DNA from: Nocardia asteroides
GTDB taxonomy: Bacteria > Actinomycetota > Actinomycetes > Mycobacteriales > Mycobacteriaceae
DNA: 64,000 nt
NCBI GenBank assembly: GCA_019930625.1
Contig: CP082844.1
Coordinates: 7,130,001 to 7,194,000 of the forward strand
Direction of reading: 5' to 3'
In this document: positions 1-64,000 of the stretch, piece by piece
Layout: each line of letters opens with the position of its first letter
Position numbering within the stretch: position 1 is the stretch's first letter
The notes under the pieces: model-generated
Told to the model about the DNA's origin: nothing
Databases searched by the model: none
What the model saw: the letters and a program-made list of their open reading frames with translations, nothing else
Translations under genes and position numbers: made by a program

Positions 1-1
1 G

Positions 2-271
2 CCTCGCACGTGGTTCGATCACGGAATGCTCGCGGGCACACCGTTCTCCGCGGCCCACCTTTTCCGGCAAACCGGTCCGTTTCGGCCGAGTAATTTCCCC
101 CGTTACCGCGACAACGTGGTCCTTGCCGGTTGTGGCACCACTCCGGGCGTGGGCGTACCGACCGCTCTGCTCTCGGGAAAACTGGCGGCAAACCGCATCG
201 CCCGCGAGATCGGGCGCACTTCGCGTGGAACGCCGCGCACCAGCCGGATAGTGTTCGAGGCGACGCCGTAA
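2..271 (+). CDS. crtI: Phytoene desaturase, C-terminal end (partial)
   Basis: The gene enters from the left edge; only about 89 C-terminal codons are visible. Residues around positions 112-200 read GCGTTPGVGVPTALLSGKLA, which matches the C-terminal FAD-binding signature of CrtI-type phytoene desaturases (G-G-T-x-P-G-x-G-[IV]-P...LSGK.A). CrtI introduces double bonds into phytoene during carotenoid synthesis. crtB, the preceding step of that pathway, lies 1.8 kb downstream, with mptA between them. The stop is TAA at 269-271. The family call is sound, but the number of desaturation steps cannot be judged from this fragment. Confidence 0.85.
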   Translation, partial: PRTWFDHGMLAGTPFSAAHLFRQTGPFRPSNFPRYRDNVVLAGCGTTPGVGVPTALLSGKLAANRIAREIGRTSRGTPRTSRIVFEATP

Positions 272-334
272 ACTAAGCGCCGACCTATTCGCTCGCGGTT
301 GCGACCGCCGACCACTCGGGGGGACCGACACCAG

Positions 335-2050
335 ATGGCATCCCCCGAAACGCGCACCGCAGAGGCCGCCTCCACCGGTGGCACCCGCCCCTCGCCCGCC
401 TCGGCACGTCGCGAATCGGCCGCCCCCCGTGGTTTCCTGTGGTCGATGCGCGCCTCCGCCGACTTCGCCAGAAGCCCGGAGGGCCATGCCGCCCTGCTCG
501 GGTTCTTCGGCGCGATCATGATCACCTTCGGCGGGTTCGGGGCGGGCAGCGTCCGCAAGCGGGATCCGCTGCTGGAGGCCATGCACCTGTCCTGGCTGCG
601 GTTCGGGCACGGCTACGCGCTGTCGACCATCTGCATCTGGGTCGGCGTGCTGCTCATGGTCACCGCCTGGGTACGGCTCGGGCGCGCCACGATCGGCACG
701 GGCGACCGGACCGGCGCCGGGGTGACGCTCAACGAACTGCGCGCCATCGTCGGCATCTGGATCGCGCCGCTGCTGTTCGCCGTGCCGATGTTCAGCCGCG
801 ACGCCTACTCCTACCTCGCCCAGGGCGCGCTGCTGCGCGACGGCTTCGACCCCTATCAGGTAGGACCGGTCGCGAATCCCGGCGTGCTGCTGGACAACGT
901 CAGTCCCGTATGGACCACGACCACCGCGCCCTACGGCCCGGTCTTCCTGCTGCTCGGACGCGCGATCACCGCCGTGACCGGCGACAACGTGGTGGCAGGC
1001 ACCATCGCGATGCGGCTGGTCATGCTGCCCGGCTTGGCGCTGATGATGTGGGCGGTGCCGTATCTGACCAAGCACCTCGGCGGCAAGCCGACCGTGGCGT
1101 TGTGGCTGGCGGTACTCAACCCCCTGGTGCTGATCCACCTGATCGGCGGCGTGCACAACGAGATGCTGATGGTCGGCCTGATGTGCGCGGGCATCGCGCT
1201 GGTGCTGGAACGCCACCACGTGGCGGGCATCGTGGTCGTCGCCATCGGCGTGGCCATCAAGGCGACCGCGGGCGTGGCGCTGCCGTTCCTGGTCTGGATC
1301 TGGATGCTGCACGAACGCGAACGCCGCGCGGCGCAGCGGGTCGGGCGCGATCCCGAGCACCTGCCCGCGAGCGAGCAACCCGGCGACGCCGCGGAGCCCA
1401 CCGAGGACATGCCGCATCCGGCGCTGATGTTCGCCAAGATCGCTGGGCTTGGCCTGAGCGTGTTCGCGGTGGTGTTCGTCGCCGCCTCGGCCATCGCCGG
1501 CGTCGGTATCGGCTGGCTGACCGCGCTGTCCGGGTCGAAGAAGATCATCAACTGGCTGTCGCTGCCGACCGTGATGGCGCACGCGATCACCTGGATCACG
1601 CCGCTGCGGCTGGAGTTGGTACTCGAAGTCACCCGCGCGATGTGCGCGCTGGCCTTGGTCGCCGTGCTGGCCTGGACCTGGTGGCGGTTCCGGCACAGCG
1701 AGCGAGAGGCCGTGCTGGGCATCCTGATCGCGTTCGTCGCGATCGTCATCCTCTCCCCCGCCGCGCTGCCCTGGTACTACTCGTGGCCGCTGGCACTGGC
1801 CGCCGGGTTCGCGCTGTCCACGACGACGCTGATGACGCTGGTCGGCGTGTGCACCTGGCTCATGCTGGTCTTCCAGCCGGACGGTTCGATCGGCCTGTAC
1901 AACTTCTGGCACGTCGTCGCCGCCACCTTCGCCGCGGGTGTGGCGGCAATGTCGCTGCGCACGGTGGACCCGCTGCGGCTGCGCGCCGCGCCGCCGGGCA
2001 ACGTCACGGCCACGCCCGGCGAAGCCACCGCTTCGGCCGCCACCCCATGA
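335..2050 (+). CDS. mptA: Alpha-(1->6)-mannopyranosyltransferase, MptA type
   Basis: Polytopic membrane protein of about 571 residues with a dozen or so hydrophobic segments and an early loop carrying DAYSYLAQG, as in GT-C polyprenol-phosphomannose-dependent mannosyltransferases. In mycobacteria MptA (Rv2174) extends the alpha-1,6-mannan core of lipomannan and lipoarabinomannan on the outer side of the membrane. The following genes (Rv2175c type, pknL, aroG) occur in the same order next to M. tuberculosis mptA, which favours MptA over its paralogue MptB. A TTG at 299 is an alternative start, but ATG at 335 begins a more usual N-terminus. The stop overlaps the crtB start (ATGA), implying translational coupling with a carotenoid gene. 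Confidence 0.82.
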   Translation: MASPETRTAEAASTGGTRPSPASARRESAAPRGFLWSMRASADFARSPEGHAALLGFFGAIMITFGGFGAGSVRKRDPLLEAMHLSWLRFGHGYALSTICIWVGVLLMVTAWVRLGRATIGTGDRTGAGVTLNELRAIVGIWIAPLLFAVPMFSRDAYSYLAQGALLRDGFDPYQVGPVANPGVLLDNVSPVWTTTTAPYGPVFLLLGRAITAVTGDNVVAGTIAMRLVMLPGLALMMWAVPYLTKHLGGKPTVALWLAVLNPLVLIHLIGGVHNEMLMVGLMCAGIALVLERHHVAGIVVVAIGVAIKATAGVALPFLVWIWMLHERERRAAQRVGRDPEHLPASEQPGDAAEPTEDMPHPALMFAKIAGLGLSVFAVVFVAASAIAGVGIGWLTALSGSKKIINWLSLPTVMAHAITWITPLRLELVLEVTRAMCALALVAVLAWTWWRFRHSEREAVLGILIAFVAIVILSPAALPWYYSWPLALAAGFALSTTTLMTLVGVCTWLMLVFQPDGSIGLYNFWHVVAATFAAGVAAMSLRTVDPLRLRAAPPGNVTATPGEATASAATP

Positions 2051-3066
2051 CCGAAGGCCGCCTACCGGGTTCCGTCCTGCTCCCGCTCGCCTACCGCGAG
2101 TGCAGGCAGATCGCCGCCACCCACGGGCGCACCTACTTCCTGGCCACCCGGCTGCTGTCGGCCGAGCGGCGGCCCGCCGTGCACGCGCTGTACGCGTTCG
2201 CGCGCATGGTCGACGACGTCGTCGACCGCGCGGGCAGGCCTGCCGTGGCGCCCGAGCGCTCGCCCGCCGCGGAGATCGATCTCATCGAGCGGGATCTGCG
2301 AGCGGCGCTCGAGGCGGGCACCGACGAAACGGGCAGCGCCGGCGGTGCGCCGCTGTCTTCTGCCGAGCACTGGTGGACATGGGAAGCCGACCAACGGCCG
2401 CGCACTCTCATCCTGGCCGCCGTCATCCACACCATCCACCGGTACGGCATCGCCGCCCAGCACTTCTGGACGTTCCTGGATTCCATGCGGATGGACGCGC
2501 CGGGGTCCCCGACCTTCCGCAACCGCTACGCCGGCCTGGGCGAGCTGCGCGAATACATGCGCGGCTCGGCGGCCGCGATCGGTTTGCAACTACTGCCCGT
2601 GCTCGGCACGGTCGTCCCGGTGCCGGAGGCCGAGCCGGCCGCCGCCGCGCTGGGCGAAGCGTTCCAGCTGACGAACTTCCTGCGCGATGTCGCGGAGGAT
2701 CTCGACCGCGACCGGGTCTATCTGCCCGCCGACGCCCTCGCCGCGTTCGGCGTTCACGACGACCTGCTGCGCGAGTGCCGTCGCACCGGGCTGACCGACC
2801 CGCGCGTCCGCCGCGCTCTCGCCCACCTCGTCGCGGTCAACCGGGATCTCTACCGCCGCGCCGAACCCGGCATCGACTTGCTCGAACCACGCGTCCGCCC
2901 CGCCATCCGCACCGCGGCCACCCTCTACGCCGACATTTTGCACCACATCGAACGCAGCGACTACGCCGTCTTCGACCACCGTGCCGTAGTCCCCCGCCAC
3001 CACCGCCTCCGCGTCGCCGCCGCCGAATTCACCACAGCCGCCTTGCGCGGCAGATTCGAGCGCTGA
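2047..3066 (+). CDS. crtB: Phytoene synthase
   Basis: 339-residue soluble or peripheral enzyme that condenses two geranylgeranyl diphosphates head-to-head into phytoene. Both aspartate-rich, Mg-diphosphate-binding motifs are visible: DDVVD near residue 57, in the context YAFARMVDDVVD, and DVAED near residue 217, in NFLRDVAEDLDRDRVYLP. Length is normal for bacterial CrtB. The ATG overlaps the mptA stop by 4 bp, so the gene is probably translated from a crtI-mptA-crtB transcript. A squalene/hydroxysqualene synthase paralogue is the only realistic alternative, and crtI upstream argues against it. Confidence 0.9.
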   Translation: MTEGRLPGSVLLPLAYRECRQIAATHGRTYFLATRLLSAERRPAVHALYAFARMVDDVVDRAGRPAVAPERSPAAEIDLIERDLRAALEAGTDETGSAGGAPLSSAEHWWTWEADQRPRTLILAAVIHTIHRYGIAAQHFWTFLDSMRMDAPGSPTFRNRYAGLGELREYMRGSAAAIGLQLLPVLGTVVPVPEAEPAAAALGEAFQLTNFLRDVAEDLDRDRVYLPADALAAFGVHDDLLRECRRTGLTDPRVRRALAHLVAVNRDLYRRAEPGIDLLEPRVRPAIRTAATLYADILHHIERSDYAVFDHRAVVPRHHRLRVAAAEFTTAALRGRFER

Positions 3067-3650
3067 CCGCTCGGTTCCAGCGCATCCCGCCTATCCGGCG
3101 ACGACTGCGCGAATCGCCTCCACCACCGTGCTGGACTCCCTGCCCGGGATTCCACCAGAGCCTCTCGAACCGCCCCGAAAACTCGGCTGACCACCGACCA
3201 GGAACCTGGTCGCACGGTCACACGCCGCAACGACCACGTCCAGTTCGAATCACGCCAGACCGCTCATTGGCGCGCCGCCCGGCTCGCTTCCGAGCAACCG
3301 CGCGCGAGCGACGGGGGGACACGGCTGCGCCGCCAGGGCACGGTCGGCGGCCGGGCTGGTTCGACCGCGAATAAGGAAGCGGTCGCGTCCGGCGCCACCT
3401 GCTGCGACTGATTCCGCCGCGTTCGGCCCGGCCGCACGGTCGCGTGCGGTCCGGTCTCACCCGACGCCGAGGCACCGTTCGGCCGGCTTCGCCACCGCCC
3501 GAAAACATTCAACCCGGATCCCACGATCACTGCCCACGCAACCACACCAGCGCAAGCACAGGTTTTCGAGCGAAGAGGACCGAGCATTGCCCGTTCGCGG
3601 CCCGGCTCCATGGGGGGCCGGGAACACGCCGCGCCCGCGCGGCCGAGAAT
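3067..3650. other. Long intergenic stretch without a convincing gene
   Basis: 584 bp between crtB and the convergent Rv2175c-type gene. Reading frames here have compositions unlike the neighbours and no ribosome-binding site. The right-hand part (3541-3645) is a copy of the intergenic repeat family described elsewhere. A T-loop-like GTTCGAATC at about 3243 is not flanked by complementary stem bases, so it is not a tRNA. Nothing else was recognised. Confidence 0.5.
3541..3645 (+). repeat. Intergenic repeat family, copy A (truncated)
   Basis: Begins ACCACACCAG, then after about 10 bp GGTTTTCGAGCGAAG, CCGAGCATTG and CCGTTCGCGGCCCGGCT, and ends with GGGAACACGCCGCG. Compared with copy C (13691-13857) the middle section is deleted and a GG/A insertion interrupts GAGCGAAGCGAG. 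It sits just beyond the 3' end of the minus-strand Rv2175c-type gene. Confidence 0.75.
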
Positions 3651-4019
3651 TCAGATCGGTTCGGCGGCCGCCCGGCGCAGGACTTCGCGGGCCAGTGGGC
3701 CGTGCAGGGCATCGATCGGCTTACCGGGGAGGGTGTCGTCTTCGGTGAAGATCCACTCCAGGATCTCCTCGTCGGTGTACTTGGCGTCGCGCATCACGGT
3801 GATCAGTCCGGGGAGGGGCTTCACGACCGCGCCGGTGTCGTCGAAGAACCGTTCCGGCACGCCCGCCACGCCGTCTCTGCGGACGGCGATCAGTTGGTGG
3901 TCGCGCAGCATCTGGTGCACCCGGGTCACCACCAGCCCGAGTCGGTCGGCCACCTCCGGCAGCGACACCAAGGTCACCGACTGCGGAAGGACGTCGTCAC
4001 TGCAGGGAAATGCACTCAC
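3651..4019 (-). CDS. Small winged-helix DNA-binding protein, Rv2175c type
   Basis: 122-residue cytoplasmic protein. An N-terminal helix-turn-helix (residues about 15-45, VSLPEVADRLGLVVTRVHQMLRDHQL after the first residues) is followed by a compact C-terminal domain. M. tuberculosis Rv2175c has the same layout, binds DNA and is a phosphorylation substrate of the adjacent kinase PknL. Here too the gene is divergent from pknL with about 120 bp between them, so a kinase-regulator pair sharing a promoter region is likely. Its DNA targets cannot be inferred from the sequence. Confidence 0.82.
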   Translation of the reverse strand: MSAFPCSDDVLPQSVTLVSLPEVADRLGLVVTRVHQMLRDHQLIAVRRDGVAGVPERFFDDTGAVVKPLPGLITVMRDAKYTDEEILEWIFTEDDTLPGKPIDALHGPLAREVLRRAAAEPI

Positions 4020-4140
4020 CCGGACAACGGTAGACGGTCCCCCGCCGCACGTCGTGAGACACCCGGGGTGGTGGGAGTCGATACCATCGTGGGGGCCGCA
4101 CGGAGCGGCTGATCGCTTTGTGAAAGCCGGAGGACTTCTC

Positions 4141-6111
4141 TTGATCGGCCAGATGCTGGAAGGGCGCTATCGGATCGATGCGCCGATCGCCCGCGGCGGA
4201 ATGTCGATGGTCTTCCGCGGGGTCGACACCCGCCTGGACCGGCCGGTCGCCATCAAGGTGATGGATCCGAAGTTCGCCGGCGACCCGCAGTTCCTGTCCC
4301 GATTCGAGTTCGAGGCGCGCGCGGTCGCCAAGCTCAAGCATCCGTCGCTGGTCGCGGTGTACGACCAGGGCGTCGACGGCGACCATCCCTTCTTGATCAT
4401 GGAGCTCGTCGAGGGCGGCACACTGCGCGAACTGCTGCGCGAACGCGGCCCGATGCCGCCACACGCGGTGCGCGCCGTCGCCGAGCCGGTGCTCGCGGCG
4501 ATCGGCGTCGCGCATTCGGCGGGGCTGGTGCACCGCGACATCAAGCCGGAGAACGTGCTGATCTCCGACGCGGGCGAGGTGAAGATCGCCGATTTCGGCT
4601 TGGTGCGCGCGGTGGCCGCTGCGAACACCACGTCGGCGAGCGTCATCCTCGGCACCGCGGCCTATCTGTCTCCCGAGCAGGTCACCAGCGGCTCCGCCGA
4701 TTCCCGCAGCGACGTCTACTCCTTCGGCGTGCTGATCTTCGAGATGCTCACCGGCCGGGTCCCGTTCACCGGTGACACGTCGATCTCGGTGGCCTACCAG
4801 CGCATCGAGAACGACGTGCCGAGCCCGAGCGGATTCATCTCCGGGGTGCCGCCGGAATTCGACGAGCTGGTGGCCAAGGCCACGGCGCGGGAGCCCGCGC
4901 ACCGGTTCGCGGACGCGAACGAGATGGCGGCCGCGCTGCGGCGGATCGGCGCCGCGCTGCGATTGCCCGCCTATCGGGTGCCCGCGCCGCAGGAGTCCGC
5001 CGAACATCTCAGCGCCACCTATCGAGCCGTGTCACCGGATCGCGACGACCAACCGGGTTTCGCCGGAGCGTCGCCACAGGAGCCCCATGCGCCGCAGCCG
5101 GTGCAGCACACCAGAGTGGTGACCGCTCAGCGTCCGCGCCTCGACTACAGCCCGCCCGACGACTACGACCGGCCGCAGCCTGTGCGGCAAGCCCAACCCG
5201 CACCGCCGTATTCGCCCTACGCCGGCGACCTCAGCCGATCCCGGCGCACGGTGTGGCTGTGGGTGGCCATCGTCGCGATTCTCACGCTGGTGGTCGGTAT
5301 CGGCGGCTGGTGGCTGGGTTTCGGCCGCTATTCACCGGTCCCGCCGATCGCCGGACTGGAAACCGACAAGGCGGTCGCGACGCTCCAGAACGCGGGGTTC
5401 GAGACCGAGATCCGGCAGCGGGCGTCGGACACCATCCCGGTCGGCGGTGTGGTCGGCAGCGACCCGTCGGCCGGATCCAAGATCACCAAAGGGTCCACGG
5501 TCGCGGTCCTGATCTCCAATGGCAAGCCCAAGGTGCCGGACGTCAAGCCGGGCGACCAGGCGTCGAAGGTCAACCAGTTGATCCGGGACAACGGGCTGCA
5601 ACCGGTCGATGCCGGGGAGGAGTCCAGCACCGCACCCAAAGGGTCGGTCTCCAGGGTGGAGCCGAGACCGGGAACCGTGCTGCCGCTCGGCGCGCAGGTG
5701 AAGGTCTACCGCAGCAAGGGGTCTCAGCCGGTGAAGGTCCCCGACGTGCGCGGCAAACCGGCCGCCGAGGCCACCAAGATCCTCACCGACGCCGGGATCA
5801 CCGTCCGGGAGACCCAGATCCAGTTCGACCGCGGCGTCGATGCGGACAAGGCCATCGGCACCCAGCCGGGGGCGGGCGCCACCATCCAATCCGGCGACGG
5901 CGTGGTGCTGCTGGTGTCCAATGCGTTGAAGATGCCCGATGTGCGCGGGTGGACCGTCGCCAACGCCCGCGCCAAGCTGGAAAGCCTCGGGTTACAGGTC
6001 GAGGTGAAGCAATTGGCGCGGGCCGACAGCTCGCTGGTGGTCTCGCAGACCCCGGCCATCGGAGTCAACATCGAGGCGGGCGACACCGTCACGATCGTGG
6101 CGCTGCCCTAG
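4141..6111 (+). CDS. pknL: Membrane Ser/Thr protein kinase PknL with four PASTA domains
   Basis: 656 residues. The cytoplasmic kinase domain (about 1-265) shows the glycine loop IARGGMSMVFRG, VAIK, catalytic HRDIKPEN, DFG and the SPEQ end of the activation segment. A proline-rich juxtamembrane stretch precedes one transmembrane helix at about residues 370-392 (WLWVAIVAILTLVVGIG). Four extracellular PASTA repeats follow, each opening with PPIAG, KVPDV, KVPDV or KMPDV; these bind peptidoglycan fragments in related kinases. M. tuberculosis PknL lacks PASTA repeats, so this form resembles the corynebacterial one. The start is TTG at 4141, seven bases after GGAGG (4129-4133); GTG 4120 and ATG 4153 are alternatives. 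It is divergent from its likely substrate gene. Confidence 0.9.
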   Translation: MIGQMLEGRYRIDAPIARGGMSMVFRGVDTRLDRPVAIKVMDPKFAGDPQFLSRFEFEARAVAKLKHPSLVAVYDQGVDGDHPFLIMELVEGGTLRELLRERGPMPPHAVRAVAEPVLAAIGVAHSAGLVHRDIKPENVLISDAGEVKIADFGLVRAVAAANTTSASVILGTAAYLSPEQVTSGSADSRSDVYSFGVLIFEMLTGRVPFTGDTSISVAYQRIENDVPSPSGFISGVPPEFDELVAKATAREPAHRFADANEMAAALRRIGAALRLPAYRVPAPQESAEHLSATYRAVSPDRDDQPGFAGASPQEPHAPQPVQHTRVVTAQRPRLDYSPPDDYDRPQPVRQAQPAPPYSPYAGDLSRSRRTVWLWVAIVAILTLVVGIGGWWLGFGRYSPVPPIAGLETDKAVATLQNAGFETEIRQRASDTIPVGGVVGSDPSAGSKITKGSTVAVLISNGKPKVPDVKPGDQASKVNQLIRDNGLQPVDAGEESSTAPKGSVSRVEPRPGTVLPLGAQVKVYRSKGSQPVKVPDVRGKPAAEATKILTDAGITVRETQIQFDRGVDADKAIGTQPGAGATIQSGDGVVLLVSNALKMPDVRGWTVANARAKLESLGLQVEVKQLARADSSLVVSQTPAIGVNIEAGDTVTIVALP

Positions 6112-6132
6112 CCGGAAGGCTGCCGCGGTGGT

Positions 6133-7659
<1,527 letters not shown>

Positions 7660-7704
7660 TCACCTGCCGCAACGGCACCGGAAGCCGAGGAGAGACCGAT
7701 TTCG

Positions 7705-8205
7705 CTGCGATATTTCTACGACTGCGAATTCATCGAGGACGGAGTGACCATCGATTTGGTCTCCATCGGCGTCGTCTGCGAGGACGGCCGGGAGTTCTAC
7801 GCGGTGTCCACCGAATTCGATGCCGGACGTGCGGGGCCGTGGGTGCGCAAATTCGTGCTGCCCCGATTGCCTTCGCCGTCTTCTCCGCTCTGGCGCAGCC
7901 GGGCCCGGATCCGCGACGAGCTGTACGCGTTCCTGGTGCCACGGCCGACCGTGCAGCCCGAGCTGTGGGCTTGGGTTTCCGCGTACGACCATGTCGCCTT
8001 GTGCCAGCTGTGGGGCTCCATGGTCGATCTGCCCAACACGCTTCCGCGCTACACCAACGAGTTGCGCCAGCATTGGGAGGCGTACGGCCGCCCCGAGCTG
8101 CCGCCGATCCCGTCGGACGCGCATGACGCGCTGGCCGACGCCCGGCACAATCTGGCCAAGTTCGAAGCCATCGAGGCCGCACGCCGCGCGACGCCACGCC
8201 TGTGA
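7705..8205 (+). CDS. DEDDh-type 3'-5' exoribonuclease, Rv2179c family
   Basis: About 166 residues, cytoplasmic. The fold-defining acidic residues are visible: D and E in FYDCEFIED, D in SAYDHVALCQLW, and H/D in DAHDALADARHN. M. tuberculosis Rv2179c is the founding structure of this RNase T-like exoribonuclease family. The start is unusual: there is no ATG, GTG or TTG in frame near the N-terminus. CTG at 7705 aligns with the Met of Rv2179c (LRYFYD versus MRYFYD) and lies about 10 bases after GAGGAGA (7688-7694); ATT at 7699 is the other possibility. It is divergent from aroG and ends at a strong hairpin shared with qcrB. Confidence 0.85.
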   Translation: MRYFYDCEFIEDGVTIDLVSIGVVCEDGREFYAVSTEFDAGRAGPWVRKFVLPRLPSPSSPLWRSRARIRDELYAFLVPRPTVQPELWAWVSAYDHVALCQLWGSMVDLPNTLPRYTNELRQHWEAYGRPELPPIPSDAHDALADARHNLAKFEAIEAARRATPRL

Positions 8206-8222
8206 CACCCGCGGCATGACGC

Positions 8223-8259
8223 ACCACGGCCCCGAGTCGCTTCGACTCGGGGCCGTGGT
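8223..8259. terminator. Bidirectional hairpin terminator
   Basis: A perfect 17-bp stem (8223-8239 with 8243-8259) closes a 3-nt loop. It sits between the converging exoribonuclease and qcrB genes, 17 bp beyond one stop and 12 bp beyond the other. The GC-rich stem without a long T tract fits actinobacterial terminators. Confidence 0.85.
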
Positions 8260-8271
8260 TCGGGGCGGGCG

Positions 8272-9891
8272 TCAGTGGCCGTGCTTGCCGTTCGCCGCCT
8301 CTTGAGCCCGCTGCAGCACCTTCAGCTGCTTGTGCTCTTCTTCGTGATCGATCTCGAAGTGCCGGTCGCTCTCCTCCTGCGGGTCCGGCCGCAGGAAGCT
8401 GCCCGTGCCCGGCCGGCCGGCCGAGCCGAGCTGGTTCATCTTCTTCGGTACCGGCGCGCCCTGGTACTCCAGCGGGATCGGGTGACCGTGCTCGTCCACC
8501 GGGCCGAGCGGCTGGTGCACCTCGATGTACTCGCCGTGCGGCAAGCGCTTGATCACGCCGGTCTCGATGCCGTGCTCGAGCACCGCGCGGTCGCTGCGCT
8601 GCAAGCCGAGGCAGAACCGGTAAGCGATGTAGTACGCCGCAGGCGGGGCGACGAGCAGACCGATTCGACCGATCCAGGTGGTCGCGTTCAGCGAGATGTC
8701 GAACTTCAGCGCGATGATGTCGTTGACGCACGACAAGGTCAGGACCACATAGAACGCGATCGCCATCGAACCGATCGCGGTCCGGACGGGTACGTCACGC
8801 GGACGCTGCAACAGGTTGTGATGCGCGCTGCTGTCGCCGGTGAGCCGCTTCTCGATCCACGGGTAGGCGATCAGGACGGCGAACACCAAGCCCATGATCA
8901 ACGCGACCCAGAACACCGCGGGCACGGTGTAGTTGCCGATGTACAGCTCCCACGGCGGCATCAACCGGGCCATGCCGTCGGTCCACATCATGTAGAAGTC
9001 CGGCTGCGAACCCGCCGACACCTGCGAGGGGTTGTAGGGACCCAGGTTCCAGATCGGGTTGATCTGGAACACCCCGCCCATGATGCCCACGATGCCGAGG
9101 GTGAAGGCGAAGAACGCGCCCTGGTCGGCGGCGAACACCGGCACGATCCGCGCGCCCACCACGTTGTTCTCCGTGCGCCCCGGGCCGGGGAACTGGGTGT
9201 GCTTCTGATACCACACCAGCGCCACGTGCGCGGCGATCAACGCCAGGATGATGCCCGGGAACAGCAGCACGTGCGCGATGTACAAGCGCGGGATGATGAT
9301 GTCGCCGGGGAAGTCGCCGCCGAACATCAGCCAGTGCATCCACGTGCCGATGATCGGGATCGAGATCGTGATCCCGGAGAACGCCGCCCGCAGACCCGTG
9401 CCCGAGAGCAGGTCGTCCGGCAGCGAGTACCCGAAGAAGCCCTCGAACATCGCCAGGATCAGCAGCAGCGAACCGATCACCCAGTTCGCCTCCCGCGGCT
9501 TGCGGAACGCGCCGGTGAAGAAGATCCGGAACAGATGCACGATGATCGACGCCGCGAACAGCAGCGCCGCCCAGTGATGCACCTGCCGCACGAACAGGCC
9601 GCCACGCACCTCGAACGAGATGTTCAGCGCCGTCTCATACGCCCGTGACATGGTCACACCGCGCAACGGCTGATACGCGCCGTCGTACACGACATGGCTC
9701 ATCGAAGGATCGAAGAACAGCGTCAGGTAGACGCCCGACAGCAGCAGGATGATGAAGCTGTAGAGCGCGATCTCGCCGAGCAGAAACGACCAATGCGTGG
9801 GGAAGACCTTGTTGATCGATCGCTTCATGAACGCCGCGGCGCGATACCGCTCGTCCGCCTCGTTGGCTTGGGCTGCGACAGAAGGACTCAT
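8272..9891 (-). CDS. qcrB: Cytochrome bc1 (bcc) complex cytochrome b subunit
   Basis: 539-residue integral membrane protein carrying the quinol oxidation site of the actinobacterial bcc-aa3 supercomplex. It begins near residue 29 with [20 protein letters not shown] and has about eight or nine hydrophobic helices, heme-ligand histidines ([12 protein letters not shown] and [15 protein letters not shown]), a [11 protein letters not shown] segment near the Qo site and a long actinobacterial cytoplasmic tail. The start ATG overlaps the qcrA stop by 4 bp (9888-9891), the last junction of ctaE-qcrC-qcrA-qcrB. A strong hairpin follows the stop. Confidence 0.96.
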
Positions 9892-11084
9892 GAACGGCGC
9901 TCCCAGTAGGCCGGGCCGAGCGGCTCGATGAAGTCGCCGTTGGCGACCAGGAAGCCCTCAGCGTTGACGGTGATCGGCAGCTGCGGCAGCGCGCGAGCGG
10001 CGGGACCGAAGATCGGCTTGCCCCACTCGGTCGCGGAGAACTGCGACTGGTGGCAGGGGCACAGGATCCGGTTGGTCTGCTGCTCGAACAGCGAGGTCGG
10101 GCAGCCGAGATGGGTGCAGATCTTCGAGTAGGCGAAGTAGTCGCCGTAGTTGAAGCTCTCCTGCCCCTTACGCTTGATCGCCTTCTGCGCGTCTTCGGTG
10201 CGCAGGCGGATCAGCATGACGGCGTTGCGGATACCGCGCAGGGAGTCCAGCGTGGCGTGCTCGTCGCCGCGCCACTTCTCCTTCCACGGGAACACCGTCT
10301 CCATCGCGCCCGCGTCCAGATCCTCCGGACGCACCAGCACCACGTCGTCGGGCCGACCGGTGTCGCGGCGGATGTAGATGGTCTCGCCCGGGAAGTCCGG
10401 AGTCCAGCCCGAGACCCACAGCGGCGACTTGTCGCCCTTGGCCCAAGGATTCTTGATCAGGCCGCCGACGAACACCAGCAGCGCACCGACGCCGAGCACA
10501 CCGACGCCCGCGCCCGCGGTGCGGGTGATCATCTTGCGACGACCCAGGGTGGAGGTGTCCAGCGCGTCCTGCAGCTCGGCGACCAGGGTGCGGCGCTCGA
10601 CCTCCGGCGACGGACCGTCGTGCCGCTGCTGGATGGACAGCTCGGCGGGGATGAACAGCTTGCGGATCAGCACCACCGCGACGCCGATGACCAGTACCGA
10701 GATGCCGAAGGTCAGGCCGACCAGCGGGGTGAACAGCGAGTAGGCCACGTGGCCGTCTTCGTTCTTGCCCTTGAACTCCCACGGCCAGAACAGGAACACG
10801 CCGACCAGCGCCGCGGCCGCGATGCCCGACACGGCGAACCAGAAGCTCACCGCGCGCTCGGCGCGCTTCTCCGCCCGGGTGCCCGGGATCGGGAAGCGCT
10901 CGCGGCGGTAGGCGACGTCGACGCCGTCGCGCTCGGTACCGAGCTTGACCAGCTCCGCGCGCGTCATCTTGTCGAGGTCCGCCTCGGTGGGCTCCGCCGG
11001 AGTGGCGTTCACCGGCTGCTCCTTCGACTGCTGCGCGTGGCCCTCATCCGGGCGACCCATGTCGTCTCGCTCCTTATTGCTCAT
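9888..11084 (-). CDS. qcrA: Cytochrome bc1 (bcc) complex Rieske iron-sulfur subunit
   Basis: 398 residues with three transmembrane helices in the N-terminal half (the first ends in FLFWPWEF), as is typical of actinobacterial QcrA. The C-terminal Rieske domain has the [2Fe-2S] ligands in [14 protein letters not shown] and CPCHQSQF, then [12 protein letters not shown]. It passes electrons from quinol to cytochrome cc. ATG 11084 is supported by AAAGGA about eight bases upstream and by family alignment; the frame is open 56 codons further upstream without support. The stop overlaps the qcrB start. Confidence 0.95.
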
Positions 11085-11157
11085 GACCTGTGTCCTTTCG
11101 GCATGACCGGGGCGCCCTCCGTGGTCACGCGAGCTGCCTGCTCCGGGCGCTGACCGG

Positions 11158-12021
11158 TCATGACCGGGATCCGATCCACATCGCGGCGCCGACCACGAGC
11201 GTGATACCGACCACCCAGATGGCCAGGCCTTCGGTCGCGGGACCGAAACCACCGAGATCCCAGCCGCCCGGGCTGTGCTCCTCGGTGGCGTTCTTGACGT
11301 AGGCGACGATGTCGCGCTTTTCCTCCGGGCTCAGCTGACGGTCGGAGAACTTCGGCATGTTCTGCGGGCCGGTGAGCATGGCGGTGTAGATCTGCTGTTC
11401 GCTCGCGGGTCCCAGCGGCGGTGCGAACTTGCCGGAGGACAGCGCGCCGCCGCGTCCGGTGAAGTTGTGGCAGGACGCGCAGTTCATCCGGAACAGCTCC
11501 GAGCCGCGGGCGATGTCCTCACCGCGCAGCGACTCCTGGGCGATCTCGCCGTTGGCGTCGCGGATCACGGTCGGGCCGCCACCGTTGGCCGCCACGTACG
11601 CGCTCAGCGCGTCGGTCTGGTGGGCGTCGAACTTCGGTGGCTTGCGCTCCGCCTGGGCCTCTTGGGCGGCCATCGGCATGCGGCCGGAGGACACCTGGAA
11701 GTAGACGGCGGCCTCGCCGACGCCGATCAGGCTGGGACCGCGGTCGACGACACCCTGCAGGTTCGCGCCGTGGCAGGTGATGCAGGACGTGTCGTAGAGC
11801 TGCCTGCCCTCGCGGATCAGCGCGGACTGGTCCTCGTTCGCTGTGGCGCGCTGCGGGTCCGGCGTGAAGGCCGATGCCAGGAAGCCTGCTCCGACGAGGC
11901 CCACCAGCAGCGCAAGCCCGCCCGCGATGCGACGGCGAACGCGGCGCTGCCTGCGCGTCTTGCTGGCCTGGCCGTTCCCGTGCGTGGCGGGCTCTGGCGC
12001 TGACGGGGGAGATGAACTCAT
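11158..12021 (-). CDS. qcrC: Cytochrome bc1 (bcc) complex diheme cytochrome c subunit
   Basis: 287 residues. One N-terminal anchor helix (about 35-55) is followed by two cytochrome c domains, each with one CXXCH heme site (CITCH and CASCH), and a C-terminal transmembrane helix ([17 protein letters not shown]). This diheme cytochrome cc replaces a separate soluble cytochrome c and contacts the aa3 oxidase directly in the supercomplex. ATG 12021 has AAAGGGA upstream. It lies between ctaE and qcrA with 85 and 73 bp spacers. Confidence 0.95.
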
Positions 12022-12106
12022 CTGTGTCCCTTTGGAGTAGACGGAACCGACTTGTGCGAAAGATCTTGGGTTCAGCCGCACCCGCTCGGCGGCGCGGCGT
12101 CCACGA

Positions 12107-12718
12107 TCAGCGGACGAAGTAGATCGTGGCGAACAACCCGATCCACACGATGTCGACGAAGTGCCAGTAGTAGGAGACGACGATCGCCGCGGTGGCCTGC
12201 GCTGGGGTGAACTTGCTCACCTTGGTGCGGGCCAGCAGGAACACGAAGGCGATCAGACCGCCGATGACGTGCAGACCGTGGAAGCCGGTGGTGATGTAGA
12301 ACACCGAGCCGTAGGAACTGCTGGAGATCGACGTCCCCTCGTGCACCAGGTTCATGTACTCGTAACCCTGGCCGAGGACGAAGAACGTGCCCATCGCCAG
12401 CGTGACGACGTACCAACGGCGCAGGCCGAACACGTCACCCTTCTCCGCGGCGAAGACGCCCATCTGGCAGGTGAACGACGACGCGACCAGCACGGCCGTG
12501 ACCGGCACGGCGAGCTTGAGGTTCAGCTCGGTCGGCTCCGGCGGCCAGTTACCGTTCGCCTGGGCGCGCGCGACGAAATACATCGCGAACAGGCCTGCGA
12601 AGAACATCAGCTCGCTCGACAGCCAGATGATGGTACCGACGCTGACCATGTTGGGCCGGTTCAGCGAATGCACACGCTGGGTAATGGCCGATCCTGGGGT
12701 CCCTACTGCGGTCGTCAC
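12107..12718 (-). CDS. ctaE: Cytochrome c oxidase subunit III
   Basis: 203 residues with five hydrophobic helices. The heme-copper oxidase subunit III signature is clear: [20 protein letters not shown] near the N-terminus, GTSI...[16 protein letters not shown] in the middle and [15 protein letters not shown] at the end. GTG at 12718 gives [13 protein letters not shown], aligning with M. tuberculosis CtaE; no strong ribosome-binding site is visible. It is first of the ctaE-qcrCAB block and divergent from the RraB-like gene, so the promoter should lie in 12719-12916. Confidence 0.94.
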
Positions 12719-12916
12719 GGGGGTAAGTATGACTCGTCGTAGTACGACGCCAGTACCCGGGTACGAAACTCGTTCCTCCGTGTCGAAAAACGCAGGGAAG
12801 GGCGGGTGATCGACCAGGCGGGGCGCAGGCTGAGCTGCGCGGCGGACCCTGGAACCGGTCGCACCCGCGACCGAACGCCCGGTCAGCATGACAGGCCCGG
12901 GTAAGGAAAACCTGAG

Positions 12917-13357
12917 ATGGAGACGAATGTGGCAGCACGATTCTGGCGACGGCTGCGGCGGCGGGACCGGAGCACAGCCCTCGAGCTTCACCAGGCTGAT
13001 CTGGTCGTCGTCGCGTCGAGCTTCGACGACGCGGAGGCGTGTTCGACCGCGCTGGCGCGCGCGACCGACCTGACACCGGACGCACCAGCGGTGCTGCGGC
13101 ACCACCTGCGCATCCCACCACGGCACATCGAGACCGTCTGCGCGATCGCCGCGCAGGACGGATACACCCCCGCCCCGCACGTCGGCGGACCGGGCACCGA
13201 CGCACTCGAGACGGTCATCCTGCAGCGGGTCCAACTCCTCGACGCCCTGCACTGCTCGCAGGAGCGCTCGCGCATGGCCGGTCTCGCCCAACGCCACGAC
13301 GGCACCGCCGACGGTTGGGACGCCTTGCAACCGGGGCCACATCAGCAGGAGCCGTAA
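12917..13357 (+). CDS. Hypothetical protein, possibly RraB-like
   Basis: 146 residues, soluble. AAGGA at 12903-12907 sits about nine bases before the ATG, and codon use matches the neighbours, so the gene is real. A basic N-terminus ([11 protein letters not shown]) leads into a strand ([23 protein letters not shown]) and the C-terminal [22 protein letters not shown], which resembles the end of the RraB/regulator-of-RNase-E fold (A..hGG.YDGW). The similarity is short and the function is inferred weakly. It is divergent from ctaE and is followed by repeat-rich DNA. Confidence 0.6.
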
Positions 13358-13432
13358 GCAGACGGCGGCGCCGTCACCGCCGACGGCGAAACCCGGATCG
13401 TGCGATTGCCGACCCGACCACCCACCCCGACC

Positions 13433-13569
13433 CCCGTTTCCAGCGAAGCGAAACCGAGCGTGTGCCGTTCGCGGCCCGGCTCGCGTCCGATCGGCCGTCG
13501 CGTGGGCGACGAAGAAGCAAGTGGCGACCACTCCGGCGCGAGCCACCAAAGCCGCGAACACCCAGCGAC
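13433..13569 (+). repeat. Intergenic repeat family, copy B (diverged)
   Basis: Shares with copy C the blocks CAGCGAAGCGAAACCGAGC, CCGTTCGCGGCCCGGCTCGC, GTCCGATCGGCC, GGGCGACGAAG, GCGAGCCACCAAAG and CCGCGAACAC. It is shorter in the middle and has lost the leading ACCACACCAG. Confidence 0.75.
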
Positions 13570-13690
13570 CCAGCCTCCGGACAAACCAGCACTGTCCAGC
13601 ACCCGCCCGAGTGGCGACCGCACACGCCACAGACACCGCCGCCACCCACCCAACAGCCGAACCCACGTCGTGCGCTTACCCCCTCACGGG

Positions 13691-13857
13691 ACCACACCAG
13701 CTCGACTCCAGGTTTCGAGCGAAGCGAGACCGAGCATTGTCCGTTCGCGGCCCGGCTCGCGTCCGAGTGGCCGCCGCGTAGGCGACGAAGGAGCAAGCGG
13801 CGGTCGCTCGGACGCGAGCCATAAGGGGGCCGCGAACACGCCGCGACGCAGTCGCGG
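13691..13857 (+). repeat. Intergenic repeat family, copy C (near full length)
   Basis: The fullest copy: ACCACACCAG, then TTTCGAGCGAAGCGAGACCG, TTGTCCGTTCGCGGCC, GGCTCGCGTCCGAG, GGCGACGAAGGAGCAAGCGG, CTCGGACGCGAGCC, AAGGGGGCCGCGAACACGCC and GCGACGCAGTCGCGG. The 14-bp arms GGCTCGCGTCCGAG and CTCGGACGCGAGCC form an internal inverted repeat, and GCGACGCAGTCGC makes a second small hairpin. Confidence 0.85.
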
Positions 13858-13928
13858 CAAATACAACCCAGCTAGGCTGCTTGCGGACGAAACTGGTGCG
13901 CGAACCAGTGTGACGGGAGATGTGTGGA

Positions 13929-14990
13929 ATGAGCGTGCGCAGCTGGCCCCAGGTGCTCGGAATCCTCGCCGACGGTGGCGACCTGGCCGCGGACGACACG
14001 GCGTGGGCGATGAACGAGATCATGTCCGACAACGCCACCCCCGCGCAGATCGCCGCGTTCGGCGTCGCGATGAAGATCAAGGGCCCTACGCCCGCCGAGC
14101 TGACCGGTCTGGCCGCGGGCATGCTCGACCACGCCCGGCTGGTCCGGATCGATGGCGACGCGGTCGACATCGTAGGCACCGGTGGTGACCGGTCCGGCTC
14201 GGTGAACATCTCCACCATGTCCTCGATCGTCGTGGCAGCGGCGGGCATTCCCGTGGTCAAGCACGGCAACCGGGCCGCGTCGTCGAAGAGCGGCGGTGCG
14301 GACGTGCTGGAGGCGCTGGGCGTGAAGCTCGCCCTCGGCCCCGAGGCGGTGGCGCGGTGTGTGCGGGAGGTCGGTATCGGCTTCTGCTTCGCGGCGGTGT
14401 TCCACCCCGCTCTCCGGTACGCCGGGGCGGCGCGCAGCCAGATCGGCATTCCAACGGTCTTCAACGTGCTCGGGCCGCTGACCAACCCCGCGCAGCCGCG
14501 TGCCGGGCTGGTCGGCTGCGCGTTCCCCGAACTGCTGCCGGTGATGGCGGGCGTGTTCGCCGAACGCGGTGCGAGCGCGCTGGTGGTGCGCGGCAACGAC
14601 GGGCTCGACGAGATCACCACCTCGGACACCACCGAGGCGTGGATCGTCTCGGGCGGCCGGACGCGCCGGACCACCATCGATCCCACTCGCATCGGCGTCC
14701 CCCGCGTGGATCTGGACGCGCTGCGCGGCGGTGATGCCGAGGTCAACGCGGGTGTGGCCCGCGATGTGTTCGCCGGTCGCGCCGGCGCGGTACGGGACGC
14801 GGTACTGCTGAATTCGGCCGCCGCGATCGTGACCTACGACTGGTCGCGCGGCGCGGGCGATCCGGAGGCGGACCTGCATACCGCGCTCGCCGCCGGCATC
14901 GACCGCGCCGCCGAGGCGATCGACACGGGCAGCGCCGCCGCGCTGCTGGAGCGCTGGGCGAAGCTGACGCAGACGCTCGGCGAGGCCTGA
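13929..14990 (+). CDS. trpD: Anthranilate phosphoribosyltransferase
   Basis: 353 residues. Transfers phosphoribose from PRPP to anthranilate in tryptophan synthesis. Family signatures present: [18 protein letters not shown] (PRPP and metal binding), [21 protein letters not shown] and [11 protein letters not shown]. An upstream ATG at 13920 is in frame, but GGGAGA at 13915-13920 is correctly spaced for 13929. trpD stands alone here, as in M. tuberculosis (Rv2192c), away from other trp genes. It converges with the Lrp-type gene. Confidence 0.94.
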
Positions 14991-15023
14991 ACCGGCGCAC
15001 GGAGCGAGCCGTCACCCGCCGGG

Positions 15024-15299
15024 CTACTCGCCCAGCGAGAACCCGGCTTCGACTTCGGCGCGCGAGTACGACTTGAACGCGATGTGCGTCGTGGTGCGCA
15101 CGACGCCCGGCGTCTTGTCGATCCGGCCGGTCACCACCTCGGCTATCTGCTCGTGGTCGCGCACCCGCACGATCGCGATCAAGTCCACGTCACCCGCGCA
15201 GGAGTAGACCTCGGCGACGCCCTCGGTGTCCGCGACCGCTTGCGCGGTCTCGGGGATGCGGCCGTTGTCGGCGTGAATCAAGACGATCGCGGTAATCAT
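15024..15299 (-). CDS. Stand-alone Lrp/AsnC ligand-binding (RAM) domain protein
   Basis: 91 residues, a single alpha-beta domain: MITAIVLIHADNGRIPETAQ, then GDVDLIAIVRVRDHEQIAEV and TPGVVRTTTHIAFKSY, the pattern of the amino-acid-sensing domain of Lrp/AsnC regulators. No helix-turn-helix is present, so it is one of the short DNA-binding-free members that may bind amino acids or modulate full-length Lrp proteins. It starts 5 bp downstream of the end of the exonuclease/GIY-YIG gene on the same strand, so co-transcription is likely. Confidence 0.85.
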   Translation of the reverse strand: MITAIVLIHADNGRIPETAQAVADTEGVAEVYSCAGDVDLIAIVRVRDHEQIAEVVTGRIDKTPGVVRTTTHIAFKSYSRAEVEAGFSLGE

Positions 15300-15304
15300 G
15301 GTGC

Positions 15305-17404
15305 TCAGCCTAAGCGGTCGAGGTAGGCCTGTTCGGTCGGTTGGGCGCGTACCGCCGCATCGGCGAGATCCGCCCAGCCGAGCCACCGCGCCGCGCCGAA
15401 TATCGGCTCGCGGTATCCCTCGGTGGTCCGCACGATCCGCACCCCGGGCCGCGCCAGCCAGCGCGCGACCAGCGCCACCTCTTCCGGCGAGGCGCCGCGC
15501 AACGGTGGGGCGTCGTCCAGGTACGCGGCGGCCTGATCCGAAGCATCGGGGCGCGATCCGACGAGCATCGACGACTCCGACAGCGGCGCCATCTCTCGGG
15601 TCGAGCGCGCCGATGCGGCCGGTGTCGAATTCTCTTGCCGCTGTGCGTGCGTCGGGTCGGCGGTGGGCGGATGCGGCGCTGTGGTGCGGTGCGAAGCCTC
15701 CGCCCCGGCTGTCACAAGGGGTTCCGTAGTCGGCTCGGCATGGACGTGTCCTAGCGTCGTCTCCCCGGCCGGATGTGCCTCGACGAAAACCCCTGCCGGA
15801 ACCACGGTCTCGGCGGACGCGACGATCTGTTCCACGATCGGCATCGGCGGCACGCCGCGCGGGGCGGTGCCCGCGCCGGCCAGACGGCCGTACCGGATGA
15901 CCGCGAACTCCCATCCGCCGTTATCGTCGGGATGCGCGGCGACCAGTTCGGCTATGCGTGCCACCGCGGCCAGTCGCTGTGTACGGCGCAGCGCGCGCAC
16001 CACCCGGGCCGCGCGGTCGCGCACGCGCGCGGCCGCTTCGAAGTGCTGTGCCCGCGAATGGGTTTCGATGCGATCGAGCATGGAACGGATCGGCGCGTCG
16101 CTGCGCCCGGCGAACAGCGCGCGCACGAGCGCGGGCGCGGGGGCGTACTCCGCCATATCCGGCACCCTTCCCCTAGATCCCGCCGGACACCCGCCGACGA
16201 GCGTGGGCGGACATTCGTGCACCGCCCTCCGGGACAATCGCGTCGTGCAGGTGCGCAGCCCGGTGAACTCCGCGATGATCAGGCCGAGGTCGGCCGCGTC
16301 GTTACGAGAGTTGAACGGTCCCAAGGCGTCCCGCGTGGGTTCCCGCACCACCGAGAACCGGGGGAACGGCTCGTCGGTGAGGGTGAGCCACCAGGCCCGC
16401 TTCGGGAACTTGGACCGGCGATTGTAGGGCGGGGTGTGCGCCACCAGCAGCCGCAGTTCGCGCACCCCCGCCTCGAGCGCGTGCGCGCACACCACATGGT
16501 CGACCCGGGTCGCCAGCGACACCATTTCCTTCATTCGGCCCCGGGTCTCCGAACCGGTGAAGTAGTTACGGACGCGTCGGCGCAAGTTCACGGCCGTCCC
16601 TATATATAGGACTTCATCGGAAGGACCGCGGAACAGATACACGCCCGGACCGGCGGGGAGATCGGCCGCGAGGACGCGTTTGGATCGCTGCCGGGGGGTG
16701 ACGTCGGGCAGATAGTCGAGCAGCTCGGTGAGACTGTGGACGCCCTGGTTCCCGACTCGTCCGATGAGCGCGTGCAAGACGTCGACGGTCGCACGGGCGT
16801 CTTCGAGGGCGCGGTGGGTGGGCTGTGTGGCGGCGCCGAGCAACCGGGCCAGCGAGCTCAATCGCACCGAGGGCGCTTCGTCTCGGCCGAGCACCCGCCG
16901 GGCCAGTTTCACGGTGCACAGCACCTGCGCGGCCGGCCACGCGGTGTCGCACTGCGCCGCGGCGGCGCGCAGGAACGCCATGTCGAACCGGGCGTTGTGC
17001 GCGACCAGCACCGCGCCCGACGCGAATTCCAGGAAGCCGGGCAGCACCGCCTCGATCCGCGGGGCGGCGTACACCATCGCGGTGGTGATACCGGTGACGT
17101 GCACGACGGCGGGCGGTATCGAGCGTCCCGGGTTGACCAACGTCGCGAACTCGCCGAGCACCTCCCCGCCTCGCACCTTGACCGCGCCGATCTCGGTGAT
17201 GCCGTCCGCCCCGGGACTGGTGCCGGTGGTCTCCAGGTCCACGACCACGAACGTGGTGTCGTAGAGCGGGGTGTCGAGCTCGTCGAAGGCCAGTTGCTGG
17301 GCAGCGGCGGGGCGCGGCGCGGGGTCGGACACGGCGTGCAGCGTAGGGCCACGGTCCGACAGGAACGGGGCGTCCCAGCGCGCCCTGATATGCCCGAATG
17401 ACAT
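15305..17404 (-). CDS. DEDDh exonuclease fused to GIY-YIG (UvrC-like N-terminus)
   Basis: About 699 residues, homologous in layout to M. tuberculosis Rv2191. The N-terminal DnaQ/Pol III epsilon-like 3'-5' exonuclease shows [25 protein letters not shown] and [10 protein letters not shown] (the DEDDh set). After about 30 residues comes a GIY-YIG nuclease domain, [20 protein letters not shown]. The C-terminal half includes a UvrB/C-like helical segment ([15 protein letters not shown]) and a low-complexity region. It lacks the rest of UvrC. A role in DNA repair is inferred. The start is uncertain: ATG 17404, GTG 17332 and TTG 17452 are all in frame and none has a clear ribosome-binding site. Confidence 0.85.
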
Positions 17405-17927
17405 CGGGGGGATTCGAGCGCGATACCCGGGAAATGATCTAGAAATGCGCAAATGAGATCTAGATCACAAATCAGAGAAATCTGTATCAAACATTGCGGC
17501 GAGTCCATCGAAATGAGAGTGATCCAGGCCGGGCGTGTCGGCCGCCGGTGGCCCTACAGCGTACAAACCGGCGACCATAGTGCGATTTACGGCCAATTTT
17601 CCTCTGCGACCTGCCTAAACGCTCGCCAGACCACCGCGCGGCGACCAGCCGGTTCCACCCACTGCATCCGGCTGCGGAGCGGGCCTACTTCTCGCGATTT
17701 CGCAGTCGTTATCTTTTCGTGATGCGCTGGGACGCATCTCACACCGAATCGACCGCCAATTGTTGAGCGACTCCTTTTCGCATTCCCTCTGCCTTTACAA
17801 ATCACCGTGATGTGTTCGTAACCTTTTCGAGACCTCACGGAGTCCGCCGCGCCCACTGGTGCGGCGCCGACGAAGTCCGCGGCACCACCGGGTGCGGCGT
17901 CGTGAGGCAGATTGGGAGTACCGCATC
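17405..17927. other. Long leader/promoter region of the NlpC/P60 gene
   Basis: 523 bp with lower GC than the surroundings, especially 17405-17520 and 17690-17830. No gene is seen. It contains the motif at 17817-17835, which recurs before the next hydrolase gene, and then 17836-17910, where complementary segments (CCTCACG near 17832 and CGTGAGG near 17901, CGCCGC and GCGGCG) could fold a structured 5' leader ending just before the ribosome-binding site GGGAG (17914-17918). I could not match it to a named riboswitch. Confidence 0.5.
17817..17835 (+). promoter_or_regulatory. Motif shared by the two NlpC/P60 genes (copy 1)
   Basis: CGTAACCT-N3-CGAGACCT, 92 bp before the start codon. The same two 8-base blocks with the same 3-base spacing occur at 18612-18630 in front of the second hydrolase. 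A promoter or a regulator site for envelope-remodelling genes is inferred. Confidence 0.55.
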
Positions 17928-18497
17928 ATGACGACCAACGCCGTCAAGCGTCACGCACAGCGCGCTGTTGCCGCCGGGGCCGTCGGCGCTGCCACCCTCG
18001 GGGCGTTCCTGCTTCCGGCAGCGCCCGCGTCTGCCCAGCCGGTGACCATCCCCGGTGTGGGAACCTTCGAAGTCCCGAACGAACTCCCGGTTCCGCCGGC
18101 GCTCCCGGGCGTCGAGCTGCCGGGTCCCGCTCCGCTTCCCTTCGCCGCGCCCAAGAGCTCCGGCGAAGTCGCCCTCGACGCCGCTCTGAGCAAGGTCGGC
18201 TCGCCGTACGTCTACGGCGCCGCGGGCCCCAACTCGTTCGACTGCTCCGGCCTGGTCCAGTGGTCCTACCGGCAGGCGGGCGTCGAACTGCCGCGCACCA
18301 GCGGCGCGCAGCTCGCCGCGGGCAGCCCCGTCTCGGTGGACGACCTACAGCCCGGCGACCTCGTCTCCTTCTACGGCGGCGGCCACTCCGGCCTGTACGC
18401 CGGTGACGGCAACGTGGTGCACGCGGCCACCTCCGGTACGCCCGTGCAGGTGGCGCCGATCTCCTCGATGCCGATCGCGGGCGCTCGCCGCTTCTGA
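17928..18497 (+). CDS. Secreted NlpC/P60 peptidoglycan hydrolase (short form)
   Basis: 189 residues. A signal peptide (about 1-37: basic start, AAGAVGAATLGAFLLPAAPA, ending ASAQP) leads to a proline-rich linker and an NlpC/P60 domain from about residue 80. The catalytic Cys lies in NSFDCSGLVQWSYRQAG and the His in GGHSGLYAGDGNVVHA. Such endopeptidases cleave gamma-D-Glu to diaminopimelate bonds in peptidoglycan stems. ATG 17928 is nine bases after GGGAG. The coding end GARRF-stop is part of a perfect 23-bp tandem duplication. A second, longer hydrolase follows, so the pair may be an old duplication. Confidence 0.9.
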   Translation: MTTNAVKRHAQRAVAAGAVGAATLGAFLLPAAPASAQPVTIPGVGTFEVPNELPVPPALPGVELPGPAPLPFAAPKSSGEVALDAALSKVGSPYVYGAAGPNSFDCSGLVQWSYRQAGVELPRTSGAQLAAGSPVSVDDLQPGDLVSFYGGGHSGLYAGDGNVVHAATSGTPVQVAPISSMPIAGARRF

Positions 18498-18523
18498 GAA
18501 CGGGCGCTCGCCGCTTCTGAGAA
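18478..18523 (+). repeat. Perfect 23-bp tandem duplication across a stop codon
   Basis: Unit 1 is 18478-18500 and unit 2 is 18501-18523, identical in all 23 bases (begins CGGGCGCTCGCC, ends CTTCTGAGAA). The duplicated unit includes the hydrolase stop codon; the second copy is untranslated. Lack of any difference suggests a recent slippage or duplication event. Confidence 0.9.
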
Positions 18524-18611
18524 GCAGCTGGTCGGGCCGCACCCGCGCGGCCCGGCCGCACCACGGCCCTGTGATCGTTTCGTGCTCTACTGGACACCGA
18601 CGAGGACCGTT

Positions 18612-18630
18612 CCGTAACCTAACCGAGACC
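18612..18630 (+). promoter_or_regulatory. Motif shared by the two NlpC/P60 genes (copy 2)
   Basis: CGTAACCT-N3-CGAGACCT, 108 bp before the GTG start at 18739; identical blocks and spacing to 17817-17835. Confidence 0.55.
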
Positions 18631-18738
18631 TTCGATTGATTACCCCGGTTCGCGGCTCGCAAACCACGGGTTCGAACGAAGGCCGATGCGTCGGTTTCAC
18701 GAGAGATCGCTTCACGAGAGAACGGGGCACTGCGGGCT

Positions 18739-19803
18739 GTGGCTGAACATCACCGGAGACAGCGAACCAAACGTCTCATGGGAGGAGGGCTGGCAGCCGG
18801 GATGCTCGCCGCCGCTCTCTACAGCGGCGCTCCGGCCGGCGCGGATCCGGTCGCCCTCCCAGCGACGGCCTCCGAAGCCGTGCAGCGGATGATCGATCTG
18901 TCTCGTCAGTCCGAACAGCTCAACCAGCAAGCGCTGGGAGCGGAAGCCGAACTCGAGGCCAAGCTCGCCGTACAGCGTGACGCCGATGCCCGGCTGGCCG
19001 CGAGCACCGACATGGTCGATCGCGCCCGCGACGAAGTCCGGCGGTATCAGCCGGTCATCGACCGCACCGCGATCGCCGCCTATCAAGGCGCCCGCACCAA
19101 CCGCCTGTTCGCCGTGCTGGTCAGCGACTCACCGCAACAACTGCTCGACCAGATGTCCACACTGGACGTCGTCTCGGCGCAGACCTCCGAACAGCTCGAC
19201 CGGTACGACAAGGCCACCGACGCCGCGACCGCGGCCGAATCGGCGGCCCGCGCCGCCGCCGACGCCGCCCGTTCCGCTGCGCAGAAGGCCGAGGCCGTGC
19301 GCATCGATCTGGAACACAAGCGCAGCGATCTCGGCGGCGCCATCGCCGAGGTGGTGCACGCTTGGGGCGCGCTGTCGGCGAAGGACAAGTCGGCCCTGGC
19401 CGGCTCGCCGTTCCCACCCGGGTTCGACCGGGACACCCTCCTGCAGGGCCTCGTTCCCGGCAGCGGCACCAGCGCGCTGGCGGCGGGCCTCACCCGCGTC
19501 GGCGACCCCTACGTCTGGGGCGCCACCGGCCCGGACAAGTTCGACTGCTCCGGCCTGGTGCAGTGGGCGTTCAAGCAGGTCGGCAAGAACGTGCCCCGCA
19601 CGAGCTCGCAGCAGGCCGGTTACGGCACGCCCGTCGCCCAGAAGGATTTGCAACCCGGCGACGTCGTCTTCTTCTACTCGGACATGTCGCACGTCGGCAT
19701 CTACGCGGGCAACGGTCTCATGCTGCACGCCTCCACCTTCGGCGTCCCCGTCGCGGTCGCGCCCATGGGCTCGACGCCGTTCCATTCGGCTCGGCGATAC
19801 TAG
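18739..19803 (+). CDS. Secreted NlpC/P60 hydrolase with N-terminal coiled coil (Rv2190c/RipA-like)
   Basis: 354 residues. The signal peptide carries a basic RRQRTKR start and the segment GGLAAGMLAAALYSGAPAGA. A long helical, alanine-rich coiled coil (about 45-205) resembles the autoinhibitory region of RipA-type hydrolases. The C-terminal NlpC/P60 domain (about 240-354) has catalytic Cys in DKFDCSGLVQWAFKQVG and His in MSHVGIYAGNGLMLHA. In M. tuberculosis the corresponding position holds Rv2190c. The start is GTG; no strong ribosome-binding site is visible. It is probably transcribed from its own promoter with the 18612 motif. Confidence 0.88.
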   Translation: MAEHHRRQRTKRLMGGGLAAGMLAAALYSGAPAGADPVALPATASEAVQRMIDLSRQSEQLNQQALGAEAELEAKLAVQRDADARLAASTDMVDRARDEVRRYQPVIDRTAIAAYQGARTNRLFAVLVSDSPQQLLDQMSTLDVVSAQTSEQLDRYDKATDAATAAESAARAAADAARSAAQKAEAVRIDLEHKRSDLGGAIAEVVHAWGALSAKDKSALAGSPFPPGFDRDTLLQGLVPGSGTSALAAGLTRVGDPYVWGATGPDKFDCSGLVQWAFKQVGKNVPRTSSQQAGYGTPVAQKDLQPGDVVFFYSDMSHVGIYAGNGLMLHASTFGVPVAVAPMGSTPFHSARRY

Positions 19804-19938
19804 ACGCCGTGAGCGAGCCAATCAGCGGCATTGCACTACCCGCGGCACAACCGACCGGCGACGGGCGACCGTGACCGACCCGCGCGGTCGATACGGCACC
19901 CTGGGCCTCGACACCGTGACGGCGGCGGTGACGTGCCG

Positions 19939-20937
19939 ATGACCGGTTTGCGCAGCTTGCGCGCATGGTGGTCGGCGCGACGGCGCTTCGAGTTCTGCCT
20001 CACCGTCGCGATGGTGATGGCGCTCACCGGCGTATGTGTCGCGTTGATCATGTTGCCCAACACGGTGCTTCCGAAACCGCGGGCCGCCGAACCCGGCACC
20101 GCCGAGGCCGTCGGCCAAGCGGCGGCCGCCGATCCGCGACTGGCCGAGGTGCGGCGCCTCATCGAACCGTTCGGACCGATCATCGCCCGCGAGGTGGCGA
20201 CCGGCGACGGACGGCGGTCGGTGGTCGTCGGGCACCCCGACCAGCGGAGCGACATCGAGGTTCTGGAGAGTGCGCTCGCCGACGCCATCGCCGCGGTGAC
20301 CGACGTGTGGGGTCCGAGCTGGGCGCAGTCCGCGCTCGTCGTCGTCGCCTCCTCCCCGTCCGAGTTCGCCGCCCTGGTGCGCTCGGCCGGCCTCCTGCCC
20401 GCCGAAGTCGCCGCCGCCTCGGTCGCCGACCCGTTCACGCCGGGTACTCGACCCACCGGCCAGCGCGTCGTCTTCGGTCCCGACGCGGGGCGCCGCCTCG
20501 ATCCCGAGGGCATGGCCACCCTGCTGCGGCACGAACTCACCCACATCGCGGCCCGCGCCGACACCGTCGACGGCGCCCCGCTGTGGATGCTGGAGGGTTT
20601 CGCCGACTACATCGCGCATCACGGCCAGGGCGAGCGGTTCACCGATATCGCCCCCACGCTCACCGCCCATGCCCACGTCGGCCGGATCCCCGAGGTTCTG
20701 CCCGCCGACGCCGACTTCTCCGGCCCCGACGCCGCGCTCACCTATGAAATCGCCTGGTCGATCTGCGCTTTCGTCGCCGAGAAATACGATCAACCCCGCC
20801 TCGTCCAGCTCTATCACCGCATCGCGGCTGGCAAGCAGGACCCGGCTGGCGAAGAGCTCGTCCTCGGCGAAGTACTCGGCACCACCCGCACCGCTTTCCT
20901 CGACGACTGGCGTTCCTGGCTCCGAGCAGTCGCGTAG
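19939..20937 (+). CDS. Membrane-anchored zinc metalloprotease, peptidase MA-like
   Basis: About 332 residues. A basic cytoplasmic start and one hydrophobic helix (about 18-40, FCLTVAMVMALTGVCVALIML) anchor a periplasmic or extracellular domain. The zinc-binding motif HELTH is in LLRHELTHIAARAD, followed about 20 residues later by LEGFADYIAHHG, whose E/D probably completes the gluzincin site. The context (cell-wall hydrolases before, pimB after) suggests an envelope role, but the substrate is unknown. ATG 19939 is chosen; GTG 19933 is equally possible. Confidence 0.75.
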   Translation: MTGLRSLRAWWSARRRFEFCLTVAMVMALTGVCVALIMLPNTVLPKPRAAEPGTAEAVGQAAAADPRLAEVRRLIEPFGPIIAREVATGDGRRSVVVGHPDQRSDIEVLESALADAIAAVTDVWGPSWAQSALVVVASSPSEFAALVRSAGLLPAEVAAASVADPFTPGTRPTGQRVVFGPDAGRRLDPEGMATLLRHELTHIAARADTVDGAPLWMLEGFADYIAHHGQGERFTDIAPTLTAHAHVGRIPEVLPADADFSGPDAALTYEIAWSICAFVAEKYDQPRLVQLYHRIAAGKQDPAGEELVLGEVLGTTRTAFLDDWRSWLRAVA

Positions 20938-20940
20938 GCC

Positions 20941-21011
20941 GAGACAGAGCGAGCGGCGATCGCTCGGACGCGAGCCACAAGGGGCCACGAACACGCCGCG
21001 ACGCAGTCGCG
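20941..21011 (+). repeat. Intergenic repeat family, copy D (right half only)
   Basis: Matches the right part of copy C: GGCGATCGCTCGGACGCGAG, CCACAAGGGGCCACGAACAC and GCCGCGACGCAGTCGCG. The left half, including the first inverted-repeat arm, is missing. Confidence 0.75.
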
Positions 21012-21038
21012 CAGATCCGACACAGTATTTTGTTGCGC

Positions 21039-22166
21039 ATGGCCCGAACTTTGCTGGTTACCAATGATTTCCCGCCGCGGCCGGGCGGTATCCAGTCGTA
21101 TCTGCAGGCGTTGGCCGGTGAGCTGCCGCCGGATGACCTGGTTGTCTACGCTCCGCGCTGGCGTGGCGACAGTCATCTGAAGTTCGATGCCGAACAGAAA
21201 TTCCAGGTCGTTCGTCATCCCACGACGCTGATGCTGCCGACTCCGCTCGTGCTGCGCCGGGCCACGCGTCTGCTGCGGAGCGAGAACTGCGACACGGTGT
21301 GGTTCGGGGCGGCGGCGCCGCTGGCGCTGATGTCGCCGGCGCTGCGCCGTGCGGGCGCCGAACGCATCCTGGCCAGTACCCACGGTCACGAAGTCGGCTG
21401 GTCGATGGTGCCGGGGGCCAGGCAGGCGCTGCGAGCCATCGGCGAGCACACCGACGTGGTCACCTACGTCAGCCGCTACACCCGTCGCCGATTCGCCTCC
21501 GCGTTCGGTGCGAACGCGGCGATGGAGTATCTGCCGCCCGGGGTGGACACCGATGTGTTCCGTCCGGATCCGGCGGCGCGGGCGGAGCTGCGCGAACGTT
21601 ACGGCCTGGGCGACCGTCCGACCGTCTTGTGCCTGTCCCGGCTGGTGCCGAGGAAGGGCCAGGACGCGCTGATCCTGGCGATGCGCGAGATCCGCGAGCG
21701 GGTCGAGGGCGCGGTGCTGGTGATCGCGGGCGGTGGCCCCTTCGCGGACAAGCTGCGCGCCCTCGCGGTCGCCGCGGGCGTCGACGACGACGTGGTGTTC
21801 ACCGGCCGCGTCCCGTCCGGCGAACTGGCCGCGCATCACACGCTGGCCGACGTCTTCGCGATGCCCTGCCGGACCCGGGGCGCCGGCCTGGACGTGGAGG
21901 GTCTCGGCATCGTCTACCTGGAAGCGTCCGCGTCGGGCGTTCCGGTAGTGGCGGGCAATTCCGGCGGTGCGCCGGAAACCGTGATCGAGGGCGAGACCGG
22001 GCGCGTGGTGGACGGCCGCTCCGTGCGGCAGATCGCCGACGCGGTGGTGGAGATCCTGTCGGATCGGGATGCCGCCGCACGGATGGGCGCGGCGGGGCGC
22101 GCGTTCGTCGAGCAGCAGTGGCGCTGGGACAACCTGGGCGCGCGCCTGCGACAGCTGCTGCGGTGA
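21039..22166 (+). CDS. pimB: GDP-mannose-dependent phosphatidylinositol mannoside mannosyltransferase (PimB')
   Basis: 375 residues, GT4/GT-B fold, cytoplasmic face of the membrane. N-terminal acceptor domain: MARTLLVTNDFPPRPGGIQS. C-terminal nucleotide-sugar domain: LSRLVPRKGQDALILAM, VIAGGGPFADKL and EGLGIVYLEASASGVPVVAG, containing the E-x7-E motif. PimB' adds the second mannose to PIM1. The order pimB followed by Rv2186c-, 2185c-, 2184c- and 2183c-like genes matches M. tuberculosis, but fadD15 is absent here. ATG 21039 fits the family; an upstream TTG at 21030 is unlikely. Confidence 0.9.
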   Translation: MARTLLVTNDFPPRPGGIQSYLQALAGELPPDDLVVYAPRWRGDSHLKFDAEQKFQVVRHPTTLMLPTPLVLRRATRLLRSENCDTVWFGAAAPLALMSPALRRAGAERILASTHGHEVGWSMVPGARQALRAIGEHTDVVTYVSRYTRRRFASAFGANAAMEYLPPGVDTDVFRPDPAARAELRERYGLGDRPTVLCLSRLVPRKGQDALILAMREIRERVEGAVLVIAGGGPFADKLRALAVAAGVDDDVVFTGRVPSGELAAHHTLADVFAMPCRTRGAGLDVEGLGIVYLEASASGVPVVAGNSGGAPETVIEGETGRVVDGRSVRQIADAVVEILSDRDAAARMGAAGRAFVEQQWRWDNLGARLRQLLR

Positions 22167-22195
22167 TCCGCGTCGCATCTACTACGCTCAGCGGA

Positions 22196-22579
22196 GTGAG
22201 CAGTATCCAGGTCGCAGATCAGACCTTCGTCGCCGCATCGGGGGCCGCCGTGGCCGAGCTGCTGGCGGGACCGAACACGTGGCGCCGCTGGTGGCCGGAC
22301 CTGGACTTGGAGGTCCGGGAGGACCGGGGTGAGAAGGGCATCCGCTGGTCGGTGGCCGGGGCGCTGACCGGGACCATGGAGGTGTGGCTGCAGCCCGCAC
22401 TCGACGGCGTGATCCTGCACTATTTCCTGCACGCCGAACCGCGGCCCGCGCTGCCCGTTGGCAAGCTCGCCGCGGCCAACCGGGCACGCCGGGTCGCCGG
22501 CAAGAACATGTCGTTCGAACTGAAGTCCCGGCTGGAGGCGGGTCGTCCGGCGGGCGTCGCTCCCGCGCCGCTTTCTTGA
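22196..22579 (+). CDS. Conserved hypothetical, SRPBCC-like (Rv2186c position)
   Basis: About 127 residues. The pattern ADQTFVAASGAAVAELLAGPNTWRRWWPDLDLEV followed by GALTGTMEVWLQPALDGVILHYFLHAEP is that of a START/SRPBCC lipid- or ligand-binding fold. GTG 22196 is chosen; GTG 22163, overlapping the pimB stop (GTGA), would add 11 residues and allow translational coupling. The next gene is also SRPBCC, so the two may act together on a hydrophobic ligand. The true function is unknown. Confidence 0.72.
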   Translation: MSSIQVADQTFVAASGAAVAELLAGPNTWRRWWPDLDLEVREDRGEKGIRWSVAGALTGTMEVWLQPALDGVILHYFLHAEPRPALPVGKLAAANRARRVAGKNMSFELKSRLEAGRPAGVAPAPLS

Positions 22580-22616
22580 TCCACCAGCACCGACGCTGAA
22601 AGGAATCGCTGTCCGC

Positions 22617-23054
22617 ATGGCCGACAGGACCCAGAGATCGATCGTCATCGAGGCCCCGTCGCAGCAGGTGATGTCCGTCATCGCCGATCTGGAGTCCTAC
22701 CCGGAATGGGTCTCGGCGGCGAAATCGGTCGAGGTGCTGGAAGCGGGGCCGGACGGTCTGGCCAGGACCGCGCGATTCGTGCTGGACGCCGGGGTGGTCA
22801 AGGACACCTATGTCCTGTCCTACGACTGGCGCGCCGATCGCAAGGCGGTCAGTTGGCGGCTGCTCAGCGGTGAGCTGCAGAAGGCGCAGAACGGCACCTA
22901 CGAGCTGATCGATCGGCCGGGCGGCGGCACCGAGGTCGTGTACACGCTGACCGTCGACCTGAACATCCCAATGATCGGCATGTTCAAGCGCAAGGCCGAG
23001 AAAGTGATCACCGACACCGCGCTGAAGGAACTGAAGAAACGGGTCGAAGGCTGA
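22617..23054 (+). CDS. SRPBCC family protein (TB16.3/Rv2185c type)
   Basis: 145 residues, cyclase/dehydrase-like SRPBCC fold: RSIVIEAPSQQVMSVIADLESYPEWV at the start, LDAGVVKDTYVLSYDWR in the middle, and a C-terminal helix KRKAEKVITDTALKELKKRVE lining the cavity. M. tuberculosis TB16.3 is the likely orthologue by order and sequence pattern. GAAAGGA at 22598-22604 serves ATG 22617. The stop overlaps the presumed CTG start of the ATPase gene, indicating coupled expression. Confidence 0.87.
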   Translation: MADRTQRSIVIEAPSQQVMSVIADLESYPEWVSAAKSVEVLEAGPDGLARTARFVLDAGVVKDTYVLSYDWRADRKAVSWRLLSGELQKAQNGTYELIDRPGGGTEVVYTLTVDLNIPMIGMFKRKAEKVITDTALKELKKRVEG

Positions 23055-24361
23055 CCGCGCACCAGACCCGGGTCGAACTGTTCATCGGCAAGGGTGGGGT
23101 AGGCAAGACCACGCTCGCGTGCGCCACCGCCATGGCCGAGGCTGGAGCGGGCCATCGCGTGCTGGTCGCCTCGCTCGACCAGGCGCACTCACTGGGCGAC
23201 GCGCTCGGCTTCCGTTTCCCGCACGACCCGGGCACCGTGACCGGTATCGCCACCGTGCTGCCCGGACTGGACGTGATCGAGGTGGACTCCCTCGCGCTGC
23301 TCGAGGACCGGTTCCGCGACGTAGTCCGGATGATCTCGACCGGCCGCGGGCACGAGCACGGTATCGATCTCGCCGCGCTGAACCCGGCGGAGCTGACCGG
23401 ATTGCCCGGCGTGCAGGAACTGCTGATGCTGGTGGAGATCGCCCAGTTCGCCGCCGAGGACGACTGGGATCTGATCGTCCTCGACTGCCCGCCGTCGGCG
23501 GACATGCTGCGCATCGTCACCGCGCCCGGCACCCTGCTCGGCTACGTCGAGCGGATGTGGCCACCGCATGCCAGGGCGATGAGCGCCACCGGCACCGACC
23601 TGCGCCGCGCCGTGCTCGCGGCCACGGTCGAGCGGATCGTCATGGCCGTCACGGAGGTTCGCGATCTGCTCGCCGACCACCGGCGCACCGGAGCGCGGCT
23701 GGTCACGGTGCCCGAGCGGGTCGCGGTGGCCGAATCGGAGCGGGTTCGTTCCGCCGCGGCGCTGCTTGGCCTGCGGCTGGACGCCGTACTGGTCAACAAG
23801 GTGCTGCCCGACCTCCCCCCGCCCACCGATCCGGCCGGAGCCGAACATCCGGCCGTGCAGTGGTATTCGCACCGGCGGGCCGAGCAATCGGAGGTCATCG
23901 CGGATTTGCGGAGCAAGATGCCGGGTATTCCGGTGGTGATCGCGCAGCACACCGGTCCCGAGCCGATCGGGCTGAATTCGCTGGCCGCGCTGTCACGGGC
24001 GATGGAGTCGGCGGGCGATACCGGCGACGCTGCGCTTATGCTGAGCGACAATCAGACGGAGGTCGACGCGAGTTCCGGCGAACCGCTGGTTCTCCGGGAA
24101 TCCGGCACCGGATTGCAGTCGGTGTACGCGCTGCGCATGCACCTGCCGGTGGTCGACGCCGCCACGTTGCGCCTTGGCCGAGTGGAGGACGATTTGATCG
24201 TGGGAGCGGACGGGGTCCGGCGCCGGGTGCGCCTGGCGCCGGTATTGCGGCGGTGCACGGTCGACAGCGCCGAACTCGATGACGAGTTCCTGGTGATCCG
24301 CTTCCGGCCCGATCCGCGGGTCTGGGCGCACGCGTCCGAAAGTGACGGACATGACCGGTGA
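23051..24361 (+). CDS. ArsA/Get3-like ATPase (Rv2184c type) with C-terminal HSP20-like domain
   Basis: About 436 residues. Deviant Walker A GKGGVGKTT lies at about residues 14-22, switch motif ASLDQAHS follows, and the Walker B region is DLIVLDCPPSADMLR. The C-terminal about 85 residues (LRMHLPVVDAATLRLGRVEDDLIVG) look like the ArsA HSP20-like module. Members of this group are SIMIBI ATPases linked to membrane-protein or envelope targeting; the role here is inferred. No ATG, GTG or TTG precedes the P-loop in frame: CTG 23051, overlapping the previous stop as CTGA, is the only near-cognate start in the right place. The next internal ATG (23132) would delete the P-loop. Confidence 0.82.
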   Translation: MTAHQTRVELFIGKGGVGKTTLACATAMAEAGAGHRVLVASLDQAHSLGDALGFRFPHDPGTVTGIATVLPGLDVIEVDSLALLEDRFRDVVRMISTGRGHEHGIDLAALNPAELTGLPGVQELLMLVEIAQFAAEDDWDLIVLDCPPSADMLRIVTAPGTLLGYVERMWPPHARAMSATGTDLRRAVLAATVERIVMAVTEVRDLLADHRRTGARLVTVPERVAVAESERVRSAAALLGLRLDAVLVNKVLPDLPPPTDPAGAEHPAVQWYSHRRAEQSEVIADLRSKMPGIPVVIAQHTGPEPIGLNSLAALSRAMESAGDTGDAALMLSDNQTEVDASSGEPLVLRESGTGLQSVYALRMHLPVVDAATLRLGRVEDDLIVGADGVRRRVRLAPVLRRCTVDSAELDDEFLVIRFRPDPRVWAHASESDGHDR

Positions 24362-24776
24362 TCCGCATTCGCCCGAGGGCGACGGGCCCGACGGCCGCAC
24401 CGCGCCGGACGGCGTCGCCGAATTCGCCGAGGAATTGAAACTGCTGGCCGAGGCGGTGCTGGAACGGGTCGAGCCGGTGCTGCGCCGCGCCGCCGACGGT
24501 CAGGTCGAGTGGTCCAGCTGCAGCTGGTGTCCGGTGTGCGCCGCCGCGGCGCTCGTGCGCGGTGAGCACCACGACGTGCTGGCCGCGCTGGCCGATCACG
24601 GCACCGCGATCGTCACCGTGCTGCGCGAGGCGCTGGCGGGGGTGCCGGTCGAACCGGTGATGCCCACCGACGCCGACCCGGAAACCGGTGCGCCGCATCG
24701 CCACGGTCGACGCGAGGACGCCGAGGACGGCGAAGGCCCCGGTTACGTCGACATTCCCGTGACGATCAAGGTATGA
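24351..24776 (+). CDS. Small Cys-motif protein, Rv2183c type
   Basis: 141 residues, acidic, no membrane segment. A helix (EFAEELKLLAEAVLERVEPVL) precedes SSCSWCPVCAAAALVRGE, a C-x2-C-x2-C cluster that could bind a metal. ATG 24351 overlaps the ATPase gene by 11 bp; GTG 24342 is an alternative. The stop overlaps the ROK kinase start (ATGA). Function is unknown. Its consistent place after the Get3-like ATPase suggests a partner role. Confidence 0.8.
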   Translation: MTGDPHSPEGDGPDGRTAPDGVAEFAEELKLLAEAVLERVEPVLRRAADGQVEWSSCSWCPVCAAAALVRGEHHDVLAALADHGTAIVTVLREALAGVPVEPVMPTDADPETGAPHRHGRREDAEDGEGPGYVDIPVTIKV

Positions 24777-25783
24777 CGCAGCAGATGGCCGATACGCGAC
24801 CGCTGACCGTCGGAATCGATGTCGGCGGCACCAACATCCGGGCGTCGGTGATCGACGACAGTGGCGAGGTGCTCGACACCGTCCAGGCTCCGACGCCGCA
24901 TTCCGCGCGGGCGCTGGAGGACGCGCTGGACCATGCCGTGCGCGACCTGTCCGGCAGGCACCCTATCGGGGCGGTCGGCCTCGCGGTCGCCGGGTTCATC
25001 AGCGGTGATCGCTCCACGGTGCGCTTCGCCCCGCATCTGCCCTGGCAGGACGCGCCGGTCGCCCAGCGCCTCACCGAACGACTGGAACTGCCGGTGATCC
25101 TGGAGCACGACGCCAACGCGGCGATGTGGGCCGAATACCGGTTCGGCGCCGCCGCGGGCGGACACAACGTGGTCCTCATCGCGATCGGCACCGGCATCGG
25201 CGCCGCCCTGCTGATCGACGGCCAGCTGTATCGCGGCTCGCACGGCGTCGCGCCGGAACTCGGTCACCTGCAAGTGGTTCCGCAGGGTCGGGCCTGTCCG
25301 TGCGGCAAGCGTGGGTGCTGGGAGCGGTATTGCAGCGGAACCGCACTGGCCGAAACCGCGATCGAGATGCTGGCCAGCGACCCGGTGCGGTCGGTGCTGG
25401 CCAGGGATGTAGCACGCGATCCCGGCTCGCTGACCGGACGGCGGGTCGCGGGCGCGGCGCAGGACGGTGACCCGCTCGCGGCACGGGTGATGGCCGACTT
25501 CGCGCGCTGGCTCGGGCTCGGACTGGCGTTCGTCAGCGACATCTTCGATCCGGATCTGGTGGTCATCGCGGGCGGCGTCAGCAGTTCGGCGCCGCTTTTC
25601 CTCGACGAGGCACGCGAGGAGTACGCGCGCGCGATCACCGGCGCCGGGCACCGGCCGCTGGCCCGCATCCGGACCACCCAGCTCGGGGAGGCCGCGGGCA
25701 TGATCGGTGCCGCCGATCTCGCCAGGGCGGCCCTGCCCACTGAAGCGCACAAGCCCGCGCGGATCGCGCGGACCCACCGTTGA
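24773..25783 (+). CDS. ROK-family sugar kinase (glucokinase-like)
   Basis: 336 residues. N-terminal ATP-binding motif VGIDVGGTNIRASVID, catalytic region LEHDANAAMWAEYRFG, GTGIGAALLIDGQL, and the ROK zinc signature CPCGKRGCWERYCSG. Most likely phosphorylates glucose or a related hexose; specificity cannot be read from the sequence. It is joined to the preceding gene by a 4-bp overlap, inserted between Rv2183c- and Rv2182c-like genes where, as I recall, M. tuberculosis has no kinase. Confidence 0.88.
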   Translation: MTQQMADTRPLTVGIDVGGTNIRASVIDDSGEVLDTVQAPTPHSARALEDALDHAVRDLSGRHPIGAVGLAVAGFISGDRSTVRFAPHLPWQDAPVAQRLTERLELPVILEHDANAAMWAEYRFGAAAGGHNVVLIAIGTGIGAALLIDGQLYRGSHGVAPELGHLQVVPQGRACPCGKRGCWERYCSGTALAETAIEMLASDPVRSVLARDVARDPGSLTGRRVAGAAQDGDPLAARVMADFARWLGLGLAFVSDIFDPDLVVIAGGVSSSAPLFLDEAREEYARAITGAGHRPLARIRTTQLGEAAGMIGAADLARAALPTEAHKPARIARTHR

Positions 25784-25960
25784 CGCCGGAGCGCACGACC
25801 TCGCGGCGTGGCGCGACACGCCGGTGTCCACCATCGGTCGGCGTGGGGGCCGAAGTGTGGTGAGATTCGCCGCTGCGGTTGGATGTGATCTTGCACCAAC
25901 GGTAAAGTCGGGATTTGACGCAGGTGCCCGCTACTATCCCGGTCCCGGGGGAAGGACGTC

Positions 25961-26692
25961 ATGTTCTACTGGCTGCTGAAGTTCGTGCTGCTGGGACCGT
26001 TCATTCATCTCTACAATCGGCCTACGGTCGAGGGTGTGGAGAACATTCCGGCGGACGGGCCGGCCATTATGGCGGGTAACCACCTCTCCTTCGCCGATTG
26101 GTTGTTCGCTCCGTTGCTGAGTCCGCGGCGGATCAACTACCTCGCCAAGGCCGAGTACTTCAACACCCCCGGCATCAAGGGCCGGTTCCAGAAGTTCTTC
26201 TTCAGCGCCTCGGGCCAGTACCCGATCGACCGCAGCGGCGCCGACGCCGCCGAGGACGCGCTGAACGCCGCCCGCAAGCTGCTCGACCAGGGCCGCTTGG
26301 TCGGCCTCTACCCGGAGGGCACCCGCTCCCCCGATGGCCGCCTGTACAAGGGCAAGACGGGCCTGGCCCGCCTGGCGCTGGAGACCGGCGTTCCCGTCAT
26401 CCCGGTCGCCGTCATCGGCACCGACCAGGTCAGCCCGCCCGGGCCGTTCCGCTGGCGCCGCAGGAAGGTCACCGTCAAGTTCGGCGAGCCCATCGATTTC
26501 TCCCGCTACGAGGGCATGGGCGGCAACCGCTTCGTCGAACGCGCCGTCACCGACGAGGTCATGTACGAACTCATGCGGCTCACCGGTCAGGAGTACGTCG
26601 ACGTCTACGCGCACAGCTTGAAGGAGGGCGTACCCAGCGGCAGCCGCCCCGCGGCCGTGTCCGTCCGCATTCCCGACACCGCCGCGGGCTGA
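25961..26692 (+). CDS. 1-acyl-glycerol-3-phosphate acyltransferase-like (PlsC family, Rv2182c type)
   Basis: 243 residues, membrane-associated. The acyltransferase block I NHLSFAD (H-x4-D), block III YPEGTRS and block IV VIPVAVIGTDQV are intact. It probably acylates lysophosphatidate in phospholipid synthesis; acylation of another glycerol or mannoside acceptor is possible given the pimB neighbourhood. GGGAAGGA before ATG 25961 is a good ribosome-binding site. A terminator hairpin follows, closing the pimB-to-plsC run. Confidence 0.88.
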   Translation: MFYWLLKFVLLGPFIHLYNRPTVEGVENIPADGPAIMAGNHLSFADWLFAPLLSPRRINYLAKAEYFNTPGIKGRFQKFFFSASGQYPIDRSGADAAEDALNAARKLLDQGRLVGLYPEGTRSPDGRLYKGKTGLARLALETGVPVIPVAVIGTDQVSPPGPFRWRRRKVTVKFGEPIDFSRYEGMGGNRFVERAVTDEVMYELMRLTGQEYVDVYAHSLKEGVPSGSRPAAVSVRIPDTAAG

Positions 26693-26705
26693 TCCAGTTC
26701 GTCTC

Positions 26706-26739
26706 CGGCCCCGAGACCGCACGGTCTCGGGGCCGTTTC
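26706..26739 (+). terminator. Hairpin terminator after the PlsC-like gene
   Basis: A perfect inverted repeat, 26706-26719 with 26722-26735 (14 bp each, effectively 13 bp around a GCAC loop), followed by TTTCG. It sits 14 bp after the stop. Confidence 0.85.
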
Positions 26740-26871
26740 GTGTCCGGCCCCGGGCGATACGCTGAGCGAGCGATAACGCGACAGCGAGAAGCACTGAGGC
26801 CGAGCGCCTATTGGCCGCACGGACCCAGCCCGTTCACGTGGCGTTGACGTAGTTGCGCCAAGGTGTCCCAC

Positions 26872-28431
26872 ATGACTGGCTCAGGACCATCCCGGCGCAC
26901 CGTCTTACGGGCCTCCGCGCTCGGACTCGTCGCAGCCCCGGCGCTGGCGGCATGCGCAGCGGACAGCGGCCCCGGGCTGGTCCGGCCGCGACCGGTGCTC
27001 ACGCACGGCGTAGCGGTGGGCGACCCACGCGCGGACGGCGCACTGATCTGGGCCCGCGCCGATCGTCCCGCCACGTTGATCGTGGAAACCGCCGCCACGG
27101 AATCGTTCACCGACGCCAAGCGTTTCACCGGTCCGTTGCTCACACCGGATTCCGACGGCACCGGCCGGGTGCGGGTCGACGGGCTGCCCGCGGGACAGCT
27201 GGTGCACTACCGGGTGACCCTGCGAGGCGAGGACGGCGCCACCTCCGAACCGGTCACCGGCGTCTTCCGCACCGCGCCCACCGCCGCGGCGGACATCAGG
27301 CTCCAGTGGTCCGGCGACGTCGCGGGCCAGGGCTACGGCATCAACCCCGACCTGGGCGGTATGACGATCTTCGCCGCCATGGTCGCCCGCGACCCGCACC
27401 TGTTCCTGCACTCCGGCGACTCCATCTACGCCGACGGACCGCTGAAGGAATCGGTGGCCCTGCCCGACGGACGGATCTGGCGCAATATCGTGAGCGAGGC
27501 GAAAAGCGCTGTCGCGCAGACATTGGACCAATTCCGCGGTAACTACGCCTACAACCTGACCGACGAGAACTACCGCCGCTTCAACAACTCGGTCGCCCAA
27601 GTGGTGCAGTGGGACGACCATGAGACGGTGAACAACTGGTACCCCGGCGGACTCGTCGCCGAATCCAAGGGCTACACCGAACGCGGCATGGACACCCTCG
27701 CCGCCAGCTCGTGGCAAGCCTTTCACGAGTGGATGCCGCTGGAGCCGAGAGAAGCGGTGGACGGTCGCCTGTATCGCAAGATCGCCTACGGTCCGCTGCT
27801 CGACGTCTTCGTGCTGGACATGCGCACGAACAAGGACGCCAACGACGCCAACAACGGACCCAACGGCCGCATTCTCGGCCCGGCGCAGACGCAATGGCTG
27901 ATCGACGGCCTGCGCGTGTCCACCGCCACCTGGAAGATCATCGCCAACGACTTGCCCCTCGGCGTGATCGTCCCGGACGGCGAACAGAAGAACACCACCG
28001 CCTACGAAGGCTCCGCCAACGGCGACCCCGGTGCGCCGTCGGGCCGGGAACGCGAGATCGCGCAGGTGCTGTCGTCGATCAAGGCGAACGAAGTGACCGG
28101 CGTCGTGTGGCTCACCGCCGACGTGCACTACACGGCGGCGCACCGCTATTCGCCCGAGCGCGCGGCCTTCACCGACTTCGACGAGTTCTGGGAGTTCGTC
28201 TCCGGTCCGCTGAACGCGGGCGCGTTCGGCCCGAACCAGCTGGACGGGACATTCGGCCCGGAAGCGGTCTACGTCCACGCGCCGCCGGCGCAGAACAGTT
28301 CGCCGCTGGACGGCTTTCAGCATTTCGGCGAGGTGCGCATCGACGGAAAGTCGAGGGAACTGACCGTCGACCTGTGCGATGCCGCCGGATCCGTCCTGTT
28401 CAGCAAGAGCCTTGCGCCCGCCTCGCGATAG
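26872..28431 (+). CDS. phoD: PhoD-like alkaline phosphatase/phosphodiesterase (Tat-exported)
   Basis: 519 residues. A twin-arginine signal (SRRTVLRASALGLVA) is followed by LAAC, a possible lipobox, so the protein may be a Tat-exported lipoprotein. An N-terminal PhoD domain (THGVAVGDPRADGALIWAR) precedes the metallophosphatase core with metal-binding motifs WSGDVAGQG, HSGDSIYADG, WDDHE and TADVHYTAA. PhoD releases phosphate from phosphodiesters and monoesters using Ca and Fe. ATG 26872 lies nine bases after AAGG; GTG 26863 would add three residues. No Pho-box was recognised upstream. Confidence 0.88.
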   Translation: MTGSGPSRRTVLRASALGLVAAPALAACAADSGPGLVRPRPVLTHGVAVGDPRADGALIWARADRPATLIVETAATESFTDAKRFTGPLLTPDSDGTGRVRVDGLPAGQLVHYRVTLRGEDGATSEPVTGVFRTAPTAAADIRLQWSGDVAGQGYGINPDLGGMTIFAAMVARDPHLFLHSGDSIYADGPLKESVALPDGRIWRNIVSEAKSAVAQTLDQFRGNYAYNLTDENYRRFNNSVAQVVQWDDHETVNNWYPGGLVAESKGYTERGMDTLAASSWQAFHEWMPLEPREAVDGRLYRKIAYGPLLDVFVLDMRTNKDANDANNGPNGRILGPAQTQWLIDGLRVSTATWKIIANDLPLGVIVPDGEQKNTTAYEGSANGDPGAPSGREREIAQVLSSIKANEVTGVVWLTADVHYTAAHRYSPERAAFTDFDEFWEFVSGPLNAGAFGPNQLDGTFGPEAVYVHAPPAQNSSPLDGFQHFGEVRIDGKSRELTVDLCDAAGSVLFSKSLAPASR

Positions 28432-28483
28432 CCCCCGAGTTCGGGGAAGCGGCGCGGGCCGCGCTGTGGTTAGCTTTTGGGCC

Positions 28484-29761
28484 ATGAGCACGCCGCAAAC
28501 TGTCTCCAACGCCGAGGAATACCTCCCCCGGGACACCGCCGATGTCGTTCGCACGGTACGGGATTCACGCGGCCGATCGGAACGGCTGATGGTGCGCGGT
28601 GGAGAGCTGCTCGACGAGGGGCTCACGCTGCCCGCCCAGCCGACCGTGGTGTCGCTGCGCCGGATGAATCAGGTGCTGGACATCAACCTGGGCCGGCGCA
28701 CCGTCCGGGTGCAGGCGGGCGCCAAACTGTCCGACATCGACCGCAGGCTCGGTGCGCACGGTCTGGGCCTGCCCGTCGTCGGCGACCACCGAGACATCAC
28801 CGCGGGCGGCTTCGCCTCGGTCGGCGGCGTCAGCGCGGCCTCGCACAAGCACGGCCTGTTCATCGACCAGATCGTCGATCTGGAGTACGTGGACACCGAC
28901 GGGCGCATCGGCACCTGCGGGCGCACCCACCACACCGAGCGCTTCGGGCGCATCCTCGGCGCGGGCGGGCGCGCCGGCATCATCACCGCGCTCACGCTGG
29001 ACGCGATCGAGATCGACAAGGACCGCACCTGGCTGACCACCGACGCCGACCGGTTCCTCGACTTCGACTCCTTCGTCGAACACGCCTACGCGGAGATCGC
29101 CCGGCCCGGCAACGCCGAGCTGCAAGTCGGCCGCTGGGTCGACACCGCGCCGCTGAAGGTGGCGCGTCCGGTCGGCACCGGCCACGTGCAGCTGGGCACC
29201 GTGCGCTTCGGACAGTGGTCGAGCCTGTACCCCACCGCGCCGACCCGAGGACTGCGCGCTCGGCGCGAGGTCGGGTCGCGGGCGCGGAAATCCCTCGGTG
29301 CCATCGCCTCCGCCGCACCCGGAAAGGCGGGCATGCCGGTGCGCAACGCGGCCGCCGGCGCGGTGTTGTTCGCGCCGAAGGTCCAGACCCTGCGCGATGC
29401 CGAATATCTGGCCGACACAGCCCTCAGCTCGTCCGAGCGTGGTCCCGCCTACCGGGTAGGCGTTTTCGCGCCCCTGTCGAGCTATACGTCGGTGTTCTAC
29501 CGCCTCCACGATCTGTTCGCCGGGCACCGGGAACGCACGGGCTGCTTCACCGTCATCTCGGCGATGACCTACGGCGTGCGCTCGCGCTACCTGCGCGCGG
29601 AATCCGCCGCCCGCGGCCTGCCCCCCGAAGACCACGGCCTGATCACCTTCACCTGCCGCCTGCGCCCCGCCGCACTGCCCTCCGAACTGCTGCGCGACAT
29701 CATGTCCGGAATCGAGGAGATCTGCCGCTCGGAGAACGCGCTGCGGTACGAGGCCGAATAG
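28484..29761 (+). CDS. FAD-binding oxidoreductase (VAO/PCMH family, DprE1-like layout)
   Basis: 425 residues. The PCMH-type FAD-binding domain occupies about 1-200: SLRRMNQVLDINLGRRTVRVQAGAKLSDI, then GLPVVGDHRDITAGGFASVGGVS, where FAD would sit. The C-terminal substrate domain is unlike well-studied members. The general layout resembles decaprenylphosphoryl-ribose oxidase and related FAD oxidases, but the active-site residues of DprE1 are not evident, so the substrate is left open. ATG 28484 begins MSTPQTVSNAEEYLPRD. It lies 52 bp after phoD in the same direction and is followed directly by repeat copy E. Confidence 0.8.
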   Translation: MSTPQTVSNAEEYLPRDTADVVRTVRDSRGRSERLMVRGGELLDEGLTLPAQPTVVSLRRMNQVLDINLGRRTVRVQAGAKLSDIDRRLGAHGLGLPVVGDHRDITAGGFASVGGVSAASHKHGLFIDQIVDLEYVDTDGRIGTCGRTHHTERFGRILGAGGRAGIITALTLDAIEIDKDRTWLTTDADRFLDFDSFVEHAYAEIARPGNAELQVGRWVDTAPLKVARPVGTGHVQLGTVRFGQWSSLYPTAPTRGLRARREVGSRARKSLGAIASAAPGKAGMPVRNAAAGAVLFAPKVQTLRDAEYLADTALSSSERGPAYRVGVFAPLSSYTSVFYRLHDLFAGHRERTGCFTVISAMTYGVRSRYLRAESAARGLPPEDHGLITFTCRLRPAALPSELLRDIMSGIEEICRSENALRYEAE

Positions 29762-29762
29762 T

Positions 29763-29936
29763 TTTTCCAGCGCCTTCGGCGCTGGGTGTTCGCGGCCCCC
29801 TTGTGGCTCGCGTCCGAGCGACCGCCGCTGGCGACTTCGTCGCGGACGCGGCGGCCGCTCGGACGCGAGCCGGGCCGCGAACGAACCGATGCTCGGTCTC
29901 GCTTCGCTCGAAACCGGGAGTTTAGCTGGTGTGGGC
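29763..29936 (-). repeat. Intergenic repeat family, copy E (near full length, inverted)
   Basis: On the minus strand it reads GTTTCGAGCGAAGCGAGACC, TTCGCGGCCCGGCTCGCGTC, GGCCGCCGCGTCCGCGACGA, CTCGGACGCGAGCC and AAGGGGGCCGCGAACACCC, ending in GCGCCGAAGGCGC. It abuts the FAD oxidoreductase stop. Its terminal hairpin (AGCGCC-TTCG-GGCGCT) plus the TTTTT before it may serve as a terminator. Confidence 0.85.
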
Positions 29937-29989
29937 GCGTTGGGCGGTGACGGCGCGACCTGAGAGTCGCCGTTGTCGGTGCTGGGGAT

Positions 29990-30092
29990 GTCCTTCCCGG
30001 ACGCGGCGGCCACTCGGACGCGAGCCGGGCCACGAACGGACAATGCTCGGTCTCGCTTCGCTCGGAACCTGTGGTTGAGCTGGTGTGGTTGC
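29990..30092 (-). repeat. Intergenic repeat family, copy F (left half, inverted)
   Basis: On the minus strand: ACCACACCAGCTC, GAGCGAAGCGAGACCGAGC, TTGTCCGTTCG, GGCTCGCGTCCGAGTGGCC, then it breaks off after GCCGCGTCC. It retains the left half only, complementary in extent to copy D. Confidence 0.8.
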
Positions 30093-30338
30093 GACCAGCG
30101 GTGAGCTCGCTACCTGAGCGCGCAGACGTGTGAACGGGTGGCAGCCTGCGGATTCGATCCAGACCGGCCCGCCGACCCGCGACCGCGAGCCAGGCCGCAC
30201 CGCGACCGTTCTCGAGGTGAGCGGCCGACCTACTCGGCTCGAGCGGCGGATCTCGGCTCTGTGCTTCTTCGGCACGGATGAGTCGCCGCGCACCCTGGTT
30301 GGGGTTGCGCACGCACGCTGCTGACCCGTGAAATACGA

Positions 30339-30376
30339 GCAGAGCGCCCCACCGGAATTCCGATGGGGCGCTCTGC
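30339..30376. terminator. Hairpin terminator downstream of ctaF
   Basis: A 13-bp stem, 30339-30351 with 30364-30376, extended inside by CGG/CCG around AATT. It begins 11 bp after the ctaF stop on the minus strand. Confidence 0.85.
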
Positions 30377-30387
30377 GAGTCTTCAGC

Positions 30388-30804
30388 TCAGTGCTTTTCC
30401 GGCCCGAGGTAGTACTCGAACACCAGACCGGCGGCGGCGGCCAGGACGCAGACGACGCCGATGCCGATCAGCCAGAACTGGAAGAACGCCAGGCCGAGAG
30501 CCGTCACCGAACCGGCGGCGGCCAAGGTGATCGGCCAGAAGCTGCCGGGCGAGAAGAAGCCCAGGTCACCGGCGCCGTCCACGATCTCGGCGTCCTCGTA
30601 GTCCTCCGGGCGCAGGTCGACACGACGTGCGACGAACCGGAAGTAGGTGCCGATGATCAGCGACAGGCCCGCGGTCAGCACGGTGGCCGTGGTGCCCGCC
30701 CACTCGACGCCGGTGCGCGACTGGCCGGTGAAGAAGCCGTAGACCACCGCCACGATGACGAAGAACACCGTGAGCAGTTCGAAAATCCGCGCTTCGATCT
30801 TCAT
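30388..30804 (-). CDS. ctaF: Cytochrome c oxidase subunit IV, actinobacterial type
   Basis: 138 residues with four hydrophobic helices: [50 protein letters not shown] and [16 protein letters not shown]. The short [10 protein letters not shown] loop is typical of Rv2199c-type CtaF, a small stabilising subunit of the aa3 oxidase in the bcc-aa3 supercomplex. It starts 14 bp after ctaC on the same strand; GAGG about 11 bases upstream is a modest ribosome-binding site. Confidence 0.93.
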
Positions 30805-30818
30805 GTCAGATCAAATCC

Positions 30819-31952
30819 TCACTTGCTCTCGGCCGAGGCCGCGCTCTTGACGTCGCGCCTGGTGTTGAACGGCGTGGTGGAGGTGGCGACGGGGGACTCG
30901 CCGATGGACTCGAGCGCCTCGGCGTTGGTCTTGCCCGCCTGGCGCGCGTCCAGGTACTTGGTGAACTTCTCCGGCGTAACCGCGCGGACCTCGAAGTTCA
31001 TCATCGAGTGGTAGGTGCCGCACATCTCGGCGCAGCGGCCGACGAACGCCCCCTCCTTCTCGATCTTCGTGATCTGGAAGACGTTGTCGGACTGGTTTTC
31101 CTTCGGGTTCGGCATCACGTCGCGCTTGAACAGGAACTCCGGCACCCAGAAGGCGTGGATCACGTCGGCGGCGGCGAGCTGGAACTCGATGACCTTGCCG
31201 GTCGGCAGCACCAGCACCGGGATCTCGCTGCTGGAGCCGATCGTCTCGACCTTGTCGTAGTGCAGGTAGGAGAGGATGTCGTTCTCCGGCTTGCCGTGCA
31301 CCGGGCCCGGCTGCGGGTGACCGTTCTTGGTCCGCTCCTCGTACTCGTCGAGCTGTTCCTGGCTCAGCGCCTCACGCGTGGTGTCGATGCCGTCGAACTT
31401 GTAGCCGTCCTTGAAGTCGACGTTGCGGTAGCCGAACTTCCAGTTCCACTGGAACGCGGTGACATCGACCGTGACATCGGGGTCGGCCACCTTCTCGTGC
31501 ACGTAGTTCTGCACGACCACGGTGAAGTAGAACAGCACCGCGATGATGACGAACGGGATCGCCGTGTAGGTCAGCTCCAGCGGCACGTTGTAGCCGGTCT
31601 GGCGCGGGAACTCCGGGGAGTCCGCCTTCTTGCGGTGGAAGGCGACGGTCCAGAAGGTCAGGCCCCAGACCAGCACGCCCATCGCCAGCGCGGCGACGAC
31701 CGACCAGGTCCACAGTTCCCGCATCCGGGTGGCCTGCGGCGTGACACCCGAGGGCCAGCCGAACCGCAGCCAGACATTGTCGATCGAGCAGCCCGAGACG
31801 AGCAGCGCGGTGATCCCCAAGGACACCGCCAGCCCGGCCCGCCGGAGGATGCGGCCCTGGGGACGGTAGGCCCGCGGAGCCGGCGGGGCGGGTGAATACC
31901 GCCGACCCCGGGCGGGTCGTGCCCCGATCTCTTCGCTCGCCTTGTGCGCCAC
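30819..31952 (-). CDS. ctaC: Cytochrome c oxidase subunit II (CuA-binding lipoprotein)
   Basis: 377 residues. An N-terminal membrane/signal segment ends at the lipobox LLVSGCS, so the mature protein is probably lipidated. Two transmembrane helices follow (about 75-100 and 120-145), and then the periplasmic cupredoxin domain with the CuA ligands in [18 protein letters not shown]. It receives electrons from QcrC. GTG 31952 is preferred because AGGAAGG lies seven bases upstream; GTG 31958 would be only one base from it. It forms an operon with ctaF and is divergent from asnB. Confidence 0.93.
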
Positions 31953-32315
31953 GCTCACGCCTTCCTGGTCGCCACACATTTCGACAGTGCATCCTCAGGG
32001 CTGCGATCGGCCCCGACGATACGTTCAAAGCTCATTTCAGGGCACTCCCAGGGCCAGCGCGTTCGCGCGGGTCGCCTGAGAGAGACCTGAGTACTACGCA
32101 GCGTAGACCAAACGCGCCTCCCCTTTGTCGTCGGGTCGGCTTCGACATCCCACCAGGCGCGCACGGGTCACCGTCACCAGCGATTCCGGCCGGGACGTGA
32201 TGCGCACGACGCGCGGATCCCGTGGGTGCGGCATACTCGGACACTAGATTTCGTCCCCTTGCGTTCCATCCGGTGAACGCGTATCCCGACTGCGAGAAAT
32301 GAGGTTGCCGACGCC
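31953..32315. other. Divergent promoter region of ctaC and asnB
   Basis: 363 bp without a recognisable gene. It must carry the promoters of the ctaC-ctaF operon (minus) and asnB (plus). I saw no clear operator or structured leader. Confidence 0.45.
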
Positions 32316-34259
32316 GTGTGTGGACTGCTCGGATTCCTGGCATCTGACGAGGCGGCACCTGGCACGGTGGAGCAGGTCTACGAGGCCTTGCACTGCGTGC
32401 GTCACCGCGGCCCGGACGAGCGCGGTACCTGGCACGACGACCGCGTGATCTTCGGTTTCAACCGCCTGTCGATCATCGACATCGAGCACTCGCACCAGCC
32501 GCTGCGCTGGGGCCCGCCGGAGCAGCCCGAGCGCTACGCGCTCACCTTCAACGGCGAGATCTACAACTACCTGGAGCTGCGGGCGGAACTCACGGACGCG
32601 CACGCCGCCGAATTCCCCGACGGCAAGATCTTCCGGACCGAAGGCGACAGCGAGGCCATCGTCGCGGCGTTCCACTACTGGGGTCCGGAGGCGGTGCGGC
32701 GGCTGCGCGGCATGTTCGCCTTCGCGATCTGGGACACCGTGACCCAGGAGTTGTTCCTGGCCCGCGACCCGTTCGGCATCAAGCCGCTGTTCCTGGCCAC
32801 CGGGCCGGGCGGCACCGCCTTCGGCAGCGAGAAGAAGAGCCTGCTGGAACTGCTGCCCGCGCTGGGGTTGAGCGACGCGCTGGACCCGCGGGCGCTCGAG
32901 CACTACACGGTGCTGCAGTACGTGCCGGAACCGGAGACGCTGCACAAAGACGTGCGAAGGCTGGAATCGGGCAGTTACGCCACCGTGCGACCTGGCGCGG
33001 CTCCGGCCGTCACCCGCTACTTCACGCCGAGGTTCTCCGTGCGGCCGTTCACCTCCGGTTCGGCGGCGGCGCGCTACCGGGAGATCGCCGCGGCGCTCGA
33101 GGACTCCGTCGCCAAGCACATGCGCGCCGATGTGACGGTGGGCTCGTTCCTCTCCGGCGGCATCGACTCCACCGCGGTCGCCGCGCTGGCCATGCGGCAC
33201 AACCCGAAGCTGATCACCTTCACCACCGGGTTCGAGCGCGAGGGCTACTCGGAGGTGGACGTGGCCGCCGAGAGCGCCGAGGCGATCGGCGCGCGCCACA
33301 TCGTGAAGGTGGTCTCCCCCGCCGAGTTCGCCGAGGCGATCCCGGAGATCGTCTGGTACCTCGACGACCCGGTGGCCGATCCGGCGCTGGTCCCGCTGTA
33401 CTTCGTCGCCAAGGAGGCGCGCAAGCACGTCAAGGTGGTCCTCTCCGGTGAGGGCGCCGACGAACTGTTCGGCGGATACACCATCTACCGCGAGCCGTTG
33501 TCGCTGAAACCCTTCGAGAAGCTGCCCCGTGGCTTGCGCAGGCTGGCGGGCAAGCTGTCGGACCGTATTCCGGAGGGCACCAGGGGCAAGAGCCTGCTGC
33601 ATCGCGGTTCACTCACCTTGGAGGAGCGTTACTACGGCAACGCGCGCAGCTTCAACGACGCCCAACTGCGGGCCGTGCTGCGCGAGTTCCGGCCGGAGTG
33701 GACGCACCAGGACGTCACCGCGCCGCTGTATGCCCAGTCGCGTGGCTGGGACCCGGTGGCCCGGATGCAGCACCTGGACCTGTTCACCTGGCTGCGCGGC
33801 GACATCCTGGTCAAGGCCGACAAGATGACCATGGCCAACTCGCTGGAACTGCGCGTGCCGTTCCTGGACGCCGAGGTGCTGAAGGTCGCCGAGGGTCTGC
33901 CGTTCGACCAGAAGATCACCAAGGAGACCACGAAGTACGCGCTGCGTCAGGCGCTGGAGGGCATCGTGCCGCCGCACGTGCTGCACCGCGCCAAGCTCGG
34001 CTTCCCGGTTCCGCTGCGGCACTGGCTGCGCGGCACCGAACTCTACGACTGGGCGCAGCAGCAGATCGCCGAGTCGCAGACCGACCACCTGCTGAACAAG
34101 GCCGCGATCAGCGAGATGCTGGTCGCGCACCGGGCCGGGACCGCCGACCACAGCCGCAGGCTGTGGACGCTGCTGGTGTTCATGGTGTGGCACGGCATCT
34201 TCGTCGAGAACCGGATCAAGCCGGACATCCAGGAGCCGGTCTACCCCGTCTCGCTCTGA
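32316..34259 (+). CDS. asnB: Asparagine synthetase (glutamine-hydrolysing)
   Basis: 647 residues, close to Rv2201. The N-terminal class II glutamine amidotransferase domain begins MCGLLGFL, with Cys2 as the nucleophile after removal of the first Met; RHRGPDERG, FGFNRLSIID and FNGEIYNY bind glutamine. The C-terminal synthetase domain has the PP-loop SFLSGGIDST, then SGEGADELFGGY and LRVPFLD. It makes asparagine from aspartate with ATP; actinobacterial AsnB enzymes of this type may instead amidate cell-wall diaminopimelate, which cannot be ruled out. The start is GTG. It converges with adoK across a hairpin. Confidence 0.93.
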   Translation: MCGLLGFLASDEAAPGTVEQVYEALHCVRHRGPDERGTWHDDRVIFGFNRLSIIDIEHSHQPLRWGPPEQPERYALTFNGEIYNYLELRAELTDAHAAEFPDGKIFRTEGDSEAIVAAFHYWGPEAVRRLRGMFAFAIWDTVTQELFLARDPFGIKPLFLATGPGGTAFGSEKKSLLELLPALGLSDALDPRALEHYTVLQYVPEPETLHKDVRRLESGSYATVRPGAAPAVTRYFTPRFSVRPFTSGSAAARYREIAAALEDSVAKHMRADVTVGSFLSGGIDSTAVAALAMRHNPKLITFTTGFEREGYSEVDVAAESAEAIGARHIVKVVSPAEFAEAIPEIVWYLDDPVADPALVPLYFVAKEARKHVKVVLSGEGADELFGGYTIYREPLSLKPFEKLPRGLRRLAGKLSDRIPEGTRGKSLLHRGSLTLEERYYGNARSFNDAQLRAVLREFRPEWTHQDVTAPLYAQSRGWDPVARMQHLDLFTWLRGDILVKADKMTMANSLELRVPFLDAEVLKVAEGLPFDQKITKETTKYALRQALEGIVPPHVLHRAKLGFPVPLRHWLRGTELYDWAQQQIAESQTDHLLNKAAISEMLVAHRAGTADHSRRLWTLLVFMVWHGIFVENRIKPDIQEPVYPVSL

Positions 34260-34271
34260 CCCGGGAACAGA

Positions 34272-34306
34272 CGAAGGCGCGCACCCGGCTGGGGTGCGCG
34301 CCTTCG
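34272..34306. terminator. Bidirectional hairpin between asnB and adoK
   Basis: 14-bp perfect stem (34273-34286 with 34292-34305, extendable by one pair each side) and a 5-nt loop, lying between the two converging stops. Confidence 0.85.
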
Positions 34307-34320
34307 GCGTCTCTACAAGG

Positions 34321-35439
<1,119 letters not shown>

Positions 35440-35525
35440 TCAGGTTGGGTGTACTCGGCGAGTTACCCATGTCCTCGCGGCATCAGTCGTCGCGTTCGGC
35501 CACACTCACGCGCGGCCGCGGGCGC

Positions 35526-35876
35526 TCAGTTGAAGGAGTCGCCGCAGGCGCAGGAGCCGGTGGCGTTCGGGTTGTCGATGGTGAAGCCCTGCTTCTCGAT
35601 GGTGTCGACGAAGTCGATCGAGGCGCCCTGCACGTACGGCGCGCTCATCCGGTCGACGGCCAGCGTGACGCCACCGAAGTCGACGGTCAGGTCGCCGTCG
35701 AGCGAGCGGTCGTCGAAGAACAGCTGGTAGCGCAGGCCGGCACAACCACCCGGCTGCACCGCGATCCGCAGCGCCAGGTCGTCGCGACCCTCCTGGTCCA
35801 GCAGCGCCTTCGCCTTCGCGGCGGCGGCGTCGGTCAGAGTCACACCGTGGGTGGCGGTCTCGTTCTGCACAGTCAT
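35526..35876 (-). CDS. erpA: A-type iron-sulfur cluster insertion protein (HesB/IscA/ErpA)
   Basis: 116 residues. The three cluster-binding cysteines are present: one in QPGGCAGLRYQL and two in the C-terminal GSCACGDSFN. ErpA-type carriers deliver [Fe-S] clusters to apoproteins; lipA and the Rieske protein in this window would be plausible clients. ATG 35876 has GAGGAG upstream. It matches Rv2204c in sequence pattern and position and is divergent from the DUF3043 gene. Confidence 0.92.
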   Translation of the reverse strand: MTVQNETATHGVTLTDAAAAKAKALLDQEGRDDLALRIAVQPGGCAGLRYQLFFDDRSLDGDLTVDFGGVTLAVDRMSAPYVQGASIDFVDTIEKQGFTIDNPNATGSCACGDSFN

Positions 35877-36073
35877 GAACTCTCCTCGAGGAACCTTTGG
35901 TGAACCCGTGAACAGCGCACGGGTCGTGTCGGTCAACACCACTCGGCCGGCTGCTATTCCTCCATCTTGCCACCACCTGATCCGCTCTGACACGCAACCT
36001 CCGTGACCCCGCACACTCCCGGCGAATCGGACCGCATTTCTCGCCGCGACACCCATCGAATAGCCTGGTCGGT

Positions 36074-36745
36074 GTGAAATTGTTCCGTCGCGGCGAGTCC
36101 AGCACCACCGACGAGACCGCCGAATCGACGGTGGTCACGGACGGCGACTCGGCCGCGGGCACCACCCGCACGACAACCACGTCCACCGCGGGCAAGGGCC
36201 GCCCCACCCCGAAACGCCGTGAGGCGCAAGGCAAGCGCCGCGGCCCGGTAGCACCCGCTCCGCTCACCGCGAAGGAAGCTCGCGCCCGGCGCAAGGCCGC
36301 GCGGGGCACCAAGCAAGACCGCAAGGCCGCGGCCGCCAAACGGCGCGAAGCCGCCGCGGATCGCCGCGAGCGCATGCTCGCAGGCGAGGACAAGTACCTG
36401 CCGCATCGCGACCAAGGCCCGGTCCGGGCGTTCGTCCGGGACATCGTCGACGCCAGGCGCAACCTGGTCGGCCTGTTCATGCCGATGGCGCTGGTGCTGA
36501 TCCTGTCGATGTTCGTCGCGCCCGCGCTGCAGACCATCGTCACGCTCGCCATGCTGGTCATGATGCTGTTCATGGCCATCGAAGGCTTCTTGCTCGGGCG
36601 GGTCGTGAACAACCGGGTCAGGGAGCGTTTCCCGGAGACCACCGACATCGGGTACCGGCTCGGCTGGTACGCCTTCGTCCGCGCCTCCCAGATCCGCAAG
36701 ATGCGCGCTCCCAAGCCGCGCGTCAACCCGGGCGACGCTGTGTAG
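36074..36745 (+). CDS. DUF3043-type membrane protein (Rv2206 type)
   Basis: 223 residues. The N-terminal half is highly charged and rich in K/R/A (KEARARRKAARGTKQDRKAAAAKRREAAADRRERML), likely cytoplasmic and helical. Two adjacent hydrophobic helices follow (LVGLFMPMALVLILSMFVA and ALQTIVTLAMLVMMLFMAIEGFLL), then a basic tail RLGWYAFVRASQIRKMRAP. The function is unknown. The start GTG follows GGTC without an obvious ribosome-binding site. The stop is followed by TTTTTCCAGCGCCT, the same string as after the FAD oxidoreductase at 29762. Confidence 0.85.
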   Translation: MKLFRRGESSTTDETAESTVVTDGDSAAGTTRTTTTSTAGKGRPTPKRREAQGKRRGPVAPAPLTAKEARARRKAARGTKQDRKAAAAKRREAAADRRERMLAGEDKYLPHRDQGPVRAFVRDIVDARRNLVGLFMPMALVLILSMFVAPALQTIVTLAMLVMMLFMAIEGFLLGRVVNNRVRERFPETTDIGYRLGWYAFVRASQIRKMRAPKPRVNPGDAV

Positions 36746-36787
36746 TTTTTCCAGCGCCTGCGCGCGCATATGCGCGCGTGGGACTGG

Positions 36788-36949
36788 TCAGCGATGGTGG
36801 GCGCTTCGCCCCAGCATCGCCGTCAGCTCGGACCGTACGCGGTCGGCGTCGCGATCGATGACATCCGACGAGCCCGCGCGGCCGGTGCCGTAGGCGACGA
36901 GAGTGGCGAAAGCCACGATGACTGCCAGGGAGATGAGAAAAGTAACCAT
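36788..36949 (-). CDS. Small single-pass membrane protein (53 residues)
   Basis: ATG 36949 (minus) to TGA 36788. The peptide starts MVTFLISLAVIVAFATLVAY, one transmembrane helix, followed by a charged cytoplasmic tail (GSSDVIDRDADRVRSELTAM, ending GRSAHHR). Third codon positions are strongly GC, as in neighbouring genes, which supports real coding. No good ribosome-binding site is visible. It is divergent from the DJ-1/AraC regulator with 85 bp between, containing a 21-bp dyad, so it is a plausible regulatory target. No known family was recognised. Confidence 0.6.
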   Translation of the reverse strand: MVTFLISLAVIVAFATLVAYGTGRAGSSDVIDRDADRVRSELTAMLGRSAHHR

Positions 36950-36975
36950 GGCAGTAATTTTGCGGACGCTGCTTT

Positions 36976-36996
36976 AGTGCCGAAAGTGGCGGCACT
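36976..36996. promoter_or_regulatory. 21-bp dyad, candidate operator for the DJ-1/AraC regulator
   Basis: AGTGCCG-N7-CGGCACT, a perfect 7-bp inverted repeat with a 7-bp spacer, midway between the divergent small membrane protein and the regulator. An autoregulatory site is inferred. Confidence 0.5.
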
Positions 36997-37034
36997 GACA
37001 TTGTTCGTAAAGATACGGCCAGTAGACTGACCAC

Positions 37035-38003
37035 ATGCTGTCGAAGGTCGCCGTGGTGCTGTCCGACCGGATGGCCATGTTCGAGTTCGGCGTCGTCTGT
37101 GAGGTTTTCGGCCTCGACCGCACGGCCGACGGATTGCCCGCCTTCGATTTCCGGGTATGCGGGGCCGAGCCGGGCGTCCCGCTGCGCTCGACAACCCCCG
37201 GACTCACGGTCACACCCGAGTACGGGCTCGCGGAGTTGGCGGCGGCCGATCTGGTGGCCATTCCGGCCGCCGCCAGCGACAGCGGATTCGATCCGCGGGT
37301 CGTCACCGCCGTCCGCGACGCGGCGGCAGCCGGAGCGACGGTGCTCACCGTGTGTTCCGGCGTCTTCCTGGCCGGGGCGGCCGGGCTGCTCGACGGCCGC
37401 AAATGCACCACACACTGGCGTTATGTCGAAAAGCTCGCCGCCGAGTACCCCGCGGCGACCGTCGACCCGGACGTGCTGTTCGTCGACGAAGGGGATCTGA
37501 TCACCAGCGCGGGCACCGCCGCCGGAATCGACGCCTGCCTGCACCTGGTGCGGCGTGAGCTCGGCAGCGGCGTGGCCAACGCGATCGCGCGGCGCATGGT
37601 GGTCCCGCCGCAGCGCGACGGGGGGCAGCGCCAGTTCATCGAACGTCCCGTCGCCGCCTGTACCTCCGACAGTCTCATCCCGACCCTGGAGTGGATGAAC
37701 GAGCATCTCGACCTACCCCACACGGTCGAGAACCTGGCCATGCGCGCCAACATGTCCACCCGCACCTTCGCGCGCCGCTTCGCCGCCGAGACCGGGACCA
37801 CCCCGGTGAAATGGCTTACCAACCAGCGCGTACTGCTGGCCAAGCAACTCCTCGAGGAAACCGATCTCGGGCTGGAACGCATCGCCGCCCGCTCCGGCTT
37901 CGGCTCCGGCGCCCTCCTGCGCCACCACTTCCAACGTCTGGTCGGCATCGCCCCCACCGAATACCGGCGACGCTTCGGCCGAAGCCCGGAGACGTCCGCC
38001 TGA
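37035..38003 (+). CDS. GlxA-type transcriptional regulator: DJ-1/PfpI domain plus AraC DNA-binding domain
   Basis: 322 residues. Residues 1-190 form a DJ-1/PfpI-like domain with the nucleophile-elbow cysteine in VLTVCSGVFLAGAAGLLDG and conserved THWRY; it usually senses ligands rather than acting as a peptidase. Residues about 215-315 hold two AraC helix-turn-helix units (VENLAMRANMSTRTFARRFAAETG and LERIAARSGFGSGALLRHHFQRLVG). It is divergent from the 53-residue membrane protein, its most likely target. The inducer is unknown. Confidence 0.9.
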   Translation: MLSKVAVVLSDRMAMFEFGVVCEVFGLDRTADGLPAFDFRVCGAEPGVPLRSTTPGLTVTPEYGLAELAAADLVAIPAAASDSGFDPRVVTAVRDAAAAGATVLTVCSGVFLAGAAGLLDGRKCTTHWRYVEKLAAEYPAATVDPDVLFVDEGDLITSAGTAAGIDACLHLVRRELGSGVANAIARRMVVPPQRDGGQRQFIERPVAACTSDSLIPTLEWMNEHLDLPHTVENLAMRANMSTRTFARRFAAETGTTPVKWLTNQRVLLAKQLLEETDLGLERIAARSGFGSGALLRHHFQRLVGIAPTEYRRRFGRSPETSA

Positions 38004-38157
38004 TCGCGGAACGAGACATCGGTCCGCGCGCCTGGCTTCGTCGATGGTCGGCACGCCGCGCTGCTGCCGTGAGATGTGTGTCCGAATAGGGCACCGGGAG
38101 CGCGGCGTGGTTCCGGAGACGCGCGGCAGGCCGCCGTTCGATTGATACCGTGCACCC

Positions 38158-38721
38158 GTGTCAGACAGTCCCCCGTCGTCCGCGGCGCCGCGCAGCACCT
38201 TCGTCCTCGGGGGCGCGCGGTCCGGGAAGTCGGCGTTCGCCGAGGACCTCGCGGTCCAGGCGCGCGGCCCCGTGCGCTATCTCGCCACCGCGGTGCCCGA
38301 CCCCGCCGACCGTGATTTCGCCGAGCGCATCGCCAAGCACCGCGGCCGAAGGCCTGCGGGCTGGGCGACCGTCGAAAACGCCGATCCGGCGGAAATCCTC
38401 ACCGAACCCACGCCGCCCCGGCCACCCTTCACCCTGATCGATGACATCGGTACTTGGCTGACCGCCCGGATCGACGCGCGCGACGCCTGGAACGCCCCAC
38501 GGGGCACGATCTCGCCCGATACCGACGCACTGGTCGCGGCCGTCGCCGCCTACACCGGCGACCTCGTCATCGTCAGCCCCGAGGTGGGCATGGGCGTCAT
38601 TCCCGCCACACGCTCCGGCCGCCTCTTCCGCGACGAGATCGGCACCCTCAACCAGCGCCTGGCGCAAGTCTGCGACGAGGCATTCTTCGTCGTAGCAGGC
38701 CTCCCGCTCCGTCTCAAATAG
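38158..38721 (+). CDS. cobU: Adenosylcobinamide kinase/guanylyltransferase
   Basis: 187 residues. P-loop FVLGGARSGKSAFAED at the N-terminus, then LIDDIGTWLTA and VIVSPEVGMGVIPAT, the CobU signature, where GMP or phosphate is transferred to adenosylcobinamide in late cobalamin assembly. It heads cobU-cobT-cobS; the 213-bp gap to cobT holds a short direct repeat (CGTTCACGGACC at about 38727 and 38762) and no riboswitch that I recognise. GTG start. Confidence 0.9.
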   Translation: MSDSPPSSAAPRSTFVLGGARSGKSAFAEDLAVQARGPVRYLATAVPDPADRDFAERIAKHRGRRPAGWATVENADPAEILTEPTPPRPPFTLIDDIGTWLTARIDARDAWNAPRGTISPDTDALVAAVAAYTGDLVIVSPEVGMGVIPATRSGRLFRDEIGTLNQRLAQVCDEAFFVVAGLPLRLK

Positions 38722-38934
38722 CTCGTTCACGGACCCGCCTCCTCGTGCGTCGAACGGCGCGTTCACGGACCGGCTTCCGCTCCCGTGGTGCGGCACATGC
38801 CAGGACCGGGCGAGATTTCGCCCGTCCGGCGACCAGGGTGGCGAGTTCAGGTCACGGGGCCGACGGCACGAGAGGGCAATGGCAAGATTGGGCGGCGTAG
38901 TCGGCGGGATCCGCCATGACCGAAAGGCTCGACA

Positions 38935-40014
38935 GTGACGCACGGATTCGGACCGGTAGCGCCTCCGGACGCACAGTTTCGTGTGACGGCCGAGCAGCGG
39001 CAGGCGCAACTGACCAAACCCGGTGGGGCACTGGGACGATTGGAGGAACTAGGCAACTGGGTTGCCTCCTGTCAGGGCACCTGCCCGCCGAAACAGTTCG
39101 AGCGCGCGCGGGTCGTGGTCTTCGCCGGGGATCACGGAATCGCGCGGCACGGGGTCTCGGCGTATCCGAGCGAAGTCACCGCGCAAATGGTCGCGAACTT
39201 CCTCGGCGGCGGAGCCGCGGTGAACGCGCTCGCGGCGGTGGCAGGCGCGACGGTCCGGGTCGTGGACATCTCCGTCGACGCCGAGACCGACCCGCAGGTG
39301 TCCAAGCACAAGGTGCGCCGCTCGAGCGGGGCGATCGATCGCGAGGACGCGCTCACCGCCGAGGAGGTCGAGTCCGCGATCAGCGCGGGCCGCGCCATCG
39401 CCGACGAGGAGATCGACGGGGGCGCCGACCTGCTGATCGCGGGGGACATGGGTATCGGCAACACGACCCCGGCCACCGTGCTCGTCGCGAACCTCACCAA
39501 TACCGAACCGGTCGCGGCGGTCGGCCGCGGCACCGGCGTCGACGACGCCGGATGGATCCGCAAGGTCGCCGCCATCCGCGATGCCATGCGCCGCGCCCGC
39601 CCGGTGCTCAAGGACCCGGTGGAACTCCTGCGAGTCGCCGGAGGCGCCGATTTCGCCGCGCTGGCCGCGTTCCTCGCCCAGGCCGCCACCCGGCGCACAC
39701 CCGTCATCCTCGACGGTGTCGTCGTCACGGCCGCCGCGCTGGTCGCCGAAGACCTCGCCGCGGGCGCGAGCGCCTGGTGGCTGGCCGGGCACCGCTCCAC
39801 CGAACCGGCGCACGACCTCGCACTGAAACAGTTGCGCCTCGAGCCGCTGGTCGACCTGAGCATGCGCCTCGGCGAAGGCTCCGGCGCCCTCACCGCCCTC
39901 CCGATCCTCCGCTCGGCGGTGGCGACCCTCGCCGAGATGTCCACCTTCGCCGAAGCGGGCGTCAGCACCGCCGACCCCGAACCGGCAAGCCCCGCGCCGA
40001 ACCTGCGCAAGTGA
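38935..40014 (+). CDS. cobT: Nicotinate-nucleotide:dimethylbenzimidazole phosphoribosyltransferase
   Basis: 359 residues. Makes alpha-ribazole phosphate for the lower ligand of cobalamin. Signatures: [55 protein letters not shown] and [14 protein letters not shown] with the catalytic Glu. Same order as Rv2207 followed by cobS. The start is GTG 38935; the N-terminus [12 protein letters not shown] is typical. Confidence 0.93.
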
Positions 40015-40219
40015 AGTCTTCCCGTTCCGGTGACACCTTCCCCCACCCGCCGGGCGGGGCGCAGGCGCTCGACGGGAACTCCGGCCTCGCGACGCACCAG
40101 CCGACAGCTTCGTGCGCGAACCAACGCGCCTGGTCAGATCCCTGCCCGGCACCGCAGCCGGTCATCGACCAGGCACCTGGCAACGCGGTCGAAGCACGGC
40201 CCGCCGCACGGGGCTCGAG

Positions 40220-40975
40220 ATGAACGGGGTTCGCTTGGCGATCTCCTGGCTGACGGTGCTGCCCGTCCGCGGGCCGGATGACGTCGATCGGTCGGCGGCC
40301 GCACGCGCGATCCTGCTGGCGCCGCTGGTCGGTGCGCTGCTGGGTGCGGGCGCCGCAGGACTGCTCTGGGCTCTGAGCTGGGCCGGGGCGAGCGCTCCGC
40401 TGGCCGGCCTGCTGGTGGTCGGCGCGCTGGCGTTGATCACAAGGGGCATGCATCTCGACGGTCTGGCCGACACCTTGGACGGGCTCGGCAGTTACGGGCC
40501 GCCGGAGCGGGCCAGGCAGATCATGAAGAGCGGCGGGGCCGGACCCTTCGGGGTGGCGGGACTCGCGTTCGCCATCGGCGTGCAGGCCTTCTCGTTCGCG
40601 GCCTTGGCCGATTCCGGCAGATGGGTCGCGGTGGCCCTCGCCGTGGCGACCGGCCGCGTCGCGGTGATCCTCGCCTGCCGCGGCGTCCCGGCCGCACCCG
40701 GCACCGGGTTCGGCATCCTGGTCGCGGGTACGCAGTCGGCCGTCGCGGCGGCGTCCTGGTCGGTGGCCGCGCTCGCCCTCGCCGTCTTCGCCGTCCCGGG
40801 CCGCCCGTGGCTCGGCCCGCTGGCCGTGGCGCTCGGCCTGGCCGCCTCGACGGTTCTGGTCCGCCACTGCGCAAGGCGCTTCGGCGGACTCTCCGGTGAC
40901 GTCCTCGGCGCCGCGGTCGAGACCACCGTGGCGCTCACGGCGGCCGTGCTGTCCCTCGCCGTCCAGCCGGGCTGA
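40220..40975 (+). CDS. cobS: Adenosylcobinamide-GDP ribazoletransferase (cobalamin 5'-phosphate synthase)
   Basis: 251 residues with about six hydrophobic segments. Joins adenosylcobinamide-GDP to alpha-ribazole, the last assembly step of cobalamin, in the membrane. Motifs: LAISWLTVLPV near the start, RGMHLDGLADTLDGLGS (Asp-rich metal site), IMKSGGAGPFGVAGLA and the C-terminal GGLSGDVLGAAVE. ATG 40220 is at the normal family position, although the frame stays open upstream. 205 bp separate it from cobT. Confidence 0.92.
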   Translation: MNGVRLAISWLTVLPVRGPDDVDRSAAARAILLAPLVGALLGAGAAGLLWALSWAGASAPLAGLLVVGALALITRGMHLDGLADTLDGLGSYGPPERARQIMKSGGAGPFGVAGLAFAIGVQAFSFAALADSGRWVAVALAVATGRVAVILACRGVPAAPGTGFGILVAGTQSAVAAASWSVAALALAVFAVPGRPWLGPLAVALGLAASTVLVRHCARRFGGLSGDVLGAAVETTVALTAAVLSLAVQPG

Positions 40976-41109
40976 CCCGCCACCGGCGTTGCCGTTCCAT
41001 GCCCGAATTGAACGTCGGTCCAGTTCAAATCGAGCTCAGAGTCTGGGTCACTGGAATTTTTCCGGCCGTGGCGCGCGGATCGTCTGGGTCGGGCAATAAG
41101 GTGGGCGGT

Positions 41110-41823
41110 ATGTCTTCTGAGCGACTGTATTTTCGCCAGCTCTTGTCGGGACGCGACTACGCCGTGGGCGATCCGATCGCGACGCAGATGCGCAACTTCG
41201 CATATCTGATCGGCGACCGGGAAACGGGCGAGTGCGTGGTGATCGATCCGGCCTACGCGGCAGGTGATCTGGTGGACATCGCAGAGGGAGACGGTCTACG
41301 GCTCAGCGGCGTGCTGGCCACGCACCACCACCCCGATCACGTGGGCGGAACGATGCTCGGCTTCACCCTACGCGGAGTGCGCGAGCTGCTCGAAAAGACA
41401 AGTGTCCCAGTACATGTCAACGCCAAAGAGCTGCCATGGGTGGCCAACGTCACCGGGATCGCCGAGAGCGAACTGACCGGCCACGAGCACGGCGACAAGG
41501 TCACTGTCGGAGCCTTCGACATCGAATTACTCCACACGCCCGGCCACACCCCGGGCAGCCAATGCTTCCTGTTCGACAACCGCCTGATCGCCGGTGACAC
41601 CTTGTTCGTCGACGGCTGCGGCCGCACCGATTTCCCGGGTGGCGATTCCGACGAAATGTTCCGCAGCCTGCGCTACCTGGCCGGTCTTTCCGGCGACCCG
41701 GTCGTCTACCCGGGCCACTGGTATTCGCAGGAACCCAGCGCCGCGCTGTCGACTGTCCGGGACAAGAACTACGTCATGCGTCCGCAGACGCTCGAGCAGT
41801 GGCACATGCTGATGCCGGGCTGA
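41110..41823 (+). CDS. Metallo-beta-lactamase-fold hydrolase (glyoxalase II-like)
   Basis: 237 residues, soluble. Binuclear metal motif ATHHHPDHVGG (H-x-H-x-D-H), then HTPGHTPGSQCF, AGDTLFVDGCGRTDFPGG and PGHWYS supply the remaining ligands. The overall pattern matches hydroxyacylglutathione hydrolase-like or persulfide dioxygenase-like enzymes, but the glutathione-binding C-terminal domain of true GloB is missing. The substrate is unknown. ATG 41110 follows GGTGGGCGG. It converges with ilvE with 13 bp between stops. Confidence 0.87.
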   Translation: MSSERLYFRQLLSGRDYAVGDPIATQMRNFAYLIGDRETGECVVIDPAYAAGDLVDIAEGDGLRLSGVLATHHHPDHVGGTMLGFTLRGVRELLEKTSVPVHVNAKELPWVANVTGIAESELTGHEHGDKVTVGAFDIELLHTPGHTPGSQCFLFDNRLIAGDTLFVDGCGRTDFPGGDSDEMFRSLRYLAGLSGDPVVYPGHWYSQEPSAALSTVRDKNYVMRPQTLEQWHMLMPG

Positions 41824-41836
41824 GTGACATCCGGCG

Positions 41837-42934
41837 TCACATCCGACGCATCCACCCGTGGGTGTCGGCGAAGGTGCCGCGCTGGATGCCGGTGAGGGTG
41901 TCGCGCAGAGCCATGGTGACCGTGCCGGGCTCTCCGCCTCCGATGGTGAATTCGCCCGCCTCGGAACGCACCCAACCGACCGGGGTGATCACCGCGGCGG
42001 TGCCGCAGGCGAAAACCTCGGTGATCTCACCGGATTCGGCGCCCTTGCGCCATTCCTCGACCGAGATCTTGCGCTCCTCGACCGGGAAGCCGGAGTCGGC
42101 TGCGAGGGTCAGCAGCGAGTCGCGGGTGATGCCCGGCAGCAACGAGCCGGACAGTTCCGGTGTGACCAGCCGCGCCTCGGAGCCGGAACCGTAGACGAAG
42201 AACAGGTTGTTGGTGCCCATTTCCTCGACATAGCGCCGCTCGCACGCGTCCAGCCACACCACCTGGTCGCATCCCTTGGCCGACGCTTCGGCCTGGGCGA
42301 GCAGCGACGCGGCGTAGTTGCCCGCGACCTTCGCCTCGCCGGTGCCGCCCGGCGCGGCGCGCACGTACTCCGTGGACAGCCAGACCCGCACCGGCTTCAC
42401 GCCACGCGGGAAATACGCTCCCGCCGGGGAGCCCAGCAGCAGGTACTTGTACGCCGCGGCGGGCTTCACACCGAGCCCGGCCTCGGTGGCGAACATGAAC
42501 GGCCGCAGGTACAGCGATTCCTCGCCGCCCGCCGCGGGGACCCAGTCCCGGTCCACCTCGAGCAGTTGCCGCACCGACTCGATGAACAGCTCGTCCGGCA
42601 GCTCGGCCATCGCCATACGACGAGCGGACCTGCGGAAACGTGCGGCGTTGGCGTCGATGCGGAAACAGGACACGCTGCCGTCGCTCTGGCGGTAGGCCTT
42701 GAGTCCCTCGAAGATGGCCTGGCCGTAGTGGAACACCATGGTCGCGGGATCCAACGCCAAAGGGGCGTACGGCTCCACCCGCGCGTTCGTCCACGTGCCG
42801 TCGAGGTAATCGATCGAGACCATGTGATCGGTGAAGTATCGCCCGAACCCTGGCTCCGTCAGTACCTCTTGGCGCCGCTGCGCCGCGAGGGGCGCGGGAT
42901 GCGGAACACGGGTGAACTGTGCGGCAGCGGTCAT
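41837..42934 (-). CDS. ilvE: Branched-chain amino acid aminotransferase
   Basis: 365 residues, fold type IV PLP enzyme. The PLP lysine is in [16 protein letters not shown], after [15 protein letters not shown] and [21 protein letters not shown] and GITRDSLL are also conserved. It performs the last step of Leu/Ile/Val synthesis with glutamate. ATG 42934 gives [15 protein letters not shown], at the family position (Rv2210c). Same strand as gcvT, 126 bp downstream of its stop. Confidence 0.94.
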
Positions 42935-43060
42935 GCCGACGATCCTATCCGGCCCGATTCCGGCCATACCGCCATGGTCCACGCCCCTTTTCCCGCCGCA
43001 CGTCACGAAGGACAGCCGGTCTTCGCAACCCGTTACCGGGCGGGAGAAAGCGGGCGGGAA

Positions 43061-44161
43061 TCACTTGGTGTTGGAGGGGACGAACGGGGGGCGGACGATT
43101 TCGCAACGCAGGCGGCGTCCGCGGACGTCGACCTCGACCTCGGCGCCGGGTTCGATGGCGGCCGCGGTATCCAGCAGAGCCAGCGCGATTCCGACCTTCA
43201 GGGTGGGCGAGAAGGTGCCGGACGTGGTCGAGCCGACCGGCTCGCCGTCACGCAGCACGGTTTGCCCTTGCCGGAGCACACCGCGGTCGAGCGCTCTGAG
43301 CCCCAGCAGGATTCGGCGCGGACCGTCCGACTTCTCCTGTTCCAGAGCGGCCTTGCCCCAGAACTCCGGCTTCTTCCAGCCGACCGCCCACCCGCAGCGC
43401 GCCTGCACCGGGGAGATGTCCGGCGAGAGTTCGTGTCCGTGCAAGGGGTAGCCCATCTCGGTGCGCAGGGTGTCGCGGGCGCCGAGCCCGGCCACCTGGC
43501 CCTCGGCGGCGCGCACCCGCTCGGCCAGAGCACGGAACAGCGCCTCGGCGTCGTCCCAGCGCGGCAGCAACTCGTAACCGTGCTCGCCGGTGTAGCCGGT
43601 GCGGCAGACGCGCACGGGGCGGCCGTCCCATGCGGCGTCGGCGTAGGCCATGTACTCGAGGTCGGCGGGCAGCCCGAGCGCGGTCAGCACCTCGGCCGAA
43701 CGCGGACCCTGCACGGCGAACACGGCGTAGTCGCGGTGCTCGTCGGTGACCGTGACGCCCTCGGGGGCGGACTCACGCAACGCGGCGACGACCGCCGCGG
43801 TATTGGCGGCGTTCGGTACCAGGAAGATCTCCTCGTCGCCCACGTAGTAGGCGATCAAGTCGTCGATCACTCCCCCGTTCGGGGCGCAGCACAGGGTGTA
43901 TTGCGCCTTGCCCGCCCCGATTCGGCCGAGGTCGTTGGTGAACGCCGAGTTCACGAACGCCGCGGCGCCCGGGCCGCGTACCGTCGCCTTGCCGAGATGG
44001 CTGACGTCGAACAGTCCCACCGTGGCGCGAACCGCTTGGTGCTCGGTCACGGTGCCCGCGTAGGACACCGGCATCTCCCACCCGCCGAACGGCGCGAAGG
44101 TGGCGCCCAGCTCGACGTGCACGGCGTGAATGGGTCCCTGCAGGAGGCTCGTCTCGGTCAC
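43061..44161 (-). CDS. gcvT: Glycine cleavage system T protein (aminomethyltransferase)
   Basis: 366 residues. Transfers the aminomethyl group from lipoyl-H protein to tetrahydrofolate. N-terminal [20 protein letters not shown] and [10 protein letters not shown], folate-binding NAANTA and [11 protein letters not shown], and C-terminal [12 protein letters not shown] are all typical. Its partners gcvP and gcvH are not in the window; the lipoate genes lipB and lipA are 8 kb away. GTG start at 44161. Confidence 0.93.
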
Positions 44162-44208
44162 CAGCCGAGCTTATCGGGGACCGATCCGCGAAGTTCCGGC
44201 TCGCCGCG

Positions 44209-44814
44209 CTAGGGCCGGAACCACATGGGGATGAGGGTCGGACCTTTCTCCGGCAGAGTGTGGGTCGTCCCGGTCGGCGCGAACCCGCAGCGGCTGTAGA
44301 GCCGAGCGGACCGTTCGGTGCTCGCCTCGAGGAACGCGGGAACAGCCGCTTCGGAAGCGGCCTTCAAGCGGTCGGCGAGGATCACCGCACCGACCCCTTT
44401 GCCGCGGTGCTCCGGCCTGGTGACGATCACTTGCAGGTACCGATGCGGAAATTCCCGGGGATGCTCGCGGGCGAGCAGGTCGGTCAGATACGCCACCCGC
44501 CGCAGCACGCCCATGTCGGGAGCCTGTTCGGCCATGGTCCGCATCTCGGCGGCTTCCTCGGCGAATCGCTCGACCGAGGTGACGTGCTGCCAGATCGAGA
44601 CCGACCATATCTCCTCGCCCGCTCCTGCGACCCAGATCTCGTCGTCGCGCAACGCCCGATCGATGACGCCCGGCACGAAGGCCGTGCGGATGCCCGGGTC
44701 GGATTGACCTTCCAGTACCCAAGCCGTCACCACCTCGTCGGCGCCGGCCGCGCCGAACGCCTCGATCAGTGCGTCCCGGTCCCGGGCTCCTGCCCGGCGA
44801 GCGGCGATTTCCAT
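44209..44814 (-). CDS. GNAT-family N-acetyltransferase
   Basis: 201 residues. The acetyl-CoA pyrophosphate-binding motif A is VTRPEHRGKGVGAVIL, followed by AFLEASTERSARLYSRCGF (motif B), and the C-terminal MWFRP. Substrate unknown. ATG 44814 has GGAAGGGG well placed upstream; ATG 44838 would put that site inside the gene. It is divergent from the zinc-knuckle TetR regulator across a 28-bp dyad, so it is the likely regulated gene. Confidence 0.87.
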   Translation of the reverse strand: MEIAARRAGARDRDALIEAFGAAGADEVVTAWVLEGQSDPGIRTAFVPGVIDRALRDDEIWVAGAGEEIWSVSIWQHVTSVERFAEEAAEMRTMAEQAPDMGVLRRVAYLTDLLAREHPREFPHRYLQVIVTRPEHRGKGVGAVILADRLKAASEAAVPAFLEASTERSARLYSRCGFAPTGTTHTLPEKGPTLIPMWFRP

Positions 44815-44885
44815 CCGCCATCCCCTTCCACTGAACATCGTGTTTCGACTCTCAATCTAGGCAGGTCAGCACGATCTCGGTATTA

Positions 44886-44913
44886 TTTCGTCACACTCGT
44901 TCGTGTGTCGAAA
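44886..44913. promoter_or_regulatory. 28-bp dyad, candidate TetR operator
   Basis: TTTCGTCACAC and GTGTGTCGAAA are inverted with one mismatch around a 6-bp spacer TCGTTC, immediately before the regulator start and in the shared divergent promoter. Size and symmetry suit a TetR-family dimer site. Confidence 0.55.
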
Positions 44914-44924
44914 TGGAGCCCCGC

Positions 44925-45731
44925 ATGACGTGCGCGCTCTGCCGCAACGACCTGGCGCAGCCCGCCCGTGGCCGACGGCGCAAGTACTGCTCCCGCTCCT
45001 GCCAGGCACGCGCCTACCGCGCCCGCCGCGCCGCGATCCCGATGCGCCGCGCCACCCGCCCAGCGCGGCTCACCGCCGTCGGCATCGCCCGCGTGGCGGT
45101 GGAGTTGGCCGACCGCGACGGGATCGACGGCCTCACCATGCGCCGCCTGGCCGGCGCACTCGGCGTCGCGACGGCCACCCTCTACCGTCACTTCCCCGAC
45201 CGCGAAGCGCTGCTGGCGAGCATGGCCGAGCTGGTGCTCGACGAGATCCCGCCGCCGGCCGCCGAGTGCACCGGCTGGCGCCCTCGGCTACGGCACGAGT
45301 CGCACGAGGAGTGGCGCCTCTACCGCAGGCATCCGTGGATGTTGCCGCTGCTCGCGCGCACCCGCCCGCCGCTGGGTCCCGCGCTGCTGGACATCCTGGA
45401 ACGAAACTTCGCCGCCCTCGACCACCCCGGCCTGACCGGGCGAACCGGACTCACGATCTATCTCGCGCTGTCGGGCCTGGTCCAGGGCCTGGCGCTGCTG
45501 TGGAGTTCCGATCGCGCCGATCGGCTCGGCGATCCGCGCCGCGCCGCCGAGGCGGCCGCGCCGCACCACGATTTCGCCGAGTTGCTCGACCCGGCGATCC
45601 GCCCCGTGCTGCACCGCGTGCTCACCGAGCTGGACTCCGATTTCGAGATGGACTTCGACGACCTGCTCGCCACCGCGGTGGAACTCCTGCTCGACGGCGT
45701 CGCGGTGCGACATCGGGAACGCACCGAATAA
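44925..45731 (+). CDS. TetR-family regulator with N-terminal Cys4 zinc-knuckle-like extension
   Basis: 268 residues. The first about 37 residues hold C3-x2-C6 and C22-x3-C26 (TCALCRND and RKYCSRSCQARAYRARR), a zinc-ribbon-like motif seen on other actinobacterial proteins but not usual in TetR regulators. The TetR helix-turn-helix follows at about 52-98 (LTMRRLAGALGVATATLYRHFPDREALL), and then a TetR C-terminal ligand domain. GGAG at 44915-44918 supports ATG 44925 over ATG 44913. Probably represses itself and the divergent acetyltransferase. Confidence 0.85.
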   Translation: MTCALCRNDLAQPARGRRRKYCSRSCQARAYRARRAAIPMRRATRPARLTAVGIARVAVELADRDGIDGLTMRRLAGALGVATATLYRHFPDREALLASMAELVLDEIPPPAAECTGWRPRLRHESHEEWRLYRRHPWMLPLLARTRPPLGPALLDILERNFAALDHPGLTGRTGLTIYLALSGLVQGLALLWSSDRADRLGDPRRAAEAAAPHHDFAELLDPAIRPVLHRVLTELDSDFEMDFDDLLATAVELLLDGVAVRHRERTE

Positions 45732-45740
45732 CCTGTGCCA

Positions 45741-47252
45741 ATGACCGCTGTTGCAGATCGCTCGCTCGGACCGGAACTGGCACGCACCGAGACCATCGGC
45801 GCGGACACCGATGTGCTCGTCATCGGGTTGACCTCCTCGGAGGACGGCCCCGTCATCGTGCCCGAGGACATGTTCGGCGACGTGCTCACCGCCGAGGTGC
45901 GCGGCGAGTTGCTCGATCAGCTCGGAGTGGTGGGAGCGAAGGGTAAGGCCGAGGAGCTGACCCGCATCCCGGCGCCGGCGGGGCTGGACGGAGTGGCCAG
46001 CGTCCTCGCCGTCGGCCTGGGTTCCGCCGACAAACTCGACGCCGAGCAGATCCGCCGCTCGGCCGGTGTCGCCGCCCGCGCGCTCTCCGGCACCGAACTG
46101 GTGGTGACCACGCTGTCCGGGCTCGACATCGCCGCCGCGGCGGAAGGCTTCTACCTGGGCGCCTACTCGTTCACGCCGTTCCGATCGGGCAAGTCCGCGC
46201 CCAAGCCGGACGAGCGGCCCGTCGCCCGGGTCGAGCTGCTGGTCCCCGAGCCGGGATTCGGCGAAGAGGCGCTGTTCCGGGCGCAGCTCACCGCCGAGGC
46301 GGTCGCCACCGCACGGGATTTCGTGAACACCCCGCCCAGCCACCTGTTCCCCGCCGAGTTCGCCTCCCGTGCGCGTGAACTCGCCGAGGCCGCGGGCCTC
46401 ACCGTGGAGGTGCTCGACGAGAAGGCGCTGGAAGCAGGCGGTTACGGCGGCGTGCTCGGCGTGGGCAAGGGTTCCTCGCGACCGCCGCGCCTGATCCGGA
46501 TCACCTACGCGGGTGGCCCGAAGAAGGTGGCGCTGGTCGGCAAGGGCATCACCTTCGACACCGGCGGCATCTCCATCAAGCCCGCGCAGAACATGGAGAA
46601 CATGACCTCCGATATGGCGGGCGCGGCGGCCGTGATCGCCACGACGCTGCTCGCCGCGCGGCTGAGCCTGCCGATCACCGTCACGGCCACGGTGCCGATG
46701 GCGGAGAACATGCCGTCGGCCACCGCCCAGCGCCCCGGCGACGTGCTCACCCAGTACGGCGGCACCACCGTCGAGGTGCTCAACACCGATGCCGAGGGCC
46801 GTCTGATCCTCGCCGACGCGATCGTGCGCGCGAGCGAGGACGAGCCGGAGTACCTGATCGACGTGGCCACCCTGACCGGAGCGCAGATGGTCGCGCTCGG
46901 CACCCGCACGCCCGGCGTGATGGGCACCGACGACTTCCGCGACCGGGTGGCCCGCATCTCCCGCGCGGTCGGCGAGAACGGCTGGTCGATGCCGCTTCCC
47001 GCCGAACTGCGCGCCGACCTGAACTCCAAGATCGCCGACCTGGCCAATGTCGCACCGCACCGCTGGGGCGGCATGCTCTCGGCCGGACTGTTTCTCGAGG
47101 AGTTCGTCCCGGAGAACGTGCAGTGGGCCCACCTCGATGTCGCCGGTCCGGCCTACAACACCGGCGGCCCGTTCGGCTACATCGGCAAAGGCGGCACCGG
47201 CGTCCCGGTCCGCACGCTGATCGCCGTGCTCCAGGACATCGCCGCGGAGTGA
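45741..47252 (+). CDS. pepB: Leucyl aminopeptidase (M17)
   Basis: 503 residues. C-terminal M17 catalytic domain with metal and catalytic residues in [29 protein letters not shown] and [15 protein letters not shown]; the N-terminal macro-like domain is at about 1-180. Cytosolic hexameric Mn/Zn aminopeptidase. ATG 45741 or GTG 45735 two codons upstream may be the start. Corresponds to Rv2213 in order and sequence. Confidence 0.94.
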
Positions 47253-47356
47253 AGTCGGAGTGCGTCGTCCGGGGCGTCCCGGGCGACGCACTCGAGCGCA
47301 CCCGGGAGTCTTCGGACACGCCCGCGGAAACCGGGCGGAACGGACGATCCGACGCC

Positions 47357-47719
47357 TCAGAGGTCGTACAGATCTCGCTCCAGTTCGCGCTGCCGCTCCA
47401 CCCGCTTGCGGGCGTCGTAGTCGCGCATCCGCTGCGGATAGCCGGTCTTGTGGACGTCGTAGACGGGGATGTGCAAATCCTTGGCAAGTCGTCGCGCCCC
47501 GCGCTCGCCGACGATCCGGCGCGTCCATTCACCATCAGCGGCAACAAGGACGACTGTGACATCTGTCACCGTGGTCTTGGGTTCGATATAGCCCTCGACG
47601 CCCACATGCGTGCGCACCCAGTCGGCCAGATACCGGGCATCCTCCCCGGCCACCGAACCCCCACGTAGAGCGCGGCCACCCCGAGTAGCGCCGCGGCGGA
47701 AACGATCTAGCAAACCCAC
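47357..47719 (-). CDS. Conserved hypothetical protein
   Basis: 120 residues. A basic N-terminus (LLDRFRRGATRGGRALRGG) is followed by a small alpha-beta domain (VEGYIEPKTTVTDVTVVLVAADGEWTRRIVGERGARRLAKDLHIPVYDVHKTGYPQRM) and a charged helical tail (DYDARKRVERQRELERDLYD). AAAGGAGGT upstream of GTG 47719 is one of the best ribosome-binding sites in the window, confirming the start. It converges on pepB and is divergent from sucB. No family was recognised with certainty. Confidence 0.8.
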   Translation of the reverse strand: MGLLDRFRRGATRGGRALRGGSVAGEDARYLADWVRTHVGVEGYIEPKTTVTDVTVVLVAADGEWTRRIVGERGARRLAKDLHIPVYDVHKTGYPQRMRDYDARKRVERQRELERDLYDL

Positions 47720-47981
47720 CGACGCCGACCTCCTTTCCTGCACCGGAGAATGTTCACCGCCGGTCTTCCCATACTGCCAGCTCTGTGCAGTTGGCCGCCC
47801 TGTGCTACATGGCTTGCGAGCGAGTGCAAGGATGGACCGCGGTACAAGAACCACACACGGATCTCCGGTGCCACGCACAATGATCGGTGGCTTCCGGACT
47901 ACCGTCGCGACCCGCGGCGGGCGTCCGCAGCGAGATCAACTGTTGTAGAACCCCGTCGAGCAGTCAGAGGAGTCAACGGAC

Positions 47982-49763
47982 ATGGCCTTCTCCGTCCAGA
48001 TGCCCGCTCTTGGTGAGAGCGTCACCGAGGGAACGGTGACCAGGTGGCTGAAGCAGGAAGGAGACACGGTCGAGGTCGACGAGCCGCTGCTCGAAGTCTC
48101 CACCGACAAGGTCGATACCGAAATCCCGTCCCCCGCGGCGGGTGTGCTGTCGAAGATCGTCGCGAACGAAGACGACGTGGTCGAGGTCGGCGGCGAACTG
48201 GGTGTCATCAGCGAGCCCGGCGAGGCGGCATCGTCGGCCCCCGCACCTGCTCCGGAAGCCGCGGCGCCCGCCCAGGAGGCTCCCGCCCCTGCTCAGGAGG
48301 AGCCCGCGCCGCAACCCCAGGCCACTCCCGCCCAGGAGGCCGCGCCCGCCGCCCAGGCCGCGCCCGCGTCGTCCGGTGACGGCACCGCGGTGAAGATGCC
48401 GGAGCTCGGCGAGTCGGTCACCGAGGGCACCGTCACCCGCTGGCTGAAGTCGGTCGGTGACGAGGTCGCCGTCGACGAGCCGCTGCTCGAGGTCTCCACC
48501 GACAAGGTCGACACCGAGATCCCCTCGCCCGTGGCGGGCACCCTGCTGGAGATCACCGCGCAGGAAGACGACGTCGTGGCCGTCGGTGGACAGCTCGGCG
48601 TGATCGGCAGCGGTTCCCCGGCGGCCGCCGCCCCGGCTCCCGCACCGGCCCCGGCTCCCGCACCGGCCCCGAAGCCCGAACCGGCCCCGGCTGCCGCCGC
48701 GCCCGCTCCGGCTCCGGCTCCGGCCCCCGCTCCGGCTCCGGCCCCCGCTCCGGCTCCGGCTCCCAAGCCCGAACCGGCCCCCGCGCCCGCCGCCGCGGGT
48801 GCCGAATCCTCCAACGGCGCAACCCCCTACGTCACGCCGCTGGTCCGCAAGCTGGCCGAAGAGAACAACGTCGACCTGTCCTCGCTCACCGGTTCCGGTG
48901 TCGGCGGGCGTATCCGCAAGCAGGACGTGCTCGCCGCCGCCGAGGCGAAGAAGGCTCCGGCTGCCACGGCGACCGCGACCGCTCCCGCCCCGGCGAAAGC
49001 GCCCTCCGCGCCCGTCGTGGCGAGCCCGGAGCTGGCCCACCTGCGCGGCACCGTGCAGAAGGCCAACCGCATCCGCCAGATCACCGCGACCAAGACCCGC
49101 GAGTCGTTGCAAACCACCGCGCAGCTGACCCAGGTGCACGAGGCCGACGTCACCAAGATCGCGGCGCTGCGCAAGCTGGCCAAGGCGGCGTTCAAGGAGC
49201 GGGAGGGCGTCAACCTGACGTTCCTGCCCTTCTTCGCCAAGGCCGTGGTCGAGGCGCTGGGCGTGCACCCGAACGTCAACGCCAGCTACGACGAGTCCAG
49301 CAAGGAGATCACCTACCACGCCTCGGTGCACCTCGGCATCGCCGTCGACACCGAGCAGGGTCTGCTGTCCCCGGTGATCCACAACGCCAGCGACCTGTCG
49401 CTGGCCGGACTGGCGCGCGCCATCGCCGACATCGCCAACCGGGCCCGCAACGGCGGACTCAAGCCCGACGAGCTGGCCGGCGGCACCTTCACCATCACCA
49501 ACATCGGCAGCCAGGGCGCGCTGTTCGACACGCCGATCCTGGTTCCGCCGCAGGCGGGCATGCTCGGCACGGGTGCGATCGTCAAGCGCCCGGTCGTGGT
49601 GACCGACGAGACCGGTAACGAGTCCATCGGCGTCCGCTCGATGTGCTACCTGCCGCTCACCTACGACCACCGCCTGATCGACGGCGCCGACGCGGGCCGC
49701 TTCCTGACCACGATCCGCCACCGGCTCGAGGAAGCGGCGTTCGAGGCCGATCTCGGGCTGTGA
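47982..49763 (+). CDS. sucB: Dihydrolipoamide acyltransferase (E2) of 2-oxoacid dehydrogenase
   Basis: 593 residues. Two lipoyl domains (about 1-80 and 135-215), each with the lipoylated lysine in [14 protein letters not shown], are joined by Ala-Pro linkers; the second linker is a long (AP)n run. A peripheral-subunit-binding domain (about 290-325, [19 protein letters not shown]) and the catalytic acyltransferase domain with [15 protein letters not shown] follow. In mycobacteria the equivalent DlaT (Rv2215) serves pyruvate dehydrogenase and peroxidase defence. Its lipoyl groups are supplied by lipB and lipA 2 kb downstream. ATG 47982 follows GAGGAG. Confidence 0.95.
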
Positions 49764-49782
49764 GGAAGGTTCCGCGGCACGT

Positions 49783-50691
49783 ATGAAGGTCGTGATCGCC
49801 GGCTCGTCGGGGTTGATCGGGACAGCGCTCGTCGCGGCTCTGCGCCGCGACGGGCACGACGTCGCCCGGCTGGTGCGCAGAACAGCGGCGGGCCCGGACG
49901 AATTCGCCTGGAACCCGGCCCGCGCCCAGCTGGACGAGCGGGCGTTGCGCGGCGCGGACGCCGTGGTCAACCTGTGCGGCGCGGGCGTCGGCAGGCGGCG
50001 CTGGACCGGCAGCTTCAAACAGGAGTTGCGCGACAGCCGGATCACACCGACCGACGTGCTGGCCGGCGCGGTCGCCGCCGCGGGAGTGCCGGTGCTGCTC
50101 AACGCCAGCGGCGTGCACTATTACGGTGGCGACACCGGCGATCGAGTGGTGGACGAAACCTCCCCCGCCGGTTCCGGCTTCCTGGCGACGCTGTGCCGGG
50201 ACTGGGAGAAAGCTACCGAGCCCGCCACCGCCGCCGGTGTGCGCACGGTGCTGCTGCGCAGCGCCGTGGTGCTGTCGGGTGCCGGAGGCATGCTCGGGAT
50301 GCTGCAACCGCTGTACGCGCTCGGGTTGGGCGGGCGGCTGGGCAGTGGCCGTCAGTACGTGCCGTGGATCTCGATGGCCGACGAGATCGGCGCCGTGCTC
50401 TTCGCGCTCACCCACGACACGGTGTCCGGTCCGATCAACGTGGTCGGCCCCGCTCCGGTCACCAACGCCGAGTTCAGCCGCGCGCTGGGTCGTGCGCTGC
50501 GGCGTCCCACTCCGCTGGTGGTGCCCGCGTTCGCGCTGCGTGCGGTGGTCGGCGAGATGGCGCAGGAGGCGATCCTGCGCGGGCCAAGGGCGATTCCGAC
50601 TGCCCTCGAGGAGGCGGGCTACCGGTTCGACCACCCCACCATCGGCGCAGCGCTGGCCGACGCGGTAGGACGATCCGGAGACGCTCGATGA
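49783..50691 (+). CDS. TIGR01777-family SDR protein (epimerase-like, Rv2216 type)
   Basis: 302 residues. Rossmann NAD(P)-binding start [20 protein letters not shown], then [13 protein letters not shown] and [12 protein letters not shown] (active-site region), and the C-terminal domain typical of the family ([15 protein letters not shown] and [16 protein letters not shown]). Reaction unknown. Lies 19 bp after sucB and overlaps the next gene by 4 bp (ATGA), so it belongs to a sucB operon. Confidence 0.9.
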
Positions 50692-51224
50692 CCGATCGAC
50701 TCGACACCGGGCTCGCCACCGTCATCCGCGACGCGACCACCGATGACCTTCCGGCGATTCTCGACATCCACAACGCGAATATCGCCGCGTCCACCGCGAT
50801 CTGGGACACCGAGCGGGTCGGCCTGGACGAGCGCCTCGGCTGGTTCCGCGCCCGCACCGGCGCGGGGTTGCCCGTGCTGGTCGCCGAGTTCGACCGCGAG
50901 TTGGCGGGTTACGCGAGCTACGGGCCGTGGCGCACCAAGTCGGGATACCGCTACACGGTCGAGAACTCCGTCTACGTCGACGAGCGCTTCCACCGTCGCG
51001 GCATCGCCACGGCGCTGCTCACCGAGCTGATCGAACATGCGCGCCGGGCGGGCGCCGTGCACGCCATGATCGCGGCCATCGAATCCGGCAACACCGGTTC
51101 GATCCTCCTGCACGAGCGCTTCGGCTTCCGGACCGTCGGGGTCCTGCCCGAAGTAGGCCACAAGTTCGGCCGCTGGATGGACCTGACCCTCATGCAATTG
51201 ACTCTGCCCGTCGACGTGCCCTGA
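50688..51224 (+). CDS. GNAT N-acetyltransferase, phosphinothricin-acetyltransferase-like
   Basis: 178 residues. [21 protein letters not shown] at the start, acetyl-CoA-binding motif [20 protein letters not shown], and the C-terminal [18 protein letters not shown] with LTLMQL, as in Pat/Bar and methionine-sulfoximine acetyltransferases (YncA type). The physiological substrate is probably an amino-acid analogue. ATG overlaps the preceding stop. It is an extra gene relative to the M. tuberculosis order between Rv2216 and lipB. Confidence 0.87.
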
Positions 51225-51378
51225 ATCGGCAGCCGCAGGACCCTCGCATACCGCGTTCACACTTCGCAGATGCACCAGGCGGCGTGCGGCGCTATGCGCC
51301 CGATCCGAGATCGCGTGGGGCACGGCCGTGCTCGGCATAGGTCACCCAAGTGGTGCAACCCGATTCGACACGTGACGT

Positions 51379-51621
51379 TCAGGCCTGTTCCAAGACTTGG
51401 CCGAAGCGCGGACACTTCTCGGCCACCCCTGAACCGAGCGGATCGACGCGCTGTGCGAGCGCCTGGATTCGGATCGGGACGCGCAGTTCGACCCCACCCG
51501 CCCGCAGCTCTCCGATGGAACTGCCGGGAATCGGCGCTACCGATCGGTATGAGCTTGCTTCGAGCAAGAAAGCCGGACACTCCACGCTCCCGCAATACTC
51601 ACGTTCGGGATGCGAGATCAT
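51379..51621 (-). CDS. Small hypothetical protein (80 residues)
   Basis: ATG 51621 on the minus strand to TGA 51379. GAGGGA about nine bases upstream and about 70 percent GC at third positions support coding. The protein contains three cysteines ([11 protein letters not shown] and EKCPRFG), a serine-rich middle and a polar C-terminus; no membrane segment and no recognised family. It is antisense to the sucB-lipA direction and ends in the gap after the acetyltransferase. It could still be a chance frame. Confidence 0.4.
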
Positions 51622-51765
51622 CCGGTCGGATCCCTCGGCCGCTGGACCACGGCGTGGCAGGCACAGCAGCAATCTCTCAGCGCTGCCCTGGCAACCCACT
51701 GCCGCTGTGGCCGTTCCCACATCGAGGTGCTGGAACCGGCTGACCCCTGGGCGTACCGTCATGCT

Positions 51766-52512
51766 GTGACCCACACGCGCACCACCCTGTCCGCCCGGTC
51801 CGACACGACTCCGATCGTCGTCGAGGATCTCGGACTCATCGACTACCACGCCGCCTGGGACCTGCAACGCAGCATCGCCGAGCAGCGGGCCGAGGGCAGC
51901 GGATCCGATCATCTGCTGCTGCTCGAACACCCCTCGGTCTACACCGCGGGCCGCCGCACCGAGGACGAGGACCTGCCGATCGACGGCAGCCCGGTGGTGC
52001 AGGTCGACCGCGGCGGCAAGATCACCTGGCATGGCCCCGGTCAACTCGTCGGCTACCCGATAGTGCGGCTGGCCGAGCCGATCGACGTCGTCGACTATGT
52101 GCGCCGCCTCGAGGAGGCGTTGATCACCGTCTGCACCGGCCTCGGCCTCGTCTGCGGGCGGGTCGAGGGCCGCTCCGGCGTCTGGCTGCCCGCCACCGAG
52201 TTCTACGCCGAACGCAAGATCGCCGCGGTGGGCGTGCGCGTGCAGCGGGGCGTCGCCTTGCACGGCGTCTCGTTCAACTGCAACGCCGCCATGGACGGGT
52301 TCCAGGCCATCGTCCCGTGCGGCATTCGCGATGCGGGCGTCACCACCCTGACTCGTGAACTCGGTCGCGAGGTGACCGTGGCCGAGGTCAAGCCGCTGGT
52401 GGCCGACGCCATCATCCGCGCACTCGACGGCGAGCTGCCGGTCAGCGCGCACGATATCGCGCGCGTCACCCCTGGCGACACCCCTCCGCAGTCTCGAGCC
52501 GCGACGGCGTAA
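51766..52512 (+). CDS. lipB: Octanoyl-[acyl carrier protein] transferase
   Basis: 248 residues. Transfers octanoyl from ACP to lipoyl domains. Motifs: [35 protein letters not shown], the conserved Lys in [21 protein letters not shown] and Cys further on in IVPCGI, which form the acyl-transfer dyad. GTG 51766 is chosen ([11 protein letters not shown]); the frame is open 52 codons upstream without family support. Ten bp separate it from lipA. Confidence 0.93.
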
Positions 52513-52522
52513 GGTCGATCGA

Positions 52523-53641
52523 GTGACCTCAGTCGACACCCCGACACCACACAACGCGGCCACGGCAGCCGAACCTGCTGCGGCACTCCCGGGTCCCGCC
52601 GTGGCTACGCAGGCCACCTCCTCCGGGCCCGACGCTCGCGCCGCGAACGGCCGCAAGCTCCTGCGCATCGAAGCCCGCAACGCGGAAACCCCCATCGAGC
52701 GCAAGCCCAAGTGGATCCGTACCCGCGCCACCATGGGCCCGGAGTACTCCGAGCTCAAAGGCTTGGTCAAGCGCGAGGGCCTGCACACCGTCTGCGAGGA
52801 AGCGGGCTGCCCCAACATCTTCGAATGCTGGGAAGACCGCGAGGCCACGTTCCTGATCGGCGGCGAACAGTGCACCCGCCGCTGCGACTTCTGCCAGATC
52901 GACACCGGCAAGCCCGCCGCCCTGGACCGCGACGAGCCCCGCCGCGTCGCCGAAAGCGTCCAGGCCATGGGCCTGCGCTACTCCACCATCACCGGCGTGG
53001 CCCGCGACGACCTGGACGACGGCGGCGCCTGGCTCTACGCCGAAACCGTCCGCGCCATCAAGCGTTCGAATCCCCACACCGGCGTGGAGCTGTTGATTCC
53101 CGACTTCAACGCCGACCCCGACCAGCTCGCCGAGGTGTTCTCCTCGCGCCCGGAAGTGCTGGCGCACAACCTCGAAACGGTCCCCCGCATCTTCAAACGC
53201 ATCCGCCCGGCCTTCCGCTACGAGCGCTCCCTCGCGGTCCTGACCGCCGCCCGCGAAGCCGGTCTGGTCACCAAATCCAACCTCATCCTCGGCATGGGCG
53301 AAACGCCGGAGGAAGTCACCCAGGCCATGCGCGACCTGCACGAGGCAGGCTGCGACATCCTCACCATCACCCAGTACCTGCGCCCGTCCCCGCGTCACCA
53401 CCCCGTCGACCGCTGGGTGAAGCCGGAGGAATTCGTGGAGCACTCGAAGGCGGCCGAGGAAATGGGCTTCGCAGGCGTGATGGCCGGTCCCCTGGTCCGC
53501 TCCTCCTACCGGGCGGGTCGGCTGTACGCCCAGGCGATGGCGCATCACGGTCGCGAAATCGCGCCGGAGATGGCACATCTCGCCGAGGAAGGCACAGCGT
53601 CGCAGGAAGCCAGCTCCGTGCTGGCCCGCTTCGGCAGCTGA
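52523..53641 (+). CDS. lipA: Lipoyl synthase (radical SAM)
   Basis: 372 residues. Inserts two sulfurs into octanoyl groups on lipoyl domains. The auxiliary [4Fe-4S] cysteines are in [12 protein letters not shown], the radical-SAM cluster in CTRRCDFCQ, and the conserved C-terminal RSSYRAG closes the protein. N-terminal Ala/Pro-rich extension of about 35 residues. It functions with lipB and supplies SucB and GcvH. A second, diverged 116-bp copy of its 3' end lies at 56178-56293, marking an insertion downstream. Confidence 0.95.
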
Positions 53642-53699
53642 CTGCGTGGGAGGTCGAGTCCGAGGTGGAACCGACCTCTTCCAGCGTATCTTCGTCCAA

Positions 53700-54601
53700 T
53701 TACATCTCGCCTGCGAGCGTCATACCGAGTTCGGTCTCCTCGACGACCCCTCGCTCGATCAAATTGTCGAGATCTGCGGTCAACGTCGCCCGAATATCTG
53801 ATCGAACACGTGTCCAGCCGAAAACAGCGGCCACCTCGGACAGGAGTTCTTCGCGCCGAACTCCCAGACAGTCGGCGATGACGTTGCGTATGGCAAGCTG
53901 TCGCTCAATTATCGGTATCTGCCGGACCAAGCGGCCGCCGCGGGAAGCCGCTGTCCGCACAGACTGCAGCTCACGAGCAGGCAAATCGTATGCAGCGCCG
54001 AGACGGACAACTGCCTCTTTCCTATCGAGCCAACGCAGAACTTCCCGGATCCGCACTTGGATGACCGGACCCGACCTACCTACGCCCCAGGCCGTTCGCA
54101 CACGTGTGAATAACAGCTCCTCCTCAACCGGCCGGCGTTGGATATAGCGCATCGCTGCGCTTCGCGCACCTTGTCACGTCTCGCGAAGAACTCCCGCAGC
54201 AGATCCGCCACGACCCGGACCGCCGCGCCGACCGCTTCGACCGCACCCGACTGCGTCAGCCACTGTTCCAGCGACCTATGTGAAACATCGGCCAATGCAA
54301 TCACTCGGCAGACATCGCGCGCAGTGGCTAGTGTCCGCGGTCTATCGAGACCGAGTTCATCTGCGATCTCGATAGCTGCTCGATAGGTGGACTCCAGCTG
54401 ATTTGCTGCAGCCTTGAAGTCCCGGCTGATCCGCCTCGCGGCAGACTCAGTCCAATTCCCAGGATCGAGTCCGGGCGGCGACAGCTCGGCCAGCGACTGT
54501 TCCGCATCGCTGATCTCCGCAGTAAGCCGTGTCGACATCTCGTACCAATGCTTGCCTGCGACCTCTTCCGCCGCAGCCTGGGCGCGTCGCACCAATCGCA
54601 A
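53700..54601 (-). pseudogene. Broken DUF3320-type (DUF4011 helicase family) gene remnant
   Basis: Two overlapping minus-strand frames, 54080-54601 and 53700-54152. The second has a DUF3320-like end: RPVEEELLFTRVRTAWGVGR and, later, LGVRREELLSEVAAVFGWTR with IRATLTADLDNLIERGVVEE, the repeated pattern at the C-terminus of very large DUF4011/DUF3320 helicases often found in defence islands. The first (EEVAGKHWYEMSTRLTAEIS and onward) looks like an internal helical segment. The frame changes near 54150, and everything else of the about 1500-residue protein is missing, so this is a deleted, frameshifted remnant. Family call moderate; decay fairly sure. Confidence 0.55.
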
Positions 54602-54972
54602 GTCGGCAACGAAGGTTTTCTGCCCGAGGGCATTTCGTTACCTCCGATCAGTCACGGACGCCGGCAATGCTCCGACGCCTGATCGACCAATGTCCGCAAA
54701 GCGCTCCGCTAGACCGAACGTTGAAGTACATGGCCAGGCCCGGTTCGATGCGCAAGTCAACAGGCATCGAGGCGATCGCCGCCATCCAGATCCCTGCGGG
54801 CTCGAACACCGTCACGCAGGAGGACTACCAACCCGCCCGCGACGCCTTCCTGAGCGTCGCGCAGCTCCTTGTAAGCCACTTAATCTAAAGCAATGCTTCT
54901 GCTATTATACTTTTCGCAGTATTAGATATAGTAAAGTTAGATTTGGTTGCACTTTCGTCCAGAGGAGACGCC
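54602..54972. other. Gap with AT-rich promoter before the Fic gene
   Basis: 371 bp. The right part (about 54880-54955) is strikingly AT-rich for this genome, with several TATAAT-like hexamers (TATTATACT, AGATATAGT), and probably holds the Fic promoter. The left part contains a possible gene fragment at 54730-54888. Confidence 0.5.
54730..54888 (+). pseudogene. Possible gene fragment (52 codons)
   Basis: Frame from ATG 54730 to TAA 54888 encoding a peptide with a protein-like stretch, STGIEAIAAIQIPAGSNTVT followed by QEDYQPARDAFLSVAQLLVS. No ribosome-binding site. It may be the C-terminal scrap of a gene lost during rearrangement of this island, or chance. Confidence 0.25.
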
Positions 54973-56160
54973 ATGGGCTGGCCGCCGCACCGCACCGAGA
55001 GCCGCCCCTGGCACCCTCGCCACCGCCAGGGGTCGCGCGCCGACCGAACTCTCACCGAGATCGAAGTCTCGATACCACCCCGGATCGCCGATCTCACGTA
55101 CTCGGTCGGGGGCACCGTCGCACGAGCGCACGAGGACGCCGTGATCGCGGTCGTTCGCCTCGAGGCGGGCTACGGTCAACATCTGGCGCCGTTGGCCGAC
55201 TTCTTGCTCCGTAGCGAATCCGTGGCGTCATCGAAGATCGAGCACATCGACGCGGGCTGGCGAGCATTCGGCCGAGCCGTCGCCGGCGGAAAGGCGAGCG
55301 AGGAGGCGAAGTCACAGCTGGCTGCGGTACGAACGTTGGCCGCACTGGTCACCGCGGCCGGCGATGGTCCGATCACACTTGCCTCCTTGCTCGAGGCACA
55401 CCGTCTGCTGATGGCTCCCGATTACTACACCGCGCAGGACTCGGGCAGGCTGCGGACGGTGCAGAACTGGATCGGAGGCAGCGACTACACACCGATCGAC
55501 GCGCTGTTCGTTCCGCCCCCGCCGGAGCTCGTCACGGAACTGATGGACGATTTGGTCACTTTTGTCGGCCGTAGCGATCTGCCGATCCTTGCGCAGGCCG
55601 CTATCGCGCACGCCCAGTTCGAATCCATCCATCCGTTCACCGATGGCAACGGCCGGATCGGGCGTGCCCTCATCAGCGCGATCCTCCGCCGCCGCGGGCT
55701 GACTCAGCGGGTTACGGTTCCGTTGGCCTCAGCGATGCTCGCCGACACCGGCCGCTACTTCGCGCAACTGAACGGCTATCGCGAAGGGCACGTCGACGAG
55801 TTCGTCGAGTACGTCTCCACGGCGACGATTCATTCCTGTGAGGCCGCCCAAGAATCGGCCCGTGCGCTCGCCGATCTCCCAGCCCGGTGGCGCGCAATCG
55901 CCAGACCACGAGCGAATTCCGCCGACGAATCAGTACTGGCAGCCTTGCTCGACACACCGATATTCAACGCCGACACCGCGCAGAAGATGACCGGCACTAC
56001 CGAAGCCAGCGTGTATCGGGCCCTCGGCAGGCTGACGGAAGCCGGTGTCCTCGAGGTGCTGTCGGAGAACAAGCGCAATCGCATCTGGGCGGCATCCGAC
56101 GTCCTGGCCGAACTCGACGCACTCTCCGCCGCCATCGGCAAACGAACCACGCGGATATAG
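54973..56160 (+). CDS. Fic/DOC-family protein (probable AMPylase), class II-like
   Basis: 395 residues. The active-site motif HPFTDGNGRIGR is at residues 220-231. An N-terminal alpha-helix contains SSKIEH at about 86-91, matching the inhibitory S/T-x3-E-[G/N] motif except that His replaces Gly/Asn; the inhibitory Glu90 is kept. The C-terminal about 80 residues form a winged-helix domain (FNADTAQKMTGTTEASVYRALGRLTEAGVL). Such Fic-wHTH proteins transfer AMP to protein targets and are common in toxin or defence loci. ATG 54973 follows AGAGGAG. It lies inside the segment bounded by the two lipA 3' ends. Confidence 0.9.
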   Translation: MGWPPHRTESRPWHPRHRQGSRADRTLTEIEVSIPPRIADLTYSVGGTVARAHEDAVIAVVRLEAGYGQHLAPLADFLLRSESVASSKIEHIDAGWRAFGRAVAGGKASEEAKSQLAAVRTLAALVTAAGDGPITLASLLEAHRLLMAPDYYTAQDSGRLRTVQNWIGGSDYTPIDALFVPPPPELVTELMDDLVTFVGRSDLPILAQAAIAHAQFESIHPFTDGNGRIGRALISAILRRRGLTQRVTVPLASAMLADTGRYFAQLNGYREGHVDEFVEYVSTATIHSCEAAQESARALADLPARWRAIARPRANSADESVLAALLDTPIFNADTAQKMTGTTEASVYRALGRLTEAGVLEVLSENKRNRIWAASDVLAELDALSAAIGKRTTRI

Positions 56161-56585
56161 TCACCGCCACGGCGTCGACGCCCAGGTGATGGCGCGCTAA
56201 CAGCACGAAATCCTCGCCATCACAGCACATCTCTCTCAAGAGAGCGCTGCATCCCAAGAAGCGAGCACCATCCTCCCACGCTTCGGCTACTGAGTCGCCG
56301 TGACCAGTTGCCGGCCACCGGACTCCACGGTATCGACGAAGCACCGCTTGCGTAGGCCAATCCACGTGGGTGACCTGCCGTGACCCGTCCGCCGAGCAGC
56401 AGAACCCGTCGGCCCGTCGTCTCTTCGGCGGCCAGCGCCGCACGCCTGTGTTCAGCCCGTAGACTGACCTGTTCGGCGAGATCCTGCCAGACGCTCTGCT
56501 TACGATCTCGGACAACCGCTTTGATGATAAGTCGCTGCTAGATCTGCTCGACGACAAAGTCGGGATCTGGCGGGGAAGGTATGGT
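56161..56585. other. Gap holding the lipA 3'-end relic and helicase leader
   Basis: 425 bp between Fic and the large helicase. 56178-56293 is the diverged lipA tail. 56294-56459 shows nothing definite. 56463-56585 is an open, coding-looking extension of the helicase frame (LFGEILPDALLTISDNRF and on) that begins just after a TAG. The ribosome-binding site GGGGAAGG is at 56572-56579. Confidence 0.55.
56178..56293 (+). pseudogene. Relic of a lipA 3' end (insertion footprint)
   Basis: 116 bp that align without gaps to the last 116 bp of lipA (53526-53641); by hand I count 77 identities. Both end in ...SQEAS...RFG-x-stop (ASQEASTILPRFGY here, [14 protein letters not shown] in lipA). The relic has an in-frame TAA at 56198-56200. 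Gap-free homology with this much divergence suggests an old displaced lipA end left by insertion of the intervening 2.5 kb. Confidence 0.85.
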
Positions 56586-59500
56586 GTGGACGCATTCGGT
56601 GTGCTCGACAGGATTCTCGATGACTACCAGGCTTTCGTCTCCGGCTTCCTGAACATCAGGGACGCGGAGGTCAAGCACAAGGTCGAGACGGAGATTGCCA
56701 ACGGGCTGTTGTGGCCAGAACCCTGGCTGGCGCTGAATCCGGCGTTCGAACCGGGCGGAACTGTCTCCGAGCTCGTCGACCACGACCTACTACACCCGGG
56801 CGCACGCGAAATTTTTCGCATCAGGACCGAGGAGGATCGGTTCGGGCGCGAGATTCCATTCCACCGGCACCAGACCGACGCGTTCGCCGTCGCCCGTCGC
56901 GGCGAATCGTATGTGCTCACCACCGGCACTGGTTCCGGCAAGTCGATGTCCTACATCGTGCCGATCGTAGACCGGGTGCTGCGGGACGGTTCCGGTCATG
57001 GGATCAGGGCGATCGTCGTGTATCCGATGAATGCCCTTGCGAACAGTCAGCTCGGTGAGCTGGAGAAGTTCCTCGGCCGCGATAACCCGGAGGTCACCTT
57101 CGGTCGTTACACCGGCCAGGAAACCCGCGCGGAGCGCGACGACATGTTGCAGAACCCGCCGGACATCCTGTTGACGAACTACGTGATGCTCGAGTTGCTG
57201 CTCATCAGGCCCCGGGAACGGACGGGGCTGATCGCAAGCGCGGCGGATCTGGCCTTCCTGGTGCTCGATGAGCTGCACACATATCGGGGTCGTCAAGGTG
57301 CCGATGTGGCTATGCTCATACGACGATTGCGGGGAGCGGTAGGGGGACGACGGCTACAGTGCATCGGCACGAGCGCCACGCTCGCGGGTCCTGGAACGAG
57401 AGCCGAGCAGCGTCACCAGGTCGCTGAACTGGCTACTCGGATCTTCGGTACCCGGATTCCCGCGCACAACGTCATCGGCGAGACTCTGCGCCGCGCGACA
57501 TCGGGCGAGGTCGACACTCCAGCGTTGTCTGCTCGGCTCCACGCACCGACGCCGTCGACGTGGGAGGAGCTGCACTGTGACCCGCTGTCGGTCTGGACCG
57601 AACGGACCTTCGGACTGCGCGAGGACGAAGGCGAACTCGTTCGGCAGGTTCCGACTCGACTCAGGACTGCCGCCGAGAAGCTGGCAGAACAGACCGGAGC
57701 CGACCAAGGCATCTGCGAGCAGAAGCTGCGCGAACTGCTGCTCGCAGGCTCCAGGGCGCGCGACGACAAGGGCCGCCCGCTGTTCGCGTTCAAGTTGCAC
57801 CAATTCATCGGCAAAGGCGACACCGCATACGCGACCCTCGAGCCGCCCGGAAACCGCTATCTGACTACCCAGTATCAGCGCAGCTCTCCCGTGGGCGCGA
57901 AGGGACAACCCCTGTTTCCCCTCGCGTTCTGCCGCGAATGCGGCCAGGACTATCTCGTCGTCAGTCTTGACAGTGGCGCGGAAAAGTTCAGTCCTCGAAT
58001 CCTCAGCGGTGGTCGTGGGGAGCAGGCAGAGGCGACCGGTCTGTTATTCCTCACAGACCAGCCGTGGCCTGCGGCGAACGACCCGGCCATTGCCGATTTC
58101 GTGCCCGATGATTGGGTGGTCGAGTCCGGCAGCCACCGCGTGCTCGACAAAGCAAGGCGAAACCGGTTGCCCGAGATCTATCGGGTCGATTCCTTCGGCA
58201 CGATCACCGACGACGGCCTTCCCGTCGCCTTCTTTGAGACGCTGCATTTCTGCCCCACCTGCAAGACCAGCTACGAAAGCGCCCAGCAGTCCGAATTCTC
58301 GCGGGTCGCGAGCCTGGGCACGGAAGGACGTGCCAGCGCGGTCACCGTGTTGTCGCAGGCAGTCGTGCGTACGTTGCGCACAGGGGAGGATCTCGACGCG
58401 GATGCCCGCAAGTTTCTGGCCTTCTCCGACAACCGGCAAGATGCCAGCCTGCAAGCGGGTCATTTCAACGATTTCGTTCTCGTCGGCCTGGTGCGCTCCG
58501 CCCTCTATCGCGCCGCTCTCACCCAACAGGAAAGGCAGGCCGACGAGCCTCTGACCGACGAGAACCTCGGATCGCGAGTGGTCGCCGCGCTCGGTGGCGA
58601 GCCCGCCGACTTCGCCAAGGACGCGTCCACTGCGAATGAGCGAATCCCGCGCACCAGGATCACTCGCGCATTACGCGACGCCGTCACCTATCGTCTGTGG
58701 GCCGACCTGAAGCGTGGTTGGCGAATTACCATGCCCAACCTGGAGCAGACGGGGCAGTTGCGGCTGACCTACTTCGGCCTCGAGGAACTCGCCGAAGACG
58801 ATTCGGTGTGGGCGGCTTGCGGCGAGCCGCTTGCCGGTGCGGAACCGTCGACGCGCCATCAACTGATGCAAGTTCTGCTCGATGAACTGCGCCGCAAGCT
58901 GTGCATCGAATCGGAGTTCCTCACCGAGGAGAAGTACGACAGCATCAAGCGCGCCAGTCAGGAGTGGCTCCGCGCGCCATGGGCGTTGTCCGACGAGACC
59001 GGTGTGTACGCGGGCACCGCCTACCCCGGAAGCCGTCCGAAATTCGAACCCGGCTCCGGAGCCGACCACTACCTGTCCGGGCTCGGCGCGTATGGACGCT
59101 GGCTGCGCCGACCCGACCGCTTCCCGCTGTATGATCATCCGCTCAAACCCGCCGACGCGGACATCGTCATCGAGTCGCTGCTGAAAGTCATGGCTCGTGA
59201 GGGCGTTCTCGCCAGAATCGAGGAGCGCAACCGTCGCACCGGATACCGAATCCGCGCCGATCTCATCGAGTGGCGCGCGGGCTCAGGGGAATTCCGGGTG
59301 CCTGATCCGATCCGCGGGAACCAAGTCGAGGGGCGTGTCAACCCGTTCTTCCGCCGCTTCTACGCCGAAACCGCCGCGCGGCTGGTCGGGCTGGAAGCTC
59401 GTGAGCACACCGCCCAGGTGGACTCGATCAAGCGTAAAGAGCGTGAAAAGTTGTTCGGGGCGGCGAAGCTGCCGGTTTTGTACTGCTCGCCCACTATGGA

Positions 59501-61730
59501 ACTCGGCGTAGACATCAAAAGCCTCAATGTCGTCGGTATGCGCAACGTTCCCCCTACCCCGGCGAACTATGCTCAACGTTCCGGGCGCGCTGGACGATCC
59601 GGCCAGCCCGCTGTCGTGCTGACCTACTGCGCCACCGGAAATGCCCACGACGCTTATTACTTCGGACGCAGCCAGGACATGGTCGCCGGAGCGGTCGCGC
59701 CACCGCGGCTCGAGCTCGGGAACCAGGACCTCGTACGCGCCCATGCGCACTCGATCTGGCTGGTGATCTGCGATCTCGACCTCAAAGCCAGCATGGTGGA
59801 TCTCCTCGAGATCGACGAACCAGGCCAGCCGCTGCGCGCTGAGGTGCGTGCGGCCATCGAATCTCCGGCCAATCGAGCGCGTGCTGTGCGCGCGATCGCC
59901 GCGGTCCTCGAGACAACCGAGGAAGTCACCTGGGCGGAGTGGTGGACCGACAGGTGGGTTGCCGACACGGTGGACAACGCAGCTCGGCGATTCGATATGG
60001 CCGCCGACAGGTGGCGCGACCTCTACCGAGAAGCACTGGTGGAACTCGATGCCGCCAATGACGTCCTCAAAACGATCGGCGCGTCCGAGGCCGACAAACG
60101 TCAAGCGCGAGGTCGCATTTCGGAGGCTCGCGCGGCGCTGGACCTGCTGCGGGGGCAAGTCGACGACATCGCCCAGGGGGATTTCTATCCCTACCGGTAT
60201 TTCGCCTCCGAGGGATTCCTGCCCGGCTACTCGTTCCCGCGACTTCCCTTGGCCGCTTTCATTCCGGCGGAGCGACGCACCAGGAACGGCCAAGGCGACT
60301 ATGTCCAACGGCCGAGATTCCTCGCGATCAGCGAGTTCGGTCCCGGCGCCTTCATTTACCACGAAGGCGCCCGCTACGAAGTGAACCGGGTGAGTCTGCC
60401 GGCGCGTGAAGACGGCACCGGAGTGAACATCACAGAGATCAAACGCTGCAATGCTTGCGGCTACTTACATGAGATGAACGGCCCGACCAGTGTGGAGATC
60501 TGCGACCACTGCGGCGCGGATTCGCTCGAAACCCTCGACCGGATGATGCGCCTGATTTCGGTCAAGACTCGTCGCCGTGACCGCATCAGCGCCGACGAGG
60601 ACGAGCGCCAGCGCGCCGGTCATGAAGTGGTCACGACCCTGCGGTTCGTCCCACACGGTGAGCGCGCCGGGCAGCTCACCAGCACAGTGCTTGTCGACGG
60701 CGCCACCGTGGGCACCATGACCTATGGCGACACCGCATTGATCCGGCGGATGAACATCGGGCTGCGTCGCCGCAAGGACAAACACATCAAGGGGTATCTA
60801 CTCGACACTCTGGAAGGCCGGTGGGCGCGGGAAGCGGACCTCGGCAAGAACACCGATGGTGAGGTGCCACGGATCCGGCGGGTCGTGCCCTATGTGGAGG
60901 ACCACCGCAATGCACTGGTGCTGCACCTCGACCCGGCCATCCCGAACGACGTGCGAGTGGCGGCCATGTATGCCCTCAAACGCGCCATCGAAGCCGTTTA
61001 CCAACTCGAGAGCAACGAACTGGCAGCCGAGCCCCTGCCTGGCGGCACCGGCGATCATGCCTGGTCCCGTCTGCTGTTCTTCGAGGCCGCCGAGGGCGGA
61101 GCCGGAGTACTGCGCCGGCTGGCGACAGAGGACGGGCATATCCGTGAGGTGGCCCGCAAAGCACTCGAGATCCTGCATTTCGACCCTGATACCGGAGCCG
61201 ACCTCGGCCACGCCGAGCACGCCGCGGAGGACTGCGCCCAAGCGTGCTACGACTGTCTGCTGTCCTACAGCAACCAATGGGATCACCAGCGGCTCGACCG
61301 GCACTGTGTCACGGAGCTGTTGCGGGATCTGATGCGCGCCGACATCGAGGTCGGCGCGGGCGGGGAAGATCGTGCCGCGCAATTGCGACGTCTCGCGGCG
61401 CAGAGCAACACCCTCGAGCGACGGTTGCTCGCGCTGCTCGACGAGCATGGCTATCGGCTCCCGGATGCGGCCCAGCAACTTGTCGAGGGCTACTACGTTC
61501 GCCCCGACTTCGCGTTTCATACCAGCAGCGCGGATGTCGCGGTGTTCATCGACGGACCTGTGCACGATTCGGCGCATCGAGCCGAGAAGGATACGCAGGC
61601 CCGGACGAAGCTCGTTGATGAAGCCGGGTGGATGGTTTTGCGGTTCCGTTACACAGACGACGATGCCGAATGGCTCCAGACCATCAAGGACAATCCTGAC
61701 GTGTTCGGTACCGGAAGGGTCGGCGCGTGA
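56586..61730 (+). CDS. Giant DEAD/DEAH helicase with DUF1998 and Vsr/DUF559-like nuclease tail
   Basis: 1714 residues. RecA1: Walker A TGTGSGKSMSY (about 113-123), NYVMLELLL, and DELHTYRGRQGADV (about 228). RecA2 comes only after a roughly 700-residue insertion: YCSPTMELGVDIKS (about 965) and YAQRSGRAGRSGQ (about 994). Metal knuckles: CRECG, CPTC, CNACG with CDHCG, and CAQACYDCLLSYSNQ in the DUF1998 region (about 1500-1575). The tail (about 1610-1705), RPDFAF, VAVFIDGPVHDS and KLVDEAGWMVLRFRY, resembles Vsr/DUF559 nucleases. Helicase-DUF1998 pairs occur in DISARM (DrmA plus DrmB) and Druantia (DruE). GTG 56586 is six bases after GGGGAAGG; the frame is open upstream to 56463. Overlaps the next gene (GTGA). 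Confidence 0.85.
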   Translation: MDAFGVLDRILDDYQAFVSGFLNIRDAEVKHKVETEIANGLLWPEPWLALNPAFEPGGTVSELVDHDLLHPGAREIFRIRTEEDRFGREIPFHRHQTDAFAVARRGESYVLTTGTGSGKSMSYIVPIVDRVLRDGSGHGIRAIVVYPMNALANSQLGELEKFLGRDNPEVTFGRYTGQETRAERDDMLQNPPDILLTNYVMLELLLIRPRERTGLIASAADLAFLVLDELHTYRGRQGADVAMLIRRLRGAVGGRRLQCIGTSATLAGPGTRAEQRHQVAELATRIFGTRIPAHNVIGETLRRATSGEVDTPALSARLHAPTPSTWEELHCDPLSVWTERTFGLREDEGELVRQVPTRLRTAAEKLAEQTGADQGICEQKLRELLLAGSRARDDKGRPLFAFKLHQFIGKGDTAYATLEPPGNRYLTTQYQRSSPVGAKGQPLFPLAFCRECGQDYLVVSLDSGAEKFSPRILSGGRGEQAEATGLLFLTDQPWPAANDPAIADFVPDDWVVESGSHRVLDKARRNRLPEIYRVDSFGTITDDGLPVAFFETLHFCPTCKTSYESAQQSEFSRVASLGTEGRASAVTVLSQAVVRTLRTGEDLDADARKFLAFSDNRQDASLQAGHFNDFVLVGLVRSALYRAALTQQERQADEPLTDENLGSRVVAALGGEPADFAKDASTANERIPRTRITRALRDAVTYRLWADLKRGWRITMPNLEQTGQLRLTYFGLEELAEDDSVWAACGEPLAGAEPSTRHQLMQVLLDELRRKLCIESEFLTEEKYDSIKRASQEWLRAPWALSDETGVYAGTAYPGSRPKFEPGSGADHYLSGLGAYGRWLRRPDRFPLYDHPLKPADADIVIESLLKVMAREGVLARIEERNRRTGYRIRADLIEWRAGSGEFRVPDPIRGNQVEGRVNPFFRRFYAETAARLVGLEAREHTAQVDSIKRKEREKLFGAAKLPVLYCSPTMELGVDIKSLNVVGMRNVPPTPANYAQRSGRAGRSGQPAVVLTYCATGNAHDAYYFGRSQDMVAGAVAPPRLELGNQDLVRAHAHSIWLVICDLDLKASMVDLLEIDEPGQPLRAEVRAAIESPANRARAVRAIAAVLETTEEVTWAEWWTDRWVADTVDNAARRFDMAADRWRDLYREALVELDAANDVLKTIGASEADKRQARGRISEARAALDLLRGQVDDIAQGDFYPYRYFASEGFLPGYSFPRLPLAAFIPAERRTRNGQGDYVQRPRFLAISEFGPGAFIYHEGARYEVNRVSLPAREDGTGVNITEIKRCNACGYLHEMNGPTSVEICDHCGADSLETLDRMMRLISVKTRRRDRISADEDERQRAGHEVVTTLRFVPHGERAGQLTSTVLVDGATVGTMTYGDTALIRRMNIGLRRRKDKHIKGYLLDTLEGRWAREADLGKNTDGEVPRIRRVVPYVEDHRNALVLHLDPAIPNDVRVAAMYALKRAIEAVYQLESNELAAEPLPGGTGDHAWSRLLFFEAAEGGAGVLRRLATEDGHIREVARKALEILHFDPDTGADLGHAEHAAEDCAQACYDCLLSYSNQWDHQRLDRHCVTELLRDLMRADIEVGAGGEDRAAQLRRLAAQSNTLERRLLALLDEHGYRLPDAAQQLVEGYYVRPDFAFHTSSADVAVFIDGPVHDSAHRAEKDTQARTKLVDEAGWMVLRFRYTDDDAEWLQTIKDNPDVFGTGRVGA

Positions 61731-64000
61731 CCACCACTGAATTTCCGCCCGGCGCTTTGGTACACGCGCGCGGCAGGGACTGGCTCGTACTCCCCGGCGG
61801 TCCCGAAGGGCTGGTGCTTGCCCGCCCCCTTGGCGGCCGGGAGGACGAAACCACAGTCCTACTACCAGAATTCGACGTCCCGGCCCTCGCCACGTTCCCC
61901 CCGCCGAAGGTCGGCGACCGGGGTGACGCCGCCCGGGCTCGGCTGTTGCGTGACGCCCTGCGCCTGTCCTTCCGGGCCACCGGCGGACCGTTTCGCTCCT
62001 TTGCGAACTTGGCGGTGACGCCGCGGAATTACCAGCTGGATCCGCTCATCATGGCCACCGCGCAGGACACCACCCGACTGCTCATCGCCGACGGTGTCGG
62101 CGTAGGCAAGACAGTCGAAGCGGGTCTGATCGCCGCCGAACTGCTCGCCACCGGGGACGCGCAACGCCTGGCCGTGCTGTGCTCGCCGCAACTCGCACCG
62201 CAGTGGCAAGCCGAGCTGCGCGGCAAGTTCGGCATCGAGGCACAACTGTTGCTGCCGTCGACGGTGAACCGGCTGAAGGTCCCCTGGGGCTCCACCATCT
62301 ATGAGCACTACCCCTACCTGGTGGTCTCCACCGACTTCATCAAGCAGCGCAGCCGACGCGACGAATTCGTGCTCCACTGCCCCGAACTCGTCATCGTGGA
62401 TGAAGCGCACACAGCGGTGGCCGCCGGCACTGTCGGCAACACACAGGCGCATTTGCGTTACACCGTGCTGCGCAAGATCGCCGACGATCCGGCCCGGCAT
62501 CTTCTGCTGCTCACGGCCACCCCGCACAGCGGCGACGATCATGCCTGGCAGTCGCTTATCGGACTACTAGATCCCCGGCTCGCGCAGCTTCCGGCCGATT
62601 TGTCCGGGCGAGACCGGGAGGAGGACCGCAAGCTACTGGCGAAGTTCATGATCCAACGCCAGCGCGGCGACGTCCGCAAGTATGTCGACGGTGAAAACAC
62701 CCCGTTCCCGAAGCGCGAATCCACTGAACTCAGCTACACGCTCGCCCCCGCCTACCGCGCCCTGTTCGATGACGTCATGGCGTTCGCGCGCCAGCAGGTA
62801 AGCGATCCGGGGCTGAACACGGTGCGGCAACGAGTGCGGTGGTGGTCGGCGATCGCGCTACTGCGCTGTCTCGCGTCGAGTCCTGCCGCGGCGGAGCAAA
62901 CATTGCTCAAGCGCTCAGCGCTCGCGTCCGTCGACAAAGCGGACGACGCCGATGCCCTGGCCGTCCCACGGGTGCTCGATGGCGACTTGGACGAAGCGCT
63001 GGAAGGCGAGGACGCCGCGCTCGGCGCCGACACCACCGATCCCGATGCGCCGGACCGTTCGACACGTCGCCGACTGCGCGAGCTCGCGGCCGCCGCCGCG
63101 GCGCTGAAAGGTCCGGCAGCGGACGCGAAGCTGGGACGGCTGATACCTATACTTCGGGATCTGATCGAAGACGGCTATCACCCGATCGTGTTCTGCCGCT
63201 ATATCCCTACCGCCGAATACCTCGCCGACCACCTGCGCACCGCGCTTTCCAAGAAACATCGCGACCTGCGTGTCGAAGCGGTCACCGGCCTTCTTCCCCC
63301 GGAGGAGCGAGAGGACCGGATCGCGGGATTGACCGAGCACGACGGTGCGCGGCTGCTCGTCGCGACGGACTGTCTGTCGGAAGGCATCAACCTCCAGGAC
63401 GGCTTCACCGCGGTCGTGCACTATGACCTTGCCTGGAACCCGACCCGTCATGAGCAGCGCGAGGGTCGCGTCGACCGGTTCGGCCAACGCGCGGGCACCG
63501 TCCGCACCGTCACCTACTACGGCGAGGACAACGGCATCGACGGCGTTGTCCTCCAGGTGCTGATCCGGCGGCATGAGAACATTCGGCGCAGCACCGGGAT
63601 CTCGGTACCGGTCCCGGTCGACTCGACCACCGTGATGAAAGCGATCTGGGAGTCGTTGTTGTTGCGGGGCACCGCCACCGACCAACTCGCCTTGGACTTC
63701 GGCGGTGCGACCTCCGATTCGCTGGCCGCCGCGGTGGATGTGCGGTGGAGCGACGCCGCGCAGCGCGAGAAAGCCTCCCGCTCACGGTTCCGCCAGGTCG
63801 GACTGCCCCGTGAGGAGGTCGTCGACGTCCTCACCGCGGTACGGCGCTCGCTGGGCGGCCCCGCCGACGCCGAAACCTTCACCCGCGATGCCTTGTCTTT
63901 GTTGTCCGCGCAGATCAGCCCCACCGACGAGGGATTCACCGCTCGTATCGACACACTGCCGCCCGCGGTGCGTGATCAGCTTCCTCCGGTCAAGGATCAC
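61727..64000 (+). CDS. SNF2/RapA-type helicase, DISARM DrmD-like (partial, runs off the window)
   Basis: The first 758 codons are present. An N-terminal beta-rich segment (about 1-60) precedes the SNF2 core: Q-like YQLDPLIM, Walker A DGVGVGKTVEAGL, CSPQLAPQWQ, DEAH, LLTATPHSGDD, then after an acidic insertion (about 410-450) the C-terminal lobe with IVFCRYIPTAEYLADHL, ATDCLSEGINLQDG and HEQREGRVDRFGQ. This is the layout of HepA/RapA relatives such as DrmD of class 1 DISARM. GTG 61727 overlaps the giant helicase stop by 4 bp, so the two are translationally coupled. The C-terminus and any methyltransferase partner lie beyond the edge. Confidence 0.85.
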   Translation, partial: MTTTEFPPGALVHARGRDWLVLPGGPEGLVLARPLGGREDETTVLLPEFDVPALATFPPPKVGDRGDAARARLLRDALRLSFRATGGPFRSFANLAVTPRNYQLDPLIMATAQDTTRLLIADGVGVGKTVEAGLIAAELLATGDAQRLAVLCSPQLAPQWQAELRGKFGIEAQLLLPSTVNRLKVPWGSTIYEHYPYLVVSTDFIKQRSRRDEFVLHCPELVIVDEAHTAVAAGTVGNTQAHLRYTVLRKIADDPARHLLLLTATPHSGDDHAWQSLIGLLDPRLAQLPADLSGRDREEDRKLLAKFMIQRQRGDVRKYVDGENTPFPKRESTELSYTLAPAYRALFDDVMAFARQQVSDPGLNTVRQRVRWWSAIALLRCLASSPAAAEQTLLKRSALASVDKADDADALAVPRVLDGDLDEALEGEDAALGADTTDPDAPDRSTRRRLRELAAAAAALKGPAADAKLGRLIPILRDLIEDGYHPIVFCRYIPTAEYLADHLRTALSKKHRDLRVEAVTGLLPPEEREDRIAGLTEHDGARLLVATDCLSEGINLQDGFTAVVHYDLAWNPTRHEQREGRVDRFGQRAGTVRTVTYYGEDNGIDGVVLQVLIRRHENIRRSTGISVPVPVDSTTVMKAIWESLLLRGTATDQLALDFGGATSDSLAAAVDVRWSDAAQREKASRSRFRQVGLPREEVVDVLTAVRRSLGGPADAETFTRDALSLLSAQISPTDEGFTARIDTLPPAVRDQLPPVKDH

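Follow-up and report, generated by a model that had tools for sequence, protein, structure and literature searches.

A Nocardia asteroides helicase–ATPase–methylase operon that probably belongs to ARMADA Type I

To which defence system, named or new, do the coupled helicase genes at the end of a 64,000-nucleotide stretch of Nocardia asteroides DNA (the window) belong? A sequence-only reading had described a 1,714-residue fusion of helicase, DUF1998 and nuclease, joined by a 4-bp overlap to a DrmD-like gene, in a hybrid arrangement fitting no named system. Open reading frame, Pfam matches and folds agree on the fusion and its position, the overlap is a GTGA, and extending the sequence past position 64000 revealed a methyltransferase as third gene, which the earlier reader could not see because it lies beyond the window end. 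The claim that no named system fits did not survive: ARMADA Type I, as far as it is described in the available part of PMC12458937, has the same genes in the same order and the same succession of domains. Since the trio fits this named type, the finding is real yet already named, and we give its identification as a chromosomal operon of ARMADA Type I a probability of roughly 85%. The features of the locus, in window coordinates, are as follows.

53700-54152, minus strand: DUF3320 C-terminal fragment (PF11784, 31 bits, cut-off 25; PDC-S37 positions 1408-1541 of 1550)
54943-56160: Fic gene, 405 aa, full length by profile (SoFic positions 24-358 of 361)
56586..61730, plus strand: P0001, operon gene 1, YprA/DUF1998-family helicase-nuclease, 1,714 aa (ORF, Pfam, motifs, fold)
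56865..57386, plus strand: DEAD helicase domain RecA1, residues 94-267 (Pfam PF00270, 87 bits)
59388..59603, plus strand: helicase C-terminal domain (Helicase_C, RecA2), residues 935-1006 (Pfam PF00271, 45 bits)
60447..60512, plus strand: CxxC...CxxC pair, residues 1288-1309, putative zinc-binding insert in the OB-fold region (motif scan)
60966..61259, plus strand: MZB/DUF1998 zinc-binding domain, residues 1461-1558 (Pfam PF09369, 35.5 bits)
61407..61709, plus strand: Vsr/EDxHD-like nuclease domain, residues 1608-1708
61727..61730, plus strand: 4-bp GTGA overlap of genes 1 and 2
61727..64000, plus strand, cut by the window (extrapolated end 64591): P0002, gene 2, BrxHII/DrmD-like SNF2/RapA ATPase, 954 aa
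64588-68667 (extrapolated, wholly past the window), plus strand: P0003, gene 3, Eco57I/PglX-like adenine methyltransferase, 1,359 aa

P0001 starts with GTG in the ORF call, and comparison of its relatives revealed an aligned ATG/GTG-GAC-GC start in 10/10 clade members, the window counted; because the aligned positions came from match starts, this start is supported rather than proven. The Pfam matches to DEAD, Helicase_C, MZB and DUF559 (the last at residues 1598-1689) all exceed their cut-offs, and the protein carries the motifs GTGSGKS at 114, DELH at 228 and QRSGRAGR at 997. All four cysteines of the CxxC...CxxC insert are invariant across 14 aligned proteins, and the MZB cysteines C1550, C1554 and C1557 are kept in 57 of 58 relatives. 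A fold search of structure models matched MrfA, which was the best hit, together with DrmB and I-Bth0305I; the modelled folds thus support an MrfA-like helicase joined to a Vsr/EDxHD-like nuclease, and Pfam gave no match to a PLD domain.

The two partner genes are likewise intact. P0002 bears GVGKT at 125, DEAH at 225 and QREGRVDR at 577; its score against the NCBIfam model DISARM_DrmD is 289 bits, where the cut-off is 610, so that the earlier label 'DrmD-like' is valid as a resemblance. The junction of genes 2 and 3 is a second 4-bp GTGA overlap, and P0003 carries DPACGSG at 526 and NPPW at 803, motifs kept in 52/53 and 53/53, respectively, of the methylases examined. In each of the three genes GC content peaks at the third codon position, the pattern of coding sequence.

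The anti-phage system ARMADA takes its name from a 2025 preprint by Bell et al. (PMC12458937), and our statements on it refer to the part of that paper available. Type I, described there as the more widely distributed form, consists of a YprA-like helicase, a BrxHII-like ATPase and a PglX-like methylase in this order. Its helicase is undivided and contains OB-CON-DUF1998, as P0001 is a single open reading frame with MrfA and DrmB folds; a Vsr-type nuclease, predicted to be active, lies at the C terminus in both; and the single cysteine-rich OB insert corresponds to the one CxxC pair of P0001 (1288/1306). In the preprint's description, moreover, RecA1 is followed by a helical domain resembling BrxA, while RecA2 holds inserts of zinc beta-barrel and MarR-like type and is itself followed by a coiled-coil finger. 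In the P0001 models, a helical stretch (311-390), CxxC motifs (449 and 556) and long helices (1141-1188) occupy the expected places, but no BrxA or MarR chain was among the matches listed for the N-terminal model. Type I is also common in Actinomycetota, a shared trait, and comparison with its description, rather than with the reference protein WP_108720193.1, revealed no differing feature. The Nocardia operon is probably a new example of a known system; we infer its function, because the experiments in the available part of PMC12458937 concern Type II.

Conserved co-occurrence, which the initial reading had suggested as a check, was found: of 80 public loci, 62 have the helicase, ATPase and methylase genes on one strand and in this order. 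In 16 of the 18 loci without a complete trio the DNA ends too early, and the partner genes are absent from two relatives, L045 and L086, although 6.3 and 1.6 kb of sequence follow the helicase gene there, which speaks against the assignment. The distribution is patchy, with strong relatives in 5/118 genomes of the genus and 23/246 of the class. Relatives also occur on plasmids, including close trios on Rhodococcus plasmids whose helicases are 76-82% identical to that of Nocardia. Compared with the trio on Nocardioides plasmid pNOCA01, the three proteins of the Nocardia operon reach 1502, 904 and 1229 bits, but with an E. coli plasmid set in the ARMADA II gene order they reach 165, 138 and 115 bits. 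Phage records contained relatives, both weak and partial, in 2 of 50,697 cases, and among six viral-contig loci two had all three genes (tblastn). In a FastTree built from 68 hand-picked rows of 98, P0001 groups with relatives bearing the same trio; the deep branches of this tree, made without the preprint's reference set, are unreliable. In it a DISARM row nests among the Type I-like rows and ArmC II splits off outside DruE, contrary to the branching in the available part of the preprint; this discordance may be a long-branch artefact.

The trio lies between a Fic gene and PDC-M02A in a variable defence island that also includes a four-gene Wadjet, and the two genes that follow it are PDC-M02A and PDC-M02B (PADLOC). 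Conservation of the trio, together with PDC-M02 and Wadjet nearby, bears out the earlier view of a defence-type operon. The Fic and DUF3320 genes had been read as remnants, which is correct for DUF3320, a real C-terminal fragment indicating broken genes in the island, and incorrect for Fic, which is full length. We rejected Fic as a system component, as 0/80 relatives had a Fic match among ORFs of at least 90 aa, and likewise PDC-M02, which gave no match above 60 bits among ORFs longer than 150 aa in 80 loci; many of these loci have little flank. Nothing reached the Rfam gathering score in locus L002. In the Nocardia loci, the lipA flanks examined did not contain DUF4191, and distances were measured from contig positions.

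A Ser/Thr kinase is fused ahead of the helicase in 22 of 80 relatives, and the sampled kinase-fused relatives form a single clade in the 68-row tree. P0001 has no N-terminal kinase, and neither has L104, which sits inside the kinase clade yet lacks the fusion (tblastn over its first 16,000 bases gave no kinase match at E<=1e-3). We lean towards the view that the family has two regulatory forms: the plain one of the window, and one, found in a single actinomycete branch, whose helicase-nuclease carries at its N terminus a Hanks-type Ser/Thr kinase with full catalytic residues. The word 'kinase' does not occur in the main text of PMC12458937 as available, and we found no description of the fusion in the parts of main texts searched. 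If this view is right, phosphorylation could turn the kinase-fused restriction enzyme on or off and so serve it as an inbuilt sensor or a safety catch, recalling PglW, the kinase of BREX-2. The branch offers a testable idea on how such helicase-nucleases may be restrained.

For this Nocardia we infer the following as the most likely mechanism, including every enzymatic activity, the protection given by methylation and what sets the system off. P0003 would methylate an adenine within a sequence motif of the host, thereby marking self DNA; P0002 would travel along or remodel incoming DNA; P0001 would load onto unmarked phage DNA bearing exposed single strand, and its Vsr-like domain would cleave that DNA, so that the host would survive by direct, non-abortive protection. 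As far as the available part of PMC12458937 reports, ARMADA Type II in E. coli is anti-phage, needs every gene and protects non-abortively; the related helicase DruE loads on 3′ single-stranded DNA and cuts DNA (PMC13192584, available in part). As a compact, intact three-gene Type I example, the Nocardia operon is practical for asking whether three genes suffice for Type I activity in the absence of ArmD, and whether methylation serves as the mark of self.

The self-marking step is insecure, because the ARMADA II SAM-binding mutant G605A loses activity only in part, whereas the NPPW mutant loses all of it (PMC12458937, available part). These results favour a possible, tentatively held alternative within the same system, that the PglX-like protein is mainly a DNA-recognition or assembly subunit and that DNA architecture is sensed rather than missing methylation. 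Sensing of single-stranded or branched replication forms has been proposed for Druantia III, and DruE shows no strong preference for sequence when it recognises DNA with a 3′ single strand, as far as PMC13192584 is available; the intact, conserved DPACGSG and NPPW of P0003, however, are what a working methyltransferase would be expected to show. Hardly credible is a DNA-repair or housekeeping helicase set of MrfA/YprA type: MrfA, the top fold match, does work in DNA repair (PMC12458937, available part), but the genes are patchily distributed, lie in a variable island and on plasmids, and another YprA-like helicase, of ~820 residues, is encoded elsewhere in the genome. A decaying relic without function, which the broken DUF3320 gene upstream might suggest, is improbable in the face of three full-length frames, two preserved overlaps, intact motifs throughout those checked and the third-position GC.

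Equally, we consider it very unlikely that the ARMADA Type I-like operon is only a variant of DISARM or Druantia III, although the best PADLOC profiles of P0001 and P0003 are DruE (340 bits) and DrmMI (163 bits) and P0002 resembles DrmD. DISARM class 1 has separate drmA and drmB, whereas Nocardia has one fused protein; DrmA yielded no match in direct comparison (E<=10), P0002 falls under the curated DrmD cut-off, and no DrmC PLD nuclease was found among the neighbouring ORFs (PADLOC, Pfam). Plasmid pNOCA01 carries Type I and DISARM as adjacent but separate gene sets; P0001 has no listed match to its DrmA or DrmB, and the other two proteins reach 52 and 83 bits against its DISARM. From Druantia III, whose DruE profiles are the top PADLOC matches of P0001, the Nocardia helicase differs by its accompanying ATPase and methylase, by a Vsr-like fold where DruE has two C-terminal PLD-like domains (PMC12458937, available part), and by neighbours that are Fic and PDC-M02A and not DruH. 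The sequence-only reading was thus right to place the operon in neither system. P0002 matches along its entire length, at 868 bits, a PADLOC profile named DpdE (PDLC02853), but NCBIfam DpdE and DpdJ reach 168 and 65 bits against curated cut-offs of 500 and 800; we rejected a Dpd identity, and the PADLOC name looks like a misassignment. Annotation can mislead, the top PADLOC 2.0.0 profiles of the trio being named DruE, DpdE and DrmMI. ARMADA Type II runs in the order ATPase, methylase, helicase and ArmD, a GajB-like helicase with a RelE domain (PMC12458937, available part); three of its four proteins have homologues in the Nocardia trio, the gene order is unlike, and no GajB-like ArmD was found beside the trio. 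The hybrid character noted from the start comes close to the authors' own casting of ARMADA, in the available part of PMC12458937, as a 'missing link' between DISARM and Druantia.

The operon beginning at 56586 is a real, apparently intact operon of ARMADA Type I, an anti-phage system named in a 2025 preprint (PMC12458937). In the available text of that preprint, Type I comprises a YprA homologue, a BrxHII-like helicase and a PglX-like methylase, in that order, and the YprA protein carries a C-terminal Vsr-type nuclease that is predicted to be active. The window operon shares this gene order and the C-terminal nuclease, and the sequence-only reading that it matched no named system does not hold. 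The 1,714-residue ORF and its 4-bp overlap with the following ORF, both noted in that reading, were confirmed, and extension past 64000 revealed the methyltransferase sought there as the third gene of the operon, joined to the second by another 4-bp overlap. The operon is located in a 7.4-Mb genome between lipA and a DUF4191 gene, with the following layout (coordinates above 64000 are extrapolated from the genome sequence past the window):

53641 to 118032: interval between the end of lipA and the DUF4191 gene, 64.4 kb
53700-54152, minus strand: DUF3320 protein, C-terminal fragment only (PDC-S37 positions 1408-1541 of 1550)
56586-61730: P0001, helicase-nuclease
61727-64591: P0002, ATPase
64588-68667: P0003, methylase
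68882-70668: PDC-M02A (DUF4365) and PDC-M02B, both candidate defence genes, immediately downstream of the trio
79319-87452, minus strand: four-gene Wadjet, full-length profile matches (JetA 864, JetB 427, JetC 1356, JetD 438 bits)

P0001 passed the Pfam cut-offs for the DEAD, Helicase_C, MZB (DUF1998) and DUF559 domains, and its motifs are intact. Residues K119, D228, E229, R1001 and R1004 were kept in all 58 aligned helicase relatives (window included), C1550, C1554 and C1557 in 57 of the 58, and the nuclease residues D1641 and D1656 in 57 and 54, respectively. Candidate BrxA-like, zinc-barrel, MarR-like and coiled-coil elements of P0001 fit by position only, and the fold did not confirm them. 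P0002 is a SNF2/RapA-type ATPase; its earlier description as DrmD-like stands as a resemblance (289 bits) but falls below the NCBIfam cut-off of 610, and the protein also resembles DpdE. The PADLOC model PDLC02853, named DpdE, gives a full-length match to P0002 (868 bits), while the curated NCBIfam DpdE model fails on this protein (168 bits versus a cut-off of 500); the PADLOC name is probably a misassignment. P0003 is an Eco57I/N6-type methylase carrying DPACGSG and NPPW.

The sample of relatives comprised the best 80 loci of at least 579 confirmed stretches, of which 52 were Actinomycetota by record name. The check for conserved co-occurrence proposed earlier revealed the order helicase-ATPase-methylase on one strand in 62 of these best 80 loci; in 6 the helicase and ATPase genes were followed by the end of the DNA, 10 had fewer than 600 bases downstream, and 2 lacked the partner genes although 6.3 and 1.6 kb of DNA were present. 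In 42 of 68 loci among the best 80, the helicase and ATPase genes overlapped by 4 bp (NTGA). The ATPase and methylase genes are divergent in L108, one of the 10 short-flank loci, and precede the helicase on a Thermus plasmid (L135). A protein family that may be McrB-like follows the methylase in 14 of the best 80 loci, and an McrB gene lies downstream in D. radiodurans MP1 (L133).

Within the genus, a strong helicase relative (>600 bits) was present in 5 of 118 genomes, one of them split over two contigs; a relative was detected in 23 of 246 genomes of the class (E≤1e-150) and 23 of 396 of the phylum (E≤1e-100). Among plasmids, 71 of 72,556 records contained a match spanning 80% or more of the helicase, and two Rhodococcus plasmids carry close trios, the second with its ATPase annotated as two pieces. 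The closest named helicase relative by identity among the best 80 was that of Nocardia sp. alder85J (81%). An alignment of ten clade members, including this relative, revealed no evident similarity upstream of the start codon; such unlike DNA would fit a cassette transferred as a unit.

Nine other Nocardia genomes were searched for lipA and the DUF4191 gene, and six had both on one contig, with gaps of about 2.6, 10.4, 14.5, 23.4, 32.3 and 58.7 kb. Because the gap ranges from 2.6 to 64.4 kb across Nocardia, the interval is variable, and it resembles a hot spot for insertions; the DUF4191 gene was inverted relative to lipA in five of the seven genomes (window genome and six). The DUF3320 remnant noted from the sequence was borne out by the fragment beside lipA. 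No PDC-M02 genes were seen beside the trio in the loci of the best 80 relatives (ORFs >150 aa, >60 bits).

Analysis of the same best 80 loci revealed that 22 carry a complete Hanks-type Ser/Thr kinase domain N-terminal on the ARMADA I helicase (L051, L059, L062-L065, L072, L074, L076, L081, L082, L084, L085, L087, L090-L092, L095, L098, L099, L101 and L107). The extension, at least about 330 residues long, is in frame with the helicase; Pfam Pkinase matched all 22, and the kinase alignment showed no variation in the catalytic lysine, HRD or DFG residues. By record name 21 of the 22 are actinomycetes, and the remaining one is a metagenome bin labelled Melainabacteria. Of the 25 match rows in the class sample, 8 had open frames of 2,080 residues or longer, a length that would fit kinase fusion. 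The word 'kinase' does not occur in the main text of PMC12458937, and no description of a kinase-helicase fusion was found in the article text and passages searched.

In a FastTree phylogeny of 68 rows hand-picked from 98 (1,458 columns), the window helicase grouped with Nocardia, Rhodococcus and Mycobacteriaceae proteins, and 15 kinase-fused rows formed one clade with the kinase-less L104 (support 1.0 for both). The DISARM row, on a branch of 4.16, was placed inside the Type I-like rows, and ArmC II branched outside DruE; because these placements oppose the arrangement in the available text of PMC12458937, the deep branches are not trustworthy.

For ARMADA II, the available text of PMC12458937 reports that protection is non-abortive and depends on all four genes and on most of the catalytic motifs tested, and that of PMC13192584 describes DruE as loading on 3' single-stranded DNA and cutting without strong sequence preference. 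The basis specific to the present operon is its intact motifs and the conserved linkage of the trio. In the inferred mechanism, methylation would mark self DNA, and the helicase-nuclease would attack unmarked phage DNA with an exposed single strand. The SAM-motif mutant of ARMADA II had a weaker effect (PMC12458937, available text), a result compatible with a methylase whose role is mainly structural.

The Nocardia operon is of moderate interest because the available text of PMC12458937 reports assays for Type II and none for Type I, and because of the kinase-fused relatives. Direct comparison of the three window proteins with the trio on the Nocardioides plasmid pNOCA01 gave 1502, 904 and 1229 bits. 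The ARMADA I genes of this plasmid have DISARM and McrBC genes as neighbours, the separate DISARM set being annotated drmD, methyltransferase, drmA and drmB; the window proteins scored 52 (DrmD) and 83 (methylase) against it, and no match to its DrmA or DrmB was listed at E≤10. An E. coli plasmid set, called ARMADA II from gene order and product names and adjoined by genes looking like Druantia III and Zorya II, gave 165, 138 and 115 bits. The window operon is a further member of the already named ARMADA Type I.
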